Positions 1-64,000 of a DNA stretch of 64,000 nucleotides are shown here, piece by piece. The notes under the pieces are model-generated. The model was not told the origin of the DNA, searched no databases, and worked only from the letters and a program-made list of their open reading frames with translations. Both the position numbers and the translations under genes were made by a program. The DNA comes from Halorussus salinus (GTDB taxonomy: Archaea; Halobacteriota; Halobacteria; Halobacteriales; Haladaptataceae). The DNA lies in the NCBI RefSeq assembly GCF_004765815.2, contig NZ_ML974127.1:1094927-1158926 (forward strand), in the 5' to 3' direction. The first letter of the stretch is position 1; each line of letters opens with the position of its first letter.

Positions 1-66
1 CGCGGTCGCCGCGCCCGCCGCGCCGAATCGCGGAAAGCTAAGTGCCCGCGGGCGTCACGTGGCAGT

Positions 67-1416
67 ATGACTCTCTTCGGGACCGCGGGCATCCGCGGGA
101 GCGCAGTCGATACGGTGACGCCGGAACTCGCGCTGGCAGTCGGGCGGGCCGCCGGACGCGATGGCGAGGAGTTCGTCGTCGCCCGAGACGGCCGCGAGAC
201 GGGGTCGGCCCTCGCGGCCGCGATGGAGGCCGGACTGGAGAGCGCGGGCGCGGACGTTCGCCGGGCGGGCCAGCTTCCGACTCCGGCGCTCGCCTACGCC
301 TCGCGGGGTCGCCGCGGCGCGATGCTGACCGCCAGCCACAACCCGCCGACCGACAACGGCATCAAACTGTTCGTGGACGGCGAGGAGTACGACCGGGACG
401 CCGAGCGGACCGTCGAGGAGCGCGTCGCGGCCGACGACCCGTCCGTCGGATGGGACCGGTGGGGCGACAGCGAGCGCGTGAGCGTCCTCGACGACTACCG
501 CGACGCCGTAATCGAGTACGCCCAGCAACAGGGCGCACCCCTCGACGGCCTGCGCGTCGTGGTCGATTGCGGCAACGGGATGGCCGCCGTGGCGACGCCC
601 CAAGTCCTCCGGGCGCTCGGTGCGGAGGTCGTCACCCTGAACGCCAACGTGGACGGTCACTTCCCCGGCCGCGAGAGCAAGCCGACCCCCGAGACGCTCG
701 AAGACCTCCGGGAGTTTCTTCGTGAGGACCCCGAGGCAGACCTCGGCATCGGCCACGACGGCGACGCCGACCGCATCGTCATCGTGGACGGCGACGGCGA
801 GGTCGTCCACGAGGACACCGTGGTCGCCCTCCTCGCGGCCCACTACACCGACGGGAGCGACGCGGGCGACCCCGTGGTCGTGACGACGCCCAACGCCTCG
901 GGGCGAATCGACGAGCAGGTCGAGGAGGCCGGGGGTCGCGTCGAACGCGTCCGCCTCGGGGCGCTCCACGAGGGCATCGCCGCGGCCCGCGACGACACCG
1001 AGGTCGTCTTCGCGGCCGAACCGTGGAAGCACGTCCACACGCAGTTCGGCGGGTGGATAGACGGCGTGACCAGCGCGGCCGTCATCTCCCGACTCGTCGC
1101 CGACGCGGACGGTCTCGCGCCCCTGCGCGAACCCGTCACCGAGCGACCGTACCGGAAGGTCAGCGTCTCGTGTCCCGACGACGCGAAGGCGGCCGTGATG
1201 GAGCGACTGGAGACCGCGATTCCCGAGGCCTTTTCCGACGCCGAAGTGGCGACCGAGTACGGCGTCCGCGCGACCCTCCCCGACGCCTCGTGGGTGTTGG
1301 TCCGACCGAGCGGCACCGAACCCTACGTCCGCGTCTACGCCGAGAGCGACGACGTGGACGCGCTGGTGGCGACCGCCAGCGAGGCCGTCGAGGAGGCCGT
1401 CGAGGCGGAGTCCTGA
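67..1416 (+). CDS. alpha-D-phosphohexomutase family protein (phosphoglucosamine/phosphomanno-/phosphopentomutase)
   Basis: A 449-residue cytosolic enzyme that moves a phosphate between two hydroxyls of a sugar phosphate. The family signature is complete: the active-site serine lies in TASHNP (about residues 91-96), the metal-binding loop reads DGDADR (about 231-236), and the phosphate-binding RPSGTEP lies near residue 413. Length is normal for archaeal GlmM/ManB-type proteins. The ATG at 67 is the start that keeps the usual FGTAGIRG N-terminus. The substrate cannot be read from the motifs. Because a nucleoside importer, cytidine deaminase and uridine phosphorylase follow, a phosphopentomutase role (known for a Thermococcus member of this family) is a reasonable inference, as is phosphoglucosamine mutase. 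Confidence 0.9.
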   Translation: MTLFGTAGIRGSAVDTVTPELALAVGRAAGRDGEEFVVARDGRETGSALAAAMEAGLESAGADVRRAGQLPTPALAYASRGRRGAMLTASHNPPTDNGIKLFVDGEEYDRDAERTVEERVAADDPSVGWDRWGDSERVSVLDDYRDAVIEYAQQQGAPLDGLRVVVDCGNGMAAVATPQVLRALGAEVVTLNANVDGHFPGRESKPTPETLEDLREFLREDPEADLGIGHDGDADRIVIVDGDGEVVHEDTVVALLAAHYTDGSDAGDPVVVTTPNASGRIDEQVEEAGGRVERVRLGALHEGIAAARDDTEVVFAAEPWKHVHTQFGGWIDGVTSAAVISRLVADADGLAPLREPVTERPYRKVSVSCPDDAKAAVMERLETAIPEAFSDAEVATEYGVRATLPDASWVLVRPSGTEPYVRVYAESDDVDALVATASEAVEEAVEAES

Positions 1417-1610
1417 CGCCCCGAACGAGACGCTCCTCGGGGGGTCTCGGGTGGGACGATTCTCGGGTAGTCTTGAGCGAGACGACTCGGGGCGAATCTC
1501 GAACGAGCGCGGCGACTCGGAACCTCGACGCCGAAACGCTCCGCCCCGAAAACGTCGGCGAGGCGTCATCTACCCGCTATTTTCCACAATTTTTGATTCT
1601 GAAGCGACGG
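1417..1610. other. intergenic stretch without a supported gene
   Basis: This spacer separates the mutase from the transport genes. I see no conserved coding frame or RNA gene in it. Its last 60 bases become AT-rich toward the promoter of the first BMP gene. Confidence 0.5.
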
Positions 1611-1617
1611 TTTTATG
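1611..1617 (+). promoter_or_regulatory. TATA-like box of the first BMP lipoprotein gene
   Basis: The box TTTTATG is centred about 31 bases before the ATG at 1645. This fits a haloarchaeal leaderless or short-leader promoter and argues for that ATG rather than the one at 1615, which would overlap the box. Confidence 0.5.
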
Positions 1618-1644
1618 ATGACCTGCCGAACTGGATACGATAAG

Positions 1645-2739
1645 ATGGCGAAAATTGACACGGGTAGACGGCGGATGCTCAAGGTCGGCGGCGCAGGACT
1701 CCTCGGAACAGGACTCGCGGGTTGCATCGGCGGCGGTGGCGGCGGTAGCGGTGGATCGGAGACGACCAACGTCGGGATGGTGTACGCGACGGGCGGTCTC
1801 GGCGACAACTCGTTCAACGACATGGCCCACAAGGGCATCACGCAGGCCGAAGACGAGTTCTCGGTCAAATCGAAGGACACCGAGCCGTCGAGTCCCAGCG
1901 ACGTGTCGGCGCTCCAGAAGAAGCTCGCCCGGTCGAGCAACCCGGACTACGACCTCGTCTGCTGTATCGGGTTCGTCCAAGCGACCGCGCTCAAGGAGAA
2001 CGCCGAGCAGTTCGGCGACCAGAAGTTCATGATCGTAGACTCGACCGTCGAGAAGGACAACGTGTCGAGCTACACGTTCAAGGAACACCAAGGCTCGTTC
2101 CAAGTCGGCAACCTCGCGGCCCTCCTCACCTCGCGTGACTTCCAGACCACGGCGTCCGCGGAGGGGACCGAAGTGGCGGCCTCGACCAACGACGACCTGA
2201 AAGTCGGCTTCGTCGGCGGCAAGGAGACCCCGCTCATCAAGAAGTTCGAGGCCGGGTTCAAGGCTGGCGTCGAACACGCCAACTCCGACGTGGAAGTTAC
2301 CTCAGCGTACGCGGGCGCGTGGGCGGACCCCGGCAAGGGCCAGTCCATCGCCAACTCGATGTACGATAGCGGCGCGGACATCGTCTACCACGCGGCGGGC
2401 GGCACCGGCAACGGCGTCTTCAACGCGGCCCAGAGCAAGGGCCGGTACGCCATCGGCGTGGACTCCGACCAGTCCAAGAGCCTCCCGAAGTACAGCAACG
2501 TCATCCTCGCCAGCATGGTCAAGAGCGTGGACGAGGCCGTCTACCGCTCGGTCGAGGGCGTCATCGACGGCGAGTTCGAAGGCGGGTCGGTCCAAGCGCT
2601 CGGTCTCGAACAGGGCGGCGTCGAGGCGGTCTACGGGTCGAAACTCGGCTCCGAGATTCCCGACTCCGTGAAGTCGAAGCTGAAAGACTCCCGCGAGAAG
2701 GTCATCAACGGCGATATCGACGTGCCTACAGAGCCGTAG
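1645..2739 (+). CDS. BMP family ABC transporter substrate-binding lipoprotein
   Basis: Extracellular binding protein of the basic-membrane-protein (BMP/PnrA/Med) family, whose members deliver nucleosides or related ligands to a sugar-type ABC importer. The N-terminus has arginines at 8-10 (RRRM) and a lipobox LAGC with Cys27, so it is probably Tat-exported and lipid-anchored. A glycine/serine linker follows and then the BMP domain (GMVYATGGLGDNSFND onwards). The start at 1645 is chosen over 1615 from the TATA spacing and the signal peptide. It heads the transporter cluster and is a close tandem paralogue of the next gene. The ligand is inferred as a nucleoside from the neighbouring salvage enzymes. 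Confidence 0.9.
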   Translation: MAKIDTGRRRMLKVGGAGLLGTGLAGCIGGGGGGSGGSETTNVGMVYATGGLGDNSFNDMAHKGITQAEDEFSVKSKDTEPSSPSDVSALQKKLARSSNPDYDLVCCIGFVQATALKENAEQFGDQKFMIVDSTVEKDNVSSYTFKEHQGSFQVGNLAALLTSRDFQTTASAEGTEVAASTNDDLKVGFVGGKETPLIKKFEAGFKAGVEHANSDVEVTSAYAGAWADPGKGQSIANSMYDSGADIVYHAAGGTGNGVFNAAQSKGRYAIGVDSDQSKSLPKYSNVILASMVKSVDEAVYRSVEGVIDGEFEGGSVQALGLEQGGVEAVYGSKLGSEIPDSVKSKLKDSREKVINGDIDVPTEP

Positions 2740-2842
2740 AACGCCCGGAATCCGACGTATCGACGCTTTTCTCTCGGTTTCGGCGCTGACGACTGGCAAG
2801 AAAGCATCGGATTCATCACGGTCGATGCTGAACGTGGTGGGT

Positions 2843-3916
2843 ATGCGGGGGAAACGCAAACAACGGCGTCGGTTTCTGCAAGCGGTGGGCGGGGCGGCCG
2901 CGTTCGGGACGGTCGGACGCTTGCAGGACCCGACCAACGTCGGGATGGTGTACGCCACCGGCGGACTGGGGGACAACTCGTTCAACGACATGGCCAACTC
3001 GGGGGTCCAGCGCGCGGCCGAGGAGTTCGCGGTGCAGTTCCAGAACGCGGAACCGGGGAGTCCGAGCGACGTGGCGACGCTCCAGCGGCGGTTCGCTCGC
3101 TCGCGCAACCCCGACTACGACCTCGTCTGTTGTATCGGGTTCGTGCAGGCCGACGCGCTCCAACGTAACGCACAACGGTTCTCCGACCAGAAGTTCATGG
3201 TCGTGGACACCGTGGTCGAACTGCCGAACGTCGCCAGCTACGTCTTCAAGGAGCATCTCGGGTCGTTCCAAGTCGGCCACCTCGCGGGGCTGATGACGAC
3301 GAGGGAGTTCAGCGCGGGCGGCGGCCAGACCAACGACCAGCCGACCGTCGGGTTCGTCGGCGGACAGGAGGTCCCGCTCATCAAGCGGTTCGAGGCCGGA
3401 TACCTCGCGGGCGTCCAGCACGCGAACCCCGAGGTGAACGTCCTCTCGGCGTACGCCGGGTCGTTCAGCGACCCCGCGCAGGGCCAGTCCATCGCGAGTT
3501 CGATGTACAACAACGGTGCCGACATCATCTATCACGCCGCGGGCGGCACCGGCAACGGCGTGTTCAGGGCGGCCCAGAACAACGGTCGGTACGCCATCGG
3601 CGTGGACGCAGACCAGTCCAGAAGCCTCCCGGAGTACGCCGACGTGATTCTGGCCAGCATGGTCAAACACGTCGACGAGGCGGTCTTCCGGTCCATCCGG
3701 CGCGTCGTGAACGGTAACTTCGAGGGCGGGACGGTCAACGAACTCGGTCTCGAACAGAACGGCGTCGAGGCGGTGTACGGGTCTCAGTTGGAGTCCGAGA
3801 TTCCCCAAGAGGTCAAGTCGGCGCTCCAGCAGTCCGAACAGCGGATAATCGACGGCGAGATTCAGGTGCCGACCGAACCGGCCGCGGTCGGACAGGGGAC
3901 GACCACGAGTCAGTAG
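2843..3916 (+). CDS. BMP family substrate-binding protein, Tat signal without lipobox
   Basis: Second BMP binding protein, collinear with the upstream one over the whole mature domain (shared GGLGDNSFNDMA, NPDYDLVCCIGFVQ, AAGGTGNGVF). The N-terminus has RRRFLQ followed by a short hydrophobic stretch, which fits a Tat signal, but there is no lipobox cysteine, so it may be released or held another way. By my count the mature part has about 5 lysines against about 24 in its paralogue, with Arg or Gln instead. The ATG at 2843 places the arginines properly; the ATG at 2825 is a possible longer start. It may widen or tune ligand specificity of the same importer. Confidence 0.85.
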   Translation: MRGKRKQRRRFLQAVGGAAAFGTVGRLQDPTNVGMVYATGGLGDNSFNDMANSGVQRAAEEFAVQFQNAEPGSPSDVATLQRRFARSRNPDYDLVCCIGFVQADALQRNAQRFSDQKFMVVDTVVELPNVASYVFKEHLGSFQVGHLAGLMTTREFSAGGGQTNDQPTVGFVGGQEVPLIKRFEAGYLAGVQHANPEVNVLSAYAGSFSDPAQGQSIASSMYNNGADIIYHAAGGTGNGVFRAAQNNGRYAIGVDADQSRSLPEYADVILASMVKHVDEAVFRSIRRVVNGNFEGGTVNELGLEQNGVEAVYGSQLESEIPQEVKSALQQSEQRIIDGEIQVPTEPAAVGQGTTTSQ

Positions 3917-4032
3917 CCCGCGAGCGCAGAGGCTCCGTCGGGCGAACTCCGTCGCCGACAACGGGAGAAACGCCGAGTTACGACTTTCAGAACACGTCTT
4001 CTCCCTGAAAGCTCTTTCACAAATCCGGGTCG

Positions 4033-4039
4033 CTTAAAC
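4033..4039 (+). promoter_or_regulatory. TATA-like box of the BMP transporter ATPase operon
   Basis: CTTAAAC is centred about 30 bases before the ATG at 4066. It suggests the ATPase-permease genes can be transcribed separately from the binding proteins. Confidence 0.45.
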
Positions 4040-4065
4040 GGGCAGACGAAGAACACCGACCAAAG

Positions 4066-5622
4066 ATGAGCGTAGCCGTCCACCTACAGGGAATCACCAA
4101 GCGATTCCCCGGCGTCGTGGCCAACGACGAGGTCGACCTCGAAGTCGAGGAGGGGAGCGTCCACGCCCTCCTCGGCGAGAACGGCGCTGGCAAGACGACG
4201 CTGATGAACGTACTGTACGGTCTCTACCAACCGGAGGGCGGGACCGTCAACCTGCACGGCGAACCTCGCGAGTTCGACACGCCGCGGGACGCCATCGACG
4301 CCGGAGTCGGGATGATACACCAGCACTTCATGCTGGTCGATACGCTGACCACGGCCGAGAACATCGTCCTCGGCCACGAACCTCGCAAGTGGGGCGGACT
4401 CGCGATGGACCGCGAGCAGGCCCGCGAGGACGTTCGGGAGTTGAGCGAACGCTACGGCTTCGACGTGGACCCGACCGCCCGAGTCGAGGACGTGAGCGTC
4501 GGCGTTCAACAGCGCGTCGAAATCCTGAAGGCGCTGTACGGCGGCGCTGACGTGCTGATTCTGGACGAACCGACCGCGGTCCTCACCCCTCAAGAGGTCG
4601 AGGACCTGTTCGGCGTCTTCGACGAGTTGGCGGCCGAGGACAAGACGATTATCTTCATCACGCACAAGTTGGGCGAGGCGATGGAGGCGGCCGACGACAT
4701 CACGGTCCTCCGGGACGGGGAGAACGTCGGCACCGTGGACGCCGACGCGACGAGTCGCGAGGAGCTAGCCGAACTGATGGTGGGCCGGGAAGTCCTGCTG
4801 GAGGCCGACAAGGACGCCGTGGAACCGGGGGAGGTGGGACTGGCGGTCGAGGACCTTCGGGTGACCGACGACCGGGGCGTCGAGCAGGTCGGCGGCGTGG
4901 ACCTGACCGCCCGCGAGGGCGAGGTGTTCGGCATCGCCGGAGTGGACGGCAACGGGCAGTCGGAACTCGTGGAAGCGGTGACGGGCCTCCGGACGCCCGA
5001 GGAGGGAACCGTCTCGATGTACGGCCGGGACGTGACCGACCTCTCGCGCCGCGAGCGCATCGACGCCGGGATGGCTTACGTGCCCGAGGACCGCCAAGCG
5101 CGGGGACTGGTCATGGAGTTCGACCTCGTGGAGAACGGCCTGCTCGGGAGCCAGCACACCCCCGAGTTCGCCGAGGGCGGGCGCGTCGATTGGGACCACA
5201 CGCGCGACCACGCCGAGGACATCATCGAGGAGTACGACGTGCGCCCGCCCGACGCCGACGCCGACGCCGAGTCGCTGTCCGGCGGCAACCAACAAAAGTT
5301 CGTCGTCGGTCGGGAGTTCGCCCGCGACCCCGAAGTCGTGGTCGCCTCCCACCCGACCCGCGGGGTGGACGTGGGGAGCATCGAGTTCATCCACGAACGC
5401 CTGCTGGACCTGCGCCGCGAGGGCAAGTCCGTCCTGCTGGTCTCGTCGAAACTCGACGAGGTCCAACAGCTTTCGGACCGCCTCGGCGTGATGTACGAGG
5501 GGGAAATCGTGGACGTGGTGGACCCCGACCGCGTGACCGAGGAGGAACTCGGCCTGCTGATGGCGGGCCAGACGCCCGAGGACGCGCCGAGCATCGCCGA
5601 CGCCGCGGGAGGTGAGCGATGA
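4066..5622 (+). CDS. BMP/nucleoside-type ABC transporter, double ATP-binding subunit
   Basis: A 518-residue protein with two ABC ATPase domains fused, as in RbsA and the BMP-linked YufO/NupA ATPases. The first half has Walker A GENGAGKTT (about residues 37-45), signature VSVGVQQR and Walker B ILDEPTAV. The second half has a degenerate Walker A GVDGNGQSE, a full LSGGNQQK signature and ASHPTRGVD in place of a normal Walker B; this asymmetry is usual in the family. It powers the importer formed with the next two permeases. Its stop overlaps the next start (ATGA), which suggests translational coupling. Confidence 0.93.
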   Translation: MSVAVHLQGITKRFPGVVANDEVDLEVEEGSVHALLGENGAGKTTLMNVLYGLYQPEGGTVNLHGEPREFDTPRDAIDAGVGMIHQHFMLVDTLTTAENIVLGHEPRKWGGLAMDREQAREDVRELSERYGFDVDPTARVEDVSVGVQQRVEILKALYGGADVLILDEPTAVLTPQEVEDLFGVFDELAAEDKTIIFITHKLGEAMEAADDITVLRDGENVGTVDADATSREELAELMVGREVLLEADKDAVEPGEVGLAVEDLRVTDDRGVEQVGGVDLTAREGEVFGIAGVDGNGQSELVEAVTGLRTPEEGTVSMYGRDVTDLSRRERIDAGMAYVPEDRQARGLVMEFDLVENGLLGSQHTPEFAEGGRVDWDHTRDHAEDIIEEYDVRPPDADADAESLSGGNQQKFVVGREFARDPEVVVASHPTRGVDVGSIEFIHERLLDLRREGKSVLLVSSKLDEVQQLSDRLGVMYEGEIVDVVDPDRVTEEELGLLMAGQTPEDAPSIADAAGGER

Positions 5623-6959
5623 GCGATTCGTCCGACGCCCCCGACGCGTCTGACGGTGGGTCGGGCGACGAGTCGTGGCAGACCCGCGCGGACCGCGCGC
5701 TCGGCCGCCTCGTGGACGCTTCGGCCGCCGAGCGAATCCTCATCAGCTTCGCGGCGCTCGGCCTCTCGGTCGTCGTCGGCGCGGTCATCGTCCTCGTGTC
5801 GGGGTGGGTCGCGACCTGCGACTCGCCGTTCTTCGCGATGGCTGGCGTCGGGTCGTTCTGCTACGACCCAATCGCGGTCTACCGGGTCATGCTGGTGGGC
5901 GCGGCGTGGCCGCCGTACAACTTCGCCATCACGCTCAAGGAGACCACGCTGTTGCTGTTCACGGGTCTCTCGGTCGCGGTCGCGTTCCGCGCCGGGATGT
6001 TCAACATCGGGACGCAGGGCCAACTCCTGTTGGGCGCACTCGGGACCGCGCTGTCGGTCCTCTGGGTCGCCCCCTTCGTCCCCGCGGGCGTCGTCGGCGG
6101 CGTCCTCCTCATCGCGGTCGGCCTGCTGGTCGGCGGACTGGTCGGCGGCCTGTGGGGCGCGCTTCCCGGCGCGCTGAAGGCCTACGCCGACGCCAACGAG
6201 GTCATCACGACCATCATGCTCAACTTCGTCGCGACCGGCATCGCGTTCACGCTGGTCTCGGAGGTGTTCAAGGACCCCGAGAGCCAGACCGTCCAGACGC
6301 GAGCGATTCCGAGTTTCGCGCAGTTGCAGGCGGTCTTCTTCGACAGCACGGTGTTCTCGATGTTCGCGCTGGTGGGTGCGCTCGCGCTCGTCGGGGGCGT
6401 CTACTGGATGCTCAACGGCACGTCGTTCGGCTTCGACCTGCGGACCAGCGGCGTCCAACCCGAGGCCGCCGAGTACGGCGGCGTCGATTCGAAACAGATG
6501 ATGGTCTCCAGCATGGCCGTCTCGGGCGCGCTCGCCGGGTTCGGCGGCGCGGTCTACGTGCTGATGGTCGCCTCGCGGTGGCAGACCGGCATCCCGTCGC
6601 TGGGCTTCGACGGCATCACGGTCTCCATCCTCGCGGGCAACAACCCGCTCGGCGTGGTTCCGGCCGCACTCCTGTTCGGCGCGCTGAAGACCGGGAGCCT
6701 CGCCATCGAGTTCCAACTCGCGGTCCCCAAGCAGTTGGTCGGGGTCCTGCGCGGTCTCATCATCCTCTTCATCGCCATGCCGGAGTTCTTCCGGATGGTC
6801 GGCGCGCGGTTCAGCTTCGGCGACGACCAGCAGACGGTCGCCACCGACGGCGGGGAGGCGACGGCCACCGCAGGAGAGACGGCCGACGGTGCGGCCACGC
6901 CCGCGGACGAACCGACAGACGGAACTACCGGCGGTAACGAGGGAGGTGACGAGCGATGA
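5619..6959 (+). CDS. BMP/nucleoside-type ABC transporter permease (first)
   Basis: Integral membrane subunit of the BMP-type importer, related to YufP/NupP. The first about 55 residues are acidic and cytosolic. Many hydrophobic segments follow, with the family region GMFNIGTQGQ near residue 130 and the ANEVITTIMLNF motif near 190. The last about 45 residues are a low-complexity Ala/Thr/Glu/Gly tail, a haloarchaeal-style acidic extension beyond the family core. It overlaps both neighbours by 4 bases, so ATPase and permeases form one operon. Confidence 0.92.
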   Translation: MSDSSDAPDASDGGSGDESWQTRADRALGRLVDASAAERILISFAALGLSVVVGAVIVLVSGWVATCDSPFFAMAGVGSFCYDPIAVYRVMLVGAAWPPYNFAITLKETTLLLFTGLSVAVAFRAGMFNIGTQGQLLLGALGTALSVLWVAPFVPAGVVGGVLLIAVGLLVGGLVGGLWGALPGALKAYADANEVITTIMLNFVATGIAFTLVSEVFKDPESQTVQTRAIPSFAQLQAVFFDSTVFSMFALVGALALVGGVYWMLNGTSFGFDLRTSGVQPEAAEYGGVDSKQMMVSSMAVSGALAGFGGAVYVLMVASRWQTGIPSLGFDGITVSILAGNNPLGVVPAALLFGALKTGSLAIEFQLAVPKQLVGVLRGLIILFIAMPEFFRMVGARFSFGDDQQTVATDGGEATATAGETADGAATPADEPTDGTTGGNEGGDER

Positions 6960-7990
6960 GCTACGCCGAACCCACCCGCAAACAGCGGTGGCTCGCAGGT
7001 GCCGCGGTGCTAATCGTCGCCGCACTCCTCGCGGTCGAGTTGTTCTTCCCGGAGAGTCCGGTCTCCGAAATCGTCCGCATCGTGGACGCCAACTACGTCC
7101 GGTCGGTCCTGCGACTCGCGGTCCCCATCGCGTTCGCGGCGCTCGGTGGTATCTTCGCCGAGAAGAGCGGCGTCATCAACATCGGACTGGAGGGACTGCT
7201 CATCATCTCGGCGTTCACCTCCATCGCGGTCGCCGGGACCATCAGCGGCGGGAACCCGACCCAACTCGAACTGTGGGTCGGCTTCTTCGCCGCGGTGCTG
7301 ACGAGCGTGCTGTTCGCGCTCCTGTTCGCGGTGGTCTGCATCGAGTTCAAGGCCGACCAGATTATCGCCGGTCTCGCGGTGTGGCTCATCGCGCTCGGTC
7401 TCGCGCCGTTCGCCAGCAAGGTCATCTGGGGGCAGGTCAACAGCCCGCCGGTCGCCACGCTGAACAACTTCAATCTCGGATTCATCGAGATGAACCCGCC
7501 GGTCGTGATGATGCTTCTCTCCGTCCCGGCGGCGTGGTGGGCGCTCAACCGGACCGCGTTCGGTCGCTGGATAGAGGCCAGCGGCGAGAACCCGAAGGCG
7601 CTGGACACCGTGGGCGTTGACGTGCGGAAGGTCCGCTACTCGGGCGTCCTGCTTTCGGGGTTCTTCTCCGGCCTCGGCGGGGCCGGACTCGCCTTGGGCC
7701 GCGTCGGGCAGTTCATCGGCGGCGGCGCGACGATGGTCAACGGTCGCGGCTGGATCGGTATCACGGCCTACCTGTTCGGTAACTACAACCCCATCGGCGC
7801 GTTCGGCGCGTCGTTCCTGTTCGCGAGTCTGGACGCGCTCCAGATTCGCCTCCAGCAACTGGGCTACTCCATCCCGAGCGAACTCATCGGCATCATTCCC
7901 TACGTGACGGTCATCGTCGTGCTGGCGTTCGTCGGCCGCACCCGGATTCCGGACGCGGCGGGCGACCACTACGAGTCTGGCGAGGAGTAG
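6956..7990 (+). CDS. BMP/nucleoside-type ABC transporter permease (second)
   Basis: Second membrane subunit, related to YufQ/NupQ, 344 residues. It carries the conserved KSGVINIGLEGLL region near residue 70 and a later GGxGxALGRVGQF-like stretch near 245. It would pair with the first permease to form the translocation channel. The ATGA overlap with the upstream gene indicates coupled translation. No gene follows immediately; the next gene has its own promoter. Confidence 0.92.
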   Translation: MSYAEPTRKQRWLAGAAVLIVAALLAVELFFPESPVSEIVRIVDANYVRSVLRLAVPIAFAALGGIFAEKSGVINIGLEGLLIISAFTSIAVAGTISGGNPTQLELWVGFFAAVLTSVLFALLFAVVCIEFKADQIIAGLAVWLIALGLAPFASKVIWGQVNSPPVATLNNFNLGFIEMNPPVVMMLLSVPAAWWALNRTAFGRWIEASGENPKALDTVGVDVRKVRYSGVLLSGFFSGLGGAGLALGRVGQFIGGGATMVNGRGWIGITAYLFGNYNPIGAFGASFLFASLDALQIRLQQLGYSIPSELIGIIPYVTVIVVLAFVGRTRIPDAAGDHYESGEE

Positions 7991-8052
7991 CCACCGACCT
8001 CGGCGACCGCTTCGTTTCTATTCGTCGCTCCTCGACGCGAATGTCGGTCACA

Positions 8053-8060
8053 CGTTTACT
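8053..8060 (+). promoter_or_regulatory. TATA-like box of the small acidic protein gene
   Basis: The GTTTAC box is centred about 27 bases before the GTG at 8084. This is the expected leaderless spacing and supports that start. Confidence 0.45.
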
Positions 8061-8083
8061 ATCCTCGCGTCGTAACACGTATC

Positions 8084-8374
8084 GTGACAGTCGAATCAGC
8101 GATGGGCCGGATTCGAGAGGCCGACGACATCGACCGCACGGAAGCCGACGACCGAGAACAGCAACACGAGATGTATCGCAAGACGTTGCGGGCGCTCGAA
8201 GACGTGACGCCGGACGACGACGACGAGGGAGTGACGGTCGTAACGAACTGGATATTAGAGCAGTTAGAGAGCGACGGCGAGCGGCCGAGTTCGAAGGCGG
8301 TTCGCCGCCGAGCGCGCGAATACTGCCGAGCGAACGGATACGACGTGTCGGACAACGACTGGCTCGGCCAGTAG
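8084..8374 (+). CDS. small acidic protein of unknown function (NDWL C-terminus)
   Basis: A 96-residue acidic, soluble protein that I do not recognise. The GTG start matches a TATA-like box 27 bases upstream. Its C-terminal half (a central tryptophan, a P-S-x-VR segment, a cysteine and a final NDWL) resembles the 99-residue protein encoded at 29627-29926, so the two appear to be a small family. It lies between the nucleoside transporter and cytidine deaminase, but nothing in the sequence ties it to that pathway. Confidence 0.7.
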   Translation: MTVESAMGRIREADDIDRTEADDREQQHEMYRKTLRALEDVTPDDDDEGVTVVTNWILEQLESDGERPSSKAVRRRAREYCRANGYDVSDNDWLGQ

Positions 8375-8434
8375 CGAACCGCGCACCTCTCGACGCGTGA
8401 CTTCCGAGGCGATTCCGCGGTCGAAGTCGGGCCG

Positions 8435-8836
8435 CTACTCCAGCATCTCCTCGGTAATCGTGTTCGGCAGGAGTTCGCCGAGGGTGTACTCGCTCGCGTC
8501 GATGCTCCCGTCGTCGCCGCCCTCGTCACAGACCACCGGCAGGTCGTCGTCGCAGAACTCCGCGAGCGTCTGGCGACACATCCCGCAGGGAGTTACACCG
8601 TCGCGCGCGCCGGAACTGACCGCCAGCGCCGCGAAGTCGCGGTGGCCCTCCTTGACCGCCTCGGCGATGGCGACCTCCTCGGCGTGCAGGGAGTTGCTGT
8701 AGTTGGCGTTCTCGATGTTACAGCCGACGTAGACGCTCCCGTCGGCGGCCCGGAGCGCCGCGCCGACCGTGTAGTCCGAGTAGGGAACGTGGGCCTGCGC
8801 TTGGGCGTCGCGGGCCTCCTCGATGAGTTCGTCCAT
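8435..8836 (-). CDS. cdd: cytidine deaminase
   Basis: A 133-residue homotetrameric-type cytidine deaminase that converts cytidine or deoxycytidine to uridine or deoxyuridine. Catalytic features are intact: HAE (His51, Glu53) and PCGMC (Cys84, Cys87) give the zinc site and proton-shuttling glutamate, and the substrate loop NIENANYSNSLHAE is present. The start at 8836 gives the standard N-terminus; the open frame extends upstream but without family similarity. With the uridine phosphorylase encoded next on the other strand and the BMP importer it forms a pyrimidine nucleoside salvage set. Confidence 0.95.
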   Translation of the reverse strand: MDELIEEARDAQAQAHVPYSDYTVGAALRAADGSVYVGCNIENANYSNSLHAEEVAIAEAVKEGHRDFAALAVSSGARDGVTPCGMCRQTLAEFCDDDLPVVCDEGGDDGSIDASEYTLGELLPNTITEEMLE

Positions 8837-9354
8837 GGTGGCGGCAGTTGGCGGCCGTCGGTCAAATATCTCCCGTCTGCGAGCGGTGGGTGCGAACGAG
8901 GAGCCGAGCGATCGTCCGCGAGGAGTGACACTGGGTGCGATAAAAACTCTCTCCCTTGCTAAAAGAACTAAATTCAATCAGTAGACATAGATAGAGGAGT
9001 CCCGACTCGCTCGCGTTCCGTGCGGAGGTTGAAGTACGAGAACGGCACGAACCTCGCCCGGACGTTTCGCGCCGTTGCGGGCCAGATAGCTGGCGAGTCA
9101 GTCAGCAGTGTCGCTCGGCCGTGCTGTCGTTCGCTGGCGGGACGACGGTACTGCCCCACCCCGTAACGGCCAGTCCGACTAACCTGAGAGAGGGCTGTGC
9201 CACACGAGAAATCCGGGTCGTGGTAGTGGAGCGCAATCGCCGCAACACTATTCGTAGCTGTCTCGGGGCGGACCCCGAGGAGCGTGCCGTACCATCGAGT
9301 GGAACCCCGGCCACCGACTGGACAGAGCGGCCACTGACCGGACAGCGACCACCG
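8837..9354. other. long intergenic region without a supported gene
   Basis: This stretch lies between the divergent cdd and uridine phosphorylase genes. An AT-rich part near 8938-8985 probably holds the cdd promoter. Open frames on both strands here have arginine- and serine-rich, low-quality translations and no recognisable family, so I call no gene. Confidence 0.5.
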
Positions 9355-9509
9355 ACCGCACTGACGCCGACTCCGAGGAGTCACCGCACCGCGACCGCTC
9401 CGCGACAGCCACCGTGAGCCTCACTCCTCCCCAGCCTCGCGGCCGCATCCGCGGCCGCGTCCCTCGCACGGTGGGCGCGGCGCACGAGCCGCCGCGCCCG
9501 CGAGCGCCG
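9355..9509 (-). repeat. dispersed repeat family B, copy 1
   Basis: Read on the minus strand, this segment matches 29344-29483 in the same order: a GC-rich GCGGGCGCGGC start, CCGCGCCCAC, GTGCGAGGGACG, a variable insert, TGGGGAGG, a GTGGC-GTCGCGG block and a final CAGTGCGGT. The inserts differ in sequence and length while the flanks are kept. It has no coding signal. Confidence 0.65.
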
Positions 9510-9626
9510 GGTGGAAAGTTGAGATGTTACAGAACCCGGCCGCATCGTCCCACGCCGAGCCGTGGCCGTCTCGCTCCCGAGGCCGCGACGAACCCTTTAA
9601 GCCCCGCCGACGAGTCAACCACGGGC

Positions 9627-10448
9627 ATGACCGGCGACAGCGAAGACCCGAACGACGACGTGCAGTACCACATCGAGGTCGGCGAGGAGGACGTGGCCGA
9701 CGCCGTCCTCCTGCCCGGCAACCCCGAGCGCATCGAGAAGATCACGCAGTTCTGGGACTCGGCCGACGAGATGGCCAGCCACCGCGAGTACCGGACCGTC
9801 ACCGGCGACTACGAGGGGACGCCCATCAGCGTGACCTCCACCGGCATCGGCAGTCCCTCGGCCGCCATCGCGGTCGAGGAGCTAGCCCGCGTCGGCGCGG
9901 ACACGTTCGTCCGAGTCGGCTCCTGCGGTGCCATCCAGCCGGAGATGGAAGTCGGCGACTTGGTTATCTCGACCGGCGGCGTTCGCCAAGAGGGCACCAG
10001 CGACGCCTACGTCCGCGAGGACTATCCCGCCGTGGCGGACTACGAGGTCGTCTCGGCGCTCGTCGCGGCCGCCGAGCGGCTGGGCTACGACTACCACACC
10101 GGCGTCACGATGAGCGCCGACAGCTTCTACGCCGGGCAGGGTCGCCCCGGCTTCGAGGGTTTCGAGGCCGCCGGGAGCGACGAACTCGTCGAGAATCTCA
10201 AGGACGCGAACGTCAAGAACATCGAGATGGAGGCCAGCGCCATCATGACGCTCGCGAACATCTACGGGCTTCGGGCGGGCGCGGTCTGCTCGGTGTTCGC
10301 CAACCGCGAGACCGGCGAGTTCCTGACGGAGGGCGAGAACCGCGCCGCCGAGACGGCGAGCCTCGCGGTGAAGCTCCTCGCGCAGATGGACGAGGTGAAA
10401 GCAGAGAATGGCGTAGACCGGTGGCATCCCGGCCTGAGTCTCGAATAG
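9627..10448 (+). CDS. udp: uridine phosphorylase / nucleoside phosphorylase family
   Basis: A 273-residue cytosolic nucleoside phosphorylase of the PNP/UDP superfamily, predicted to split uridine with phosphate into uracil and ribose 1-phosphate. Visible motifs are LLPGNPERIEKI (about residues 28-39), the phosphate-binding GSCGAIQPEMEVGDLVI (about 99-115) and the ribose-binding NIEMEAS (about 197-203). The ATG at 9627 gives the normal N-terminus; the frame is open upstream but runs through repeat sequence. The ribose 1-phosphate made could enter the haloarchaeal pentose bisphosphate route or be isomerised by a phosphopentomutase. Purine specificity is not excluded. Confidence 0.9.
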   Translation: MTGDSEDPNDDVQYHIEVGEEDVADAVLLPGNPERIEKITQFWDSADEMASHREYRTVTGDYEGTPISVTSTGIGSPSAAIAVEELARVGADTFVRVGSCGAIQPEMEVGDLVISTGGVRQEGTSDAYVREDYPAVADYEVVSALVAAAERLGYDYHTGVTMSADSFYAGQGRPGFEGFEAAGSDELVENLKDANVKNIEMEASAIMTLANIYGLRAGAVCSVFANRETGEFLTEGENRAAETASLAVKLLAQMDEVKAENGVDRWHPGLSLE

Positions 10449-10481
10449 GCGTCTCGACCCGCCGGGACGACCCCGGCTGGC

Positions 10482-11396
10482 TCACTCGCCTTCCGGCGCG
10501 CGGACCGAGAGGACGGGCACTTCGGACTTCCGGACGAGCTTCGCGGTCGTGCTACCGAGGAAGTAGCGGTCGATGCCGGTCCGGCCGTGGGTACCCATCG
10601 CAATCAGGTCTACGTCGTTCTCGTCGGCGTAATCCAGTAGACTTCGGGCCGGAACCCCGTCGCGGACCTCGGTCACGGCGTCGAGTCCTGCCTCGCGAGC
10701 GCGTTCGGCGACGCGCTCGGTCGCGTTCTCGCCGCGCGTTTCGAGGCTGTCCAGTAGGTCGGTCGTCGCCGCCACGTCCACGCCCTCCTCGCTCCACGAG
10801 TCGGCACCGGTCGCCACGGCCTGCACGTTGACCACGTTGACGGCGTGGACGGTCGCGTCGTACCGCTCGGCGACGGCGAGTCCGTGTTCGACCGCGACCT
10901 CGGCGCAGTCGCTCCCGTCGGTCGGAATCAACACGTCGTCGTAGCCGTCGCCGACGACGCTCCGGTCGGTGACGCGGACGGTGAACACCGGCACGTCCGA
11001 GAGGCGGACGACGCGCTCGGTCACACTCCCGGTGGTGTATCGGTCCAGTCCCGTCCGGCCGTGGGTGCCCATGAACACGAGGTCCGCGTCGTTCTCGTCG
11101 GCGTAGTCGAGAATTCCCTCGGAGGGCTTGCCCTTGACGACCGCGGTCCGCACGTCGTCGTCGGGTCCGGCGAACTCCTCGACCTCCGAAATCGTCGCTC
11201 TGGCTCGCTCTTCGAGTCGGCCGACGAACTCCTGATCGACGCCGCCCGCACTGAAGAGTCCGCCCGCGGTCTGCACGTCCACGACGTTTATGAGGTGGAC
11301 CGTCGCGTCGAATCTACGAGCGATATCGAGGGCGTGTTCCGCGGCGCGTTCGGCGGGCGGGCTTCCGTCGATGGGAACGAGGAGGGTGTCGTACAT
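10482..11396 (-). CDS. tandem universal stress protein (UspA) domains
   Basis: A 304-residue protein with two UspA domains in tandem (about residues 1-145 and 152-300). Each ends with an ATP-binding-type loop GTHGRTG-(9 residues)-GS, seen as GTHGRTGLDRYTTGS and GTHGRTGIDRYFLGS, so both halves should bind ATP. It is very acidic. The gene is convergent with uridine phosphorylase and has a CTTAAG box about 33 bases upstream of its ATG. Its role in stress or signalling cannot be made more precise from the sequence. Confidence 0.92.
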   Translation of the reverse strand: MYDTLLVPIDGSPPAERAAEHALDIARRFDATVHLINVVDVQTAGGLFSAGGVDQEFVGRLEERARATISEVEEFAGPDDDVRTAVVKGKPSEGILDYADENDADLVFMGTHGRTGLDRYTTGSVTERVVRLSDVPVFTVRVTDRSVVGDGYDDVLIPTDGSDCAEVAVEHGLAVAERYDATVHAVNVVNVQAVATGADSWSEEGVDVAATTDLLDSLETRGENATERVAERAREAGLDAVTEVRDGVPARSLLDYADENDVDLIAMGTHGRTGIDRYFLGSTTAKLVRKSEVPVLSVRAPEGE

Positions 11397-11464
11397 GACT
11401 ACCGCTCACTACGACGGGGCGACCCTTAAGAAGGAAGGAAGTTCTCAGTCGATAGGGGTTCGTT

Positions 11465-12607
11465 TCACAACAGGTCGGCGTCCACGAGCCGGTCTACCGC
11501 TTCGCCGATTCGCTCCTTGCTGTTGGCGTAGGAGATGCGGGCGTAGCCCGGCGCGCCGAACGCGCTCCCCGGCACGGTGGCGACGTGGGCCTGTTCGAGG
11601 GCCTGCTCGCACCACGTCTGGTCGTCCTCGGCGACCTCCATCATTAGGTAGAAGGCGCCGTCCGGTTCGGGAGCCGCGACGCCTTCCGCGTCGAGTCTGT
11701 CCAGCAGGAACTCGCGGCGTTCGGCGAACGCCTCGACCATCTCGGAAACCGACTCGTCGGTGTGTTCGAGGGCTTCGACGCCCGCGTGCTGGACGAAGTT
11801 GGTCGCACACGACACGGAATGAGAGTGGAGCTTTCCGGACTGGGAGACGAGTTCTTCGGGACCGGCGTAGTAGCCGAGTCGCCACCCGGTCATCGAGTAG
11901 GCCTTCGAGAAGCCGTTGACGGTGACGGTTCGGTCGGCCATCCCCTCGAAGGTGCCGAGGCTGGTCGGCTCCGGGCCGTAGGTGATTTCCTGATAGATTT
12001 CGTCGCTGACGACGGTCACGTCGTGTTCGACCGCGAGGTCGGCGACGCCCGCGAGCGCGTCGTCCGAGTAGACCGCGCCGGTCGGGTTGTTCGGCGAGTT
12101 GACGACCAGCAGTTCGGTCTCGTCGGAGATGGCGTCGCCGAGTTCGTCCAGCGCGGGTTCGAGTTGGAAGTCGTGCGGAGCGAGGTCCACGCGATTGAGG
12201 TCGCCGCCCGCGAGTTTGACCATCGCCTCGTAGGAGACCCACGCGGGGTCCAGCAGGACCACTTCGTCGCCGTCGTCCACGAGGGTCTGGACGACCTCGT
12301 AGAGCGCCTGCTTCGCGCCGGGCGTGACCACCACGTTCTCGGCCTCGTGGTCCAGCCCGTCGCTCCGCAACTTCTCGGCGATGGCGGCCTTGAGTTCGGG
12401 GATTCCGTTCGAGGAGGTGTAGCCCGTGTGGCCCGCGTCCATCGCGTCCTTCCCGGCGGAGACGACGTTCTCGGGCGTCGGGAAGTCGGGTTCGCCCACG
12501 CTCAGGTCCACCACGTCCGCGCCCTCGGCTTCCAGTTCGGACGCGAGGTTGCTGATAGCCAGCGTCGCGCTCGGTTCGACTCGTTGGATTCTATCTGAAA
12601 AGTGCAT
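11465..12607 (-). CDS. class I/II pyridoxal-phosphate aminotransferase (aspartate aminotransferase type)
   Basis: A 380-residue fold-type-I aminotransferase. The Schiff-base lysine lies in NGFSKAYSMTGWRLGY, and NSPNNPTGAVY, the DEIY cofactor-contact motif and a C-terminal arginine region (GYARISYA) are present. The start MHFSDRI fits the family; a further 11 codons are open upstream but would overlap ribH. Only one base separates the ribH stop from this ATG, so the two are translationally coupled. Family relatives act on aspartate, other amino acids or aromatic substrates, and I cannot decide between them. Confidence 0.9.
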   Translation of the reverse strand: MHFSDRIQRVEPSATLAISNLASELEAEGADVVDLSVGEPDFPTPENVVSAGKDAMDAGHTGYTSSNGIPELKAAIAEKLRSDGLDHEAENVVVTPGAKQALYEVVQTLVDDGDEVVLLDPAWVSYEAMVKLAGGDLNRVDLAPHDFQLEPALDELGDAISDETELLVVNSPNNPTGAVYSDDALAGVADLAVEHDVTVVSDEIYQEITYGPEPTSLGTFEGMADRTVTVNGFSKAYSMTGWRLGYYAGPEELVSQSGKLHSHSVSCATNFVQHAGVEALEHTDESVSEMVEAFAERREFLLDRLDAEGVAAPEPDGAFYLMMEVAEDDQTWCEQALEQAHVATVPGSAFGAPGYARISYANSKERIGEAVDRLVDADLL

Positions 12608-12608
12608 G

Positions 12609-13010
12609 TTAGAGTTCCTCCGCAAGTTCGACTGCCGCATCTACCGCCTCTTTGCCTTTGTCCACGCGCTCGCGGGCCTCCGCGCCAGACATCCCCGGTC
12701 CGCTCACGCCGAAGGTGACGGGCACGTCGCGGTCGAGGCTCACGTCGGTCAGCCCCTGCGCGGCGGCGTCGGCGATGACTCGGTCGTGGTCGGTGTCGCC
12801 GGTCACTATCGTCCCGACCACCGCCACGGCGTCTATCTCCTCGCGCCGGGCCAACCGGTCGGCCGCCAGCGGCGCGTCGTACGCGCCGGGGACGCGGAGG
12901 GTCTCGACCACCTCGGCCCCGCGGTCGGCGGCGGCTTCGTGGGCGTGTTCTTCCATCTGGTCGGTAACTTCGCGGTTGAACCGCGAGACGACGAGACCGA
13001 GCGAAACCAT
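12609..13010 (-). CDS. ribH: 6,7-dimethyl-8-ribityllumazine synthase
   Basis: A 133-residue lumazine synthase for the penultimate step of riboflavin synthesis. It has the substrate-binding FNREVTD near the N-terminus, VPGAYDAPLA, and GTIVTGDTDHDRVI with the catalytic histidine. Length is normal for archaeal RibH, and the start at 13010 matches a TATA-like box 25 bases upstream. It is first in a two-gene unit with the aminotransferase, and divergent from the Agl23-family gene. Confidence 0.94.
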   Translation of the reverse strand: MVSLGLVVSRFNREVTDQMEEHAHEAAADRGAEVVETLRVPGAYDAPLAADRLARREEIDAVAVVGTIVTGDTDHDRVIADAAAQGLTDVSLDRDVPVTFGVSGPGMSGAEARERVDKGKEAVDAAVELAEEL

Positions 13011-13030
13011 GTCCGGGTGGAGGTTTGGCC

Positions 13031-13040
13031 GAGTAAAAGA
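13031..13040 (-). promoter_or_regulatory. TATA-like box of ribH
   Basis: On the minus strand the box reads TTTTAC and is centred about 25 bases before the ribH ATG. It lies in the short divergent gap shared with the gene at 13091. Confidence 0.4.
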
Positions 13041-13090
13041 ACTACCGTTCTCCGGAAAACTTGTATCCCTCGGGATGCTTCCCGGAAACG

Positions 13091-14917
13091 ATGACCGCAG
13101 ACGAGGAGTCCGCGAACGTCCGCCACTGGGCGCGCGAGTCCACGAGTGCGTTCGGGCGAACGGTGGGCACGCGCGCCGCGCTCGCGGTGCTGGCCGTGAC
13201 GCTGTTCTCACTGACGCTTCGGTTCTTCGCGCTCGGGTCGCGAGTGTTCCACTGGGACGAGGGCCGGGTCGGCTACTGGATTCTGCGCTACGCCGAGAAC
13301 GGCATCTGGGAGTACCACGCTGTCATCCACGGCCCGTTCGTCTACCACGTCAACAAGTATCTCTTTCAGTTGTTCGGCGCGAGCGACTTCGTGGCGCGCG
13401 CGCCGGTCGCGGTGGTCTCCGGCCTCCTGCCGTTGACCGCGTGGCTGTTCCGCGAGCGACTCAACCGCGTCGAGATGGTGACGGTGGGTCTGTTCTTCGC
13501 GGCGAACCCCATCATCCTCTACTACTCGCGGTTCATGCGCAACGACGTTCTCCTCGCGGCGTTCATGGTGTACGCGCTCGCGTTCTACACGCGACTGTTC
13601 GACACCCGCAAGCCCCGATACCTCTACGCCGGAACGCTGATGCTCGCGCTGGCGTTCACGACCAAGGAGAACGTGCTGGTCTACGTCGTGACGTGGGTCG
13701 GCGCGGCGGTCCTGCTTCTGGACCACCGACTCCAACTCTCGGGCGAGGACAGGGCCGAGGCCCTCCCCGGACCGCTCTACGAGGCGGTGCATGCCTACCG
13801 GTCGGCCGGTGAGAACGACCGGAGTCCGTTCGGGGCTTTCGGCAAAAAGCTGGTCGTTCGCCTCCTGTCCAGCAGGTGGACGCTCCACGTCGTGCTAGGC
13901 CTCCTGTTCTTTTTCGCCGTGGTGATATTCTTCTACGCGCCGCGCTCGCGGGGTATCGCGGAACCGGGTCTCTGGAAGGCGTTCTCGAATCCGGGGCTGT
14001 TCCCCGCGGTAATCGAAGAAGCGACGGTCGGGTCGTGGGAGTCGTTCGTCGGCAAGTGGGGCGAGGGCAACCAGAAGTCGTACATCGACACGTTCCGGTC
14101 GCTCGGGGCGGTCCTCTGGAAGAGTTCGGCGGCGTTGTTGGCGCTCGCTGGAGTCGGCTTCCTGACCGACCGCTACGTCGGCGACAAGCCCCGCGACGTG
14201 GTGGCGTTCGCGTTCTACTGGGGTTTCGTCAGCATCATCGGCTACCCCGTCATCGTGGAGAACGCGTTCCCGTGGGAGGTCGTCCACGCCGTCGTCCCGC
14301 TGGCGATTCCGGCTGGGGTCGGACTGGCCATCCTCGTCCGGTGGGGGAGCGAAGCCGTCACGGAGGGCGACGCGATGAGTGCGACGCTGGCGGCGCTCCT
14401 CGTCCTGTTGGTCGCCGGGCAAGTCGCCGCGACTGCGGCCACGACGACGTACATGCACCCCGCCGACCAGTACTTGGACGACGGCGAGTCCGAGCGGAAC
14501 GCGCTCGTCCAGTACGGCCAACCCGCAGAGGGCATTCGGCCGACGCTCGAACGCGTGCGCTACGCCGCGACCAACAACGAGGGAACCGACGTGCTGTACT
14601 ACGGGTCGGACTTCTACGTCGCCGACGAGTCGGAGAACGACCGGTGGGCCGCTGGCGGCGGGTGGTACGACCGGTTGCCGCTCCCGTGGTACACCGAGAT
14701 GTACGGCGCGGAGGTAGACAGCACGACCGACGTGCAGGAAATCGAGTCGAACCCGCCTCCGGTCGTCGTCGCCCGCGCTGGCGACCGACAGGTCGTCGCC
14801 CAGCAACTCGACGGCTATCGGGCCTTCGAGGAGGAACTCACTCTCTGGGGGAGCGAGACGGTCTTCTTCGTGGACGAGGAGGCCCTTCCACCCGAGCAAC
14901 GCGGCGAGTCCGGGTGA
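13091..14917 (+). CDS. Agl23-family (flippase-activity-associated) polytopic membrane protein
   Basis: A 608-residue integral membrane protein with about ten hydrophobic segments and a soluble C-terminal part. The luminal FHWDEGRVGYWILRYAENG region (about residues 50-70) with an Asp-Glu pair, followed by YHAVIHGPFVYH, is the hallmark of the archaeal family known as flippase-activity-associated protein Agl23, related to the GT-C fold of dolichol-phosphate-sugar transferases. It is expected to act in the membrane in S-layer glycoprotein glycosylation, although a precise reaction is not established. The ATG at 13091 is preferred over the upstream TTG at 13061. A second protein of the related YYY type is encoded at 55623-58040. 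Confidence 0.85.
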   Translation: MTADEESANVRHWARESTSAFGRTVGTRAALAVLAVTLFSLTLRFFALGSRVFHWDEGRVGYWILRYAENGIWEYHAVIHGPFVYHVNKYLFQLFGASDFVARAPVAVVSGLLPLTAWLFRERLNRVEMVTVGLFFAANPIILYYSRFMRNDVLLAAFMVYALAFYTRLFDTRKPRYLYAGTLMLALAFTTKENVLVYVVTWVGAAVLLLDHRLQLSGEDRAEALPGPLYEAVHAYRSAGENDRSPFGAFGKKLVVRLLSSRWTLHVVLGLLFFFAVVIFFYAPRSRGIAEPGLWKAFSNPGLFPAVIEEATVGSWESFVGKWGEGNQKSYIDTFRSLGAVLWKSSAALLALAGVGFLTDRYVGDKPRDVVAFAFYWGFVSIIGYPVIVENAFPWEVVHAVVPLAIPAGVGLAILVRWGSEAVTEGDAMSATLAALLVLLVAGQVAATAATTTYMHPADQYLDDGESERNALVQYGQPAEGIRPTLERVRYAATNNEGTDVLYYGSDFYVADESENDRWAAGGGWYDRLPLPWYTEMYGAEVDSTTDVQEIESNPPPVVVARAGDRQVVAQQLDGYRAFEEELTLWGSETVFFVDEEALPPEQRGESG

Positions 14918-14972
14918 GCGAAACCGACGAGAAGTAACCACATTCTTGCACAACACTCACCCTAGTTGGCAA

Positions 14973-14980
14973 ATCTTATG
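14973..14980 (+). promoter_or_regulatory. TATA-like box of purKE
   Basis: TCTTATG is centred about 30 bases before the purK ATG, inside the only AT-rich part of the gap. Confidence 0.4.
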
Positions 14981-15006
14981 CAGGGGCGTCTACAACTGCC
15001 GACCAG

Positions 15007-16152
15007 ATGAGCGACAGAGAGACGATTGGCGTCGTCGGCGGGGGACAGCTCGGTCGGATGCTGGCGGAGGCGGCCGCGCCGCTCGGCGTCGAGGTGGTCG
15101 TCTTGGACCCAACGCCCGACTGCCCGGCCTCGCCGGTCGCCCGCGACCAAATCGTCGGCGAGTTCGACGACGAGGAGGGAATCGACGAGTTGGCCGCGTG
15201 CGCCGACTACTTGACGTACGAAATCGAGTTGGCCGACCCCGACGTGCTGGAACGAGTCGCGAAGCGACACGGCGTGCCGGTCAACCCCGACCCCGACACG
15301 CTCCGGACGATTCAGGACAAGTTGGTCCAGAATCGCGCCCTGCGGGACGCCGGGGTGCCGGTGCCCGACTTCCGGCGGGTGGACGACCGCGAGGACCTGC
15401 TGGCGGCAGTCGAAGACTTCGGCTACCCTGTCATGCTCAAAGCCCGCGAGGGCGGCTACGACGGCCGGGGCAACGTCCCAATCGCCGACGAGAGCGAGAT
15501 AGACGCAGCCCTCGACCAAATCGAGGGCGGCGCGGTGGTCGAGGAGTTCGTGGACTTCGAGCGCGAGGTGTCGATTATCGGCGTGAAGGGAGACGGCGAG
15601 ACGGCGGCGTTCCCGCTCGGCGAGAACGTCCACCGCGAGGAGATTCTGCGCGAGACGGTCGTCCCGGCCCGCACGAGCGAGGCGGTCGCCGAGCGCGCCC
15701 GCGAGGTCGCCGAGGACGTGCTGGCGATGCTGTCGGGACGGGGCGTGTACGGCATCGAGTTGTTCGAGACCAGTGACGGCGAGATTCTGGTCAACGAAAT
15801 CGCCCCGCGACCGCACAACTCCGGCCACTACACCATCGAGGGCGCGCTGACCTCCCAGTTCGAACAGCACGCCCGCGCCGTGACGGGGCGACCGCTCGGC
15901 GCGACCGACCTCCGGCGTCCCGTGGTGTCGGCGAACCTGCTGGGCGACGGCGACGAGCGCCGCCCCGCAGACTCCTCGGGCGACGAGGAGATTCTGGCCC
16001 ATCCGGGCGCGAGCCTCCACTGGTACGGGAAACACGAGGTCTACCCCTTGCGGAAGATGGGCCACCTGACGGTGGTCCGGCGGGACTCCGAATCGACCGA
16101 CGAACTCCTCGAAACGGCGCGCGAACTGCGCGACGAGGTGACCTTCGAATGA
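15007..16152 (+). CDS. purK: 5-(carboxyamino)imidazole ribonucleotide synthase
   Basis: A 381-residue ATP-grasp enzyme that makes N5-CAIR from AIR, ATP and bicarbonate in purine synthesis. It opens with the nucleotide-binding IGVVGGGQLGRML motif, has ATP-grasp segments VMLKAREGGYDGRGN and VVEEFVDFEREVSIIG, and the metal-ligand region GIELFETSDGEILVNEIAPRPHNSGH in the expected order. It overlaps purE by four bases (ATGA), forming the usual purK-purE pair. Confidence 0.96.
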   Translation: MSDRETIGVVGGGQLGRMLAEAAAPLGVEVVVLDPTPDCPASPVARDQIVGEFDDEEGIDELAACADYLTYEIELADPDVLERVAKRHGVPVNPDPDTLRTIQDKLVQNRALRDAGVPVPDFRRVDDREDLLAAVEDFGYPVMLKAREGGYDGRGNVPIADESEIDAALDQIEGGAVVEEFVDFEREVSIIGVKGDGETAAFPLGENVHREEILRETVVPARTSEAVAERAREVAEDVLAMLSGRGVYGIELFETSDGEILVNEIAPRPHNSGHYTIEGALTSQFEQHARAVTGRPLGATDLRRPVVSANLLGDGDERRPADSSGDEEILAHPGASLHWYGKHEVYPLRKMGHLTVVRRDSESTDELLETARELRDEVTFE

Positions 16153-16790
16153 GCGACGACGAACTTCAGACTCTCATCGACGACCTGCGAGCAGAGGCAG
16201 AGCGCGACAGGGACCCCGAAGACACCCCCGAAATCGGCATCGTCATGGGGAGCGACTCGGACCTCGACGTGATGGCTGGCTCGGAGGAGGGCCGCCCCGG
16301 AGCCTACGACGCGCTGACGCGACTGGGCTTCGAGGAGGTCACCGACTACGACGACCCGCCCGAGGCGCGGTTCACCTTCGAGACGTACGTCGTCTCGGCC
16401 CATCGCACGCCCGAGTTGATGTACGTCTACGCCGAGACCGCCGAGGAGCGCGGCCTCGACGTTATCATCGCGGGCGCTGGCGGAAAGTCCGCTGACCTGC
16501 CGAACATGACCGCCTCCATCGCGTACCCGCTTCCCGTCGTCGGCGTGCCCGTCCAAGAGAAGTCCCTGCCATCCGTAGTGGGGATGCCACAGGGCGCGCC
16601 CCTCGTCGCGGTGGACGCGGGTAAGTCGTTCAACGCGGCGCTGTCGGCGGTCCAGATGCTCTCGCGTCAGCACGACGACCTGCGCGACAGGTTGGTCGAG
16701 TACCACGACGACTTGCAGGCGGGCGTCGCGGACGTGTCCCGGCGACTCCACGAGGAGGGCACGCCGGGATTCCGCGAGTCGAGCGAGTAA
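16149..16790 (+). CDS. purE: N5-carboxyaminoimidazole ribonucleotide mutase
   Basis: A 213-residue class I PurE that turns N5-CAIR into CAIR. GSDSDLDVM near residue 35 and VVSAHRTPELM near residue 80 bind substrate, and GAGGKSADLPNM and a later MPQGAPLVAV complete the family pattern. Compared with bacterial PurE it has a longer acidic N-terminus and an insert of about 20 residues before the SAHRTP motif (GSEEGRPGAYDALTRLG region). It is coupled to purK. Confidence 0.95.
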   Translation: MSDDELQTLIDDLRAEAERDRDPEDTPEIGIVMGSDSDLDVMAGSEEGRPGAYDALTRLGFEEVTDYDDPPEARFTFETYVVSAHRTPELMYVYAETAEERGLDVIIAGAGGKSADLPNMTASIAYPLPVVGVPVQEKSLPSVVGMPQGAPLVAVDAGKSFNAALSAVQMLSRQHDDLRDRLVEYHDDLQAGVADVSRRLHEEGTPGFRESSE

Positions 16791-17157
16791 GGGACCGCGA
16801 CGGCGACGGACTTGCTTTGTATTCTTCGTGCGCGCGAGCGCGATGTCGCGGCCCCCGAGGCGACCGAAACGACGGGCGGCGGCGACCGACTCACTTCCCC
16901 GAAAGTCGGCGCGTCCGACCGTTTCGTCGTTTTCTGGCCGGTTTGGTGGGCTTAACGTCAGGGATGTGGTATCGCGCTGTGTCGGTTCCGAAGACGTTCC
17001 CACTCGGAGCGTCAACTCCGACACGAAATATTCGCTTTCCCGACAGAATCCGTCAAGCCGACGAAAGGGGGTTGAGGCGGCCAGATTCGTCCGAATCGCA
17101 AGAATCAACGCTTATGAGGGTGCGCTCATAATCTCGGGATGGTAGGAGAATATCGGC
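16791..17157. other. intergenic region upstream of the nuo operon
   Basis: About 370 bases without a supported gene. The last 80 bases contain AT-rich segments (CGCTTATGAG, CTCATAATC) and a GGAGA motif before the nuoA ATG, so the nuo promoter probably lies here. I see no repeat or structured RNA. Confidence 0.5.
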
Positions 17158-17568
17158 ATGAATCCATGGATAGCTATTGGCGCGTTGGCGCTGGTGGGGC
17201 TGTTGATACCGCTCGGGATGATGGCGGTCTCCAGCCTGCTCCGGCCCACCGTGCCCGAGAAAGGTAAATACGCCACCTACGAGAGCGGCGAGGTGCCGAC
17301 GGGCGGCACGCGAATCCGATTCAACATACAGTACTACATGGTCGCGCTGCTGTTCGTCATCTTCGACATCGAGACCGTCCTCATCTTCCCTTGGACGGTC
17401 ATCTACAGGAGCGCGGTTTCGATGGAGGGCGTCGGACTGGTGAAGACGCTGGCCCCGATGTTGCTGTTCATCGGTGTTCTCGTCGTCGGTCTCGGCTGGG
17501 CGTGGCGTAACGGTGCCGTACGGTGGGTACGCAACCCCGACCGTTCGCAACGGAGCGTGGATAGATAA
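17158..17568 (+). CDS. nuoA: NADH dehydrogenase-like complex I subunit A
   Basis: A 136-residue membrane subunit with three predicted transmembrane helices. It carries the family region YESGEVPTGGTRIRFNIQYYMVALLFVIFDIETVLIFPW (shown only by its key FDIE motif near residue 64), which holds the conserved acidic residues. It is first in the operon and overlaps nuoB by one base. Confidence 0.95.
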   Translation: MNPWIAIGALALVGLLIPLGMMAVSSLLRPTVPEKGKYATYESGEVPTGGTRIRFNIQYYMVALLFVIFDIETVLIFPWTVIYRSAVSMEGVGLVKTLAPMLLFIGVLVVGLGWAWRNGAVRWVRNPDRSQRSVDR

Positions 17569-18272
17569 TGAGTAACGAACCACGGGATACGATTCACAGC
17601 AGTACAGACCCACAGACTAAGACCCGCGAAGCCCGGATGGGCGAAGGCGTGGACAACCGGTTCAACTCGAAGCTTCGGGAGGCGTTCGGCTCGTCGCCGT
17701 TCATCCTCACCAAGTTCGACAAGTTCATGAACTGGGTGCGGGGCTCGTCGATGTTCATGCTGCAGTTCGGTATCGCCTGTTGCAGCATCGAGATGATGCA
17801 CACCTACGCGGTCAAGCACGACCTCGACCGATTCGGGTCGGGCGTGCCCCGCGCGTCGCCGCGACAGGCCGACGTGATGATCGTTCCGGGGACCATCGTC
17901 TCGAAGTTCGCTCCTCGGATGAAGCGGGTGTACGACCAGATGCCCGAGCCCAAGTTCGTCGTCAACATGGGTTCGTGTTCCATCTCGGGCGGCCCGTTCC
18001 AAGAGGGCTACAACGTCATCAAGGGGGCCGAGGAGGTCATCCCGGTGGACATCCACGTCCCCGGTTGCCCGCCCCGGCCCGAGGCGCTCGTCTACGGCGT
18101 CGTCAAGCTCCAAGAGCGCATCGCCAACGGCGAGACCAGCCCCGTGACGGTCAAGCCCTACGAACTGGAGCAGTTCGGCGACCTCGAACAGGACGAGCTC
18201 ATCGACAAGCTCGCGGACGACATCGACGAGGACACCCTCGTCATGCGCTACAACTGGGCTGATTCGCCATGA
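17568..18272 (+). CDS. nuoB: complex I subunit B, N2 iron-sulfur cluster
   Basis: A 234-residue peripheral subunit that carries the terminal 4Fe-4S cluster N2 next to the quinone site. The four ligands are present as tandem Cys71-Cys72, Cys137 and Cys167. An acidic N-terminal extension of about 45 residues and a C-terminal extension after the core are longer than in bacterial NuoB, as in other haloarchaea. It overlaps nuoCD by four bases. Confidence 0.96.
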
Positions 18273-19945
18273 GTTCCCAAGAGAAATCCCCCGAAGGAGA
18301 CCTTCCGGCGGTCGAGGGCGTCGATTACGACGCGCTCGAAGCCATGCTCGGCGAGCGGGTCCTCGACCGCGAGACCCACCTGAACGCCGAAGGGTTCGTC
18401 GTCCGACCCGACGAGGTCGAGGAGACCCTCGAAATTCTGCGCGACGAAGCCGGGTTCGACCACCTCTCGATGCTCACCGCGCAGGACTACCCCGACCGCT
18501 ACGAGAGCATCTACCACCTCAAGAAGTACGACGACCCGACCCAAGAGGTCAGCGTCGTCGTCCCCACCGACCCGGAGAACCCGACCAGCGAGTCGGCGGC
18601 GTCGGTGTACAAGACGGCGGAGTGGCACGAGCGGGAGGCCTACGACCTCGTGGGCGTCGAGTACGAGAACCATCCGGACCTGCGGCGCATCCTCCTGCCC
18701 GAGACGTGGCAGGGCCACCCGCTGAGTTCCGACTACGACCAAGACAAACCTCAAATCGTCACGCTGCAGGAACACGTCAACCCCATCGCCGAGAACCAGC
18801 GTGGGACCGACTCCGAGTCGGACACGATGTTCCTCAACATCGGCCCCCACCACCCGGCGACTCACGGCGTGCTGCACGTCAAGACGGTGCTGGACGGCGA
18901 GCAGGTCGCGGACGTGGAGCCGGACATCGGCTACCTCCACCGGTGCGAGGAGCAGATGTGTCAGCAAGGCACCTACCGCCACCAGATTATGCCGTACCCC
19001 GACCGGTGGGACTACGCGTCGGCGGGCCTGCTCAACGAGTGGGCTTACGCTCGCGTAGCGGAGGACCTGAACGACATCGAGGTGCCCGAGTACGCCCAAA
19101 TCGTCCGGACGATGAGCGCCGAGTTGTGCCGCATCGCGTCGCACATGCTCGCGCTCGGGACGTTCTGTCTGGACATCTACGGCGACTTCACGGCCATCTT
19201 CATGTACGCCATGCGCGACCGCGAGAAGGTCCAGAACATCTTGGAAGACCTGACCGGTCAGCGCATGATGTTCAACTACTTCCGGTTGGGCGGCGTGGTC
19301 TGGGACCTACCCGAACCCCGTGACGAGTTCTTCGACAAGATTCGGGACTTCATGGACGACCTGCCCGAGACCCTCGAGGAGTACCACGACCTCATCACGG
19401 GCAACGAAATCTTCCAGAAGCGCACCATCGGGACGGGCGTCCTCGAACCCGACGTGGCCAAGCAGTACGGCTGTACGGGACCGGTCGCTCGCGCGTCGGG
19501 CGTCGATTACGACCTGCGCCGCGACGACCCCTACGGCTACTACGACGAACTCGACTGGGATGTCATCACGGAAGACGGCTGTGACAACTTCGCCCGTCTC
19601 CTCGTGCGGATGCGGGAAGTCGAGGAGTCCGCGAAGATCATCAGCCAGTGCGTGGACCTGCTGGAGGACTGGCCGGAGGACGAACGCGACATCCAAGCGA
19701 ACGTCCCCCGGACGCTCAAGCCCGACCCGGACACCGAGGTCTACCGCGCCGTCGAAGGCGCGAAGGGCGAACTCGGCATCTACATCCGGTCGGACGGCAC
19801 CGACAAGCCCGGTCGGTTCAAGATTCGGAGTCCGTGTTTCAACAACCTCCACTCGCTGGAGGCGATGGCCGAGGGCGAGTACGTGCCCGACCTCGTGGCG
19901 GCGCTGGGTAGCCTCGACGTGATTCTCGGGGAGGTGGACCGCTGA
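18269..19945 (+). CDS. nuoCD: complex I fused subunit C/D
   Basis: A 558-residue fusion. Residues about 20-170 are the NuoC (30 kDa) domain, ending with DLVGVEYENHPDLRRILLPETW-type family sequence. Residues about 185-558 are the NuoD (49 kDa) domain, beginning with NIGPHHPATHGVL, which contains the quinone-site histidine loop. NuoD lines the quinone-binding cavity together with NuoB. NuoC and NuoD are separate genes in many bacteria and fused in others such as E. coli. It overlaps nuoH by one base. Confidence 0.95.
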   Translation: MSSQEKSPEGDLPAVEGVDYDALEAMLGERVLDRETHLNAEGFVVRPDEVEETLEILRDEAGFDHLSMLTAQDYPDRYESIYHLKKYDDPTQEVSVVVPTDPENPTSESAASVYKTAEWHEREAYDLVGVEYENHPDLRRILLPETWQGHPLSSDYDQDKPQIVTLQEHVNPIAENQRGTDSESDTMFLNIGPHHPATHGVLHVKTVLDGEQVADVEPDIGYLHRCEEQMCQQGTYRHQIMPYPDRWDYASAGLLNEWAYARVAEDLNDIEVPEYAQIVRTMSAELCRIASHMLALGTFCLDIYGDFTAIFMYAMRDREKVQNILEDLTGQRMMFNYFRLGGVVWDLPEPRDEFFDKIRDFMDDLPETLEEYHDLITGNEIFQKRTIGTGVLEPDVAKQYGCTGPVARASGVDYDLRRDDPYGYYDELDWDVITEDGCDNFARLLVRMREVEESAKIISQCVDLLEDWPEDERDIQANVPRTLKPDPDTEVYRAVEGAKGELGIYIRSDGTDKPGRFKIRSPCFNNLHSLEAMAEGEYVPDLVAALGSLDVILGEVDR

Positions 19946-21027
19946 TGTTGCTCCCCTTGCAGGCCGAACCGACCCTGCTACCCGAAACCATCGGTAGAGT
20001 GCTGTTCGGCTCCGAGATGGCCATCTGGCAGGAAGCCATCGCGGGGTTCATCGGCGCGTTCATCATCGCGAACGTCATGCTGGCCAACGCCGGGGTCGCC
20101 GGGCCGTGGGCCAAGCGGAAGATAACCGCGTCGTTCACCGACCGCATCGCCGTCAACCGCATCGGTCCGTTCGGCCTCCTCATCATTCCGGCCGCGGCGG
20201 TCCAGTTGATGGCGAAAGAACTCATCATCCCGGACGGCGTCGACCGACCGGCGTACGACTTCGCGCCCATCGTGTTGGCGGGGTCGGCGCTGCTCGGTTT
20301 CGCGGTCATTCCGATGGGTTCGATTTTCGGCATCAATCTCCAACTCGCCGACCCCGAAACCGGGTTGGCCTACGTGTTCGCGGTCGCCTCCATCGCGACG
20401 CTCGCGCTGACGATGGCGGGCTACGCGTCGAACAACAAGTACTCGCTGATGGGCGGTCTGCGCGCCATCGCACAGAACATCGCCTACGAGATTCCGCTCG
20501 TCGTCACGGCGGCGTCGGTCGTGCTGTTCACGGGGACGCTCCAGACCAGCGAAATCGTCGCACAGCAGGCCGAACCGCTCGTGACGATTGCTGGCGTTAC
20601 GATTCCGTCGTGGTTCGCGTTCGTGAACCCCTTCGCGTTCGTGCTGTTCATGGTCGCGAACCTCGCGGAAATCGGGCGTAACCCGTTCGACATCCCGGAA
20701 GCGCCGACCGAAATCGTCGCCGGGTACATGACCGAGTACTCCAGCATCTACTTCGTCCTGTTCTACATGGGCGAGTTCATCCACATCTTCCTCGGTGGTG
20801 CCATCGTTGCGACGGTGTTCCTCGGCGGTCCGTCCGGTCCGATTCTGCCGGGATTCATCTGGTTCATCATCAAAATCTGGGCAGTCTTCCTGTTCACGCA
20901 GTGGGCGCGGTCGGCGGTTCCCCGCGTTCGCATCGACCAACTCATCGAGATCGGCTGGAAGGGCATGCTCGTGTTGAGCTTCGCTAACCTCGTCCTGACG
21001 GCCGTCATCGTCGGGGTGATGCTCTAA
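19945..21027 (+). CDS. nuoH: complex I subunit H
   Basis: A 360-residue membrane subunit with about eight to nine helices that links the quinone cavity to the proton-pumping arm. The conserved EIPLV stretch, AEIGRNPFDIPEAPTEIVAGY loop and later FIWFIIKIWAVFLF helix are all present, with the family glutamates. It overlaps nuoCD and nuoI by one base each, so translation is tightly coupled. Confidence 0.95.
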   Translation: MLLPLQAEPTLLPETIGRVLFGSEMAIWQEAIAGFIGAFIIANVMLANAGVAGPWAKRKITASFTDRIAVNRIGPFGLLIIPAAAVQLMAKELIIPDGVDRPAYDFAPIVLAGSALLGFAVIPMGSIFGINLQLADPETGLAYVFAVASIATLALTMAGYASNNKYSLMGGLRAIAQNIAYEIPLVVTAASVVLFTGTLQTSEIVAQQAEPLVTIAGVTIPSWFAFVNPFAFVLFMVANLAEIGRNPFDIPEAPTEIVAGYMTEYSSIYFVLFYMGEFIHIFLGGAIVATVFLGGPSGPILPGFIWFIIKIWAVFLFTQWARSAVPRVRIDQLIEIGWKGMLVLSFANLVLTAVIVGVML

Positions 21028-21488
21028 TGATCGGAGTACTGAAATCAATGGCGACGACGCTGAAGCACGCACTGGACGGGTCCACGTTCACGGTCGAGTA
21101 CCCCGACGTGGCACCCGAAGTAAGCCCCCGTTTCCGCGGGGTCCACAAGTTCAGCCAAGAGCGTTGCATCTGGTGTCGCCAGTGCGAGAACGTCTGTCCG
21201 AACGACACGATTCAGATCGTTCAGGACGACCAGCGCAACGGCGAGCAGTACAACCTCCACATCGGACAGTGTATCTACTGTCGGCTGTGCGAGGAGGTCT
21301 GTCCGGTGGACGCCATCCTGCTCACGGAGAACTTCGAGTTCACGGGCGACACCAAAGACGACCTCGTGTACAACAAAGAGCAGTTGAAGAACGTCCCGTG
21401 GTACAAGGACATGGACCCCCTCGAATCCCGCGAACCCGACCGGGGCGCGTGGATCGGCGAGGGCGAGGGCGAGGTGGACTACCAGTAG
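21027..21488 (+). CDS. nuoI: complex I subunit I, two 4Fe-4S clusters
   Basis: A 153-residue ferredoxin-like subunit. Two ligand sets are clear: Cys47-Cys50-Cys53-Cys57 and Cys82-Cys85-Cys88-Cys92, each CxxCxxCxxxCP. It passes electrons toward NuoB. Because no NuoE, F or G follows, this subunit may be the entry point for the unknown electron donor. A 52-base gap follows, the only real break in the operon. Confidence 0.95.
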   Translation: MIGVLKSMATTLKHALDGSTFTVEYPDVAPEVSPRFRGVHKFSQERCIWCRQCENVCPNDTIQIVQDDQRNGEQYNLHIGQCIYCRLCEEVCPVDAILLTENFEFTGDTKDDLVYNKEQLKNVPWYKDMDPLESREPDRGAWIGEGEGEVDYQ

Positions 21489-21540
21489 TCCAGTCTCGAA
21501 ACGTTAAAAGGACGAATACGAGAACTTCAAGGTGACTGAA

Positions 21541-21813
21541 ATGGTATACGAGCTACTCACGTTCGGGCTGTTCGCTCTCGTCACGATAGCGAGCAGTCTG
21601 GGCGTCGTCCTGGTGCGGGACATTTGGCACTCGGCGTTACTGCTGGGTGTCGCGCTGCTCTCCGTCGCTGTACACTACGTACTGTTACAGGCGGAGTTCC
21701 TCGCGGCGATGCAGGTCCTCGTCTACGTCGGCGGGGTCCTCGTTCTCATCACGTTCGCCGTGATGCTCACGCGCCAGGCCAAGACTGAGACAGAGGAGGT
21801 GACCGACTTATGA
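21541..21813 (+). CDS. complex I subunit J, N-terminal part (first nuoJ gene)
   Basis: A 90-residue membrane protein with three helices that corresponds to the N-terminal portion of NuoJ, including the AEFLAAMQVLVYVGGVLVL helix. A GGTGA motif six bases upstream supports the ATG at 21541 over the GTG at 21532. Its stop overlaps the second nuoJ gene by four bases. NuoJ being split into two coupled genes is typical of haloarchaea and not a frameshift, since each part has its own start. Confidence 0.88.
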   Translation: MVYELLTFGLFALVTIASSLGVVLVRDIWHSALLLGVALLSVAVHYVLLQAEFLAAMQVLVYVGGVLVLITFAVMLTRQAKTETEEVTDL

Positions 21814-22256
21814 GTAACAGCGAAATCGACGACGGCGGCCGTAAGTGGCCCGGTGTAGCCGCGCTCGCGCTCTTCGCGGTGATGGCGTGGATCTTCGTCG
21901 GCGCGGAGTTCGGTGAAGCCGCCGGGTTCCCCGACGGAGCCTCGATTACCGCGAGCATCGGCTACGCGATGTTCAACATCAACGCACAGAACGCCGTGCC
22001 GAGCGAGGGAATGCTCGTCGCGTTCGAGATAATCGACCTCGTGTTGGTCGGCGCGCTGGTCGGCGCGGTCATGCTGGCCCGACGCGACGACGGCGGCGAG
22101 ATCGTCTCGGCCCTGCGTTCGGAAGCAGTAGAGGAGACGCCGGGCGACGGCGTCATCGCGGACGGCGGTGAGCCAACCGACGGTTCGCGAACCTCGTCGG
22201 AGCTTCAGTCCGACGGCGGTACCGAGCGGACCGACGAGACGGGAGGTGAGCAGTGA
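21810..22256 (+). CDS. complex I subunit J, C-terminal part (second nuoJ gene)
   Basis: A 148-residue protein that supplies the rest of NuoJ: a helix near residues 12-28, an amphipathic central region (ASITASIGYAMFNINAQNAVPSE) and a last helix (about 72-90). The C-terminal about 50 residues are a soluble acidic Ser/Gly/Glu tail absent from bacterial NuoJ. The function of the tail is unknown. It overlaps the nuoK ATG by one base. Confidence 0.85.
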   Translation: MSNSEIDDGGRKWPGVAALALFAVMAWIFVGAEFGEAAGFPDGASITASIGYAMFNINAQNAVPSEGMLVAFEIIDLVLVGALVGAVMLARRDDGGEIVSALRSEAVEETPGDGVIADGGEPTDGSRTSSELQSDGGTERTDETGGEQ

Positions 22257-22558
22257 TGGTACCGGTCGAATACTACCTCCTGCTCTCGGCCGCCGTCTTC
22301 GCCATCGGCGTGTTCGGCATCCTGACCCGCCGGAACGCACTGCTGTTCCTGATGAGCGTGGAGCTACTGCTGAACGCGGCGAACATCAACCTCGTCGCGT
22401 TCTCGCAGTTCCACGGTAACCTGACGGGCCAGACGTTCAGCCTGTTCACGCTGGCGCTGGCGGCCGCGGAGGTCGCGGTCGGTATCGGCATCATCCTCGT
22501 GTTGTATCGCAACTTCAAGGACGTGGACGTGACCGAAGCGACGACGATGAGGTGGTAA
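22256..22558 (+). CDS. nuoK: complex I subunit K
   Basis: A 100-residue, three-helix antiporter-like subunit. The two membrane glutamates expected in NuoK are seen in the MSVELLLNAANINLV helix and in the later AAAEVAVGIGIILV helix. The ATG at 22256 overlaps the previous stop and is preferred over the GTG three bases earlier because GGAGGTGA lies properly upstream. Confidence 0.95.
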   Translation: MVPVEYYLLLSAAVFAIGVFGILTRRNALLFLMSVELLLNAANINLVAFSQFHGNLTGQTFSLFTLALAAAEVAVGIGIILVLYRNFKDVDVTEATTMRW

Positions 22559-22562
22559 ACGT

Positions 22563-24629
22563 ATGGCAGCACTCCCCTTCGAACTGGCACCGGCCATCGC
22601 GGCCCTGCCGTTCGTATCGTTCCTGATCGCGTTGCTCGTCGGAGCGTTCGCTCCTCGACTGCTCCCCAAGGGCGGAGCGATTCCCGGCATCCTCGCGACC
22701 GCTGGCTCGCTCCTGCTGTCCGTGTGGGCGTTCGTGGCCGTCGGGGGCGCTTCCGACGGAATGTACCACGTCTCGACGACGTGGATCGCGGGCATGGGTG
22801 AGGCCGCGGTGGACCTCCACTTCGGCATCCTGCTCGACCCACTCTCGACGATGATGCTGATCATCGTCTCGCTGGTCGCGCTGTTGGTCCACATCTTCAG
22901 CCTCGGCTACATGAACGACGAGGGCGAGACGGGCCTGCCCCGGTACTACGCCGGACTCGGCCTGTTCACCGCGAGCATGCTCTCGTTCGTGTTCGCGAAC
23001 AACCTGCTCATGGCGTTCATGTTCTTCGAGCTAGTGGGGCTGTGTTCGTGGCTCCTCATCGGCTTCTGGCAGACCGACGACGCGCCGCCGAGCGCCGCGA
23101 AGAAGGCGTTCCTCGTCACCCGCTTCGGTGACTACTTCTTCCTCGTCGGCGTCGTCGGCGTCTTCGCCACCTTCGGCACGTCGATGTTCGTCGGCACAGA
23201 GGCCGCCGAGTCGTTCCCCCATCTGGCCGAACTCGCGCTCGCCGGTGAGGGCGCGGCCGAGGTGACGACGTTCCTCGGTCTCGACCCGCAGGCGTGGTTC
23301 GCCGTCCTCGGACTCCTGATTCTGGGCGGCGTCGTCGGCAAGTCCGCGCAGTTCCCCCTGCACACGTGGCTGCCCGACGCCATGGAGGGTCCGACCCCCG
23401 TCTCCGCGCTGATTCACGCGGCGACGATGGTCGCGGCGGGCGTCTACCTCGTCGCGCGCATCTACGGATTCTACGCCCTGCTACCGCAGGTGCTTGCGCT
23501 CATCGCGTTCGTCGGCGGCTTCACGGCGCTGTTCGCCGCGACGATGGGCGTCGTCAAGAAGGAAATAAAGCAGGTGCTGGCGTACTCGACCATCTCCCAG
23601 TACGGCTACATGATGCTCGGACTGGGCGCTGGCGGCTACGTCGCCGCCTCCTTCCACCTGATGACCCACGCCTTCTTCAAGGCGCTGCTGTTCCTCGGTG
23701 CGGGGTCGGTCATCATCGCGATGCACCACAACGAGAACATGTGGGACATGGGCGGTCTGAAAGACCGGATGCCCGTGACCTACTACGCGTTCCTCTCGGG
23801 GTCGCTCGCGCTCGCGGGCATCGTCCCGTTCTCGGGCTTCTGGTCGAAAGACGAGATTCTCTACGAGGCGCTCGTCCACGGCCTCAACAGTCCGCTCCTG
23901 CTGGCGGCCTACGCGATGGGCCTGCTCGCGGTGTTCTTCACCGGGTTCTACACCTTCCGGATGGTCGCGCTGACCTTCCACGGTGAACCCCGGAGTGACA
24001 CCGCGCGTGACCCCCACGGCGTGCGCTGGAACGTGAAAGGGCCGCTCGCGGTCCTCGGAACGCTCGCGGCCGTCGCGGGCGTCGCGAACCTGCTCCCGGT
24101 CCAGAAGGTACTGGGTGTGGAGGGCATCGACTTCCTCCACCAGTGGCTCGACGCCGGACCCGAAGCACTATCGGCGCACCACTACGGCGAACTGACCCAC
24201 GACTTCGCCCACTACTCGGCCGGGTACGTCGGGTCGGAGGTCACGACGGTTCTCCTCGGTGCTGGCGTCTCGCTCGCACTCGCACTCGCGGGTGCCGGAC
24301 TCGCGTGGAAGCTCTACGCGGTGCCGGACCCCGACGAGCACACCGACAAACTCGGTGGCGCGAAGACGGTGTTGTTCAACAACTACTACCAAGACGAGTA
24401 TCAGGTCTGGCTGGCGACCGGTCTCACCCTGCCGCTGGCCCGCGCTGCGGACAAGTTCGACCAAGGCGTCATCGACGGCGTCGTTGACGGCGTCTCCAGC
24501 GTGAGCCTGACGGGTGGCGACCGCATCAAGCGAATCCAGACCGGCGTGGTCTCGAACTACGCCTTCCTGCTGACGGCGAGTTTCGTCGTCTTGCTCGTCG
24601 TTCTCGGACTCGTGGGAGGTTGGTTCTGA
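22563..24629 (+). CDS. nuoL: complex I subunit L, antiporter-like proton pump
   Basis: A 688-residue polytopic subunit related to Mrp antiporters and one of the three main proton-pumping modules. Family signatures include FFELVGLCSWLLIGFW near residue 155, GKSAQFPLHTWLPDAMEGPTPVSALIHAATMVAAG (key lysine and histidines), and STISQYGYMMLGLG. The long C-terminal region includes the lateral helix typical of NuoL. Four bases separate it from nuoK. Confidence 0.95.
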   Translation: MAALPFELAPAIAALPFVSFLIALLVGAFAPRLLPKGGAIPGILATAGSLLLSVWAFVAVGGASDGMYHVSTTWIAGMGEAAVDLHFGILLDPLSTMMLIIVSLVALLVHIFSLGYMNDEGETGLPRYYAGLGLFTASMLSFVFANNLLMAFMFFELVGLCSWLLIGFWQTDDAPPSAAKKAFLVTRFGDYFFLVGVVGVFATFGTSMFVGTEAAESFPHLAELALAGEGAAEVTTFLGLDPQAWFAVLGLLILGGVVGKSAQFPLHTWLPDAMEGPTPVSALIHAATMVAAGVYLVARIYGFYALLPQVLALIAFVGGFTALFAATMGVVKKEIKQVLAYSTISQYGYMMLGLGAGGYVAASFHLMTHAFFKALLFLGAGSVIIAMHHNENMWDMGGLKDRMPVTYYAFLSGSLALAGIVPFSGFWSKDEILYEALVHGLNSPLLLAAYAMGLLAVFFTGFYTFRMVALTFHGEPRSDTARDPHGVRWNVKGPLAVLGTLAAVAGVANLLPVQKVLGVEGIDFLHQWLDAGPEALSAHHYGELTHDFAHYSAGYVGSEVTTVLLGAGVSLALALAGAGLAWKLYAVPDPDEHTDKLGGAKTVLFNNYYQDEYQVWLATGLTLPLARAADKFDQGVIDGVVDGVSSVSLTGGDRIKRIQTGVVSNYAFLLTASFVVLLVVLGLVGGWF

Positions 24630-26159
24630 ATGTGGATCGAAGCACTCATCGCGGTGACGCTGGCGAGTGCGTTCGCTGTGTTCCTCGCCCCGAACAAGTT
24701 GGCGGGCAAACTCGCGTTCGCGCTCAGCCTGCTCCCGCTCGGCGGGAGCCTCTGGATGTACAGCACGTACGAGGCCAGCGGCAACGCCCTCTTGGAGGGT
24801 AGCGAACTGGCCTTCGAGACGAACTTCGAGTGGGTCACCGCCGGACCCTACGCCCTGAACTGGCACGTCGGCCTCGACGGCATCAGCATGCCGCTGGTCG
24901 CGCTGACCACGGTACTCACGTCGCTGGCCCTGCTGGCGTCGTGGACGCCCATCGACGAGCGCCAGAGTCAGTTCTACGGCCTGATGCTGTTCCTCGAAGC
25001 CAGCCTGCTGGGCGTCTTCTCGGCGCTCGACTTCTTCCAGTGGTTCGTCTTCTGGGAGATGGTGCTGGTTCCGATGTACGTCCTCATCGGCGTCTGGGGC
25101 GGTCCGCGGCGCAAGTACGCGGCCATCAAGATGTTCGTCTACACGAACATCGCTTCCCTCGTGATGTTCATCGGGTTCATCGCGCTGGTGTTCGGCCTCG
25201 GCGACTCGGTGACGAGTCTCGACATGCCCGCCATCGCCCAAGCGCTCCGCGCGGGCGAACTCGGCGGTCTCGGCCCGCTCGAGGCGGGCACGCTGAAGGT
25301 GGCGGCGTTCGTCGCCATGTTCGCCGGATTCGCGGTGAAGGTCCCGGTCGTCCCGTTCCACACGTGGCTGCCGGACGCCCACGTCGAGGCCCCGACGCCG
25401 GTGTCGATTATGCTGGCGGGGGTCCTCCTGAAGATGGGTACCTACGCACTGCTCCGGTTCAACTTCACGATGCTCCCGGAGGTCGCACAGAACAACGCCC
25501 AGATAATCGCGGTGTTCGCGGTCGTCAGCGTCATCTACGGCGCGATGCTGGCGCTGGCCCAGTCCGACCTCAAGCGCATCGTGGCGTACTCCTCGGTCTC
25601 CTCGATGGGGTACGTCATACTGGGACTCGTGGCGTACACGCTCTACGGCATGGGCGGTGCGACCTTCCAGATGGTCGCCCACGGTCTCATCTCGGGGCTG
25701 ATGTTCATGTCGGTCGGCGTCATCTACAACACGACCCACACCCGGATGGTGCAGGACATGTCCGGGCTGGCGAGCAAGATGCCGTTCACCGTCGCGGTGT
25801 TCGTCGCGGGCGCGTTCGGCTACATGGGCCTGCCGTTGATGGCTGGCTTCGCCGCGGAACTGTTCATCTTCCTCGGCTCGTTCGGCGCGTTCGCTGGCTC
25901 GGTGTGGTTCACGGCCGCCGCGATGTTCGGCATCGTCGTGGTCGCGGGCTACCTCCTGTTCGCCATGCAGCGCACGCTGTTCGGGACCTTCGAGGTCGAA
26001 ACCGACTACGAGGTCGGTCCGGCCGCGTTCCACGACGTGGCCCCGCTCGTGGTCCTCATCCTGCTGGTCATCCTGCTGGGCGTGGACCCGAACATCTTCT
26101 ACACGATGATTCAGGACGCAGTGGATCCGCTGGTTCCGGCGGTCGGAGGTGGTGCATAG
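24630..26159 (+). CDS. nuoM: complex I subunit M, antiporter-like proton pump
   Basis: A 509-residue antiporter-like membrane subunit. The glutamate helix FWEMVLVPMYVLIG (about residue 140), VPVVPFHTWLPDAHVEAPTPVSIMLAGVLLKMGTY region (key lysine/histidine) and YSSVSSMGYVILGL mark the family. The gene starts directly after the nuoL stop and ends directly before the nuoN ATG. Confidence 0.95.
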   Translation: MWIEALIAVTLASAFAVFLAPNKLAGKLAFALSLLPLGGSLWMYSTYEASGNALLEGSELAFETNFEWVTAGPYALNWHVGLDGISMPLVALTTVLTSLALLASWTPIDERQSQFYGLMLFLEASLLGVFSALDFFQWFVFWEMVLVPMYVLIGVWGGPRRKYAAIKMFVYTNIASLVMFIGFIALVFGLGDSVTSLDMPAIAQALRAGELGGLGPLEAGTLKVAAFVAMFAGFAVKVPVVPFHTWLPDAHVEAPTPVSIMLAGVLLKMGTYALLRFNFTMLPEVAQNNAQIIAVFAVVSVIYGAMLALAQSDLKRIVAYSSVSSMGYVILGLVAYTLYGMGGATFQMVAHGLISGLMFMSVGVIYNTTHTRMVQDMSGLASKMPFTVAVFVAGAFGYMGLPLMAGFAAELFIFLGSFGAFAGSVWFTAAAMFGIVVVAGYLLFAMQRTLFGTFEVETDYEVGPAAFHDVAPLVVLILLVILLGVDPNIFYTMIQDAVDPLVPAVGGGA

Positions 26160-27653
26160 ATGGCGATTCAACTCCCGACGTGGATGGCGCTCGGTCCGTC
26201 GATTGTACTCGGACTGACCGCCCTCCTGCTGTTGATCTTCGACAGCATCACCCCCGACTCGACCGGTCGGGGCGTGCTGGCGGGAACCGCGACCCTCGGG
26301 TCGCTGGTCGCGGCCGGTCTCTCGGCGTGGTACCTGTTCGAGGGCACGGGGCAAGCCCCGATTACCCTCTACGGAGACGCGCTCGTCGTGGACACGATGA
26401 GCCTGTTCTTCGCGCTGGTGTTCGCCAGCGTGACCGCGCTGGTGTCGGTCGCTAGCTTCGACTACCTGCGCGACCACTCCTATCAGGCGGAGTACTACGC
26501 GCTGGTCACGCTCGCCGCGACGGGGATGACGCTGATGGCGTCCGCGAACAGCCTCGCGGTCGCGTTCGTCAGCCTCGAACTGTCCAGCCTGCCGTCGTTC
26601 GCGCTGGTCGCCATCCTCAAGAAGAACCGCGGGAGCGTCGAAGCGGGCCTGAAGTACTTCCTCATCGGGGCGCTGTCGTCGGCCATCCTCGCCTACGGCA
26701 TCAGCCTCGTCTACGCGGTCACCGGCTCGCTGCTGCTACCCGACATCGCCAGTTCGGTCGGCGGAACCGACCTAACCGGCGTGCTGGGACTCGGCATCGT
26801 GATGCTGCTCGGCGGGTTCGCCTACAAGACCTCCGCGGTGCCGTTCCACTTCTGGGCACCCGAGGCTTACGAGGGCGCGCCAGCGCCCATCTCGGCGTTC
26901 CTCTCGTCGGCCTCGAAGGCCGCCGGGTTCGCCGTGGCGTTCCGCGTGTTCGTCGTCGCGTTCCCCATCCAGCAGTTGGTCACGGGGGCCGCGACGAGCG
27001 TGGACTGGGTCCTCGCGGCCCAGATTCTCGCCGTCGTGACGATGACGCTCGGTAACTTCGCGGCGGCCACGCAGGACACGGTCAAGCGGATGCTCGCGTA
27101 CTCGTCGGTCGGGCACGCGGGCTATGTCCTCATCGGCCTCGCGGCGCTGTCGGGCGGGAACAACGAGTTCGTGCTGGCTGGCGGCATGAGCCACCTGCTC
27201 GTCTACGGGTTCATGAACACGGGCGCGTTCCTGTTCATCGCCCTGACCGAGTACTGGTCGGTCGGCCGGAAGTTCGAGGACTTCAACGGGCTGGCCTCGC
27301 AGGCACCGTTCGCCTGCACGGTCATGACCCTGTTCCTGTTCAACCTCGCTGGCCTGCCGGTCGGCGGCGGGTTCATGAGCAAGTACTTCCTGTTCGGTGC
27401 CGCGGTCGGTGCCGGATTCTGGTGGCTCGCCGCCGTGGGTGCCATCAACAGCGCGCTGTCGCTGTACTACTACTCGCGGGTCGTGAAGGCGATGTGGATA
27501 GAGGACTCCTCGGGCGATTTCGACATCGAGTCCAAGCCCGCGGGCCTCTACGCCGCGCTGGCCGCCGCCGCCATCGTGACCGTCCTGCTGTTGCCCGGAT
27601 TCGGTCCGGTCTGGCAGTACGCGACCGACGCCGCCGCGGGCATCGTGGCCTGA
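26160..27653 (+). CDS. nuoN: complex I subunit N, antiporter-like proton pump
   Basis: A 497-residue antiporter-like subunit and last gene of the operon. It has SLELSSLPSFALVA (membrane glutamate), FKTSAVPFHFWAPEAYEGAPAPISAFLS-type sequence (read here as YKTSAVPFHFWAPEAYEGAP) and YSSVGHAGYVLIGL. A T-rich stretch follows the stop and may end the transcript. Confidence 0.95.
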   Translation: MAIQLPTWMALGPSIVLGLTALLLLIFDSITPDSTGRGVLAGTATLGSLVAAGLSAWYLFEGTGQAPITLYGDALVVDTMSLFFALVFASVTALVSVASFDYLRDHSYQAEYYALVTLAATGMTLMASANSLAVAFVSLELSSLPSFALVAILKKNRGSVEAGLKYFLIGALSSAILAYGISLVYAVTGSLLLPDIASSVGGTDLTGVLGLGIVMLLGGFAYKTSAVPFHFWAPEAYEGAPAPISAFLSSASKAAGFAVAFRVFVVAFPIQQLVTGAATSVDWVLAAQILAVVTMTLGNFAAATQDTVKRMLAYSSVGHAGYVLIGLAALSGGNNEFVLAGGMSHLLVYGFMNTGAFLFIALTEYWSVGRKFEDFNGLASQAPFACTVMTLFLFNLAGLPVGGGFMSKYFLFGAAVGAGFWWLAAVGAINSALSLYYYSRVVKAMWIEDSSGDFDIESKPAGLYAALAAAAIVTVLLLPGFGPVWQYATDAAAGIVA

Positions 27654-27663
27654 CAGAGACCTC

Positions 27664-27688
27664 GACTTTTCCCGTTTCGATTTTTCCG
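27664..27688 (+). terminator. T-rich termination region after nuoN
   Basis: Three runs of T (TTTT, TTT, TTTTT) within 25 bases follow the nuoN stop. Oligo-T tracts are the usual termination signal in archaea. No stable hairpin is needed or seen. Confidence 0.45.
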
Positions 27689-27762
27689 ACGCCACTTCCC
27701 GAGCGCGAGGAGCGACCGTAGACGGTAGACTTTAGGCCGCGCAACGGAAACCCGCGGGTAGA

Positions 27763-29253
27763 ATGGTTTCGCGGCTGGTGTTGGGGTGCGGAACCGTCGG
27801 TCAGACCCTCGTGGAGGCGATAGCCGACGGCGAACACAGCATGCTGGTCGTAGACGACGCGGAGAGTCGCATCGACGCGCTCCGCGAGGAGGGCGTCTCG
27901 GCCACCCTCGGCGACCCGACCGACCCCGAGACGGTGCGGGCGGGCGTCGAGGGTGCCGACGTGGTGGTCGTCGCCGACCGCGACGCCGAGGTCAACCGCG
28001 AGGCCGCCGAACTCGCGGCGGAGCTGTTCCCCGAGGCGTACGTCGTCGGCTACCTCGGCGAGGACTGCGACCCCGGCCAACGCGGGACGATAACCGCGCT
28101 TTCCGACCACGTCATCGACCCGACCGCGGCGCTGGTCGAGCAGGTGCTGGCGGTGGCGACCGGCGACCACGCGATTCGGACCGTCAACCTCCGGCGGGCG
28201 ATTCGGCGGGTCGAGGGCACCTTGGCGGTGTTCATGCACGACAACCCCGACCCCGACGCCATCGCCAGCGCGGTCGCGCTCTGTCGCGTCGCCGAGGAGG
28301 TCGGCGTCGAGGCGGTCCCCTGCTACTTCGGCGACATCTCCCATCAGGAGAACCGCGCGTTCGTCAACCTGTTGGAGTTGGACCTCCGGAACTTCGATTC
28401 GAGCGAGGAGTTGGACTTGGACGAGTTCGGCGGCATCGCGCTGGTGGACCACTCCCGGCCGGGCGTCAACGACCAACTGCCCGAGGAGACCCCGGTGAAC
28501 ATCGTCGTGGACCACCACCCGCCGAAGGAACCGCCCGAGGCCGAGTTCGTGGACCTCCGGAGCGACGTGGGCGCGACCTCGACGCTACTGGCCGAACACA
28601 TCCAGCGCCTCGGCATCGACCTCACCGAGGAGGTGGCGACGGGCCTCCTCTACGGCATCCGGGTGGACACCAAAGATTTCTCGCGGGAGGTCTCGACCGC
28701 CGACTTCGAGGCGGCGTCGTACCTGTTGCCCCACGCCGACGTGGGGATGCTCGAACGCGTCGAGAGTCCGTCGGTCAGCGCCGACACGTTCGAGACCATC
28801 GCGCGTGCCATCCGGAACCGGCGCATCGAGGGAACCGTGCTGGCGTCCTGCGTCGGGTCGCTGTCGGACCGCGACGCGCTCGCGCAGGCGGCCGACCACC
28901 TGCTCAACATGGAGTCCATCACGACGACGCTGGTCTACGGCTTCCGCGACGGCACGGTGTACGTCTCCGCGCGCGCTCGCGGGACCGACATCGACCTCGG
29001 CGGGACGCTCCGGTCGGCGTTCGGCCAGATCGGGAGCGCGGGCGGCCACGCCGACATGGCGGGTGCCCAGATTCCGCTGGGTCTCCTCGGCACCGTCGAA
29101 GAGGAGGAGGAAGCCTCGCTCACGAGCGTCGTCAGCGAAGTCATCACCTCGCGGTTCTTCGAGACGGTTCGCTCGACGCCGGAGAGCGATGGGGAGTACG
29201 CTCACGGCGGCGAGGCGAGTTTCGAGGCGACCGTCGTGGACCCCGAGGACTAA
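27763..29253 (+). CDS. RCK N-terminal domain fused to DHH/DHHA1 phosphoesterase
   Basis: A 496-residue cytosolic protein with two parts. Residues about 1-140 are a TrkA/RCK-type Rossmann domain (GCGTVGQ at 8-14, an acidic end of the second strand VVDD). Residues about 150-480 are a DHH phosphoesterase: DNPDPDAIASA, GDISHQENRAF, ALVDHSRPG and VDHHPP give the metal ligands, and a C-terminal DHHA1 domain carries the GGH motif (GSAGGHADMAGA). Relatives degrade cyclic dinucleotides, short oligonucleotides or phosphorylated substrates. The RCK domain suggests ligand control, perhaps by a nucleotide. The substrate is unknown. Confidence 0.88.
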   Translation: MVSRLVLGCGTVGQTLVEAIADGEHSMLVVDDAESRIDALREEGVSATLGDPTDPETVRAGVEGADVVVVADRDAEVNREAAELAAELFPEAYVVGYLGEDCDPGQRGTITALSDHVIDPTAALVEQVLAVATGDHAIRTVNLRRAIRRVEGTLAVFMHDNPDPDAIASAVALCRVAEEVGVEAVPCYFGDISHQENRAFVNLLELDLRNFDSSEELDLDEFGGIALVDHSRPGVNDQLPEETPVNIVVDHHPPKEPPEAEFVDLRSDVGATSTLLAEHIQRLGIDLTEEVATGLLYGIRVDTKDFSREVSTADFEAASYLLPHADVGMLERVESPSVSADTFETIARAIRNRRIEGTVLASCVGSLSDRDALAQAADHLLNMESITTTLVYGFRDGTVYVSARARGTDIDLGGTLRSAFGQIGSAGGHADMAGAQIPLGLLGTVEEEEEASLTSVVSEVITSRFFETVRSTPESDGEYAHGGEASFEATVVDPED

Positions 29254-29275
29254 CCGTCGAGCATCGTTGCTAAAC

Positions 29276-29316
29276 CATCTCTTTCTATTTTTGGGCAACT
29301 TTTAGGATTTTTAGGA
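29276..29316 (+). terminator. T-rich termination region after the RCK-DHH gene
   Basis: Several T runs (TTTCTATTTTTGGG, ACTTTTAGG, TTTTTAGG) lie in a short AT-rich patch between the stop and the GC-rich dispersed repeat. This fits archaeal termination. Confidence 0.45.
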
Positions 29317-29343
29317 AGTATACAGGTAGGTTCTTCCGTGGTT

Positions 29344-29483
29344 GGCGCGCGCGGGCGCGGCACGAGGCCGCGCCCACCCGTGCGAGGGACGAGGACCGCA
29401 ACGCAGTGAGGACCGCAGTCGGTTGGGGAGGACGTGGCCGTCGCGGCGCTGTGCGGTATGAGAGGCGTCGGCTTCAGTGCGGT
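29344..29483 (+). repeat. dispersed repeat family B, copy 2
   Basis: Plus-strand copy of the repeat also found reversed at 9355-9509. Shared blocks in order are GCGGGCGCGGC, CCGCGCCCACC, GTGCGAGGGACG, TGGGGAGG, GTGGC-GTCGCGG and CAGTGCGGT. The variable segment between GGGACG and TGGGGAGG here is GAGGACCGCAACGCAGTGAG-like and unrelated to that of copy 1. Confidence 0.65.
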
Positions 29484-29626
29484 TCGCTATCGCCGCGTAG
29501 TGGTCACGGTTCTGTGCGGTCACAACCACAGTGTCACCAGAGCTATTAGCCAACGTTCCCGGTTCCTATCCACCGAGACCCGAATCGCCCACCAAGTATT
29601 CCCGCGAACCGCCCCTCACGAGTACC

Positions 29627-29926
29627 ATGAGCATCAAGCAGTCGATGCGCGACATCGACCGCGCCGTCCGGGACGCCATCGGGACCCGAGACGAGTACGA
29701 GGCCGACAAGGACGGGCGGTCTCCTCGGCAGGTCTACGAGCGGTCCATCGAGGAGGTCGGCGAGGTCGCGGGCAAGACCGAGGCTGAGCGGTTGGCGACG
29801 TGGGTGGAGACGACGATTCGGGACGAGGAGGCGCTTCCCTCGGCCGAACGCGTCCGGAAGGAGGGCGCGGACATCTGTCGCGACGTGGACGAGTCGGTGG
29901 CGGCGAACGACTGGCTGGACGCGTGA
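29627..29926 (+). CDS. small acidic protein of unknown function (NDWL C-terminus)
   Basis: A 99-residue charged, soluble, probably helical protein that I do not recognise. Its second half resembles that of the 96-residue protein at 8084-8374: a tryptophan near the middle, a P-S-x-x-VR segment, a late cysteine-arginine and the ending NDWL. The ATG at 29627 is the start with a proper body; the frame is open upstream through an Arg/Pro-rich stretch. It stands alone between repeat elements. Confidence 0.7.
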   Translation: MSIKQSMRDIDRAVRDAIGTRDEYEADKDGRSPRQVYERSIEEVGEVAGKTEAERLATWVETTIRDEEALPSAERVRKEGADICRDVDESVAANDWLDA

Positions 29927-29978
29927 GAATCGGGTTCTCGGGACCGGTCGGTACGAACGATAGTTTTCGAGTCGGGGG

Positions 29979-30029
29979 AGCGACCGCCGGGAGGAGGGAG
30001 AACGACCCCTCGAAAGCCCCCGGTCGCTC
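29979..30029 (+). repeat. partial copy of dispersed element family A
   Basis: Contains the left-end sequence TCGAAAGCCCCCGGTCGCTC (30010-30029), identical to that of the full element 87 bases downstream, and a complementary GAGCGACCG at 29979-29987, so it can fold on itself. Both copies are preceded by a GAG-rich CCGCCGG-GAGGGAG segment, so this looks like a local tandem duplication of the element end. Confidence 0.6.
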
Positions 30030-30096
30030 ATTACGAGTTGGATTGAAAGCGACTCCGAGTACCGAAGCAACCGCCGGAGAGAGGGAGCAGAACGCC

Positions 30097-30228
30097 TCGA
30101 AAGCCCCCGGTCGCTCGCGGTCGTTCTGCGGGATATTTCCGCGCCTCACCGCAACGCACCGCATCGGCGCGGAAATAGTGGCCCGCAGAAGCGACTGAAC
30201 TGTACGCGAGCGACCGGCCCCTTTACCC
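30097..30228 (+). repeat. dispersed structured element family A, full copy 1
   Basis: A long imperfect hairpin with three stacked stems: 30107-30119 with 30205-30217 (13 base pairs), 30124-30132 with 30182-30190 (9 pairs) and 30134-30145 with 30166-30177 (12 pairs), all perfect. The ends are TCGAAAGCCCC on the left and GACCGGCCCCTTT on the right. The copy at 41121-41238 has the same architecture and junction sequences (GGGATAT, ATAGT-GCC) but different stem sequences that still pair. It may be a structured RNA or a non-autonomous mobile element. Confidence 0.7.
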
Positions 30229-30351
30229 CGCCCGCCGGTGGTTTGCGTCACCGAGCGTCTGCCGGTAGTTTGTCCAGTTGAGCGTCTGCCAGTAGTTTGC
30301 GTCACCGAGCGTCTGCCGGTAGTTCGTCCAGTCGAGCGCCCGCCGGTCGGG
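30229..30351 (+). repeat. 27-base tandem repeats, four full units and a partial
   Basis: Units start at 30229, 30256, 30283, 30310 and (15 bases) 30337. Two variants alternate: one ends GCGTCACCGAG, the other GTCCAGTYGAG, each after CGYCYGCCRGTRGTT. They follow family A copy 1 directly. A shortened relative, GAGCGTC-GGTAGTTCGT, follows copy 2 at about 41268. The units have no spacers, so this is not a CRISPR array. Confidence 0.75.
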
Positions 30352-30453
30352 AGACTCACTGACACAGTCACCGTCGAACTCCCCGACCCGTGCCACCGTC
30401 GAAAATCGAGAGACAGAGAACCGAAATCCCTCGTTACTCGCCGCCGAGCGTCC

Positions 30454-32445
30454 TCAGTCCCCGCCGACCTTCCGCTGGATGTCCTCGACGACCTCCGGGT
30501 TCCGGAGCGTCGAGGTGTTGCCCAACTCCTCGTCGTTGGCGATGTCCTCCAGCAGGCGGCGCATGATTTTCCCGGAGCGGGTCTTCGGGAGTTCGGGCGT
30601 GAACACGACCGCCTCGGGCCGGGCGATGGGACCGATGGCGTCCTCGACGCCCTCCTCGATTCGCTGGCGCATCTCGTCGTCCTCGTCGTAGCCGTCCTCG
30701 GTGATGACGTAGGCGTAGACCGCCTCGCCTTTCACGTCGTGCTTGCCGCCGACAACGGCGGCCTCGGCGACGCCCTCGACGCCGACGATGGCCGACTCGA
30801 TTTCCATCGTTCCGAGTCGGTGCCCGGAGACGTTGAGTACGTCGTCCACGCGCCCCAGCACGGTGATGTAGCCGTCCTCGTCTATCTTCGCGCCGTCTTC
30901 GGGGAAGTACACCCAGTCGTCCATGTCGTCGGATTGGGTGTCGGAGTACTCGGCCCAGTACTCCTGAATGTACCGCTCGTCGTTGTCGTAGAGGGTCCGG
31001 AGCATCCCCGGCCACGGCTTCTGGACCGTGAGGTAACCCGCTTCGCCAGCGTCCACCTCGTCGCCGTTGGCGTCCACGACCTGCGCGTCCACGCCCGGAA
31101 GCGGCGGTCCCGCGGAGCCGGGTTTCATCGTCTTGACGCCCGGTAGCGTCGTGACCATCATCCCGCCGGTCTCGGTCTGCCACCACGTGTCCACGATGGG
31201 GCACGACTCGTCGCCGACGTTGGTGTAGTACCACTTCCACGCCCGCGGGTTGATGGGTTCGCCGACCGTCCCGAGGAGCCGAAGGCTCGACAAGTCGTGT
31301 TCGTCGGGGTACTGACTTCCCCACTTCATGAACGCCCGAATCGCGGTCGGCGCGGTGTAGAGTTGGGTCGCCTCGTACTCCTCGATGATCTCCCAGAGGC
31401 GGTCGCGCTCGGGGTGGTCGGGCGTGCCCTCGTACATCATCGTCGTGGTCCCCAGCGCCAGCGGGCCGTAGACGATGTAGGAGTGGCCGGTAATCCAGCC
31501 GATATCGGCCGAGCAGAAGTATGTGTCGTCGGGTTTCACGTCCAGCACCGCTTGGGAGGTCCACGCGGTCCACGCCAGATACCCGCCCGTGGTGTGCTTG
31601 ACGCCCTTCGGTTGGCCGGTCGTCCCCGAGGTGTACATCAGGAACAGCATGTCCTCGGCGTCACGGGAGACCGGTTCGACCTCCGCGCCCGACTGTTCGT
31701 CCACGAGGTCTTGATAGTAGTGTTCGTTCGACTCCAAGTCGTGGCCGTGGTCGTGTTCGCCGAGGCGGTCCACGACCACCACGTCCGACACCTCGTGGCC
31801 CACGTCGTCTAAGCCCTCGCGGGTCTTCTCGTAGTGGTCCAAGGCGTCGCCCCGCCGGAAGTAGCCGTTCGCCGTGACGAGGTACTCCGAATCCGCGCTC
31901 TCCATCCGGGTCGCCAGCGCCTCCGCCGAGAACCCGGCGAACACGACCGAGTGGGGCGCACCGATACGCGCGCAGGCCAGCATGGCGACGGGCAACTCCG
32001 GAATCATCGGCATGTACATCGTCACCACGTCGTCCTCGCCGACGCCCATCTCACGGAGCGCGGCCGCGAACTCGTTGACCTCGCGGTGGAGTTCTTCGTA
32101 GGTGTAAGTCCGGTTCTCCTCGTCGGTGGGTTCGCCGACCCACTCGATGGCCGCCTCGTCGCCGCGCTCGTCTAGGTGGCGGTCGAGGCAGTTCGCCGAG
32201 GCGTTCAGCTTCCCGCCCGTGAACCACTCGTAGAACGGCGGGTCCGAGTCGTCCAGTACGTCGTCGTACGATTCGTCCCAGTCCAACAGTTCGGCCGCCC
32301 GCTCCCAACACTCGGGCCACTCGTCCTCGAACTCGTCGTAGATGGAGTCGTCGGAGACGTTCGCCTGCGACACGAACTCCTCGGGCGGCTCGAACTCGTC
32401 TTGCTCCTCGAGCCGTGCTTCTAGTTCGGCGGTATCTTCGGGCAT
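30454..32445 (-). CDS. acs: acetyl-CoA synthetase (AMP-forming)
   Basis: A 663-residue ANL-superfamily enzyme that activates acetate with ATP and CoA. The P-loop-like YTSGTTGQPKGVKHTTGGYL region (about residue 270), DTWWQTETGG and the C-terminal PKTRSGKIMRRLL with the lysine that is the acetylation-regulated catalytic residue are present. The tryptophan in DTWWQTE matches acetate-specific members. Length is normal. A TATA-like ATTTAT lies about 33 bases upstream of the ATG. It stands alone, downstream of a small membrane-protein gene on the same strand. Confidence 0.95.
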   Translation of the reverse strand: MPEDTAELEARLEEQDEFEPPEEFVSQANVSDDSIYDEFEDEWPECWERAAELLDWDESYDDVLDDSDPPFYEWFTGGKLNASANCLDRHLDERGDEAAIEWVGEPTDEENRTYTYEELHREVNEFAAALREMGVGEDDVVTMYMPMIPELPVAMLACARIGAPHSVVFAGFSAEALATRMESADSEYLVTANGYFRRGDALDHYEKTREGLDDVGHEVSDVVVVDRLGEHDHGHDLESNEHYYQDLVDEQSGAEVEPVSRDAEDMLFLMYTSGTTGQPKGVKHTTGGYLAWTAWTSQAVLDVKPDDTYFCSADIGWITGHSYIVYGPLALGTTTMMYEGTPDHPERDRLWEIIEEYEATQLYTAPTAIRAFMKWGSQYPDEHDLSSLRLLGTVGEPINPRAWKWYYTNVGDESCPIVDTWWQTETGGMMVTTLPGVKTMKPGSAGPPLPGVDAQVVDANGDEVDAGEAGYLTVQKPWPGMLRTLYDNDERYIQEYWAEYSDTQSDDMDDWVYFPEDGAKIDEDGYITVLGRVDDVLNVSGHRLGTMEIESAIVGVEGVAEAAVVGGKHDVKGEAVYAYVITEDGYDEDDEMRQRIEEGVEDAIGPIARPEAVVFTPELPKTRSGKIMRRLLEDIANDEELGNTSTLRNPEVVEDIQRKVGGD

Positions 32446-32618
32446 GGTTCGATTCGAATACTCATCGAGACGAGCAATAAATGTTGCCGCGAGTTAGCAC
32501 GCCAGATTCGGTCGAAAGCGCGCCCGTCGGTCGCGTCGAGTTCGAAAACGCCGCGGTACGCTCCTCGTCGGCGACCTGTCTCCCCTCGAACACCGCTCGA
32601 AACGAGCGTTTCGACCGC

Positions 32619-32837
32619 TTAGTTCAGTACATCGACCTCGTCGGTCAGGTCCTCGGGACCGTCCACCGGTCCCCTGACGAACAGGCCGTGCGCGATGAGG
32701 AGCGCCGCCGTCAGGCCCGCGATGGTGACCGCGGTCGGGAGCGCGAGCGAGGTCAGGAGGCCGACTCCGGCCCCCGCCGCCATCGTGGCGAAGATGGCGA
32801 CCAACACGAGGTCGTAGTACTGGACGGTGTACTCCAT
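32619..32837 (-). CDS. small two-helix membrane protein of unknown function
   Basis: A 72-residue protein with two hydrophobic helices (about residues 10-30 and 32-53) and a short acidic C-terminus. No family is recognised. It lies upstream of acs on the same strand, 170 bases away, a spacing seen for small accessory membrane proteins, but nothing in the sequence proves a link to acetate uptake. Confidence 0.7.
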   Translation of the reverse strand: MEYTVQYYDLVLVAIFATMAAGAGVGLLTSLALPTAVTIAGLTAALLIAHGLFVRGPVDGPEDLTDEVDVLN

Positions 32838-32918
32838 GCACCACGTATCGTCGTGCGCTCGGAAAAAATTTGGTAGCCGACCGGTCGCGTCGGCGAGTCG
32901 GTCCGCGTCGCTCTGGAT

Positions 32919-33527
32919 TCAGTACTGGTTGACGAGGTCGATGAAGTAGTCCCAGTTCCAGTTGTCGCCGGGGTCGGTGTGGGTGCTGCCGGGGACTTGG
33001 TCGTGACCGATGATGCCGCCCGTCTCGTTGTCTCCCGCGTTGGTGGGCACGTAGGTGGCGCGCTGCTTCGGGATGCCGTACTGCTCGCAGAGGTAGGCGA
33101 CGAGGTCGGCCGACTTCTGGAGCTGGGCGTCCTCGTAGGTGCCGCTGACGTAGCCGCCGTGTTCGATGCCGACGGAGGACTGGTTGTAGCTCCAGTCGCC
33201 CGCGTGCCAGCCGACGTTGACCTCCGAGAGGCTCTGATAGAGGTAGCCGTCCTCGGCGACGGTGAAGTGCGCGCTCACGTTGGCGTCGGGGTTCTCGAAC
33301 CAGCTGACCGCACCGCTGGCCGACCCTTGGACAGTGTGAACGATGATCCAGTCGATCTCGGCCGCACCGCGGTTCGCACTCGTGTAGTTGCTGGGGTCGG
33401 CTGGCCGCCAGTCGACCGCTGGCATGTCTGCCGCCGCGGTTCCCGAGAGGGCACTAGCGCCAGCGAGACCGGCCGTACTTGCCGCACCGAGCTTCTTGAG
33501 GAAGTTTCTTCTCGAACTCATGTGCAT
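32919..33527 (-). CDS. Tat-exported N-acetylmuramoyl-L-alanine amidase (AmpD/PGRP fold)
   Basis: A 202-residue exported protein. Residues 1-33 form a Tat signal (SSRRNFLKKLG, hydrophobic stretch, ATAAAD cleavage region with no lipobox). The rest is an amidase_2 domain: IIVHTVQG (His64), AHFTVAEDGYLYQ, VGIEHGG, and GHDQVPGSTHTDPG with His175 and Asp185. His64, His175 and Asp185 match the zinc ligands of AmpD in order, and the 10-residue spacing of the last pair agrees. The enzyme should cleave the amide between muramic acid and the peptide stem of bacterial murein, which archaea lack. The start at 33527 lies 27 bases from a strong TATA box; 33521 is the alternative. Confidence 0.88.
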   Translation of the reverse strand: MHMSSRRNFLKKLGAASTAGLAGASALSGTAAADMPAVDWRPADPSNYTSANRGAAEIDWIIVHTVQGSASGAVSWFENPDANVSAHFTVAEDGYLYQSLSEVNVGWHAGDWSYNQSSVGIEHGGYVSGTYEDAQLQKSADLVAYLCEQYGIPKQRATYVPTNAGDNETGGIIGHDQVPGSTHTDPGDNWNWDYFIDLVNQY

Positions 33528-33550
33528 GAAAACAATCGAGGGCATCCCTA

Positions 33551-33556
33551 ATATAT
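33551..33556 (-). promoter_or_regulatory. strong TATA box of the amidase gene
   Basis: ATATAT within an AT-rich run is centred about 27 bases before the ATG at 33527, exact leaderless spacing. The surrounding 80 bases are far more AT-rich than the rest of the region. Confidence 0.55.
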
Positions 33557-33618
33557 TTTTTCTAGTTACAGTTGCAATTTTTATCCAAATAGTTAGGAAT
33601 GCAACTATACCGGTCTCG

Positions 33619-34470
33619 TTACGCCCTCTCGTCGTCGGTTCGCGTCAACGCTTCGTCCGTCCAGTCCGGTTCGCGGATGGTCACTTCGTCAGTGCCGACG
33701 AGACGGAACTCGCTCCGCAGGTAGGTGTCCGGTCCGCGTCCGCCCTTCGTGAGGTTCATCGAGATGCGACGGACGACTCCGTTCGGACCGACCAGCACCG
33801 ACCCCGAAACGTTCGTTATCGAGTCTGCGAGGACGAACTTCGCGTCGCTGTCTATATCTGTCAGGCGATACTTGACGAACCGTCGTCCGTCGCGTCGCAC
33901 TAGCCGGGGGTCCTCGTACTCTCCCGCCTGTAGACGTGACCGAACGTACGTCACCATCCCTATCTTCGGCTGGAACTCGTCTACGGAGTTCGGCGGGACG
34001 GTACTCACTTGATACGCCGTCTCGTCGGTGACGAACTTCTCGTAGAACTCGGTGCCGTCGAGATACGAGACGACAGTTCTGTTCCCGTCGTCGGAGGTCC
34101 GATTCTGATACTGATACTCCTCGTCCGTTTCGAGGCTTTTCTTGCGAACGGTTCTGCGGTAGTCGGTGCGCGTACCGTCTTCGAGTACCCGAGACTTCTC
34201 GAACTCGATTTCGTAGCTACTGTTCCGAACGGCGCTGGCGTAGGCCTCGGCGAGTGCCGTCGCGTTCCCGATACGCCGCCGGTTCGCACCCTCCGGAAGC
34301 GTCACGTCGTCCAGCGTCACCTCCGTCGTCGTCACCGCCGCGGTTTCGGTCGCTTCCTCGACCGGTCGCTCCGTGGAGGTGGTTCCTTCTTCGCCGGAGA
34401 ACGGCGAGTTACACCCCGCCAAGAGTACTAGCACGACGAGTGCGACGGCGACGACCGTTTTTCGACTCAT
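33619..34470 (-). CDS. secreted lipoprotein of unknown function
   Basis: A 283-residue protein with a hydrophobic N-terminal signal and a lipobox LLAGC (Cys near residue 19), then a Ser/Thr/Glu-rich linker of about 30 residues and a beta-rich soluble domain. The domain resembles haloarchaeal LolA/RseB-like outer-surface lipoproteins in layout, but I can name no family. It would sit outside the membrane, anchored by lipid. It is the neighbour upstream of the amidase on the same strand, though separate promoters are likely. Confidence 0.75.
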   Translation of the reverse strand: MSRKTVVAVALVVLVLLAGCNSPFSGEEGTTSTERPVEEATETAAVTTTEVTLDDVTLPEGANRRRIGNATALAEAYASAVRNSSYEIEFEKSRVLEDGTRTDYRRTVRKKSLETDEEYQYQNRTSDDGNRTVVSYLDGTEFYEKFVTDETAYQVSTVPPNSVDEFQPKIGMVTYVRSRLQAGEYEDPRLVRRDGRRFVKYRLTDIDSDAKFVLADSITNVSGSVLVGPNGVVRRISMNLTKGGRGPDTYLRSEFRLVGTDEVTIREPDWTDEALTRTDDERA

Positions 34471-34569
34471 CGTGTTCCGGTGTCTCGCCAAACATATAAA
34501 ATATCACGCATTCGCTGGCGGACCCTTCGCCGACCGTCGAGACGAGCGACTGGCCCGCGGAGTCGGGCG

Positions 34570-36270
34570 TCAAGCGACGTTGACGGTCTCCTGATAGCTC
34601 CCGTACTCGGCCTCGAACACCTGCATAATCTCGCCCATCGTCGCGTAGGCTTTCACCGCGTCCACGATGGCGGGCATCACGTTCTCGTCGCTCTGGATGG
34701 CGTCGTCGATTGCGTCGAGTGCGGCCTCGACTGCCTCGTCGTCGCGCTCCTCCTTGACCTCGGCGAGGCGGTCGAGTTGGCGGTCTTGGACCTCCTCGTC
34801 CACTTTGAGAATTTCGGGCTGGGTGTCCTCCTCGATTTCGTACTTGTTGACGCCGACGACGGTCTCGTCGCCCTCCTCGACGCGCTCTTGGTACTCGTAG
34901 GAGGCGTCCTGAATCTCGCGGTGGAAGTAGCCCTGCTCGATGCCCGCCAGCACGCCGTCGCGAACCGACCCGTCGCCCATCTCCTTTATCTCCTCGATGT
35001 ACTCCATCGCCTTCTGTTCGGTCTCGTCGGTCAGGCTCTCGACGGCGAACGACCCGCCCAGCGGGTCCACGATGTCGGCCGCGCCCGACTCGTCGGCGAT
35101 TATCTGTTGGGTCCGGAGCGCGACCCTGACCGCCTTCTCGGAGGGGAGCGCGAGCGCCTCGTCGAAGCTGTTGGTGTGGAGGCTCTGGGTCCCGCCCAGC
35201 ACCCCCGCGAGCGCCTGAATCGTCACGCGGACGACGTTGTTCAGGGGCTGTTGAGCCGTGAGACTCTGGCCCGCGGTTTGGGTGTGGAACTTGAGTTGCT
35301 TGCTGGCCTCGTCCTCGGCACCGTACCACTCGTCCATCACGTTCGCGTAGATGCGCCGGGCCGCGCGGAACTTGGCGACCTCCTCGAAGATGGCGTTGTG
35401 GGAGTTGAAGAAGAAAGAGAGTTGGGGCGCGAACTCGTCCACGTCCATCCCGCGGTCCAGACAGTCCTCGACGTAGGCGAAGCCGTCCGCGAGGGTGAAG
35501 GCGAGTTCCTGAATCGCGGTCGAACCAGCCTCCCGGATGTGGTAGCCCGAGATGGAGACCGGCTTGATTTTGGGGGTCTCCTCGACCGCGAACTCGATGG
35601 TGTCGGTCACGATGTCCAGCGAGGGTTCCGGCGGGATGACCCACTCCTTCTGGGCGATGAACTCCTTGAGCATGTCGTTCTGGAGCGTGCCCCGAATCTC
35701 GTCGCGGGGGACGCCCTGCTGGTCGGCCAGCGCGATGTACATCGCGTAGATGACCGGCGCGGAGGGGTTGATGGTGAAGGAGGTCGAGACCTCCGCGAGG
35801 TCGATGCCGTCGAACAGAATCTCCATGTCCTTCAGCGTGTCCACGGCGACGCCCTCCTTGCCGACCTCGCCGTCCGAGAGCGGGTCGTCGCTGTCCTTGC
35901 CCATCAGCGAGGGCATGTCGAACGCGGTCGAAAGCCCGGTCTGGCCCTCGTCGATGAGGTAGTGGAACCGCTCGTTGGTCTCCTCGGCGGTACCGAAGCC
36001 GGCGAACTGGCGCATCGTCCACGTCCGACCCCGGTACATCGTCGGGTACGGGCCGCGCGTATAGGGCTCCTCGCCGGGGAAGCCGATCTCCTCGTCGTAG
36101 TCCACGTCGGCCACGTCGTCGGGGGTGTAGAGTCGGTCAACTTCGAGGTTCGATACGGTGGCGAATCGGTCCTTGCGCTCCCCGTAGGCGTCGAGTACGG
36201 GGTCTAAGGTCTCTTCCTCCCACTCGTCTTTCGCGTCGCGTATCTCCGCGAGGTCGTCCTCGTCGTACAT
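34570..36270 (-). CDS. methylmalonyl-CoA mutase, large (catalytic) subunit
   Basis: A 566-residue TIM-barrel subunit of the B12-dependent mutase that interconverts R-methylmalonyl-CoA and succinyl-CoA. TMRQFAGFGTAEETNERFHYLIDEGQTGLSTAFDMPSLMG carries the CoA-threading residues; the later SISGYHIREAGSTA and SLHTNSFDEALALPSE are also typical. The length matches archaeal large subunits that lack the C-terminal B12-binding domain, so a separate small subunit must be encoded elsewhere. Only the start at 36270 matches the family N-terminus and a TATA box 25 bases upstream. It would serve propionyl-CoA or methylaspartate-cycle metabolism. Confidence 0.94.
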   Translation of the reverse strand: MYDEDDLAEIRDAKDEWEEETLDPVLDAYGERKDRFATVSNLEVDRLYTPDDVADVDYDEEIGFPGEEPYTRGPYPTMYRGRTWTMRQFAGFGTAEETNERFHYLIDEGQTGLSTAFDMPSLMGKDSDDPLSDGEVGKEGVAVDTLKDMEILFDGIDLAEVSTSFTINPSAPVIYAMYIALADQQGVPRDEIRGTLQNDMLKEFIAQKEWVIPPEPSLDIVTDTIEFAVEETPKIKPVSISGYHIREAGSTAIQELAFTLADGFAYVEDCLDRGMDVDEFAPQLSFFFNSHNAIFEEVAKFRAARRIYANVMDEWYGAEDEASKQLKFHTQTAGQSLTAQQPLNNVVRVTIQALAGVLGGTQSLHTNSFDEALALPSEKAVRVALRTQQIIADESGAADIVDPLGGSFAVESLTDETEQKAMEYIEEIKEMGDGSVRDGVLAGIEQGYFHREIQDASYEYQERVEEGDETVVGVNKYEIEEDTQPEILKVDEEVQDRQLDRLAEVKEERDDEAVEAALDAIDDAIQSDENVMPAIVDAVKAYATMGEIMQVFEAEYGSYQETVNVA

Positions 36271-36290
36271 AGTTGCAATAATTGCTCGAA

Positions 36291-36298
36291 GGATAATG
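36291..36298 (-). promoter_or_regulatory. TATA-like box of the methylmalonyl-CoA mutase gene
   Basis: Reads ATTATCC on the minus strand and is centred 25 bases before the ATG, the spacing of a leaderless haloarchaeal transcript. Confidence 0.45.
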
Positions 36299-36371
36299 AA
36301 TCTGCGTACATCCGCGCCGGGTCCGGAGAGGAGTCCCGGTGTCTTCCGAGACCGAGAAAAAGACGAGGCAG

Positions 36372-37166
36372 TCAGTACTCGCCCAGCACGCCGCGCTTGC
36401 GGGCCTTCCGCTGGATGATGCGGAAGAGACCGTAGCCGACGCCCAGATAGACGACTGCCACGCCAGCCAGCAGCGCGAGGTCGGCCGTCGGGAGTTCCAG
36501 CAGGCTCTTCTGGTTGCTCATCGCTTCCCGGAGGAGGTAGCTCCCCAGCGAGAACGGCGCGAACTTGAACGCCGGGAACTGCTCTACGGGGGCCGCGATG
36601 AGGCCGATGAACGCGAACTGCATGAGTTGGAACGCGCTCTCGACGCGCTTGTAGAGGAGCGCCAGTCCGCCGAAGATGTAGCCGAGTCCGACCGCGGGCG
36701 CGAGCGTCAACACGAGAATCGGGAAAATCGTGAGAACGTCGAAACTCAGCGTGACGCCAGCGGACACGACCGTCATGGTCACGACCATCAACCCGAGGAG
36801 CGTCGAGGCGAGGAACAGGCTCACGCAGACGTTCACGACGGTCTTGACGCCGACGATACGGTCGAACCCGAGCGGCGACATGTAGAGCTGTTCGAGCGTG
36901 CCCCACTGGGCCTCGTTGTTGATGTTGCCCGCGATGGACGAGTAGGCGCTCATGATGAGCATCCAGAGGAAGTAGCCCACGATGATGCCCTCTATCGAGT
37001 TGGTGATGGCTGCCCCGGCGATCTGTCGGCCGCCGAAGAACATCACCGCGAACAGCAGGTACATGCTGACGATTTGGGCGACCGTGTTGAACAGGTAGCG
37101 CCGCATCAGGATGAGCGACTTGTAGAACGACGCCCGGCCGAACAGATAGAGGTGTCGGGCGCTCAC
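36372..37166 (-). CDS. ABC-2 type transporter permease
   Basis: A 264-residue membrane protein with six predicted helices (for example about residues 22-48, 60-80, 105-130, 140-165 and 170-185, with a last one near 235-255). It is the membrane half of an ABC exporter. It overlaps the upstream ATPase gene by four bases, so the two are translated together. ABC-2 permeases move lipids, polysaccharides or drugs outward; the substrate here is unknown. Confidence 0.87.
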   Translation of the reverse strand: MSARHLYLFGRASFYKSLILMRRYLFNTVAQIVSMYLLFAVMFFGGRQIAGAAITNSIEGIIVGYFLWMLIMSAYSSIAGNINNEAQWGTLEQLYMSPLGFDRIVGVKTVVNVCVSLFLASTLLGLMVVTMTVVSAGVTLSFDVLTIFPILVLTLAPAVGLGYIFGGLALLYKRVESAFQLMQFAFIGLIAAPVEQFPAFKFAPFSLGSYLLREAMSNQKSLLELPTADLALLAGVAVVYLGVGYGLFRIIQRKARKRGVLGEY

Positions 37167-38200
37167 GCTCGACCCTCCACCGTTCGAGGCTCGTCGGTCG
37201 GTTCGTCTCCGCGCTCGTTCTCGCTGTCTGCTCGCTCGTCTTCGCCGGTCACTTCGAGGAACACGTCTTCGAGGTCGGGTTGGACCACCGACACCGACCG
37301 CGGCGTCAGGTCGAACTCCGCTAAGGTTCGCATGAGGTCGTGGACGCGGTCCTTGTCGGTCAGCGAGACCTCACAGACCGTCCACTCGCCCCGTTCGCGC
37401 CAGTCGGCCACGTCGAACTCCCCTTCGAGCGACTGGCGGGCCGTCGTGGACATGTCCTCCTCGACGACGACCTCGTAGGCTTGGGTCTGGAACAGTTCCA
37501 CCAAGTCGGGAACCGACTCGTCGGTGACGATGTCGCCGTCGTCGAGGATGATGACGCGGTCACAGAGGTCCTGCATCACGTCCATGTCGTGACTGCTCAG
37601 GACGACCGTCCGGTTCTCTTGGGTCACGAGGCGGTCGAGTTCCTGACGGAGGTCGTGGGAGGCCTCCACGTCGAGACCGAGCGTCGGTTCGTCCAGAAAG
37701 AGGACGGGCGTCTGGCGGACGAGCGCGCAGGCCAGCGCGGTCTTCTGTTTCATCCCCCGCGAGAGGTTCTTGACGACCTCGTCGGCCTTGTGGTCGATGT
37801 TCAGCAGTTCCATCAACTCGTCGTGTTCCTCGCGGTGGTCCTGCGGGTCGATGCCCTGCAACGACGAGAAAAAGGAGATGTTCTCCCGGACCGTCAGCCG
37901 CCAGTAGACGTTTCGCGCGCCTTCGAGGACGGCGCTGACCTTCTCGTACACGTTGTCGCCGTCGTGGACGTTCACGCCGTCGACTCGGATGTCGCCCTCG
38001 TCGGGGAGGACGACGCCGAGAATCGACTTGATGATGGAGGTCTTCCCGGCCCCGTTGGGACCGAGCAACCCGACGACCGACCCGCGTTCGACCTCGAAGG
38101 ACACGTCGTCGACCGCCACGACGCTCCCGTCGCCGTAGGTCTTCCGCAGGTTCTCGACGGAGATGACCGGCTGTTTTTGTCGCGGTTCCGTTGACTGCAT
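37163..38200 (-). CDS. ABC-2 type transporter ATP-binding protein
   Basis: A 345-residue ATPase with Walker A GPNGAGKTS (about residues 49-57), the signature LSRGMKQK, Walker B PVLFLDEPTLGLD and the switch histidine in VLSSHDMD. After the ATPase domain there is a C-terminal region of about 100 residues (DUF4162-like position) and a very acidic Glu/Asp/Arg tail. It partners with the next gene as an exporter. The start fits a TATA-like box 29 bases upstream. Confidence 0.93.
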   Translation of the reverse strand: MQSTEPRQKQPVISVENLRKTYGDGSVVAVDDVSFEVERGSVVGLLGPNGAGKTSIIKSILGVVLPDEGDIRVDGVNVHDGDNVYEKVSAVLEGARNVYWRLTVRENISFFSSLQGIDPQDHREEHDELMELLNIDHKADEVVKNLSRGMKQKTALACALVRQTPVLFLDEPTLGLDVEASHDLRQELDRLVTQENRTVVLSSHDMDVMQDLCDRVIILDDGDIVTDESVPDLVELFQTQAYEVVVEEDMSTTARQSLEGEFDVADWRERGEWTVCEVSLTDKDRVHDLMRTLAEFDLTPRSVSVVQPDLEDVFLEVTGEDERADSENERGDEPTDEPRTVEGRA

Positions 38201-38225
38201 GATAGGGGAAAATCAACAGGGAAGT

Positions 38226-38232
38226 GTAAAAT
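38226..38232 (-). promoter_or_regulatory. TATA-like box of the ABC exporter operon
   Basis: Reads ATTTTAC on the minus strand, centred about 29 bases before the ATPase ATG, within an AT-rich patch. Confidence 0.45.
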
Positions 38233-38461
38233 TTTCCATCTCGATTCCCCCTGATTTTTCGCAGAGTGGCGGTCTGGTCCGTAAGACGGTTTATTTTCTG
38301 CTGGCCGGACGGGGCAGACCCCCGAGAGAGGCACGGTAACGGCCTGCACACCGTCGAACCGAGTAGGCGGCTACTCGATGCGAGTGCGGACCGATCGAAA
38401 ATCAGACGCGTTCGAGAGTTGGCGCACCCAGCGACCGGTCGCCTCGCGAATCTCCCGCGAA

Positions 38462-39289
38462 CTACTGGAGTCGCTTGGTCGTCTCCACGAGGGGATGGCG
38501 GGCGTAATCTACCACTTTCACGTCCTCCAAGCCCTCCAGCCCCTCTTTCTGGGCGGTCTTCTGCATCCCGAGTTCGACCTCCTCGTCCACGAGGATGACG
38601 TAGGCGTCCATCGTGTCGATGTCTATCTTGTCGGCGGCCATCACGCGGTGGTGGCCGTCGGCCAGCAGGAACTCGCCCGACTCGCTGTCGGGCGCGCAGT
38701 CGATGACCACGAGCGGTTCGGCCAGACCGCGCTCCAGCTCGTAGGTCCGACCCTCCAACTCGTCGGCGTACACTTTCCCCTGCGTCGGCGTGAGTTCGTC
38801 CAACGGGACGTTTCGGCGGGTCTGCTCGACCTCGGTGTCGTGGATGGATTCGAGCGTGCGCATGAGTTTACCGACCTTCTCGGGGGTCGCGCGCTCTATC
38901 TGGGACCTGATGACATCCGTGTTCGAGATGATGCCCACGAGGTTGCCCGCGTCGTCCACGACCGGCAACTTCTGGATGCCCGACCGGAGGATGACGCGCG
39001 CCGCGTCGTTCACGTCCATGTCGGGGTGAGCGACGATGAGGTCTTGGCTCATTACCTTGAATATCGGCTCCTCGTCTCCGGCCAGCAGCAAGTCGCGGGC
39101 GCTGACGAACCCCTCGACGCGTCGGCCATCACAGACCGGGTAGCCGTTGTGTTCGTCGCTCTCGGCGATGCGCCGGGCGACCTCCTCGACGGTGGCGTCG
39201 GGCGAGACCGTCGCCACGTCGCGGGTCATGTAGTCTTTGACTTTCGGCTTCCCTTCGGTCGTCCCGCCGTCCGGTGCCGCCACGTCCAT
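38462..39289 (-). CDS. CBS-pair protein with C-terminal ParB/Srx-like domain
   Basis: A 275-residue cytosolic protein. Residues about 15-140 are two CBS motifs (VKDYMTRDVATVSPDATVEEVA and a second VMSQDLIVAHPDMDVNDAARV), which usually bind adenine nucleotides. Residues about 165-275 form a ParB/Srx-like domain with the LADGHHRVMAA motif. The same DGHHR motif is found in archaeal ADP-dependent free-serine kinase (SerK), so a small-molecule kinase under adenylate control is as likely as DNA binding. The start at 39289 is chosen because the upstream extension is Pro/Arg-rich and not conserved in type. Confidence 0.82.
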   Translation of the reverse strand: MDVAAPDGGTTEGKPKVKDYMTRDVATVSPDATVEEVARRIAESDEHNGYPVCDGRRVEGFVSARDLLLAGDEEPIFKVMSQDLIVAHPDMDVNDAARVILRSGIQKLPVVDDAGNLVGIISNTDVIRSQIERATPEKVGKLMRTLESIHDTEVEQTRRNVPLDELTPTQGKVYADELEGRTYELERGLAEPLVVIDCAPDSESGEFLLADGHHRVMAADKIDIDTMDAYVILVDEEVELGMQKTAQKEGLEGLEDVKVVDYARHPLVETTKRLQ

Positions 39290-39397
39290 GTGTGCAACCC
39301 ACGCGCCGGGCGGTGAAAAGGGTTCCCGGTTCGCAGGTGCGAGACGCAGGACCGTTCCAGTCGGTGCGCCGTCCACGTATTCTTACCCGGACCCCAA

Positions 39398-39405
39398 CAT
39401 ATATC
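39398..39405 (+). promoter_or_regulatory. TATA-like box of the acyl-CoA synthetase gene
   Basis: CATATATC is centred about 28 bases before the ATG at 39430, which supports that start over longer options. Confidence 0.5.
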
Positions 39406-39429
39406 GTGAAAGTTCGTGAATTTTCTAGC

Positions 39430-41049
39430 ATGCAGAAGCCGCTACTGGTGACCGACTTCCTCGACAGGGCGCGGAGACACTACGGCGACCAAGAGGCCGT
39501 CGTGGCGACGACGGGCGAACGCTACACCTACGACGAGTTCGGCGAGCGGGCCGACCGCCTCTCGGCGGCGCTCGCCGAGCGAGGCATCGAGAAGGGCGAC
39601 CGCGTGGCCGTGCTGGACCCCAACACCCACTACCACCTCGAATCGGCCTACGGCATCATGCAGTTGGGCGCAGTCCACACGCCGCTGAACTATCGGCTCA
39701 CGCCGGAGGACTACGAGTACATCCTGTCGGACGCGGGCGTGGACGCCATCGTCGCCGACTACGCCTACGCCGAGAAAATCGAGGAGGTCCGCGACGACGT
39801 TCCGACCGAGGTCTTCGTCTCTAACGACGCCGACCAGACCGAGGGCGACTGGGAGGAGTTCGAGGACCTCCTCGCGGACGCCGACCCCGAGTCGTACGAG
39901 CGCCCGGAGATGGCCGAAGACGAGGTCATCACCATCAACTACACGTCCGGGACGACGGGCGACCCGAAGGGCGTGATGCGGACCCACCGCACCGAGACCC
40001 TCCACGCCTACATCCTCTCGGTCCACCACGAACTCTACGACGACGACGTGTACCTCTGGACCCTGCCGATGTTCCACGTCAACGGCTGGGGACACATCTA
40101 CGCGATTACGGGAATGGGTGCGAAACACGTCTGCACGCGCGGCGTGGACGCCGCCGAGGTGGTCGAGACCATTCGAAGCGAGGACGTGTCGTTCCTCTGT
40201 GGCGCGCCGACGGTCCTCAACATGCTCGCGGACTACTACGAGGAGAACGACCGACCCGACATGAGCGGCGACAACGACGTGCGGGTCACGACCGCGGGGT
40301 CGGCTCCTCCCGAAGCGACCATCCGGACCGTCGAGGACGAGTTCGGTTGGTACCTCAAGCATCTCTACGGCCTGACCGAGACAGGCCCGCTCGTGACGAT
40401 TTCGGACGCGCGCCGCCTGCTGGACGAAGACGACGACAGCCGATTCAAGCTCAAGAAGCGACAGGGGATGGGCGTCCTCGGTACGGAGGTCGCGGTCGTG
40501 GACGACGACGGCGAGGAGGTCCCGCGCGACGACTCGACGCTCGGGGAAATCGTGGTCCGGGGCAATCAGGTGATGGACGGCTACTGGAACAAACCCGACG
40601 AGACAGAGCGAGCGTTCAACGCCAAGCGCGAGGGCTGGTTCCACACGGGCGACCTCGCGGTCGTGGACGACCACGGGATGGTCTCGATTCAGGACCGCAA
40701 GAAGGACATCATCGTCTCGGGCGGCGAGAACATCTCCAGCATCGAAATCGAGGACACGCTGTTCGACCACGACGACGTGGCAGAGGTCGCGGTCGTCCCG
40801 GCCCCGAGCGAGCAGTGGGGCGAGACGCCCAAAGCGTTCGTCGTCCCGGCCTCGGGCGACCCCGACGAACCGGGCGTGACCGAGCAGGAGATTCGGGAGT
40901 TCACCAAGGAACGCATGGCTTCCTACAAGGCGGTCCACCGCGTCGAGTTCGTCGCGGAACTACCACAAACTGCGACGGGGAAGATTCAGAAGTACGAACT
41001 CCGACAGCGCGAGTGGGACGACGAGGAGCGGATGGTCGGGGAGGGATAG
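39430..41049 (+). CDS. acyl-CoA synthetase, medium-chain (AlkK-like) type
   Basis: A 539-residue AMP-forming ANL enzyme that joins a carboxylic acid to CoA. It has NYTSGTTGDPKGVMRTHR (about residue 175), the LPMFHVNGWGHIYA stretch typical of AlkK-like medium-chain fatty-acid ligases, GLTETGP, TGDLAVVD and the hinge/catalytic-lysine end TATGKIQKYELR. Substrate range is not readable. It lies upstream of a haloacid-dehalogenase-type gene and a liv-type importer, all on the plus strand. Confidence 0.92.
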   Translation: MQKPLLVTDFLDRARRHYGDQEAVVATTGERYTYDEFGERADRLSAALAERGIEKGDRVAVLDPNTHYHLESAYGIMQLGAVHTPLNYRLTPEDYEYILSDAGVDAIVADYAYAEKIEEVRDDVPTEVFVSNDADQTEGDWEEFEDLLADADPESYERPEMAEDEVITINYTSGTTGDPKGVMRTHRTETLHAYILSVHHELYDDDVYLWTLPMFHVNGWGHIYAITGMGAKHVCTRGVDAAEVVETIRSEDVSFLCGAPTVLNMLADYYEENDRPDMSGDNDVRVTTAGSAPPEATIRTVEDEFGWYLKHLYGLTETGPLVTISDARRLLDEDDDSRFKLKKRQGMGVLGTEVAVVDDDGEEVPRDDSTLGEIVVRGNQVMDGYWNKPDETERAFNAKREGWFHTGDLAVVDDHGMVSIQDRKKDIIVSGGENISSIEIEDTLFDHDDVAEVAVVPAPSEQWGETPKAFVVPASGDPDEPGVTEQEIREFTKERMASYKAVHRVEFVAELPQTATGKIQKYELRQREWDDEERMVGEG

Positions 41050-41120
41050 TGACACAGCACTGCTTGGTCCGGCCTGCTACAGGTAGTCGGTTTGTGAACG
41101 ATAGGTAGAGTTCTTCGTTT

Positions 41121-41240
41121 TCGAAAGCCCCCGCCCGCTCGCGGTCACTCGGCGGGATATCTGGCGCGCGCAGTTCTGTGCGCGACAGATAGTAGCCACG
41201 CTGAGGTGACTAAATCACACGCGAGCGGGCGACCCCTTCC
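41121..41240 (+). repeat. dispersed structured element family A, full copy 2
   Basis: Same layout as 30097-30228. The outer stem pairs 41132-41143 with 41220-41231 (12 pairs, sequence CGCCCGCTCGCG). The inner stem pairs 41159-41173 with 41176-41190 (13 Watson-Crick pairs, one G-U, one mismatch). A middle stem near 41146-41153 is weaker than in copy 1. Left end TCGAAAGCCCCC and right end GACCCCTT match copy 1. The stems differ in sequence from copy 1 on both sides at once, so pairing is kept by compensatory changes. Confidence 0.7.
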
Positions 41241-41267
41241 AGTCCCACCCGACGATAGTCGGACGAG

Positions 41268-41306
41268 CGAGCGTCGGTAGTTCGTACCGCCGAGCGCGTC
41301 GGTCGG
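41268..41306 (+). repeat. shortened 27-base repeat following element copy 2
   Basis: GAGCGTC-GGTAGTTCGT and then CGAGCG-GTCGGTCGG align with units 4 and 5 of the tandem array at 30310-30350, with small deletions. It shows that the tandem-repeat tail belongs to the element rather than to the site. Confidence 0.5.
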
Positions 41307-41369
41307 AGTCGGCAATCGAGCGTCGGAGCCGAAACGTGAAGGGCGAGCGCGGGGTAGGTCGAGAGAACC

Positions 41370-42047
41370 GTGAGCGACGACACCGACGCGCTCTGTTTCG
41401 ACATGTACGGCACGCTCTGTGACACGAGTAGCGTCACCGCGGCGCTCGGCGAACATCTCGCCATCGCGGACGGGTTCGTCGCCGACGTGGACGCGCTCTG
41501 GCGGCGCACCCAGTTGCGCTACGCCCAGCAGGTCGCGCTGATGGACGAGTATCGGCCGTTTTCGGAAGTCACGGAGCGCGCGCTCGACTACGCGCTGGAG
41601 TTCTACGACCTGACTCCTCCCGAGGAGGCCCGCGAGGAGATCGTCGCAGCCTACGACGAGTTGGACCCCTACCCCGACGCCGCCGACGCGCTGGCCGAGT
41701 TGGGCGAGCGCCACACCGTGGTCGTCCTCTCGAACGGGAACCCCGAGATGCTAGAGGAGTTGGCGGCGAACGCCGGACTCGCCGCGCATCTGGACGACAT
41801 CGTGAGCGCCCACGAGGTCCGGACGTTCAAGCCCGACCCCGCGGTGTATCGCAACGCCGCCGACCGACTCGGGAGGTCGTTGGGGGACTGTCGGCTGGTC
41901 TCCTCGAACCCGTGGGACGTGGCTGGCGCGGCCAGCGCCGGAATGGCGACCGCGTGGGTGAACCGAACGCGCGAACCGCCCGAGACCGTGGGCGGCGAGG
42001 CGGACTTGACCGTCGAGTCGCTGTCGGCGCTGACCGACCCGCTATAA
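41370..42047 (+). CDS. haloacid dehalogenase type II family hydrolase
   Basis: A 225-residue HAD-superfamily protein with the full set of L-2-haloacid dehalogenase motifs: FDMYGTL with nucleophile Asp11, VVLSNGNPEML, KPDPAVY and SSNPWDVAGA. Such enzymes hydrolyse 2-haloalkanoic acids, though many annotated members act on phosphate esters; the SSNxWD motif favours the dehalogenase branch. The GTG start gives the shortest family-like N-terminus. It lies between the acyl-CoA synthetase and the liv operon. Confidence 0.87.
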   Translation: MSDDTDALCFDMYGTLCDTSSVTAALGEHLAIADGFVADVDALWRRTQLRYAQQVALMDEYRPFSEVTERALDYALEFYDLTPPEEAREEIVAAYDELDPYPDAADALAELGERHTVVVLSNGNPEMLEELAANAGLAAHLDDIVSAHEVRTFKPDPAVYRNAADRLGRSLGDCRLVSSNPWDVAGAASAGMATAWVNRTREPPETVGGEADLTVESLSALTDPL

Positions 42048-42189
42048 TTATTAGCTGATTGAACAATCTCGCGGAGCGAGAGAGCCAGCGCGTTCCCGAG
42101 AAATATTGTAGTGGTAACATACCCCAGTAGCCGGAAAATATCCCGCCTTCATCCCGCCAACGCTTCGCTACTCCGAGAGTAGAGAGATA

Positions 42190-42196
42190 TTTTACA
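42190..42196 (+). promoter_or_regulatory. TATA-like box upstream of the liv binding-protein gene, with adjacent palindrome
   Basis: ATTTTAC is centred 27-29 bases before an ATG at 42221 that opens a nine-codon frame and about 60 bases before the binding-protein ATG. Just upstream, CTACTC-CGA-GAGTAG (42168-42182) is a perfect palindrome of 6-base arms in a position where a regulator could act. Confidence 0.4.
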
Positions 42197-42254
42197 GTTC
42201 CACCCTCGGAATCTTCCCGTATGATTATTAATGATGTTACCGTCGCGTGATAGC

Positions 42255-43580
42255 ATGGCACGGGGAGAAAAAACGGACGTGTCGCGACGAGACGTAGTCA
42301 AGATAGCCGGAGCGTCCGGTTTAGCGGGGTTGGCGGGAGTCGCGGGGAGCGCGAGCGCACAGGAGAACCCGCCCATCGGGAACTTCCCGATTCAGGGCAA
42401 CCCGACGTTCGGGTTCACGGTTCCACAGTCGGGACCGTACTCGTCGGAGGGGCAAGACGAACTCCGGGCGTATCGGTTGGCGGTCGAACACCTCAACAAC
42501 GGGGGCGGTTGGGTAGACAACTGGAGCGACCTCACGGGCAACGGCGTACTGGACCAACAGATAGAGTTCGTGTCGGGAGACACCGCGACCGACGCGGACA
42601 CGGCGCGCCAGACCGCGCGACGGATGATTCAGCGCGACCAAGCCATCATGCTGTCGGGCGGGTCGTCTAGCGCGGTGGCGATAGCGATTCAGGAGTTGTG
42701 CCAGCGCGAGAAGGTCAACTACATGTGCTGTCTGACCCACTCGAACGACACCACGGGCAAGTCCTGCGTCCGGTACTCCTTCCGGGAGATGTTCAACGCG
42801 TACATGTCGGCCCAAGCGTTGGTGCCGCCGGTCACCGACGAGTACGGCGGGGACAACAACTTCTACCAGTTGTACGCCGACTACACGTGGGGCCAGACCG
42901 TTCAGTCGTCGATGAGTCGGTTCTTCGGCGAGGCCGGGTGGAACGAGATGCAGAGCGTCGCCACGCCGCTGGGGACGAAGGACTTCTCGTCGTACCTCTC
43001 GCAGGTGCCCCGAGACCAGACCGACGTGCTGTTTTTGGACCACTACGGACTCGACGGCGCGAACTCGCTGAGTCAGGCCAAGGAGATGGGACTCGACCAA
43101 GACATGGAGATCGTCGTCCCGCTGTACAACCGGCCGATGGCCCAAGCCGCGGGCGGAGCCATCGAAGGCGTGTTCGGCACCGTGGCGTGGGACTCCCAGA
43201 TCGACAACGCACCGTCGAACCAGTTCACGCAGGCGTTCAACGAGAAGTACGCCCGCATCCCGTCGGGACCGGCGCAACTGGCCTACGCCCAGACGCTCCA
43301 GTACGCCGCGGCGGTCGAGCGCGCGGGCACCTTCTACCCGCCGGAGGTCATCCGGCAGTTGGAGGGGTACCAGTACGACAACATCGGCATGGGTCCCGAG
43401 ACGATGCGGGCCTGCGACCATCAGGCACAGCGCGCGGTCCCGGTCGTGAAGGGACTGCCGGAGGGCGAACAACAGCAGGGCCAGTTCTTCGAGATAGTGA
43501 ACCTCACCGAGCGGGACACGCTCGGCTACGGGTGCGATTCGGGACCGGCCGCCGAGTGCGACCTCGGCCCGTACGAGTAG
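42255..43580 (+). CDS. branched-chain amino acid-type ABC transporter substrate-binding protein
   Basis: A 441-residue exported type I binding protein (LivJ/UrtA/AmiC-like). Residues 1-36 form a Tat signal (SRRDVVKIAG, ending ASAQ) without lipobox. The body has VPQSGPYSSEGQDELRAYRLAVEHLN and VSGDTATDADTARQTARRMI, typical of periplasmic amide or amino-acid receptors. It is unusually rich in cysteine (CQREKVNYMCC, KSCVR, RACDHQ, GYGCDSGPAAECDLG), which suggests disulfides in the extracellular domain. The start at 42255 fits the signal; 42231 and 42234 are alternatives. It serves the following permeases and ATPases; the ligand is unknown. Confidence 0.88.
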   Translation: MARGEKTDVSRRDVVKIAGASGLAGLAGVAGSASAQENPPIGNFPIQGNPTFGFTVPQSGPYSSEGQDELRAYRLAVEHLNNGGGWVDNWSDLTGNGVLDQQIEFVSGDTATDADTARQTARRMIQRDQAIMLSGGSSSAVAIAIQELCQREKVNYMCCLTHSNDTTGKSCVRYSFREMFNAYMSAQALVPPVTDEYGGDNNFYQLYADYTWGQTVQSSMSRFFGEAGWNEMQSVATPLGTKDFSSYLSQVPRDQTDVLFLDHYGLDGANSLSQAKEMGLDQDMEIVVPLYNRPMAQAAGGAIEGVFGTVAWDSQIDNAPSNQFTQAFNEKYARIPSGPAQLAYAQTLQYAAAVERAGTFYPPEVIRQLEGYQYDNIGMGPETMRACDHQAQRAVPVVKGLPEGEQQQGQFFEIVNLTERDTLGYGCDSGPAAECDLGPYE

Positions 43581-43634
43581 GTCGAGCGTACGGTCGGTAG
43601 CTACCCCTTCGGGGGTTCAAACGAAGGAACCAAC

Positions 43635-43641
43635 CTTTATG
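43635..43641 (+). promoter_or_regulatory. TATA-like box of the livHMGF operon
   Basis: CTTTATG is centred about 28 bases before an ATG at 43666, which opens a 16-codon frame that overlaps the livH GTG. This suggests the permease-ATPase genes have their own leaderless promoter. Confidence 0.45.
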
Positions 43642-43665
43642 CTTGCGAGAGGATATCACACAGAC

Positions 43666-43716
43666 ATGGTGGGGAATCGAACTGCGACTACGACGAATCG
43701 GGAGGAGAGACCGTGA
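43666..43716 (+). CDS. candidate 16-residue leader reading frame before livH
   Basis: ATG at 43666 to TGA at 43714-43716 encodes MVGNRTATTTNREERP. The start sits at the position expected for the 5' end of a leaderless transcript from the TATA box at 43635, and its stop overlaps the livH GTG (GTGA). A GGAGGAG motif for livH lies inside it. It may couple translation into livH. It is too short to claim a peptide function. Confidence 0.35.
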   Translation: MVGNRTATTTNREERP

Positions 43717-44648
43717 GCGTTCTCGCCGAAGTCCTGACGGTCCTGTTGAACGGGCTTCAGCAGGGTGCCATCTACGTACTGGTCGCCATCGGACTCTCGA
43801 TAATCTTGGGGACGCTGAAGTTCGTCAACTTCGCGCACGGCGCGCTCTACCTGATAGGGACGTACGCCGGACTCCTGATAACGCTCGAAATCAACGTCAC
43901 GGACGGGAAACTCGCCGACTGGGGGTACACGCCCATCGGTCTCGAATGGGGCTTTCTGCCAGCCCTGATAATCGTCCCGGTCGTCGTCTTCGGCGTCGGC
44001 CTGCTGATGGAGCGGTTCGTCGCGCGACCGTTCTACGACCGGCCGGACACCGACCAGATTCTGCTGACCTTCGGGTTGGCAATCGTGATTCAGGAGGTGT
44101 TCAAGATACTGTTCGGCGGCCAGAGCTACAACTTCGCGCGACCGGGGTGGGCCAGCGGACAGGTCGGCCTCCCGATAATCGGGACGTTCCCCGAGTGGCG
44201 ACTCTACATCATCGCGATTACGGCGACGGTCGTCGTGTTGGTGTACGGACTCATCGAGTACACCGACTTCGGACTGGTCGTCCGCGCGGGGACCCGCGAC
44301 GCCGAGATGGTCGAACTGTTGGGAATCAAGCTCTCGCGACCGTACCTGATGGTGTTCGGGGTCGGCGCGGCGCTGGCGGGAGTCGCTGGCGTCGTCGGCG
44401 GACCGCTGTACGCGGTCAACCCCAACATCGGAACCGAGATACTGGTCCCCTCGTTCCTCGTCGTGGTCATCGGCGGCGTCGGGTCCATCGCGGGCGCTGT
44501 CCTCGGCGGCATCCTCATCGGGGAGACGCTGGCTATCATGGTCGCAATCGCGCCACAGTGGTCGCAGGTCGGCATCTACGTGCTGGCCGCAATCGTTCTG
44601 CTCGCGCGGCCGCAGGGACTGCTCGGCTCCGAGGAGGTGGCCCCGTGA
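43713..44648 (+). CDS. livH: branched-chain amino acid-type ABC transporter permease (LivH type)
   Basis: A 311-residue permease with about eight helices. Family features are LNGLQQGAIYVLVAIGLSIILGTLKFVNFAHGALY at the N-terminus and GILIGETLAI near the C-terminus. It forms the channel with LivM. The GTG start follows GGAGGAGAG and overlaps the short frame before it; it overlaps livM by four bases. Confidence 0.92.
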   Translation: MSVLAEVLTVLLNGLQQGAIYVLVAIGLSIILGTLKFVNFAHGALYLIGTYAGLLITLEINVTDGKLADWGYTPIGLEWGFLPALIIVPVVVFGVGLLMERFVARPFYDRPDTDQILLTFGLAIVIQEVFKILFGGQSYNFARPGWASGQVGLPIIGTFPEWRLYIIAITATVVVLVYGLIEYTDFGLVVRAGTRDAEMVELLGIKLSRPYLMVFGVGAALAGVAGVVGGPLYAVNPNIGTEILVPSFLVVVIGGVGSIAGAVLGGILIGETLAIMVAIAPQWSQVGIYVLAAIVLLARPQGLLGSEEVAP

Positions 44649-45853
44649 GCGACGAACCGACCGAAACCCCGGAGGCGGCCGACGAGACCGGGAGCGTCGT
44701 CGAGCGAACACAGCGCGAACTCCCCTCGTGGGAGCGCGTCCGCGAGAGCGAACTGTTCGTGGTCGGCGCGACGGCGCTCGCCGTCGCGGTCTTCCCGTGG
44801 CTGTTCGCGCGCGCGCCGGTCATCAGCGGCGTCCTCAACGGATATCAGGACTTGGCGACGCTCATCCTCATCTGGGGCATCTTCGCGATGGGGTTCAACC
44901 TCCTGCTGGGCTACACCGGCCTGCTGTCGTTCGGTCACGCCGCGTTCTGGGGCGGCGCGGCCTACGCCGCGGGCGTGTTCAGCGCGCAGGTGTCGTCCAG
45001 TCCGGTTCTCGTCATCCTCGCGGGCACGTCGTTCGCGGCGCTGTCGGCGTGGATTCTCGGATTTATTTCGCTTCGGCGCGGCGGCATCTACTTCGCCATC
45101 CTGACGCTGGCGTTCGGCCAGATGGCCTACTACATGGCGCTGTCGCCGCTGGCGTGGATTACCGGCGGCGAGAACGGGTTCACCGGCGTCCAACTGGGCA
45201 AGCTGTTCGGCGTGTTCCAGCTCCGGTACCCGGTGCCGATGCTGGACTGGCTGGTCGGGACGTGGAAGTACGTGCTGGTCGGCGGGGTCGCGGTGCTGTG
45301 CGTCGCGGCCGCCAACCGCATCCTCCACTCGCCGTACGGGATGGTGTTCCGCGCGATTCGGGAGAACGACCAGCGCGCGGAGTTCGTCGGGCTGAACGTC
45401 TGGCGCTACAAGCTGATGGCGTTCGTCATCTCGGGGGCGTTCGCGGGCGTCGCCGGGAGCCTCTACACCGTCTACAGCGCCTACGTCCCGCTGTCGTCGT
45501 TCTACTGGACGACCAGCGGCGAGGTCGTCATCATGGCCGTGCTGGGCGGGGTCGGGTCGCTGTTCGGTCCCATCCTCGGCGCGGGCATCTACCTCTACGT
45601 CGAGAACATCGTCAGCGGCATCCAGCAGTTGACTCTCCCGTTCACGGGACCGAACGAGTGGCTGACGCTGGTCGAGGAGCCGGTCGTTCTCCTCGACGGG
45701 TTCGGGGCCTACTGGCACCTCATCCTCGGCCTCGTCTTCGTCGCGGTCGTCGTTCTGTTCCCGCGGGGCATCTGGGGCCTGTTCCAAGACCTCGGGGGCG
45801 CGCTCCGGCGACTCGGCGGCAGTGCGGTGAAGCGACTTGGAGGTGGGCGATGA
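44645..45853 (+). CDS. livM: branched-chain amino acid-type ABC transporter permease (LivM type)
   Basis: A 402-residue permease. An acidic cytosolic N-terminus of about 40 residues precedes about nine to ten helices. NLLLGYTGLLSFGHAAFWGGAAYAAG, SLRRGGIYFAILTLAFGQM and FRAIRENDQRAEFVGLNVWRYKLMAFVISGAFAG are LivM hallmarks. The GTG start overlaps the livH stop by four bases. Confidence 0.92.
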   Translation: MSDEPTETPEAADETGSVVERTQRELPSWERVRESELFVVGATALAVAVFPWLFARAPVISGVLNGYQDLATLILIWGIFAMGFNLLLGYTGLLSFGHAAFWGGAAYAAGVFSAQVSSSPVLVILAGTSFAALSAWILGFISLRRGGIYFAILTLAFGQMAYYMALSPLAWITGGENGFTGVQLGKLFGVFQLRYPVPMLDWLVGTWKYVLVGGVAVLCVAAANRILHSPYGMVFRAIRENDQRAEFVGLNVWRYKLMAFVISGAFAGVAGSLYTVYSAYVPLSSFYWTTSGEVVIMAVLGGVGSLFGPILGAGIYLYVENIVSGIQQLTLPFTGPNEWLTLVEEPVVLLDGFGAYWHLILGLVFVAVVVLFPRGIWGLFQDLGGALRRLGGSAVKRLGGGR

Positions 45854-45891
45854 CGGTGCGCTCGCTCGGTGAACTGGGAGGTGGTCGGTGA
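45850..45891 (+). CDS. candidate 13-residue bridging frame between livM and livG
   Basis: ATG at 45850 overlaps the livM stop (ATGA), and its own TGA (45889-45891) overlaps the livG ATG. It encodes MTVRSLGELGGGR. Both its start and the livG start are preceded by GGAGGTGG, so it may come from a small duplication of the ribosome-binding region. It would let ribosomes pass from livM to livG without a gap. Confidence 0.35.
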   Translation: MTVRSLGELGGGR

Positions 45892-46649
45892 TGGCGTTGC
45901 TGGAAACCGACGGTCTCACCAAGTCGTTCGGCGGACTGGTGGCGGTGGACGACGTGGACCTCGCCATCGAGGAGGGCGAGTCCATCTCGGTCATCGGGCC
46001 GAACGGCGCGGGCAAATCGACGCTCATCAACCTCGTCACGCGGATGCTCGACGCGACCGAGGGCGACATCACGTTCAAGGGCGACTCGATTCTGCACCAC
46101 GAACCCCACGAGGTCGTCCAGAAGGGCGTGAGCCGGTCGTTCCAGACCGCCTCTATCTTCCCGGCGCTGTCGGTCGAGGAGAACGCCCAAATCGCCGCGT
46201 TGGCGGCCGAACACGGCTCGTTCCGGTTCAACTTCCTCCGACACCGCAACAACTACGGCGAGGTCGATAGGCTGGCCCGCCGGACCTTGGACGCGGTGGG
46301 TCTCCTCGGCCAGCGCGACGTGGTGGCCGAGGACCTGCCGTACGGCGACAAGCGCAGGCTAGAGTTGGGCATCGCGCTGGCGAGCGAACCCGACCTGTTG
46401 CTGATGGACGAACCGACCGCCGGGATGTCGCCCGAGGAGACCGCCGACACGGTGGAACTCATCGAGCAGGTCAAAGAGGAGTTGGACCTGACCATCCTGC
46501 TGGTCGAACACGACATGGAGGTCGTGTTCAACGTCTCGGACCGCATCGTGGTGCTGAATCGCGGGGCCGTAATCGCGGAGGGACCGCCCGAGGCGGTGCA
46601 GGGCGACCCCGACGTACAGGAGGCGTACCTCGGAGGTGTCGAGGCGTGA
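45891..46649 (+). CDS. livG: branched-chain amino acid-type ABC transporter ATPase (LivG type)
   Basis: A 252-residue ATPase with Walker A GPNGAGKST (about residues 38-46), the LivG-type VSRSFQTASIFPALSVEEN region, a degenerate signature LPYGDKRRLELGIAL, and Walker B LLLMDEPTAGMSP followed by VEHDMEVVF. It powers uptake together with LivF. GGAGGTGGTCGGTG precedes the ATG at 45891, which is preferred over the GTG three bases earlier. Confidence 0.93.
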   Translation: MALLETDGLTKSFGGLVAVDDVDLAIEEGESISVIGPNGAGKSTLINLVTRMLDATEGDITFKGDSILHHEPHEVVQKGVSRSFQTASIFPALSVEENAQIAALAAEHGSFRFNFLRHRNNYGEVDRLARRTLDAVGLLGQRDVVAEDLPYGDKRRLELGIALASEPDLLLMDEPTAGMSPEETADTVELIEQVKEELDLTILLVEHDMEVVFNVSDRIVVLNRGAVIAEGPPEAVQGDPDVQEAYLGGVEA

Positions 46650-46662
46650 CGGGGGGAGCGAG

Positions 46663-47415
46663 ATGAGCCTGCTGGAACTCGATTCGGTGGACGCCTTTTA
46701 CGGCGAGAGCCACATCCTCCGGGACGTGACGATGACCGTCGAGGAGGGCGAGGTCTGCTCGCTCCTCGGGCGCAACGGCGCGGGCAAGACCACGACGCTC
46801 CGGTCGATTTCCGGGGCGCGCCCGCCGGAGGTCCGCGACGGCCGGATTCGGTTCAAGGGCGAGGACATCACCGCGATGGACCCCGAGGACATCTCGGCGC
46901 GGGGCCTCTCGCTGGTGCCAGAAGAGCGCCGAGTCTTCCCGAATCTCACGGTGGCCGAGAACCTCCACCTCGCGGAGGTCTCGGAGAACGCCTCGAACAC
47001 GGTCGGGCGGTCGCTCGGGCAGGTACAGGTCGAACACGTCGGGATGACGACCGACGAGGTGTACGACGAGTTCGAGCGGTTGCGCGAGCGCAAGTCCCAG
47101 AAGGCCGGGACGCTCTCGGGGGGCGAACAGCAGATGCTCGCCATCGCCCGCGCGCTCAAGCAGAACACCGACCTGCTGTTGCTGGACGAACCGTACGAGG
47201 GGCTGGCACCACAGATTATCGCCGACGTGGAGGACGCCATCGCCCGCATCAGCGAGTCGGGCACCACGATTCTGCTGGTCGAGCAGAACGCCGTCGCCGC
47301 GATGGACATCGCCGACCGGTGTTACGTCGTGGACCAAGGGAGCATCGTCTTCGAAGGAACCGCGGAAGCACTACGCGAGGATGACGAAACGAGAGACCGA
47401 TACCTCGGCGTCTGA
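46663..47415 (+). CDS. livF: branched-chain amino acid-type ABC transporter ATPase (LivF type)
   Basis: A 250-residue ATPase with Walker A GRNGAGKTT, the LivF-type VPEERRVFPNLTVAENL region, signature LSGGEQQMLAIARAL, Walker B LLLLDEPYEGLAP and VEQNAVAAM. Thirteen bases separate it from livG, with GGGGGGAG upstream of the ATG. An acidic stretch between the Q-loop region and the signature (SENASNTVGRSLGQVQVEHVG) looks like a halophile insert. The next gene starts inside its last codons. Confidence 0.93.
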   Translation: MSLLELDSVDAFYGESHILRDVTMTVEEGEVCSLLGRNGAGKTTTLRSISGARPPEVRDGRIRFKGEDITAMDPEDISARGLSLVPEERRVFPNLTVAENLHLAEVSENASNTVGRSLGQVQVEHVGMTTDEVYDEFERLRERKSQKAGTLSGGEQQMLAIARALKQNTDLLLLDEPYEGLAPQIIADVEDAIARISESGTTILLVEQNAVAAMDIADRCYVVDQGSIVFEGTAEALREDDETRDRYLGV

Positions 47416-48247
47416 CCCCGAGGAGCGCGCCGAATCGACCGGACGAACGAGCGGAGACGGCGGAACGGCCGCATCGACCGTGGAACCGAACGCGCTGTTC
47501 GACGCGCTGGTCGAGGAGAAGGTCCTCGCGGTCGGCGAGTCGGGCGGCGTCCGGACCACCGACGCGTTCGACGACACCCACGCAATCTACCACGACTCGT
47601 ACGTCGGCGTGGACGAGACCGAGTTCCACGAGGCCGTGGCGGCGACCTTCGGTCTGCCGGACCGCGAGGCCGCGGCCGAACTGGTCGCCGAGCGCGGCGT
47701 CTCGCGCGACGAGTTCGTGGTGTATCTGGCGGTCCGGTCGCAGGTGTCGAGTGCGACTCCCGAGTCGGCGGACTCCGGGGCGGCCTCGAACGCGAGTACG
47801 GACCGCGAGTCCGGGGACTCGCGGTCTGCCTCGGAAGCGAACGGCGACGCCGCGAGCGCCGACCTCTCGGCCGAGAACCTCGCCGCGATGGCGGGGATGG
47901 TCCGGGAAGTCGTCCCCGACTCGCCGGTCCCCGACCGCCTCCCGGACGTGACCGACGACCCCGAGTCGTTCCTCGCGGCGCGGGACCGCGCCGTGGTCGC
48001 GGTCTGGAAACGCTTCTGTGACCCCTGCGAGGAGGTCAAGGACGAAATCGGGGGTCTCCTCGGCGCGGTGCCCGACGACGCACAAGTCGCGGGCATCGAC
48101 GGCGAGGAGGCCGCCGACTTCTGCCGGACCCACGACGTGGAGTCCGCGCCGGGGTTCCTGCTGGCGGACGGCGACGAGCGCCGGACGGTCCACGCGAGCG
48201 ACGCCGACGAAGTGGCCGAACGAATCCGAGCGCACTTCGGAGACTGA
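47381..48247 (+). CDS. thioredoxin-domain protein overlapping livF
   Basis: A 288-residue acidic cytosolic protein. An N-terminal domain (about residues 35-125) of unknown type is followed by a low-complexity Ala/Ser/Asp/Glu linker and a C-terminal thioredoxin fold (about 195-288) with the redox pair Cys213-Cys216 (CDPC) and a following cis-proline-like SAPGF. It should act in thiol-disulfide exchange. Its ATG lies 35 bases before the livF stop, so it is probably co-transcribed with the importer. A shorter start is possible, but the N-terminal domain begins close to this ATG. Confidence 0.8.
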   Translation: MTKRETDTSASDPEERAESTGRTSGDGGTAASTVEPNALFDALVEEKVLAVGESGGVRTTDAFDDTHAIYHDSYVGVDETEFHEAVAATFGLPDREAAAELVAERGVSRDEFVVYLAVRSQVSSATPESADSGAASNASTDRESGDSRSASEANGDAASADLSAENLAAMAGMVREVVPDSPVPDRLPDVTDDPESFLAARDRAVVAVWKRFCDPCEEVKDEIGGLLGAVPDDAQVAGIDGEEAADFCRTHDVESAPGFLLADGDERRTVHASDADEVAERIRAHFGD

Positions 48248-48249
48248 TT

Positions 48250-48276
48250 CTCTGTTTTCACAACAACCTTTTTAAT
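48250..48276 (+). terminator. T-rich termination region after the thioredoxin-domain gene
   Basis: TTCTCTGTTTTC and CCTTTTTAATG runs follow the stop within 25 bases. This fits archaeal termination at the end of the liv operon. Confidence 0.45.
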
Positions 48277-48325
48277 GTCTTCAAGTGGACGGAGATGTCT
48301 TTCTCGTCGGTAGCGATAGGTGAAG

Positions 48326-48424
48326 CCGCCCGCAGGGGCGTGACCGCGAGCGGGCGGGGCTTTCGAGGAGTTCGCGGTCACGATTCTCGCCGCCGTTCCG
48401 GTTTCGAGAAGTTCGCAGTCTCAC
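48326..48424 (-). repeat. fragment of family A element with a nearby direct repeat
   Basis: On the minus strand, CTCGAAAGCCCCGCCCGCTCGCG (key core at 48345-48356) matches the left arm of element copy 2, but no matching right arm follows. A separate complementary CCGCCCGC lies nearby (about 48327-48334). TTTCGAGGAGTTCGCGGTC (48361) recurs as TTTCGAGAAGTTCGCAGTC (48402). Confidence 0.5.
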
Positions 48425-48504
48425 CCGTGGTCGTATGTCTCCGACTCCGACGCGACGAACCGAAACCCGAACCCGTTTTCACGCCCCGCGACCCACCACC
48501 GGAC

Positions 48505-49158
48505 ATGGACGACGGGGAGCCAGACCGCCGCGAGGTCCGAGCGACGTACGACTACATCGCCGACCACTTCGCACAGACCCGCGAGTACGCGTGGCCCGAA
48601 GTCGAGGAGTTCGTCGCCGACGCGCCCCGCGCCGCCGTCGCGCTCGACCTCGGGTGTGGTAACGGTCGCCACGCCGAACTGTTGGCCGACCACGCCGACC
48701 GGGTTCTCGCGGCGGACGCGAGTCGCGGACTGTTGGACACCGCCCGCGAGCGCGCCGCCGAGCGGGGCTTCGACGCGGACCTCGTGCAGGCCGACGCCGC
48801 GCGACTCCCCGTCCGCGACGCGGCGGTCGAACTGGCCGTCTACGTCGCCACGCTTCATCACTTGCCCAGTCGGGAGGCCCGCGTCGGGAGTCTGGACGAA
48901 CTCGCGCGCGTCCTCGCGTCCGAGGGCCGCGCGCTCGTCAGCGCGTGGAGTACCGCCCACGACAAGTTCGAAGCGGACGAGGGGTTCGACACGACGGTCG
49001 ATTGGACCCTGCCGGGCGGCGAGAGAATCGAGCGGTTCTACCACATCTACTCGCCCGAGGAGTTCCGGGCCGACGTTGCCGACAGCGACCTCGAACTGGT
49101 CGAGTTCGAGCTATCGAGCGGCAACTGCTACGGCCTCGTCCGCCCGTCCGGCGAGTGA
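48505..49158 (+). CDS. Trm9/ABH8-like SAM-dependent methyltransferase
   Basis: A 217-residue class I methyltransferase with the SAM-binding DLGCGNGRH (residues 48-56). Beyond this common motif the protein follows the layout of the tRNA wobble-uridine methyltransferase Trm9 and the ABH8 methyltransferase domain: YDYIADHFAQTREYAWPEVEEF near the N-terminus, a LHHLP catalytic-side loop, and RFYHIYSPEEFRADV near the end. That family methylates 5-carboxymethyluridine at position 34. The assignment is by eye. The ATG at 48505 gives the family start. A tRNA-Gly(TCC) gene lies downstream on the same strand. Confidence 0.8.
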   Translation: MDDGEPDRREVRATYDYIADHFAQTREYAWPEVEEFVADAPRAAVALDLGCGNGRHAELLADHADRVLAADASRGLLDTARERAAERGFDADLVQADAARLPVRDAAVELAVYVATLHHLPSREARVGSLDELARVLASEGRALVSAWSTAHDKFEADEGFDTTVDWTLPGGERIERFYHIYSPEEFRADVADSDLELVEFELSSGNCYGLVRPSGE

Positions 49159-49294
49159 CCGGCGGTTCGAGGAATTATCATCTACTCTCGCGTGCGCGCT
49201 CTCGCGAGAGAAAACCATCGGCTCGCGGCGGGACCGCCGACCGAAACAGTAAGGCCCTTAATGCCGGGCGGCGAACGGGAGAATACGACGGAGT

Positions 49295-49494
49295 GCGCCG
49301 GTGGTGAGAAAACGCGACGCGTTTTCGAGCCTCGGCGCGCGAGCGAACGTCGTGAGCGCAGTGCGCCGGTGGTGAGACGGACGAAGTCCGTCGATGCTCG
49401 GCGCGCAAACGAGCGAAGCGAATGCAGTGCGCCGGTGTCTTGCCGAACGAAGTGAGGCAAGGCTCGGGGCATAAGCGAACGCAGTGAGCGCAAT
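49295..49494 (+). repeat. tandem array of tRNA-Gly 5'-end repeats with variable hairpins
   Basis: GCGCCGGTG, the first bases of the tRNA-Gly that follows, recurs at 49295, 49363 and 49429 before the tRNA itself at 49495, with spacings of 68, 66 and 66 bases. Each unit holds a different short hairpin (AAAACGCG/CGCGTTTT; GACGGAC/GTCCGTC; CTTGCC/GGCAAG), then CTCGGCGC or CTCGGGGC that can pair with the GCGCCG, then a GAGCGAA-type segment and GCARTGCGCC. Confidence 0.8.
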
Positions 49495-49565
49495 GCGCCG
49501 GTGGTCTAGTGGTATGACTATGGCCTTCCAAGCCATCGACCCGGGTTCAAGTCCCGGCCGGCGCA
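49495..49565 (+). tRNA. tRNA-Gly (anticodon TCC)
   Basis: A complete 71-base cloverleaf. The acceptor stem pairs GCGCCGG with CCGGCGC and is followed by discriminator A. The anticodon stem ATGGC/GCCAT encloses CTTCCAA, giving anticodon TCC. The T-arm CCGGG-TTCAAGT-CCCGG is intact. No CCA is encoded and there is no intron. It stands alone after the repeat array and marks the left edge of a low-GC islet. Confidence 0.95.
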
Positions 49566-49723
49566 CTTCTCCGACGAACTACACGGCGAGGAGCGCGTCT
49601 GCTCGCCGCTCGTGAGTCGTAAAATGTGTCCGGGAAGCACATCTCCTATTATCGAAGATTCGTATGACTGAGCAGAAAGTGAAAACGATGATTCCAAGCG
49701 ACTGTGGATGACGACGCGATGTG

Positions 49724-49834
49724 CTATTCGGACGTTCGTCCGAGTAGTCGGTCTAAGAGTTTGTTGTGGCGGTCCTCACGCTGGGGACCTTTTGATACCG
49801 TCTGTCCCTCGAACGCTTCGTCTTTGCTACCCAT
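49724..49834 (-). CDS. candidate 36-residue protein in the low-GC islet
   Basis: The frame from the ATG at 49834 to TAG encodes 36 residues beginning MGSKDEAFEGQTVSK and ending RLLGRTSE; it is charged, and the last part (DRHNKLLDRLLGR) could be an amphipathic helix. A perfect palindrome lies 8 bases upstream of the ATG and overlaps an ATTTAC TATA-like box. No family is recognised. Its small size means it could be chance, but promoter, operator and start are well placed. Confidence 0.45.
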   Translation of the reverse strand: MGSKDEAFEGQTVSKGPQREDRHNKLLDRLLGRTSE

Positions 49835-49842
49835 TTCAACCG

Positions 49843-49862
49843 TTACTACAATCTTGTAGTAA
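49843..49862 (-). promoter_or_regulatory. perfect 20-base palindrome, probable operator
   Basis: TTACTACAA and its exact complement TTGTAGTAA are separated by two bases. The site covers the position expected for the TATA box and transcription start of the 36-residue candidate gene. Its arms are AT-rich in a GC-rich genome, and the half-turn spacing suits a dimeric winged-helix repressor. Confidence 0.55.
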
Positions 49863-49897
49863 ATAATTCTTTGGCAGTTGGCTCACGGAGAGCGAAT

Positions 49898-50746
49898 TTA
49901 AAATTCGAGATTATAGATAGAATATCCTATAAATGGATAAGTTAACAATATCAATAAGAAAGTCTGAATGTCGATCATGAGCTTTTTATTTTGTGGTGTA
50001 ATACCTGACCAAGTCTGGAGAGGTACGTGGAGAGCATCCGGTAATGGGGTAATAAAAACACTTCCAATAAGAACTAACATACTCAACAGCAGTACGGATA
50101 CAAATGAAACGATATACTTTCTAATAGACCACGACCCGAGGAAAATAATTTTGTTCCAGAAAAGAGCTACGAGACACAGGAACACTAAGAGAGTATGAGT
50201 AAACAAAAAGTACAACCCCGTGTTTGCTACTACCGTTACGATCACACCTCCAGAAAGGTAAGCGAGCGCCCCAATTTCAACAATAATCGTACAAATCATT
50301 AATTTCCCGTTTGACTCTAATACGCCTCCGTTTTCGTCAATCCATTCAGCGTACCCACTTGCTAATCGTAAGTACAGATCGTCTGACTCGTAGTCGTCTT
50401 CTACTACGTCTTTTATATCGTTCTGTGTCACACCGATTTCCAAATCTGAGTACGTGTATGTGACACCTGCGAGAGCGATTGCACCGATCAAAAGGAGTAG
50501 ACCACTAACCGAGTTGAGGTTTGCAAAGTACGAAAACGACCCGTCTGAAGCGAGCGACATTGCGCCGATGATAACGCTCAGCAGAAGCACGTCCGCTCGG
50601 TATATTCGAATCGCCTTCTCGTCGATGTCTGCGAGCGTACTGACCTGCTGTTCGAGCGTTTTCCGCCCCTCTTTTGTCGCCTCTCGAACTGCAATAGGCG
50701 AGGCTTCAGAATCTTCGATGTTTATTTTGGTCTCCTCGTCAGACAT
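49898..50746 (-). CDS. multi-pass membrane protein of unknown function in a low-GC islet
   Basis: A 282-residue protein, clearly lower in GC than its neighbours. A charged cytosolic N-terminus of about 45 residues ends in LADIDEKAIRIYR, then helices at about 52-70 and 80-98, a soluble acidic segment (about 100-145), and helices at about 147-168, 170-195, 207-230 and 258-278. The D-x-K-A motif followed by a helical hairpin recalls the PycTM/SLATT type of membrane effector in outline only; I cannot assign it to either. It lies beside a tRNA gene, which fits acquisition by integration. Confidence 0.75.
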   Translation of the reverse strand: MSDEETKINIEDSEASPIAVREATKEGRKTLEQQVSTLADIDEKAIRIYRADVLLLSVIIGAMSLASDGSFSYFANLNSVSGLLLLIGAIALAGVTYTYSDLEIGVTQNDIKDVVEDDYESDDLYLRLASGYAEWIDENGGVLESNGKLMICTIIVEIGALAYLSGGVIVTVVANTGLYFLFTHTLLVFLCLVALFWNKIIFLGSWSIRKYIVSFVSVLLLSMLVLIGSVFITPLPDALHVPLQTWSGITPQNKKLMIDIQTFLLILLTYPFIGYSIYNLEF

Positions 50747-50857
50747 GCGAGTCTATTTAGTTAATCTAACGAGTCTAGACTGTAATAGATATGCCGATTT
50801 TACCTTTCCAAGTTCGCCACAACCATTACACCCCTCATTACCGTGCTCCCCACGACG

Positions 50858-51406
50858 ATGCCCGACAATCCAGCGAAGCAGACGAGCGACGAAGTGGACC
50901 AGACACAACTCGACCTCGCCCAGCGGGCGGGCGACGCCTATCAGGACGCACTCGACTACATGGCCGAGGAGGTCGCCCACACCGGCGGCAAACGGGAGTC
51001 GGGCGACTACGTGGTCGGCTTCGTCCAAGAGGAGGCCGAAGGGATGTACGTCCTCCAAGACGAGGGCCGGTTCGCGTGGGTCGAACCCGACGACGAGAAC
51101 TGCCACCTCGAAGTCGCGGTGTGTGACGCGGCGGACGGCCGGTTCGTGCCCGAGTGTACCGTCGTCGCCACGCTGACCGGCGAGGACGGCGAGGAGGTCG
51201 GCCCGACGCGACTGCCCCTCCTCTGGCATCCCGGACTCTACCACTACGGGAAGAACCTCGACGTGCCCGGCGACGGCACCTACACCATCGACCTGCGCGT
51301 CGAACCGCCGATGTTCGAGCGTCACGACGAGCAGAACGGCGACCGGTACGGCGAGTCGGTCGCGGTCACGTTCGAGGACGTGGACGTAGAGACCGGACAG
51401 GACTGA
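50858..51406 (+). CDS. P19/Tp34-like metal-binding domain protein, cytosolic
   Basis: A 182-residue acidic protein. Its C-terminal half (TRLPLLWHPGLYHYGKNLDVPGDGTYTIDLRVEPP, key WH and HYG) resembles the P19/Tp34 periplasmic iron-transport family, where histidines bind Fe or Cu and a beta-sandwich ends with a G-Y-x-L pattern. Unlike those proteins it has no signal peptide and starts with a helical segment of about 30 residues. The ATG at 50858 is preferred over 50843 because it removes a non-conserved MLPTT lead. A metal-related role is an inference. Confidence 0.65.
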   Translation: MPDNPAKQTSDEVDQTQLDLAQRAGDAYQDALDYMAEEVAHTGGKRESGDYVVGFVQEEAEGMYVLQDEGRFAWVEPDDENCHLEVAVCDAADGRFVPECTVVATLTGEDGEEVGPTRLPLLWHPGLYHYGKNLDVPGDGTYTIDLRVEPPMFERHDEQNGDRYGESVAVTFEDVDVETGQD

Positions 51407-51566
51407 CGAGGGCGACCGGAGCGCCCGAGGAGTTCCTCGGAAGTTAACATGTTCGGGCCGCATGGTTTTTCCCCGCAAAGCCGTAAGTTGAACCTAACTT
51501 CGACCCACTATCGACGCGTCGGGCCGAGGCTCTCGGGGTCGAACGGACCCGCGTTCAGGAACAACG

Positions 51567-54500
51567 ATGACCGATTCGGTTCGCGTCCTCTACGTCACGG
51601 CGGACGCATCGACGGGCGAGCGCCTCGAAGCGCGCTTCGAGGAGGAACGGCCAGCGATGGCGTTCTCGTTCGTCACGAGCGTCGCGCAGGCGCTCGCGGC
51701 CGTGGACGCCGAGCGCATCGACCACGTACTCCTCGATACGGACCTCCCGGACCGGGCCGACGCCGAGGAGATTCTCAGGGAGGCCGACGTGCGAGTCGGA
51801 ACCGTCTCGCCGTCCGCGGCCGACGCTCGCGCGAAGTCGGCCGACCGACGACCCCGCGATGCCGAGACCGAGCGCGCGCGGACGCTGGCGACCCGAATCG
51901 AGCGGGTCGTCGCGTCCGAGACCGCCGCCGACGGCGGCGTCGAGAGCGACCGGTTCCGCGCGCTCGCCGAGGACCTGACCGATGCCGTCCTCGTCATCGA
52001 CGCCGAGAGTACGATTCTGTACGCCAACCCGGCCGTGACCGACATCTTCGGCTACCGTCCGGACGAACTCGTCGGTGAGTCGCTCACCCTCCTCGTGCCC
52101 GACGAACTCGTCGAGGCCCACGAGGAGGGGATGGCCCGCTACCTCAGCGAGGGCGAGCGGAGCGTCGATTGGGACTACCTCGAACTGCCCGGCAAACACC
52201 GTGACGGGAGCGAACTCTCCTTGGGCGTCTCGTTCAGCGAACTCGACGCGGACGGCGCGGTTCGGTTCACCGGCGTCGTCCGCGACATCTCCGAGCGCAA
52301 GCGCCGCGAGACGGAACTTCGCGACCGGGTTCGCCAGCAGGAGGCGCTGGCGACGTTCGCCCGGCACGCGCTGGAAGACTGGCCGGTCGCCGACCTGATG
52401 GACGAGGCGGTCGAACTCGTCGCCGACGCGCTCGGCAACGTGTACGCCGGGGTGTTGGAGTACCGGCCCGACGACGAGGACTTGCTGGTTCGGGCGGTCC
52501 AGGGGTGGGACGACGAGTTGGTCGGGGCGGTCTCCATCGGCACCGAACGCGACTCGCAGGCTGGCTACACGCTCCTGTCCGAGGAGCCCGTCGTGGTCGA
52601 AGATATCGCGACCGAGGAGCGATTCGACAGCGACCGGCTGCTCGACGCCGCCGACGTTGTGGGCGGCATTAGCGTGATAATCGGCTCGCCCGACGAGCCG
52701 TGGGGAATCTTGGGGAGCCACGACACCGAATCGCGGTCGTACGCCGACTACGACGTGCAGTTCGTCCAGTCCATCGCCCACATCCTCGCCACCGTCTTCC
52801 AGCGCCGCGAGCGCGAGCGACGACTCGAACGCTCCGAGGCGATGCTCGACGCGGTGGACGACGGTCTCTACGCGCTCGACGCCGAGGGCCGATTCGTCGC
52901 GGTCAACGACGCCTACGTCGAACTGACGGGCTACCCCCGCGACGAGTTGCTCGGCAGACCGGTCGGAGAGATCATCGGGAAGACCCTCGACGAGGAGGTC
53001 CAGTGGGTCGAGAAGGCGTTCGACTCCGGCGAGGACGTGGTGACGTTGGAAGCGACGATGACGACCGCCGACGGCGAGTCGATTCCCGTCGAGGCCCGCG
53101 TCGCGCCGTTGCCCCTCGAAACCGGCATGGGTCGGGTCGGCGTGGTCAGGGACGTGTCCGGCCGGAAGCGCCGCGAGCGAAAACTCACGTCGCTCAACGA
53201 ACGGTTCCGGTCGCTGACCGAGGCCGAGACGCCGACGGACATCTGCGACCTCGCGGCCGATGCCGCGGTCGATATCCTCGGCTTCCCGAACGCCGCCGTC
53301 GTGCTGTACGACGACGAGGAGAGCGCACTCGTCCCGACCGTCACGCGGTGGACCGGCGGCGAGATAGACGACGCGCTCGTCGGTCGCCACGCCGAGGACG
53401 TGGCGTGGCAGACGTTCGTATCGAGCGAGACGAAGGCGTTCGCGGACCTCGACGCCGAACTCGACGCCGACATCGAGATGGGAAGCGCGCTCGCGATTCC
53501 ACTCGGCAAGTACGGGGTCTTCCTCGCGGCGGCCCCCGAGGTCGGCGGCTTCGACTCGACCGACCGCTCGCTCGCGGACATGCTGTGTTCGAACGTCAAG
53601 ACCGCGTTGAGCCGGGCCGAACGCGAGGAGACCCTTCGGGACCAGCGCAACGACTTGCAGACGAAGAACCGCGAACTCGAACGCGTCAACCGACTCAACA
53701 GCGTGATTCGGGACATCACCAAGGCGCTCACGCAGGCCTCCTCGGAGGACGAGGCGATGCGGGCGGTCTGCGAGCGACTGACCGAGACCGGCCCCTACCG
53801 GTTCGCGTGGTTCGGGACCCACGACCGGGCGACCGACGAGATTCGTCCCGAGACCGGGGCCGGAGTCGAGGAGGGGTATCTGGAGGCTGTCGGCGTGACC
53901 GCGTCCGAGGGTGACGCGAAGGGCGAGGGTCCGGCCGGGCGCGCGGTCCGGAGCCGCGAGGTGCAGGTCCAGAACGACCTGCTGGGCGACCCGCCGTTCG
54001 ACCCGTGGCGCGAGCAGGCGCTCGAACGCGGCTATCGGTCGTGCGTGTCGGTCCCCGTGAGCTACGACGAGATGCTCTACGGCGTCTTGACAGTCTACGC
54101 CGACGAGGCCGGAGTGTTCGACGAACTGGAGCGGGCGGTGCTGTCGGAACTGGGCGACACCATCGGCTACGCGCTCAACGCGCTCGAACGGAAGCAGGCG
54201 CTGGTGAGCGAGCGCTCGATAGAGTTGGACTTCCGGATTCGCGGCTCCGAGAGTCCGATTCTCGCGTTCGTCGCCGAGACCGGCGCGCGATTCGAGTTCG
54301 AGAACGCGGTCCAGCGTGAAGACGGCCGACTCCACACCTACTTCACCATCGAGGGGGCCGACCCCGACGAGGCGCTGGCGTTCGCCGAGGGCGTGCCGTG
54401 GATAGACGAGGTCCGTCTCGTCACCGAACGCGACGACGAGTACCTCTTCGAGTGTACGCTCGCGGACCGAACCTTCCTCCGGTCGCTGATGGACCGAGGT

Positions 54501-54872
54501 GCGGCCCCGCGGACGATAACCGCCACCGACGACGAAGGGCGGTTCGTGATTCGAGTGCCACAGAGCGCCGACGTGCGGACGTTCGTGGACTCCTTCGAGG
54601 ACTACTACGGCGACGCGGAACTCGTCGCTCGACGGGAGCGCGACGACCCCGTGATGACCAGACAGGACTTCGAGGCGGAACTGGCCGAGCGACTCACCGA
54701 CCGCCAGCGCGAGGTCCTCGAACTGGCGTACTTCGGCGGGTACTTCGACTGGCCGCGGGGCAGTACCGCCGAGGAGATAGCCGAGACGCTCGGCGTCTCC
54801 CAACCGACCGTGAGTCGCCACGTCCGGAGCGCGGAGCGCGCGCTGTTCGGCCTGCTGTTCGAGGACGACTGA
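51567..54872 (+). CDS. multi-sensor PAS/GAF regulator with bacterio-opsin-activator HTH
   Basis: A 1101-residue cytosolic sensor-regulator. Order by eye: a degenerate receiver-like segment (about 5-70, LLDTDLPD), PAS 1 (about 130-250), GAF 1 (about 255-415), PAS 2 (about 420-540, ending in SGRKRRERK), GAF 2 (about 550-690), GAF 3 (about 715-875), a bacterio-opsin-activator (Bat) N-terminal-type domain (about 885-1035) and a C-terminal HTH_10 helix-turn-helix (about 1040-1095, LTDRQREVLELAYFGGYFDWPRGSTAEEIAETLGVS, key WPR and recognition helix QPTVSRHV). No kinase domain is present. It probably senses ligands, light or redox and controls genes directly; the targets are unknown. Confidence 0.9.
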   Translation: MTDSVRVLYVTADASTGERLEARFEEERPAMAFSFVTSVAQALAAVDAERIDHVLLDTDLPDRADAEEILREADVRVGTVSPSAADARAKSADRRPRDAETERARTLATRIERVVASETAADGGVESDRFRALAEDLTDAVLVIDAESTILYANPAVTDIFGYRPDELVGESLTLLVPDELVEAHEEGMARYLSEGERSVDWDYLELPGKHRDGSELSLGVSFSELDADGAVRFTGVVRDISERKRRETELRDRVRQQEALATFARHALEDWPVADLMDEAVELVADALGNVYAGVLEYRPDDEDLLVRAVQGWDDELVGAVSIGTERDSQAGYTLLSEEPVVVEDIATEERFDSDRLLDAADVVGGISVIIGSPDEPWGILGSHDTESRSYADYDVQFVQSIAHILATVFQRRERERRLERSEAMLDAVDDGLYALDAEGRFVAVNDAYVELTGYPRDELLGRPVGEIIGKTLDEEVQWVEKAFDSGEDVVTLEATMTTADGESIPVEARVAPLPLETGMGRVGVVRDVSGRKRRERKLTSLNERFRSLTEAETPTDICDLAADAAVDILGFPNAAVVLYDDEESALVPTVTRWTGGEIDDALVGRHAEDVAWQTFVSSETKAFADLDAELDADIEMGSALAIPLGKYGVFLAAAPEVGGFDSTDRSLADMLCSNVKTALSRAEREETLRDQRNDLQTKNRELERVNRLNSVIRDITKALTQASSEDEAMRAVCERLTETGPYRFAWFGTHDRATDEIRPETGAGVEEGYLEAVGVTASEGDAKGEGPAGRAVRSREVQVQNDLLGDPPFDPWREQALERGYRSCVSVPVSYDEMLYGVLTVYADEAGVFDELERAVLSELGDTIGYALNALERKQALVSERSIELDFRIRGSESPILAFVAETGARFEFENAVQREDGRLHTYFTIEGADPDEALAFAEGVPWIDEVRLVTERDDEYLFECTLADRTFLRSLMDRGAAPRTITATDDEGRFVIRVPQSADVRTFVDSFEDYYGDAELVARRERDDPVMTRQDFEAELAERLTDRQREVLELAYFGGYFDWPRGSTAEEIAETLGVSQPTVSRHVRSAERALFGLLFEDD

Positions 54873-54888
54873 CCGGCGCTCGCGCCGG
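54873..54888 (+). terminator. hairpin directly after the multi-sensor regulator gene
   Basis: CCGGCG-CTCG-CGCCGG is a perfect 6-pair stem with a four-base loop immediately after the TGA. No T-run follows, so it may stabilise the 3' end instead of ending transcription. Confidence 0.35.
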
Positions 54889-54977
54889 ATTTAGATGTAT
54901 AACCCCGAGCGGTCTCCGGTGGGTATCTATATATCGTTAATTCCTATTGGTACAGGCCCTATAGAAGTGGGTACAGA

Positions 54978-55301
54978 ATGAGTACGAGCACGAGCGGAGA
55001 AACCTTCGAGTCGCAGTCGGTCAGCCAGCGCGTCATCGCCGCAGTCGCCGACGAGACGGGCAAGGAACCGACCGAGGTGGGGCCGCTGTACCACGTCATC
55101 GACCCCGACGCGCTCGACCGGTTGTTCTCCGCGACCAGAGGGGGAAGTCGGACACGGGGGTACGTCGAGTTTACGTTCGCTGGCTGTAACGTCGTCGTCC
55201 GCGGGGCGGGCGACGTAGAGGTCAGCGAGCGCGACCTGACGGCCGAACTCGCCGACGACACCGAGAGTCCGGCCCGCGTCGGTAGCTACGAAGAGGCGTA
55301 G
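54978..55301 (+). CDS. HalOD1 output domain protein
   Basis: A 107-residue acidic protein that consists of one HalOD1 domain, a haloarchaeal output module: SVSQRVIAAVADETGKEPTEVGPLYHVIDPDALDRLF is the typical opening, followed by EFTFAGCNVVVRGAGDVEV. Such proteins lie near sensor regulators and are thought to act in signalling, with no known chemistry. The TATA-like TATATATC is about 48 bases upstream of the ATG. It follows the multi-sensor regulator by 105 bases, which suggests a functional pair. Confidence 0.88.
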   Translation: MSTSTSGETFESQSVSQRVIAAVADETGKEPTEVGPLYHVIDPDALDRLFSATRGGSRTRGYVEFTFAGCNVVVRGAGDVEVSERDLTAELADDTESPARVGSYEEA

Positions 55302-55430
55302 CGAGCGTCCGACGCGTGAGAACGAAACGAGGAGACGACCGAACGTTCGATGCAAGAGATTCGTGAACCACGCCGACCGCCGACCGGCCGACCGGACTCG
55401 ACCGGCGGCCGACCGACCGAGAGCGAGGCG

Positions 55431-55589
55431 ATGAGCGACCGGTGTACCAACTGCGACGGGCGGATTCCCGCCGAGGAGTGGCATCCCGTGACGACGGTCC
55501 GGGACGACGACGGCGAGGTCGAAATCTACGCCTTCTGTAGCGAACCGTGTCGAACGGCGTGGCAGGACGAGCGCGCGGACGACGAGTGA
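55431..55589 (+). CDS. small zinc-ribbon-like protein (CxxC...CxxxC)
   Basis: A 52-residue acidic protein with CTNCDGRIP near the start and FCSEPCRTAW near the end, giving four cysteines that can bind one zinc. It resembles the short haloarchaeal treble-clef or DUF7576-type proteins. An ATG at 55350 would add 27 Arg/Pro-rich residues; I prefer 55431 because the zinc domain begins there. It follows the HalOD1 gene on the same strand. Function is unknown. Confidence 0.7.
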   Translation: MSDRCTNCDGRIPAEEWHPVTTVRDDDGEVEIYAFCSEPCRTAWQDERADDE

Positions 55590-55622
55590 GTCGCGTCCAG
55601 CGAAGCGAATTCTTCCGAGCAG

Positions 55623-58040
55623 TCAGGCCGAGTCAGTGACTTCGTAGACGACGACGCCCTCGTCGCGGAACGTCACTTCGACGCCGGGGTACTGACCGAA
55701 TCGGAGGTTCTCGTCGTCGTAGCGCTCGCGGGCGGCCGGGCCGACGTAGACGTACTGCACGTCGTACTTCTCCAGCAGTCGCTTCCGGTCTTCCCACGTT
55801 CCGGTGTAGACGAGGTCCACGTCCGCCGCCCGAGCGTCCGATTTCTCCTCGCCGCGGTAGACGCCCTCCTGATACACCCACCCGACGACGGTCGGCAGTC
55901 CCGTCAGCGAGGCGGCGGGACTCGACCACGTGTAGGGGTTCCGACCCGCCGGTTCCACGATGTGGGGTTGGCCCGACCGGTCGTCGAGCCACGCGATGGC
56001 GGCCGCCTCGTCGGGGTGGTAGTCCTCGACGAACGCCTTCCCGTCGAGGGTCGGGTCGTCGATGCGGTGGTGGTCGCTGGTGAAGTGGCCGCCGAGCGCC
56101 AGTCCGCCGTAGAGTGCGGTCGAGACGACCAGTAGCGCCGCGAGACCGTTCATGAAGCCCTTCCGGTCGATACCGACTGCGGGGAGTCGCCAGTCCGTGG
56201 GACCGACCGACCCGACCAGACTCGCGAGGACTCCTCCGGCGGCGGTCGCCCAGAGGACCCACACCTGCATATACACCTTGAAGACGGTGTTGAACCGGCC
56301 GCCGATGGCGTTGTCCTGCACGTAGACGAACTCCACGAGCGTCACGAGTCCGGCCCCGGCGACAACCAGCACCGTCTCGTAGCCGACTCCTCGGTCGGTC
56401 CGCTCGCCGCCGACGGTCCGGAGCAACAGCCACCCGACCAGCAACAGCGGCACGACCAACACTAAGACGGGGTAGCCCAACTGCCACGCGAAGACGGTCA
56501 CCGCGAGTCCGAGGAGGCCCGCCCGGACCGGCCGAACGTCGAACGCGACCCGCGCTCGGGGCCAGAGGAACGCGGCGAACACCAGCAGGAAGGTCCCGTG
56601 GACGAGCAGGAGGCCGACCGCGCTCGACTGCTCGGGGAGTAGGCCGAGGCTCCGATTGGTCGCCGACTGGAGGAGGATGCCGAAGACGAACGGCGCGACC
56701 CACGCGAGCGCCGCCGCGGCGACGACGCCCGTCACCGCGAACGCGCTGGCGACTCGTCGGGCCTCGCCGAGCAGGAGGTCGGCGGGCGTCCGGGTCGGCG
56801 TCTCCCCCGCGGTCGGACTCGCGCCCCCATCGTGTTCGCCGCCGTCAGCGACCGGTTCGGACTCCCCTGCGGTCGAGACGCCGGGGAAGAGGCTCAGCGG
56901 GTCGGCGGGCGCGAACAGGACCGCGAGCCAGACGACGCCGAGACCGGTCGGGAAACTCCAGACGTTGACGAGTCCGAGGAGACCGACCACGACGGGGAGC
57001 GCCCCGAAGACGAGCGCGCGGCGTCGGCCGAGCGCGCCCGGTCCGGTCCGGAAGTAGGCGAACCCGAGCGCCGCGATGAGAAGCAGGAAGGGCGTGCTGA
57101 GCATGTGGCCGTGCAGGTCGCCGTTGAGGAACGCGAACAGGGGGAACTCGTTGATGGTGCCGGGAATCACCCTGCTCGGCCCCCAGTAGCCAAAGTCGGA
57201 CAGTCCAGTCGTCAGGAGGTCCCCGGAGGTCGAGTCGGCGATGGGTCCGGCCAGCCAGTTCGCGACTCCTCGGGCCGTCTCGTCGGGCAGGAGCCAGACG
57301 AGTCCCGTGACTGCGGTGACGAGGTTCGCCGCGAAGCCGACGAAGAAGGCTCCGAGCGCGCCGCCGACCCGGCGGGAGGCCCCGCGAGCGTCGGCGAGCG
57401 CGCCCGCGAGTCCGTACGCGACGGTGACGAGCGTCGCGTAGAACCCCGAGAGCGCGAGGTTGTAGGCGTACTGGCCTTCGGTGCCCGTGAGGTGGGTCAA
57501 GAGTGCGGACGCGAGGTGGCCGCCGTAGTAGTAGAGGACGTGGTCGCCCGCCCACCACATATCTTGGGGCGGGAGGACCTCGGCACGCAACAGCGATTTG
57601 AAGATGCCGAAGTCGAGGAACTTCTCGCCGCCGCCGGGTTGGAGCGCCGGGTCCACCGCCCGGACCGCGACGAGGAGACCGAACGCGACGGCGAATATAA
57701 GCATACTTTCCGCGTACGTGCGAAGCGGGAGCGCGTCGCCGCCGAACCGGCCGCCGGTACCGTCGAGTCCGGCCGAGTCGCCCCCGAGCGACCGGTCGCT
57801 CCAGAGGACGACCCCCGAGAGTCCGGCGAGGACCGCGACGGCGAGAAAGGCGGTCCACCGACCGAACCCGAGGTGGCCGACCCAGTAGCCGACCACGGTC
57901 ACGACCGTCAGCGCCACCGGGAGGGCAAACGCCGCTCCTCGGTCCGGAAAGCCGGGGAACAGTCGGGCCGCCAGCGGCAGTGCGGCGAACGCGAGCGCCT
58001 GATAGACGACGAACCACAGCAAGACGAGCGCGTACTCCAT
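55623..58040 (-). CDS. YYY-type (DUF2298) large polytopic membrane protein
   Basis: An 805-residue membrane protein with roughly fifteen or more hydrophobic helices and a soluble C-terminal part. The MWWAGDHVLYYYGGH region near residue 170 is the hallmark of the Chlor_Arch_YYY/DUF2298 family, and RVIPGTINEFPLFAFLNGDLHGHMLSTPF follows. It is related in topology to GT-C glycosyltransferases and to the Agl23-type protein at 13091, so a role in lipid-linked sugar handling is plausible but unproven. The ATG at 58040 lies 27 bases from a TTTATC box; the ATG at 58073 does not. Confidence 0.87.
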   Translation of the reverse strand: MEYALVLLWFVVYQALAFAALPLAARLFPGFPDRGAAFALPVALTVVTVVGYWVGHLGFGRWTAFLAVAVLAGLSGVVLWSDRSLGGDSAGLDGTGGRFGGDALPLRTYAESMLIFAVAFGLLVAVRAVDPALQPGGGEKFLDFGIFKSLLRAEVLPPQDMWWAGDHVLYYYGGHLASALLTHLTGTEGQYAYNLALSGFYATLVTVAYGLAGALADARGASRRVGGALGAFFVGFAANLVTAVTGLVWLLPDETARGVANWLAGPIADSTSGDLLTTGLSDFGYWGPSRVIPGTINEFPLFAFLNGDLHGHMLSTPFLLLIAALGFAYFRTGPGALGRRRALVFGALPVVVGLLGLVNVWSFPTGLGVVWLAVLFAPADPLSLFPGVSTAGESEPVADGGEHDGGASPTAGETPTRTPADLLLGEARRVASAFAVTGVVAAAALAWVAPFVFGILLQSATNRSLGLLPEQSSAVGLLLVHGTFLLVFAAFLWPRARVAFDVRPVRAGLLGLAVTVFAWQLGYPVLVLVVPLLLVGWLLLRTVGGERTDRGVGYETVLVVAGAGLVTLVEFVYVQDNAIGGRFNTVFKVYMQVWVLWATAAGGVLASLVGSVGPTDWRLPAVGIDRKGFMNGLAALLVVSTALYGGLALGGHFTSDHHRIDDPTLDGKAFVEDYHPDEAAAIAWLDDRSGQPHIVEPAGRNPYTWSSPAASLTGLPTVVGWVYQEGVYRGEEKSDARAADVDLVYTGTWEDRKRLLEKYDVQYVYVGPAARERYDDENLRFGQYPGVEVTFRDEGVVVYEVTDSA

Positions 58041-58064
58041 CGGATTATAGGCGAGCGACCGAGC

Positions 58065-58070
58065 GATAAA
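58065..58070 (-). promoter_or_regulatory. TATA-like box of the YYY-type membrane protein gene
   Basis: TTTATC on the minus strand is centred 27 bases before the ATG at 58040 and overlaps the longer open frame, which fixes the start. Confidence 0.5.
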
Positions 58071-58229
58071 CATCTTGGGGTTATCCCCTCGAACGGCCGT
58101 TCGACGCGGGTACGGTGGCCTCCTCGAAGGGCCGTACCGGCCAGCGAATCGAGCCGACGATAACGAGAAAAATTCGCATACGGCGTCCGAATCACAATCC
58201 TTATCTGTCGGACGGCGTTACGGTGTAGT

Positions 58230-58304
58230 AGCGGGATGGGATAGCCAGGAGATTCCGGCGGGCTCATAACCCGCAGACCGGTGGTTCAAATCCACCTCCC
58301 GCTA
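58230..58304 (+). tRNA. initiator tRNA-Met (anticodon CAT)
   Basis: A 75-base cloverleaf with initiator features: the acceptor stem opens with an A-T pair (AGCGGGA with TCCCGCT), discriminator A, and the anticodon stem GCGGG/CCCGC has the three G-C pairs typical of initiators around CTCATAA. The T-arm GGTGG-TTCAAAT-CCACC is intact. No CCA is encoded and there is no intron. Confidence 0.95.
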
Positions 58305-58698
58305 CTTCTTTCGACATTACCGCCGAGGGCGGCGTCTCGTCGCCGCCCGTCGGTGAGGTCGTGAAATCGTTCCGGAGTAGATTTGAACCCTGCGAGTCGC
58401 ATGCCCGCGCGGCGAAGCGAGCAGGAACGTCTCGCTCCGGTTCAAGTCCACCTCCCGCTACTTTTCGCGGAAACAACACGAACGACAGCAGTGACGTGCG
58501 TAGCGAACCCCAATCTCCATTCTGTCCGCTGAGTATTCTAGCAGTTAGTCGCGACATTCGACCGCCAAATATATTCCAACGAGTTCTGTCTCTCTCGGCC
58601 TTCGGCCGGGCGTACGTGGTACTGCACCCGAGAATTAACTACCGGCCGAGTTCTCCCCGGCCGGGCCTTTCTTGCCTATCGCGAAGTAACCTCAGACG
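58305..58698. other. intergenic region after initiator tRNA with tRNA-like debris
   Basis: No gene is supported. It holds a second copy of the tRNA-Met 3' end (58439-58463) and, before it, AGATTTGAACC (about 58379-58389), which looks like a reversed T-arm. The last 150 bases are AT-richer and probably carry the promoter of the DJ-1 gene. Confidence 0.5.
58439..58463 (+). repeat. duplicate of the initiator tRNA 3' end (possible attachment-site remnant)
   Basis: These 25 bases (GGTTCAAGTCCACCTCCCGC then TACTT) repeat 58283-58307 of the tRNA and its flank with one mismatch (G for A in the T-loop). Duplication of a tRNA 3' end is the usual footprint of an integrase-mediated element. Only about 130 bases lie between the copies, so any element is almost wholly gone. 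Confidence 0.6.
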
Positions 58699-59391
58699 AT
58701 GACTTCGGTACTGTTCGTAGTCAGTGAGGAGGGGTACTGGGGCGAGGAGTGCGTCGATCCGCTGGAGACGCTCTCGGACACCGACGCCAGCGTGGAGGTG
58801 GCGACGCCGAGTGGAAACAAGCCGGTGGTAGACGACCGGTCCATCGACCCCGAGAACGTGGGCGAGGAGACCGCCGAGTGGGTCAAAGAGGTCCATCGGA
58901 ACGACCAGCGACTGCAGAACCCGAAACCGATAGCGAAGGCCGACACCGACATGTACGACGCCGTGGTGTTCCCCGGCGGCCACGGGACGAATTGGGACGT
59001 GAATCAGGACAAGCACGCCCGACAACTCCTGCGAGAGGCGGTCGAAGGCGACGACCAGAAGGCGCTGGTCGTCTGTCACGCGGTCGGCCTCTTGGCGTTC
59101 ACCCGCGACAGCGACGGCGGGATGCTGGTCGAGGGCCGCGAGGTGACCGGGTTCCCGAACGAGTGGGAACAGAACATCGTCGACGACAACGACCTGATGC
59201 CCGACGGCCGAAAGCTTCCCTACTGGGTCGAAGACGAGGTGAAAGCCGCAGGTGGCGACTGGGACGCGGAACTCGACGCCGACGCCAGCGTCACGGTGGA
59301 CGGCGACCTCATCACCGCCCGCGGACCGGAGTCGTCCCACGAGGGCGTGATGGCGCTCATCGAGGCGCTCGGCGTCGCACCGCCCGCGTAA
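58699..59391 (+). CDS. DJ-1/PfpI (HchA-like) family protein
   Basis: A 230-residue class-I glutamine-amidotransferase-like protein. The nucleophile elbow is VVCHAVG with Cys126, the acidic partner lies in EECVDP (Glu16/17), and VVFPGGHGTNWD and the long insert around residues 150-190 resemble the Hsp31/HchA branch. Members act as glyoxalases, deglycases or chaperones against carbonyl stress. Start and length are normal. It is a single gene. Confidence 0.9.
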   Translation: MTSVLFVVSEEGYWGEECVDPLETLSDTDASVEVATPSGNKPVVDDRSIDPENVGEETAEWVKEVHRNDQRLQNPKPIAKADTDMYDAVVFPGGHGTNWDVNQDKHARQLLREAVEGDDQKALVVCHAVGLLAFTRDSDGGMLVEGREVTGFPNEWEQNIVDDNDLMPDGRKLPYWVEDEVKAAGGDWDAELDADASVTVDGDLITARGPESSHEGVMALIEALGVAPPA

Positions 59392-59445
59392 CGCCGACCA
59401 CACACTTTTATCAGTCGAGTCCACTCACCGATAGGTGAGAGTACG

Positions 59446-59724
59446 ATGGCGATAGACACTCGCGGCGTCCTCGCGATCATCGCGGGGCTGTTGATGACTG
59501 TCGCGCTTCTCACCGCCCGACGAGAGGAGCGACTCCTCGGGACGTGGATAATGATGATGGCGTTCGCCGTCGCTACGCTGTGGTCGGTGCTGAGTATCGT
59601 CTGGGCGCAGTCGAACCCGAGTCCGCTGACGCCGCGGCTCTGGATAACGATGGCGACGATGGCCGCCGCCGCGACGGTCTACTTCGGGTACATGGGTCTC
59701 CACGGAGAGGGGTTAGGCGAGTAA
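59446..59724 (+). CDS. small three-helix membrane protein of unknown function
   Basis: A 92-residue membrane protein with helices at about residues 6-24, 33-53 and 60-85 and a positively charged ARREER loop after the first helix. No family is recognised. A palindrome CTCACC-GATA-GGTGAG (59424-59439) lies just before the ATG and its right arm contains the GGTGAG ribosome-binding motif. A CTTTTATC box is about 37 bases upstream of the ATG. Confidence 0.7.
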   Translation: MAIDTRGVLAIIAGLLMTVALLTARREERLLGTWIMMMAFAVATLWSVLSIVWAQSNPSPLTPRLWITMATMAAAATVYFGYMGLHGEGLGE

Positions 59725-59839
59725 TACCCGCTTACAATCGACGGTTGCTCGACCGATCAACCGACGTGGCGACTCCCGAATCGAGTCTATACTTCTGTTT
59801 ATCGTGCCGTTACTATACTATCACCTCACAACCAGTAGA

Positions 59840-59845
59840 TTTAAA
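59840..59845 (+). promoter_or_regulatory. TATA box of the peptide-type binding-protein gene
   Basis: TTTAAA is centred 27 bases before the ATG at 59870, exact leaderless spacing, and selects that ATG over the one at 59849. Confidence 0.55.
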
Positions 59846-59869
59846 TGGATGATTCCATACCACATTGGT

Positions 59870-61915
59870 ATGCCACACCGGCGCAACCAATCGGATGATA
59901 CGAACGATAGCCGACGGAAGTTTCTGAAAGCGAGTGGTGCTGGTGCCGTCGCCCTCTCTCTCGCTGGCTGTAGCGGCGGCGGTAGCGACGACTCACAGGA
60001 TACCACCTCCGGCGACGAGACGACCGAGGAGCAGACGCCGACGAAGAGCGACAAGAACGCAGAAGATATCCCGCGTGGCGGAACGCTGGTGTACGGGATG
60101 TCCTCGAAACCGGACACGTCGAACATTCTGACCAGCAGTTCGGTCTACGCTGGCGTCGCCCTGAATCGGGTCTACCAGTTCGGCAACGAACTCGACCCCG
60201 TCACACAGGAGGTCGTTCCGAACGTCTTCACCGACTGGAAGATCGAGACCGGCGATACGCCGAGCGTCTACTTCAACATGCGGGAGGGGCTGAAGTGGAA
60301 CGACGGCGAGGACTTCACCAAGGAAGACGTGCTGTTCACCTATCGGTACTGCATCGAGAACCAGCCGGGACAGTACGCTTCCGTCATCGAACCGATGGAG
60401 AAAATCGAGGAGTCCTCCAAGAGCGACTGGGACTTCCGGGTGGACCTCAAGAGACCGTTCGGCTACTGGGAAACCGACGTAGTCGGCGGCCTTCCACTCC
60501 TGCCCAAGCACAAGTGGGAGGGCAAAGACTACAAGAAGTACGACCCGATGAAAGCCAACCCCGACAACGGCCCCGTCGGCCTCGGTCCGGGACATCTCAC
60601 GAAGTTCGACCCTGCCACTTCGATGCAGCTCGTGTTCGACCACGACAACTACTACGAGAAGCTAAGCACCCTCGACTGGAAGAAGGAACACGACCAGCTC
60701 ATCGCTGGCGGGCCGTTCCTCGACAAGGTCAACTTCAAAGTCTACGGTAGCAAGACCGCGATGACCAACGCGTTCCTGCAGGGCGGCATCGACACCCACT
60801 ACGGGAGTCTCACCACGTCCAAGATTCCCGACGTGAAAGACGACGAGGACAAGGACCTCATCAAGGGCCTCGGTAGTGGTTTCAGCTACTTCGGGTTCAA
60901 CGGGCGGCGAAAACCCCTCGACGACGTGAGCTTCAAGCAGGCGATGTCGTTCCTGTTCGACGAACACTACTGGGTCTCTCGTCTGAAGCAGGACTACGTC
61001 ATCAACGGCGACTTCGCACAGACGCCCGGTTACGCTAGGCCACGTCCGGACTACCAGTTCGCTGGCGAGGAGGAAGTCGCCACTCATCCGGCGACGGAGG
61101 CGTTCAAATTCCGGAACAAAGAGGCCGACATTCCCGACGTGAAAGCCATCCGTAAGTTCCTCACCGACGGGAACGTCATCGACGGGTCTTCGGGCACGTA
61201 CGCGGGAATGGAGTACCCCGGTAGCCTCTCGGACGTGAGCGCGAGCCAGTCGGAAGCCAAGCACGACTACTCCTTCGGTCCGGTCAAGACCGGCGTGCTC
61301 AAGGACTTCGACGGGGCCGACAAGGAGATTCGCGTGAATGGCAACACCATTCCGGAGGTCATGGACGGGGGTCCGATCACCATCTTGATCGACCCGCCGA
61401 AGAACAAGCCGAAAGAGGCCAAGGCCATCCAGCGGTGGGCCGACAACCTCAAAACGCTCGGCATTCCGGTGCGAACGCAGGCGCTGGAGTTCAACACGAT
61501 GTTGTCGAAAGTCTACTACGAGGAGGACTTCGACATCTACCCGATGGGCTGGGGCAACACCGGACCGTTCGGCAGTTCGGCCTACTCCTTCTTCCACAGT
61601 AACAACGCCGACGATCTCTCCGACGGCAACGAAGACAAGTTGACCAACAACTCCATCGGCTACGGTCTCGCTGGCGGCAGTGCCGACGAACTCCTCTCGT
61701 CTGCTCGGACCGAGCTGGACCCCGAGAAACGCAACAAGACGACCGCGAAGGCCTTAGAGAAGGTGTACCTCGACATGCCGTACTACGTCATGTCCTACGA
61801 GAAGCAACGGTGGCCCGTCAACTCCTCGAAGTTCAGCGGGTTCATCTCGAACCTCGTGGACCCGGCGTACGCCGCCTTCGGCGCGGAGATCAACAACATC
61901 CACCTGAAAGAGTAA
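59870..61915 (+). CDS. peptide/nickel-type ABC transporter substrate-binding lipoprotein
   Basis: A 681-residue family 5 solute-binding protein (DppA/OppA type). A twin-arginine SRRKFLK (residues 14-20) and a lipobox LAGC with Cys34 indicate Tat export and lipid anchoring. A Gly/Ser/Asp/Thr/Glu linker of about 40 residues leads to the mature domain with RGGTLVYGMSSKPD, FNMREGLKWNDGEDFTKEDVLFTYRYC and PMGWGNTGPFG, the usual family landmarks. It is somewhat longer than bacterial relatives. It feeds the permeases encoded downstream; ligands could be peptides, sugars or metals. Confidence 0.92.
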   Translation: MPHRRNQSDDTNDSRRKFLKASGAGAVALSLAGCSGGGSDDSQDTTSGDETTEEQTPTKSDKNAEDIPRGGTLVYGMSSKPDTSNILTSSSVYAGVALNRVYQFGNELDPVTQEVVPNVFTDWKIETGDTPSVYFNMREGLKWNDGEDFTKEDVLFTYRYCIENQPGQYASVIEPMEKIEESSKSDWDFRVDLKRPFGYWETDVVGGLPLLPKHKWEGKDYKKYDPMKANPDNGPVGLGPGHLTKFDPATSMQLVFDHDNYYEKLSTLDWKKEHDQLIAGGPFLDKVNFKVYGSKTAMTNAFLQGGIDTHYGSLTTSKIPDVKDDEDKDLIKGLGSGFSYFGFNGRRKPLDDVSFKQAMSFLFDEHYWVSRLKQDYVINGDFAQTPGYARPRPDYQFAGEEEVATHPATEAFKFRNKEADIPDVKAIRKFLTDGNVIDGSSGTYAGMEYPGSLSDVSASQSEAKHDYSFGPVKTGVLKDFDGADKEIRVNGNTIPEVMDGGPITILIDPPKNKPKEAKAIQRWADNLKTLGIPVRTQALEFNTMLSKVYYEEDFDIYPMGWGNTGPFGSSAYSFFHSNNADDLSDGNEDKLTNNSIGYGLAGGSADELLSSARTELDPEKRNKTTAKALEKVYLDMPYYVMSYEKQRWPVNSSKFSGFISNLVDPAYAAFGAEINNIHLKE

Positions 61916-62105
61916 CGACCGCGCGACGACACTCGACTTCCGTTTTCGCCCGACGCGGCTCCCACGCGAGTACTCCCGAGTGGGTCCGAAGAGGCTCCGT
62001 GCTGTGGTAAATCATCACATTGATAACGAACCTCCACGATGGATATCACGTATTTGCCAGAGTCCCGATTGAAAGAAGTAATCACACGGTCACTGAACAC
62101 AAACT

Positions 62106-63095
62106 ATGACAAGAATTAGCGCACGATACCTCGGCAAGCGGTTGGTCGTCTCCTACTTGACCCTGCTTGTCATCATGTCGCTACTGTTCGTCCTCATCCG
62201 GAGCATGCCGGGGTCGTTCATCGCGTCGATGATCACCCCGGAGTTGGATCAGGCGGACATCGAGCAGTTACGAGAGACGTGGGGTCTGAACGAGCCGATT
62301 TGGAGACAGTACATCGATTTCATGATAAACTACCAGACCGGTGACTTCGGTCGCTCGCCGACGTACAAGGCACCCGTCTGGGAAGTCATCATCAGCCGCT
62401 TCCCGCGAACGCTGGTCCTCTTCGGCGCGGCGTTCATCGCCCAGTTCATCGTCGGCCCGCTCGTCGGGATGTACCTCGGGTGGTGGCGCGGCACTCGGAA
62501 AGACAAGACCATCTTCACGTCGAGTCTCGCAGTGTACTCGATGCCAGCGTTCTGGCTCGCGTGGCTGTTCATCTGGCTGTTCAACTACGAACTCGGCTGG
62601 TTCCCGAGCACGTACATGTTCACGAAGTTCGCCGAGTTCGACTGGACGGTCGTGACCATCATCACGGACGTGCTCAAACATATCACGCTTCCGCTCATCA
62701 GCATCGCGTTCGTCTCGTGGGTCGGTGCGATGTTGGTGATGCGGCCCGCGATGAACAACGTCACCGGCGAGGACTACGTGTTCCTCGCGCAGGCGAAGGG
62801 ACTCAGCGAGCGAACGGTGATGATAAAACACGCGGCCCGGAACGCGCTCATCCCGGTGGCGACCCAAGCCATCGTCGGACTGGCGTTCCTGCTCAACGGC
62901 AGCGTCATCATCGAAAACGTGTTCAGTTGGCCGGGACTCGGTCAGGTACTCGTCACGTCCGTGCTGAGTCGGGACTACCCGGTCTCGCAGGCGGCGTTCT
63001 TCATGCTCGCCATCCTCATCGTCGTCATGCGACTCCTGACCGACATCGTGTACACGTATCTCGACCCGCGAATCAAGTTCGGGGGTGACTCCTAA
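62106..63095 (+). CDS. dppB: peptide-type ABC transporter permease (DppB type)
   Basis: A 329-residue permease with six helices. The N-terminal RYLGKRLVVSYLTLLVIMSLLFVLIRSMPGS and the cytosolic EAA loop (EDYVFLAQAKGLSERTVMIKHAARNALIPV) are characteristic of DppB/OppB, and the family end ENVFSWPGLGQ is present. A 190-base gap from the binding-protein gene suggests a separate promoter. Its stop overlaps the next ATG by one base. Confidence 0.94.
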   Translation: MTRISARYLGKRLVVSYLTLLVIMSLLFVLIRSMPGSFIASMITPELDQADIEQLRETWGLNEPIWRQYIDFMINYQTGDFGRSPTYKAPVWEVIISRFPRTLVLFGAAFIAQFIVGPLVGMYLGWWRGTRKDKTIFTSSLAVYSMPAFWLAWLFIWLFNYELGWFPSTYMFTKFAEFDWTVVTIITDVLKHITLPLISIAFVSWVGAMLVMRPAMNNVTGEDYVFLAQAKGLSERTVMIKHAARNALIPVATQAIVGLAFLLNGSVIIENVFSWPGLGQVLVTSVLSRDYPVSQAAFFMLAILIVVMRLLTDIVYTYLDPRIKFGGDS

Positions 63096-64000
63096 TGTCG
63101 ACAGAAACCGAAAAATCCTCACAGATCGACTCACTGAAGGAGCGTTGGCGACCTCGTATCGAGCGGTTCCGCCGCGGCTGGGACCGATTCACGGAGGAGA
63201 AGATGGGCGTGCTGGGCATCGTCATCATGGTGGTGTTCATCCTCTGGGCGCTGTTCCCCGACTTCTTCGCGCCCCACTCGCTGGAGTGGCGTGCGTATCT
63301 GGGCACCGAACCCGGACGCCTCACGGCCGAGCAGGCCGAGTCGCTTCCCCACCCGCCCGCGTTCGGCGACCCGTTCTGGGCGCCGTTCGGCACGAACTAC
63401 GTCGGACAGGGCATCCTGACGCTCATCGTCCGGGCGGCCGACGACGCGCTCTACATCGGCTTCGCGGCCGGTCTCCTGTCGAGTCTGGTCGGCGTCCCGC
63501 TGGGACTCATCAGTGGCTTCTACGGGAACACGTGGATAGACGAGACGATTCAGCGCATCGTTGACGTGATGTACGGCCTGCCGTTCCTGCCGTTCCTCAT
63601 CGTCCTCGTGGCGATTCGCGGCATCACGACGACGAACATCATCCTCGGCATCGCGGTCACGTCGTGGCTGAACAACTGCATCGTCATCCGAGGAGAGACC
63701 CTCTCGCTGAAGGAACGCTCGTACGTCGAATCGGCGAAGGTCGCGGGCGCGAGCGACACCCGAATCGTGTTCCGTCACATCATGCCCAACGTCCTGCCGC
63801 TGGCGTTCGTCTTCCTCGCGCAGGACGCCGCGACCGCCATCATCGCCCAAGCGTCGCTGGCGTACCTCGGACTGGCGGACTTCACTGCCAATTCGTGGGG
63901 GCTGATGCTCCAGAACATCAAGTCGAACGGGTACGTCTTCGATGCGTGGTGGTGGCTCATCCCGCCGGGCATCTGCATCATGCTCATCGCGGCCGCGTTC
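63095..64000 (+). CDS. dppC: peptide-type ABC transporter permease (DppC type), partial
   Basis: The reading frame is open from the ATG at 63095 to the window edge (302 codons), so the C-terminus is missing. It begins with an acidic/basic cytosolic segment and a first helix (MGVLGIVIMVVFILWALF), then an extracellular region with the FGDPFWAPFGTNYVGQ stretch typical of DppC, several helices, and the EAA loop (LKERSYVESAKVAGASDTRIVFRHIMPNVLPLAF). It forms the channel with DppB. ATPase genes would be expected beyond the window. Confidence 0.92.
   Translation, partial: MSTETEKSSQIDSLKERWRPRIERFRRGWDRFTEEKMGVLGIVIMVVFILWALFPDFFAPHSLEWRAYLGTEPGRLTAEQAESLPHPPAFGDPFWAPFGTNYVGQGILTLIVRAADDALYIGFAAGLLSSLVGVPLGLISGFYGNTWIDETIQRIVDVMYGLPFLPFLIVLVAIRGITTTNIILGIAVTSWLNNCIVIRGETLSLKERSYVESAKVAGASDTRIVFRHIMPNVLPLAFVFLAQDAATAIIAQASLAYLGLADFTANSWGLMLQNIKSNGYVFDAWWWLIPPGICIMLIAAAF

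Follow-up and report, generated by a model that had tools for sequence, protein, structure and literature searches.

GTAG REP sequences and the related REPINs, which occur in bacteria and are associated with RAYT, are small palindromes scattered through intergenic DNA, in which a conserved foot flanks a stem that varies in sequence and remains self-complementary; the REPINs are inverted dimers. In the GTAG families, G.T stem pairs have often been seen (PMC3733652). CGTC REPs are likewise scattered palindromes whose foot is conserved, and they have no dedicated transposase (PMC3733652). Among haloarchaeal elements, SMR-A of Haloquadratum walsbyi (HqIRS42, HqIRS43 and HqIRS55) is a non-coding sequence of ~110 bp with prominent inverted repeats, present in dozens of copies and with no known mobilisation route; it inserts into PATE/IS605 palindromes and its copies share high sequence identity (PMC3119063).

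Here we analyzed a 64,000-nucleotide stretch of the Halorussus salinus genome (the window; genome G000), in which an earlier note had pointed out two similar hairpins, designated copy 1 and copy 2. They belong to what is apparently a large, undescribed family of palindromic repeats of salt-loving archaea: no earlier description was found in the open-access literature, which was searched by sequence and by terms, and the text of the RepRanger paper (PMC12306157) contains no word starting with “halo”. The family resembles the GTAG REPs in its dispersed intergenic palindromes, conserved foot and variable self-complementary stem, and the tail-to-tail dimers that it forms in other haloarchaeal genera may correspond to the inverted dimers of REPINs. 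However, it consists of a nested hairpin of ~100–200 nt, as opposed to 20–40 bp; its foot is GAAAGCCCC/GCCCCTTTC, with GAAAG/CTTTC and unpaired C runs, and GTAG precedes only some copies; many host genomes carry no Y1 transposase; and G.T pairs are not in excess. With the CGTC REPs it shares the dispersed palindrome, the conserved foot and the lack of a dedicated transposase, but those have stems of 8–9 bp, bacterial hosts and another foot. SMR-A is similar in size, inverted repeats, non-coding nature and high copy number; in contrast, going by the published description of SMR-A, the copies described here are divergent and sit between ordinary genes. PATEs are likewise non-coding, palindromic and haloarchaeal, but their palindromes are near-terminal and related to IS605 ends, whereas this family has one central nested hairpin and no link to TnpA/TnpB. 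Finally, MITEs are also small and non-autonomous with inverted-repeat ends. Unlike in MITEs, the ends here are asymmetric (GAAAG is separated from the stem by a C run on one side and by a G run on the other), the conserved sequence falls outside the inverted repeat, and the genomes read yielded no transposon with matching ends that could be its parent.

Anatomy of the hairpins

The coordinates and shared ends of copies 1 and 2 were correct as first described, and both hairpins were confirmed to be real. Folded with a few flanking bases, copy 1 (30097–30228) gave −72.3 kcal/mol and copy 2 (41121–41240) −65.8 kcal/mol (z −5.4 for each), and none of 200 shuffles folded as well as either. The earlier account of the stems was accurate, except that the inner stem of copy 2 has 13 Watson–Crick pairs out of 15 and is not an exact match. 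It had overlooked a middle stem, GGTCGTTCTGCGGG/CCCGCAGAAGCGACT in copy 1, as well as a partial second left end at 30010–30029, in a register 87 nt upstream of copy 1. The unit is also larger than noted, since it also includes a left arm (~30 nt) and, on the right, a tail built of tandem 27-bp repeats (Table 1). Duplication of the left end is occasional, with further examples at loci L248 and L252.

Table 1. Features of copies 1 and 2 in the window.
Feature	Position	Strand	Basis
Extra left end, truncated after the first bases of the stem (includes left arm and foot; TCGAAAGCCCCCGGTCGCTC at 30010–30029)	29979–30065	+	Exact foot match; repetition of the copy 1 left arm
Copy 1, left arm (GCAACCGCCGGAGAGAGGGAGCAGAACGCCTC)	30067–30098	+	Similarity between copies reaches about here; weak conservation left of the foot (128 copies)
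Copy 1, left foot (GAAAGCCCC)	30099–30107	+	Almost invariant, both in 29 own-genome copies and order-wide
Copy 1, outer stem, 5′ arm (CCGGTCGCTCGCG)	30107–30119	+	Fold and covariation
Copy 1, middle stem, 5′ arm	30119–30132	+	Folds and covariation
Copy 1, inner stem, 5′ arm (TATTTCCGCGCC)	30134–30145	+	Fold
Copy 1, inner stem, 3′ arm (GGCGCGGAAATA)	30166–30177	+	Fold
Copy 1, middle stem, 3′ arm	30182–30196	+	Folds
Copy 1, outer stem, 3′ arm	30205–30217	+	Fold and covariation
Copy 1, right foot (GCCCCTTTACCC)	30217–30228	+	Own-genome copies and order-wide foot search
Copy 1, tail of 27-bp tandem repeats (GCCGGTAGTTTGCGTCACCGAGCGTCT; repeats at 30234–30347)	30229–30347	+	Similar tails after other copies; within the insertion elsewhere
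Copy 2, left arm (approximate)	41090–41122	+	Position taken from that in copy 1; conservation weak
Copy 2, hairpin	41123–41240	+	Fold
Copy 2, left foot; right foot	41123–41131; 41232–41240	+	
Copy 2, outer stem arms	41132–41143; 41220–41231	+	
Copy 2, middle stem arms	41143–41156; 41196–41210	+	
Copy 2, inner stem arms	41159–41173; 41176–41190	+	
Copy 2, tail	41241–41318	+	End approximately where identity with the empty site of G009 resumes

Throughout the family, the element runs from the left arm and the left foot GAAAGCCCC through the outer stem, the middle stem and the inner hairpin to the right foot GCCCCTTTC, followed by AGTCC(C)ACCC. The conserved parts are the left foot and the right foot with the start of the tail, GCCCCTTTCAGTCC(C)ACCC. 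In Halorussus, the left arm measures ~30 nt and is weakly conserved (128 copies, left of the foot), and the 27-bp tandem-repeat tail is frequent after the right foot. The feet pair in the fold as GAAAG/CTTTC, leaving their unpaired C runs opposite each other; on the other strand, these are G runs with a possible G-quadruplex. The outer stem has 12–13 bp and the inner hairpin is variable. From the copies compared, the stem between the feet reads as long, nested and free in sequence provided that both arms match. In line with the frequent tail in Halorussus, a GAGCG/GGGCG motif lies 15–75 nt to the right of 59% of the copies, compared with 7% to the left and 18% further out. Halorussus copies are mostly single; tail-to-tail dimers with spacers of 20–28 nt were detected in other haloarchaeal genera, and no head-to-head dimer was among them. 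In three loci, an unrelated palindrome or sequence takes the place of the inner part, with the foot and the start of the outer stem retained (L321, 182–308; L202, near 7884; L243, near 6532). The right foot may resemble the end of the haloarchaeal CRISPR repeat.

Occurrence of the family in haloarchaea

A BLAST search with copy 2 as the query detected copy 1 at E 2.9e-7. A covariance model was built from 29 copies of the own genome, including copies 1 and 2, and its search of G000 returned 51 copies at E ≤ 6e-11. Run against this genome and other Halobacteria, the search that had been proposed as a check revealed a dispersed family with members across the order. The closest relatives among the named matches were in Halorussus, with others in Haladaptatus. 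Among the 18 Halorussus genomes, the copy number varied from 0 (G008) and 1 (G013) through 8, 10 and 13 up to 39 to at least 81, the highest count that the scoring allowed. Across the order, 116 of 243 genomes, about half of the sampled Halobacteriales, were matched at E ≤ 1e-6, where the weaker matches may include unrelated palindromes. A search independent of the model, using the exact right foot CCCCTTTCAGTCCCACCC, found it in 85 of 195 genomes, and its reversed control gave zero matches among those listed; one genome from another family (G117) contained 60 copies of the foot motif. At 23 of the 32 places inspected, CCCCTTTCAGTCCCACCC had an upstream palindrome preceded by GAAAGCCC, and these palindromes had 23 different stems, indicating a conserved foot combined with a stem that is free to vary. 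Phage records and IMG/VR contained no match to the family.

Changes in the arms and at orthologous sites

The proposal that the fold was kept while both arms changed received strong support. In 96 aligned copies, 97.6% of the cells were paired, and in 31 order-wide copies, double changes were present at 28 of 34 pairs; fitting of these alignments to the model biases them towards the structure. None of 500 shuffles reached any of these measures, which answers the proposed check on the significance of the covariation, and shifting the pairing partner by one column lowered pairing to <45%.

The related proposal of compensatory change stands in so far as the arms change together. However, whole paired inner modules differ at one site between species: at sites common to G000 and Halorussus genome G009, the surroundings are similar and the inner part differs, and at the same sites in related species both arms of the inner stem differ together. 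This looks more like replacement of modules than stepwise compensation. Between loci L075 and L366, identity is 87% in the left part with the outer stem and 81% in the right part versus 68% in the interior, and one locus has CTCTGCGGG/CCCGCAGAG as its middle stem where the other has CTGGCCGAC/GTCGGCCAG. Types of outer and middle stem seem to assort nearly independently: in 104 copies, their mutual information was 1.18 versus 1.04 after shuffling (s.d. 0.07), with 14 of 500 shuffles as high. Taken as sequence comparisons, these data speak for, and do not prove, a swap of paired modules or a rewriting templated by the fold instead of slow compensation.

Thirteen G000 sites were compared with up to six relatives. 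The hairpin was missing from at least one relative at 12 of them, indicating that copies come and go; the reading of the element as non-autonomous and mobile, one of two that had been offered, is supported by this presence and absence at orthologous sites. Empty sites were often short native spacers (15–110 nt, compared with ~270–370 nt in G000), and the spacers at the compared sites are too diverged to fix exact element ends or a target duplication. At the copy 2 site, G009 and G017 had an empty spacer; the element was present in the same orientation in G016 and G012 and inverted in G015, and G002 showed a left-end remnant. The copy 1 site was occupied in G015 and held a shortened form in G009 and G002. 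Two G009 spacers (L304 and L339) contained tail-like 27-nt repeats and no hairpin, with a full element at their G000 counterparts, which suggests that hairpins have probably also been lost at some sites. Some of the absences from relatives could be due to loss rather than lack of insertion.

Genomic context of the copies

All 51 copies lie between genes according to our own ORF scoring. Their spacers comprise 35 tandem (orientations 20 versus 15), 12 convergent and 4 divergent ones, so that divergent, promoter-bearing spacers are depleted (4/51 versus a background of 28/111, p = 0.01). No recurrent neighbour protein family was found beside the copies beyond one cluster, the largest, which, going by sequence alone, looks like a ubiquitous ABC-transporter family.

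Several other features of the window were recorded. The gene adjoining copy 1 (30454–32445) is, judged from its sequence, apparently an acetyl-CoA synthetase; it has a near paralogue in G000 (C1:129715–130762; 88% identical over the 1 kb compared), and two such matches also occur in several relatives. A second dispersed repeat family (GGTTGGCGCGCGC...CGAGGGACGAGGACCGCAACGCAGTGAGGACCGCAGTCGGTTGGGGAGG) is present at 29344–29457, with many Halorussus matches at ~75–98% identity, and similar sequence seems to adjoin the hairpin element in G016 and G012 (L137 and L139). At 49325–49522, there are three tandem 66-nt units, the second and third of which are 73% and 67% identical to the first; the last runs into a tRNA-Gly(TCC) gene (49495–49566).

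Alternative explanations

The other reading that had been offered, a structured RNA family (an sRNA or an mRNA-borne regulator), would account for the strong covariation, although strong covariation alone is no proof of RNA. An RNA should tolerate G.U, and not A.C, on its own strand. With one junction column pair left out, the 96 copies contained 25 G.T and 33 A.C mismatches (own genome, 5 versus 10; order-wide, 15 versus 21). The junction pair held 29 G.T and no A.C cells, the one column pair that speaks for RNA, and its inclusion changed the 96-copy count to 54 versus 33 (p = 0.03); a tRNA control for this test comprised nine tRNAs, which is too few. The otherwise similar frequencies of G.T and A.C suggest that the palindrome is maintained at the level of DNA and not as a one-strand RNA, and we read the element as a DNA palindrome. 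Copies occur in both orientations relative to neighbouring genes without preference, stem sequence and length are free, sites are unconserved, and an Rfam search of the region at a loose threshold gave only a sub-threshold match elsewhere. An RNA family is thus unsupported by these data, and we regard it as very improbable. Less probable still would be palindromic IS200/IS605 remnants of the PATE type that owe their movement to a TnpA Y1 transposase, even though PATEs are common in a haloarchaeon and have palindromes near their ends (PMC3119063). PF01797 had no match in six Halorussus genomes rich in copies (G001, 60; G002, at least 81; G003, 66; G009, 39; G010, at least 81; G016, 50) or in G117 with its 60 foot motifs, which argues that an IS200/IS605 or RAYT-type transposase is not needed. 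Moreover, no copy lay within 1.5 kb of the 24 Y1 matches of the genus, and the foot motif was absent beside 48 TnpA/TnpB loci. An IS200/IS605 origin was accordingly rejected. As a separate observation, of the 24 TnpB-like matches in G000, 15 are on contig C8, which has none of the 51 hairpins.

A hairpin used by the host, as DNA or in transcripts (a nucleoid or topoisomerase site, a terminator or protection of mRNA ends), spread by recombination and kept by selection, would fit the exclusively intergenic positions and the depletion of divergent spacers, and the conservation of the foot in many genera could also reflect a host function. Against it, one near-complete Halorussus genome carries no copy and another a single one, orthologous sites are mostly unshared, and orientation in tandem spacers is 20 versus 15; we consider such a role unlikely. 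The reading that we prefer, with a probability of about 70%, is that of a REP/REPIN-like non-autonomous mobile DNA palindrome, a variant of the REP kind.

Proposed mechanism and implications

As a REP-like mobile palindrome, the element would form its hairpin on single-stranded or cruciform DNA, and an enzyme supplied in trans would recognise the foot and the shape of the hairpin rather than the stem sequence. In many host genomes, this putative enzyme would not be a Y1 (TnpA/RAYT) transposase; among 236 left ends, none was recognised as part of an autonomous version whose hairpin encloses a gene. Copies would survive where insertion into spacers is harmless. The arms may be kept matched because a folded arm templates repair of the other arm or, alternatively, because recombination exchanges paired inner modules between copies. 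More tentatively, the family may represent an order-wide class of mobile palindromes that is recognised by shape and by the GAAAG-CCC foot and has sequence-free stems, with a mover that is neither Y1/RAYT nor a known REP-acting transposase, and with both arms changed jointly in situ, either through repair templated by the fold or through an exchange of modules.

If the preferred reading is true, haloarchaea would possess a REP-like repeat system that reaches more than 80 copies in a genome, is polymorphic between species and has no known mover. This would make testable both the spread of palindromic repeats in the absence of RAYT and the means by which long palindromes preserve the match of their arms during sequence turnover.
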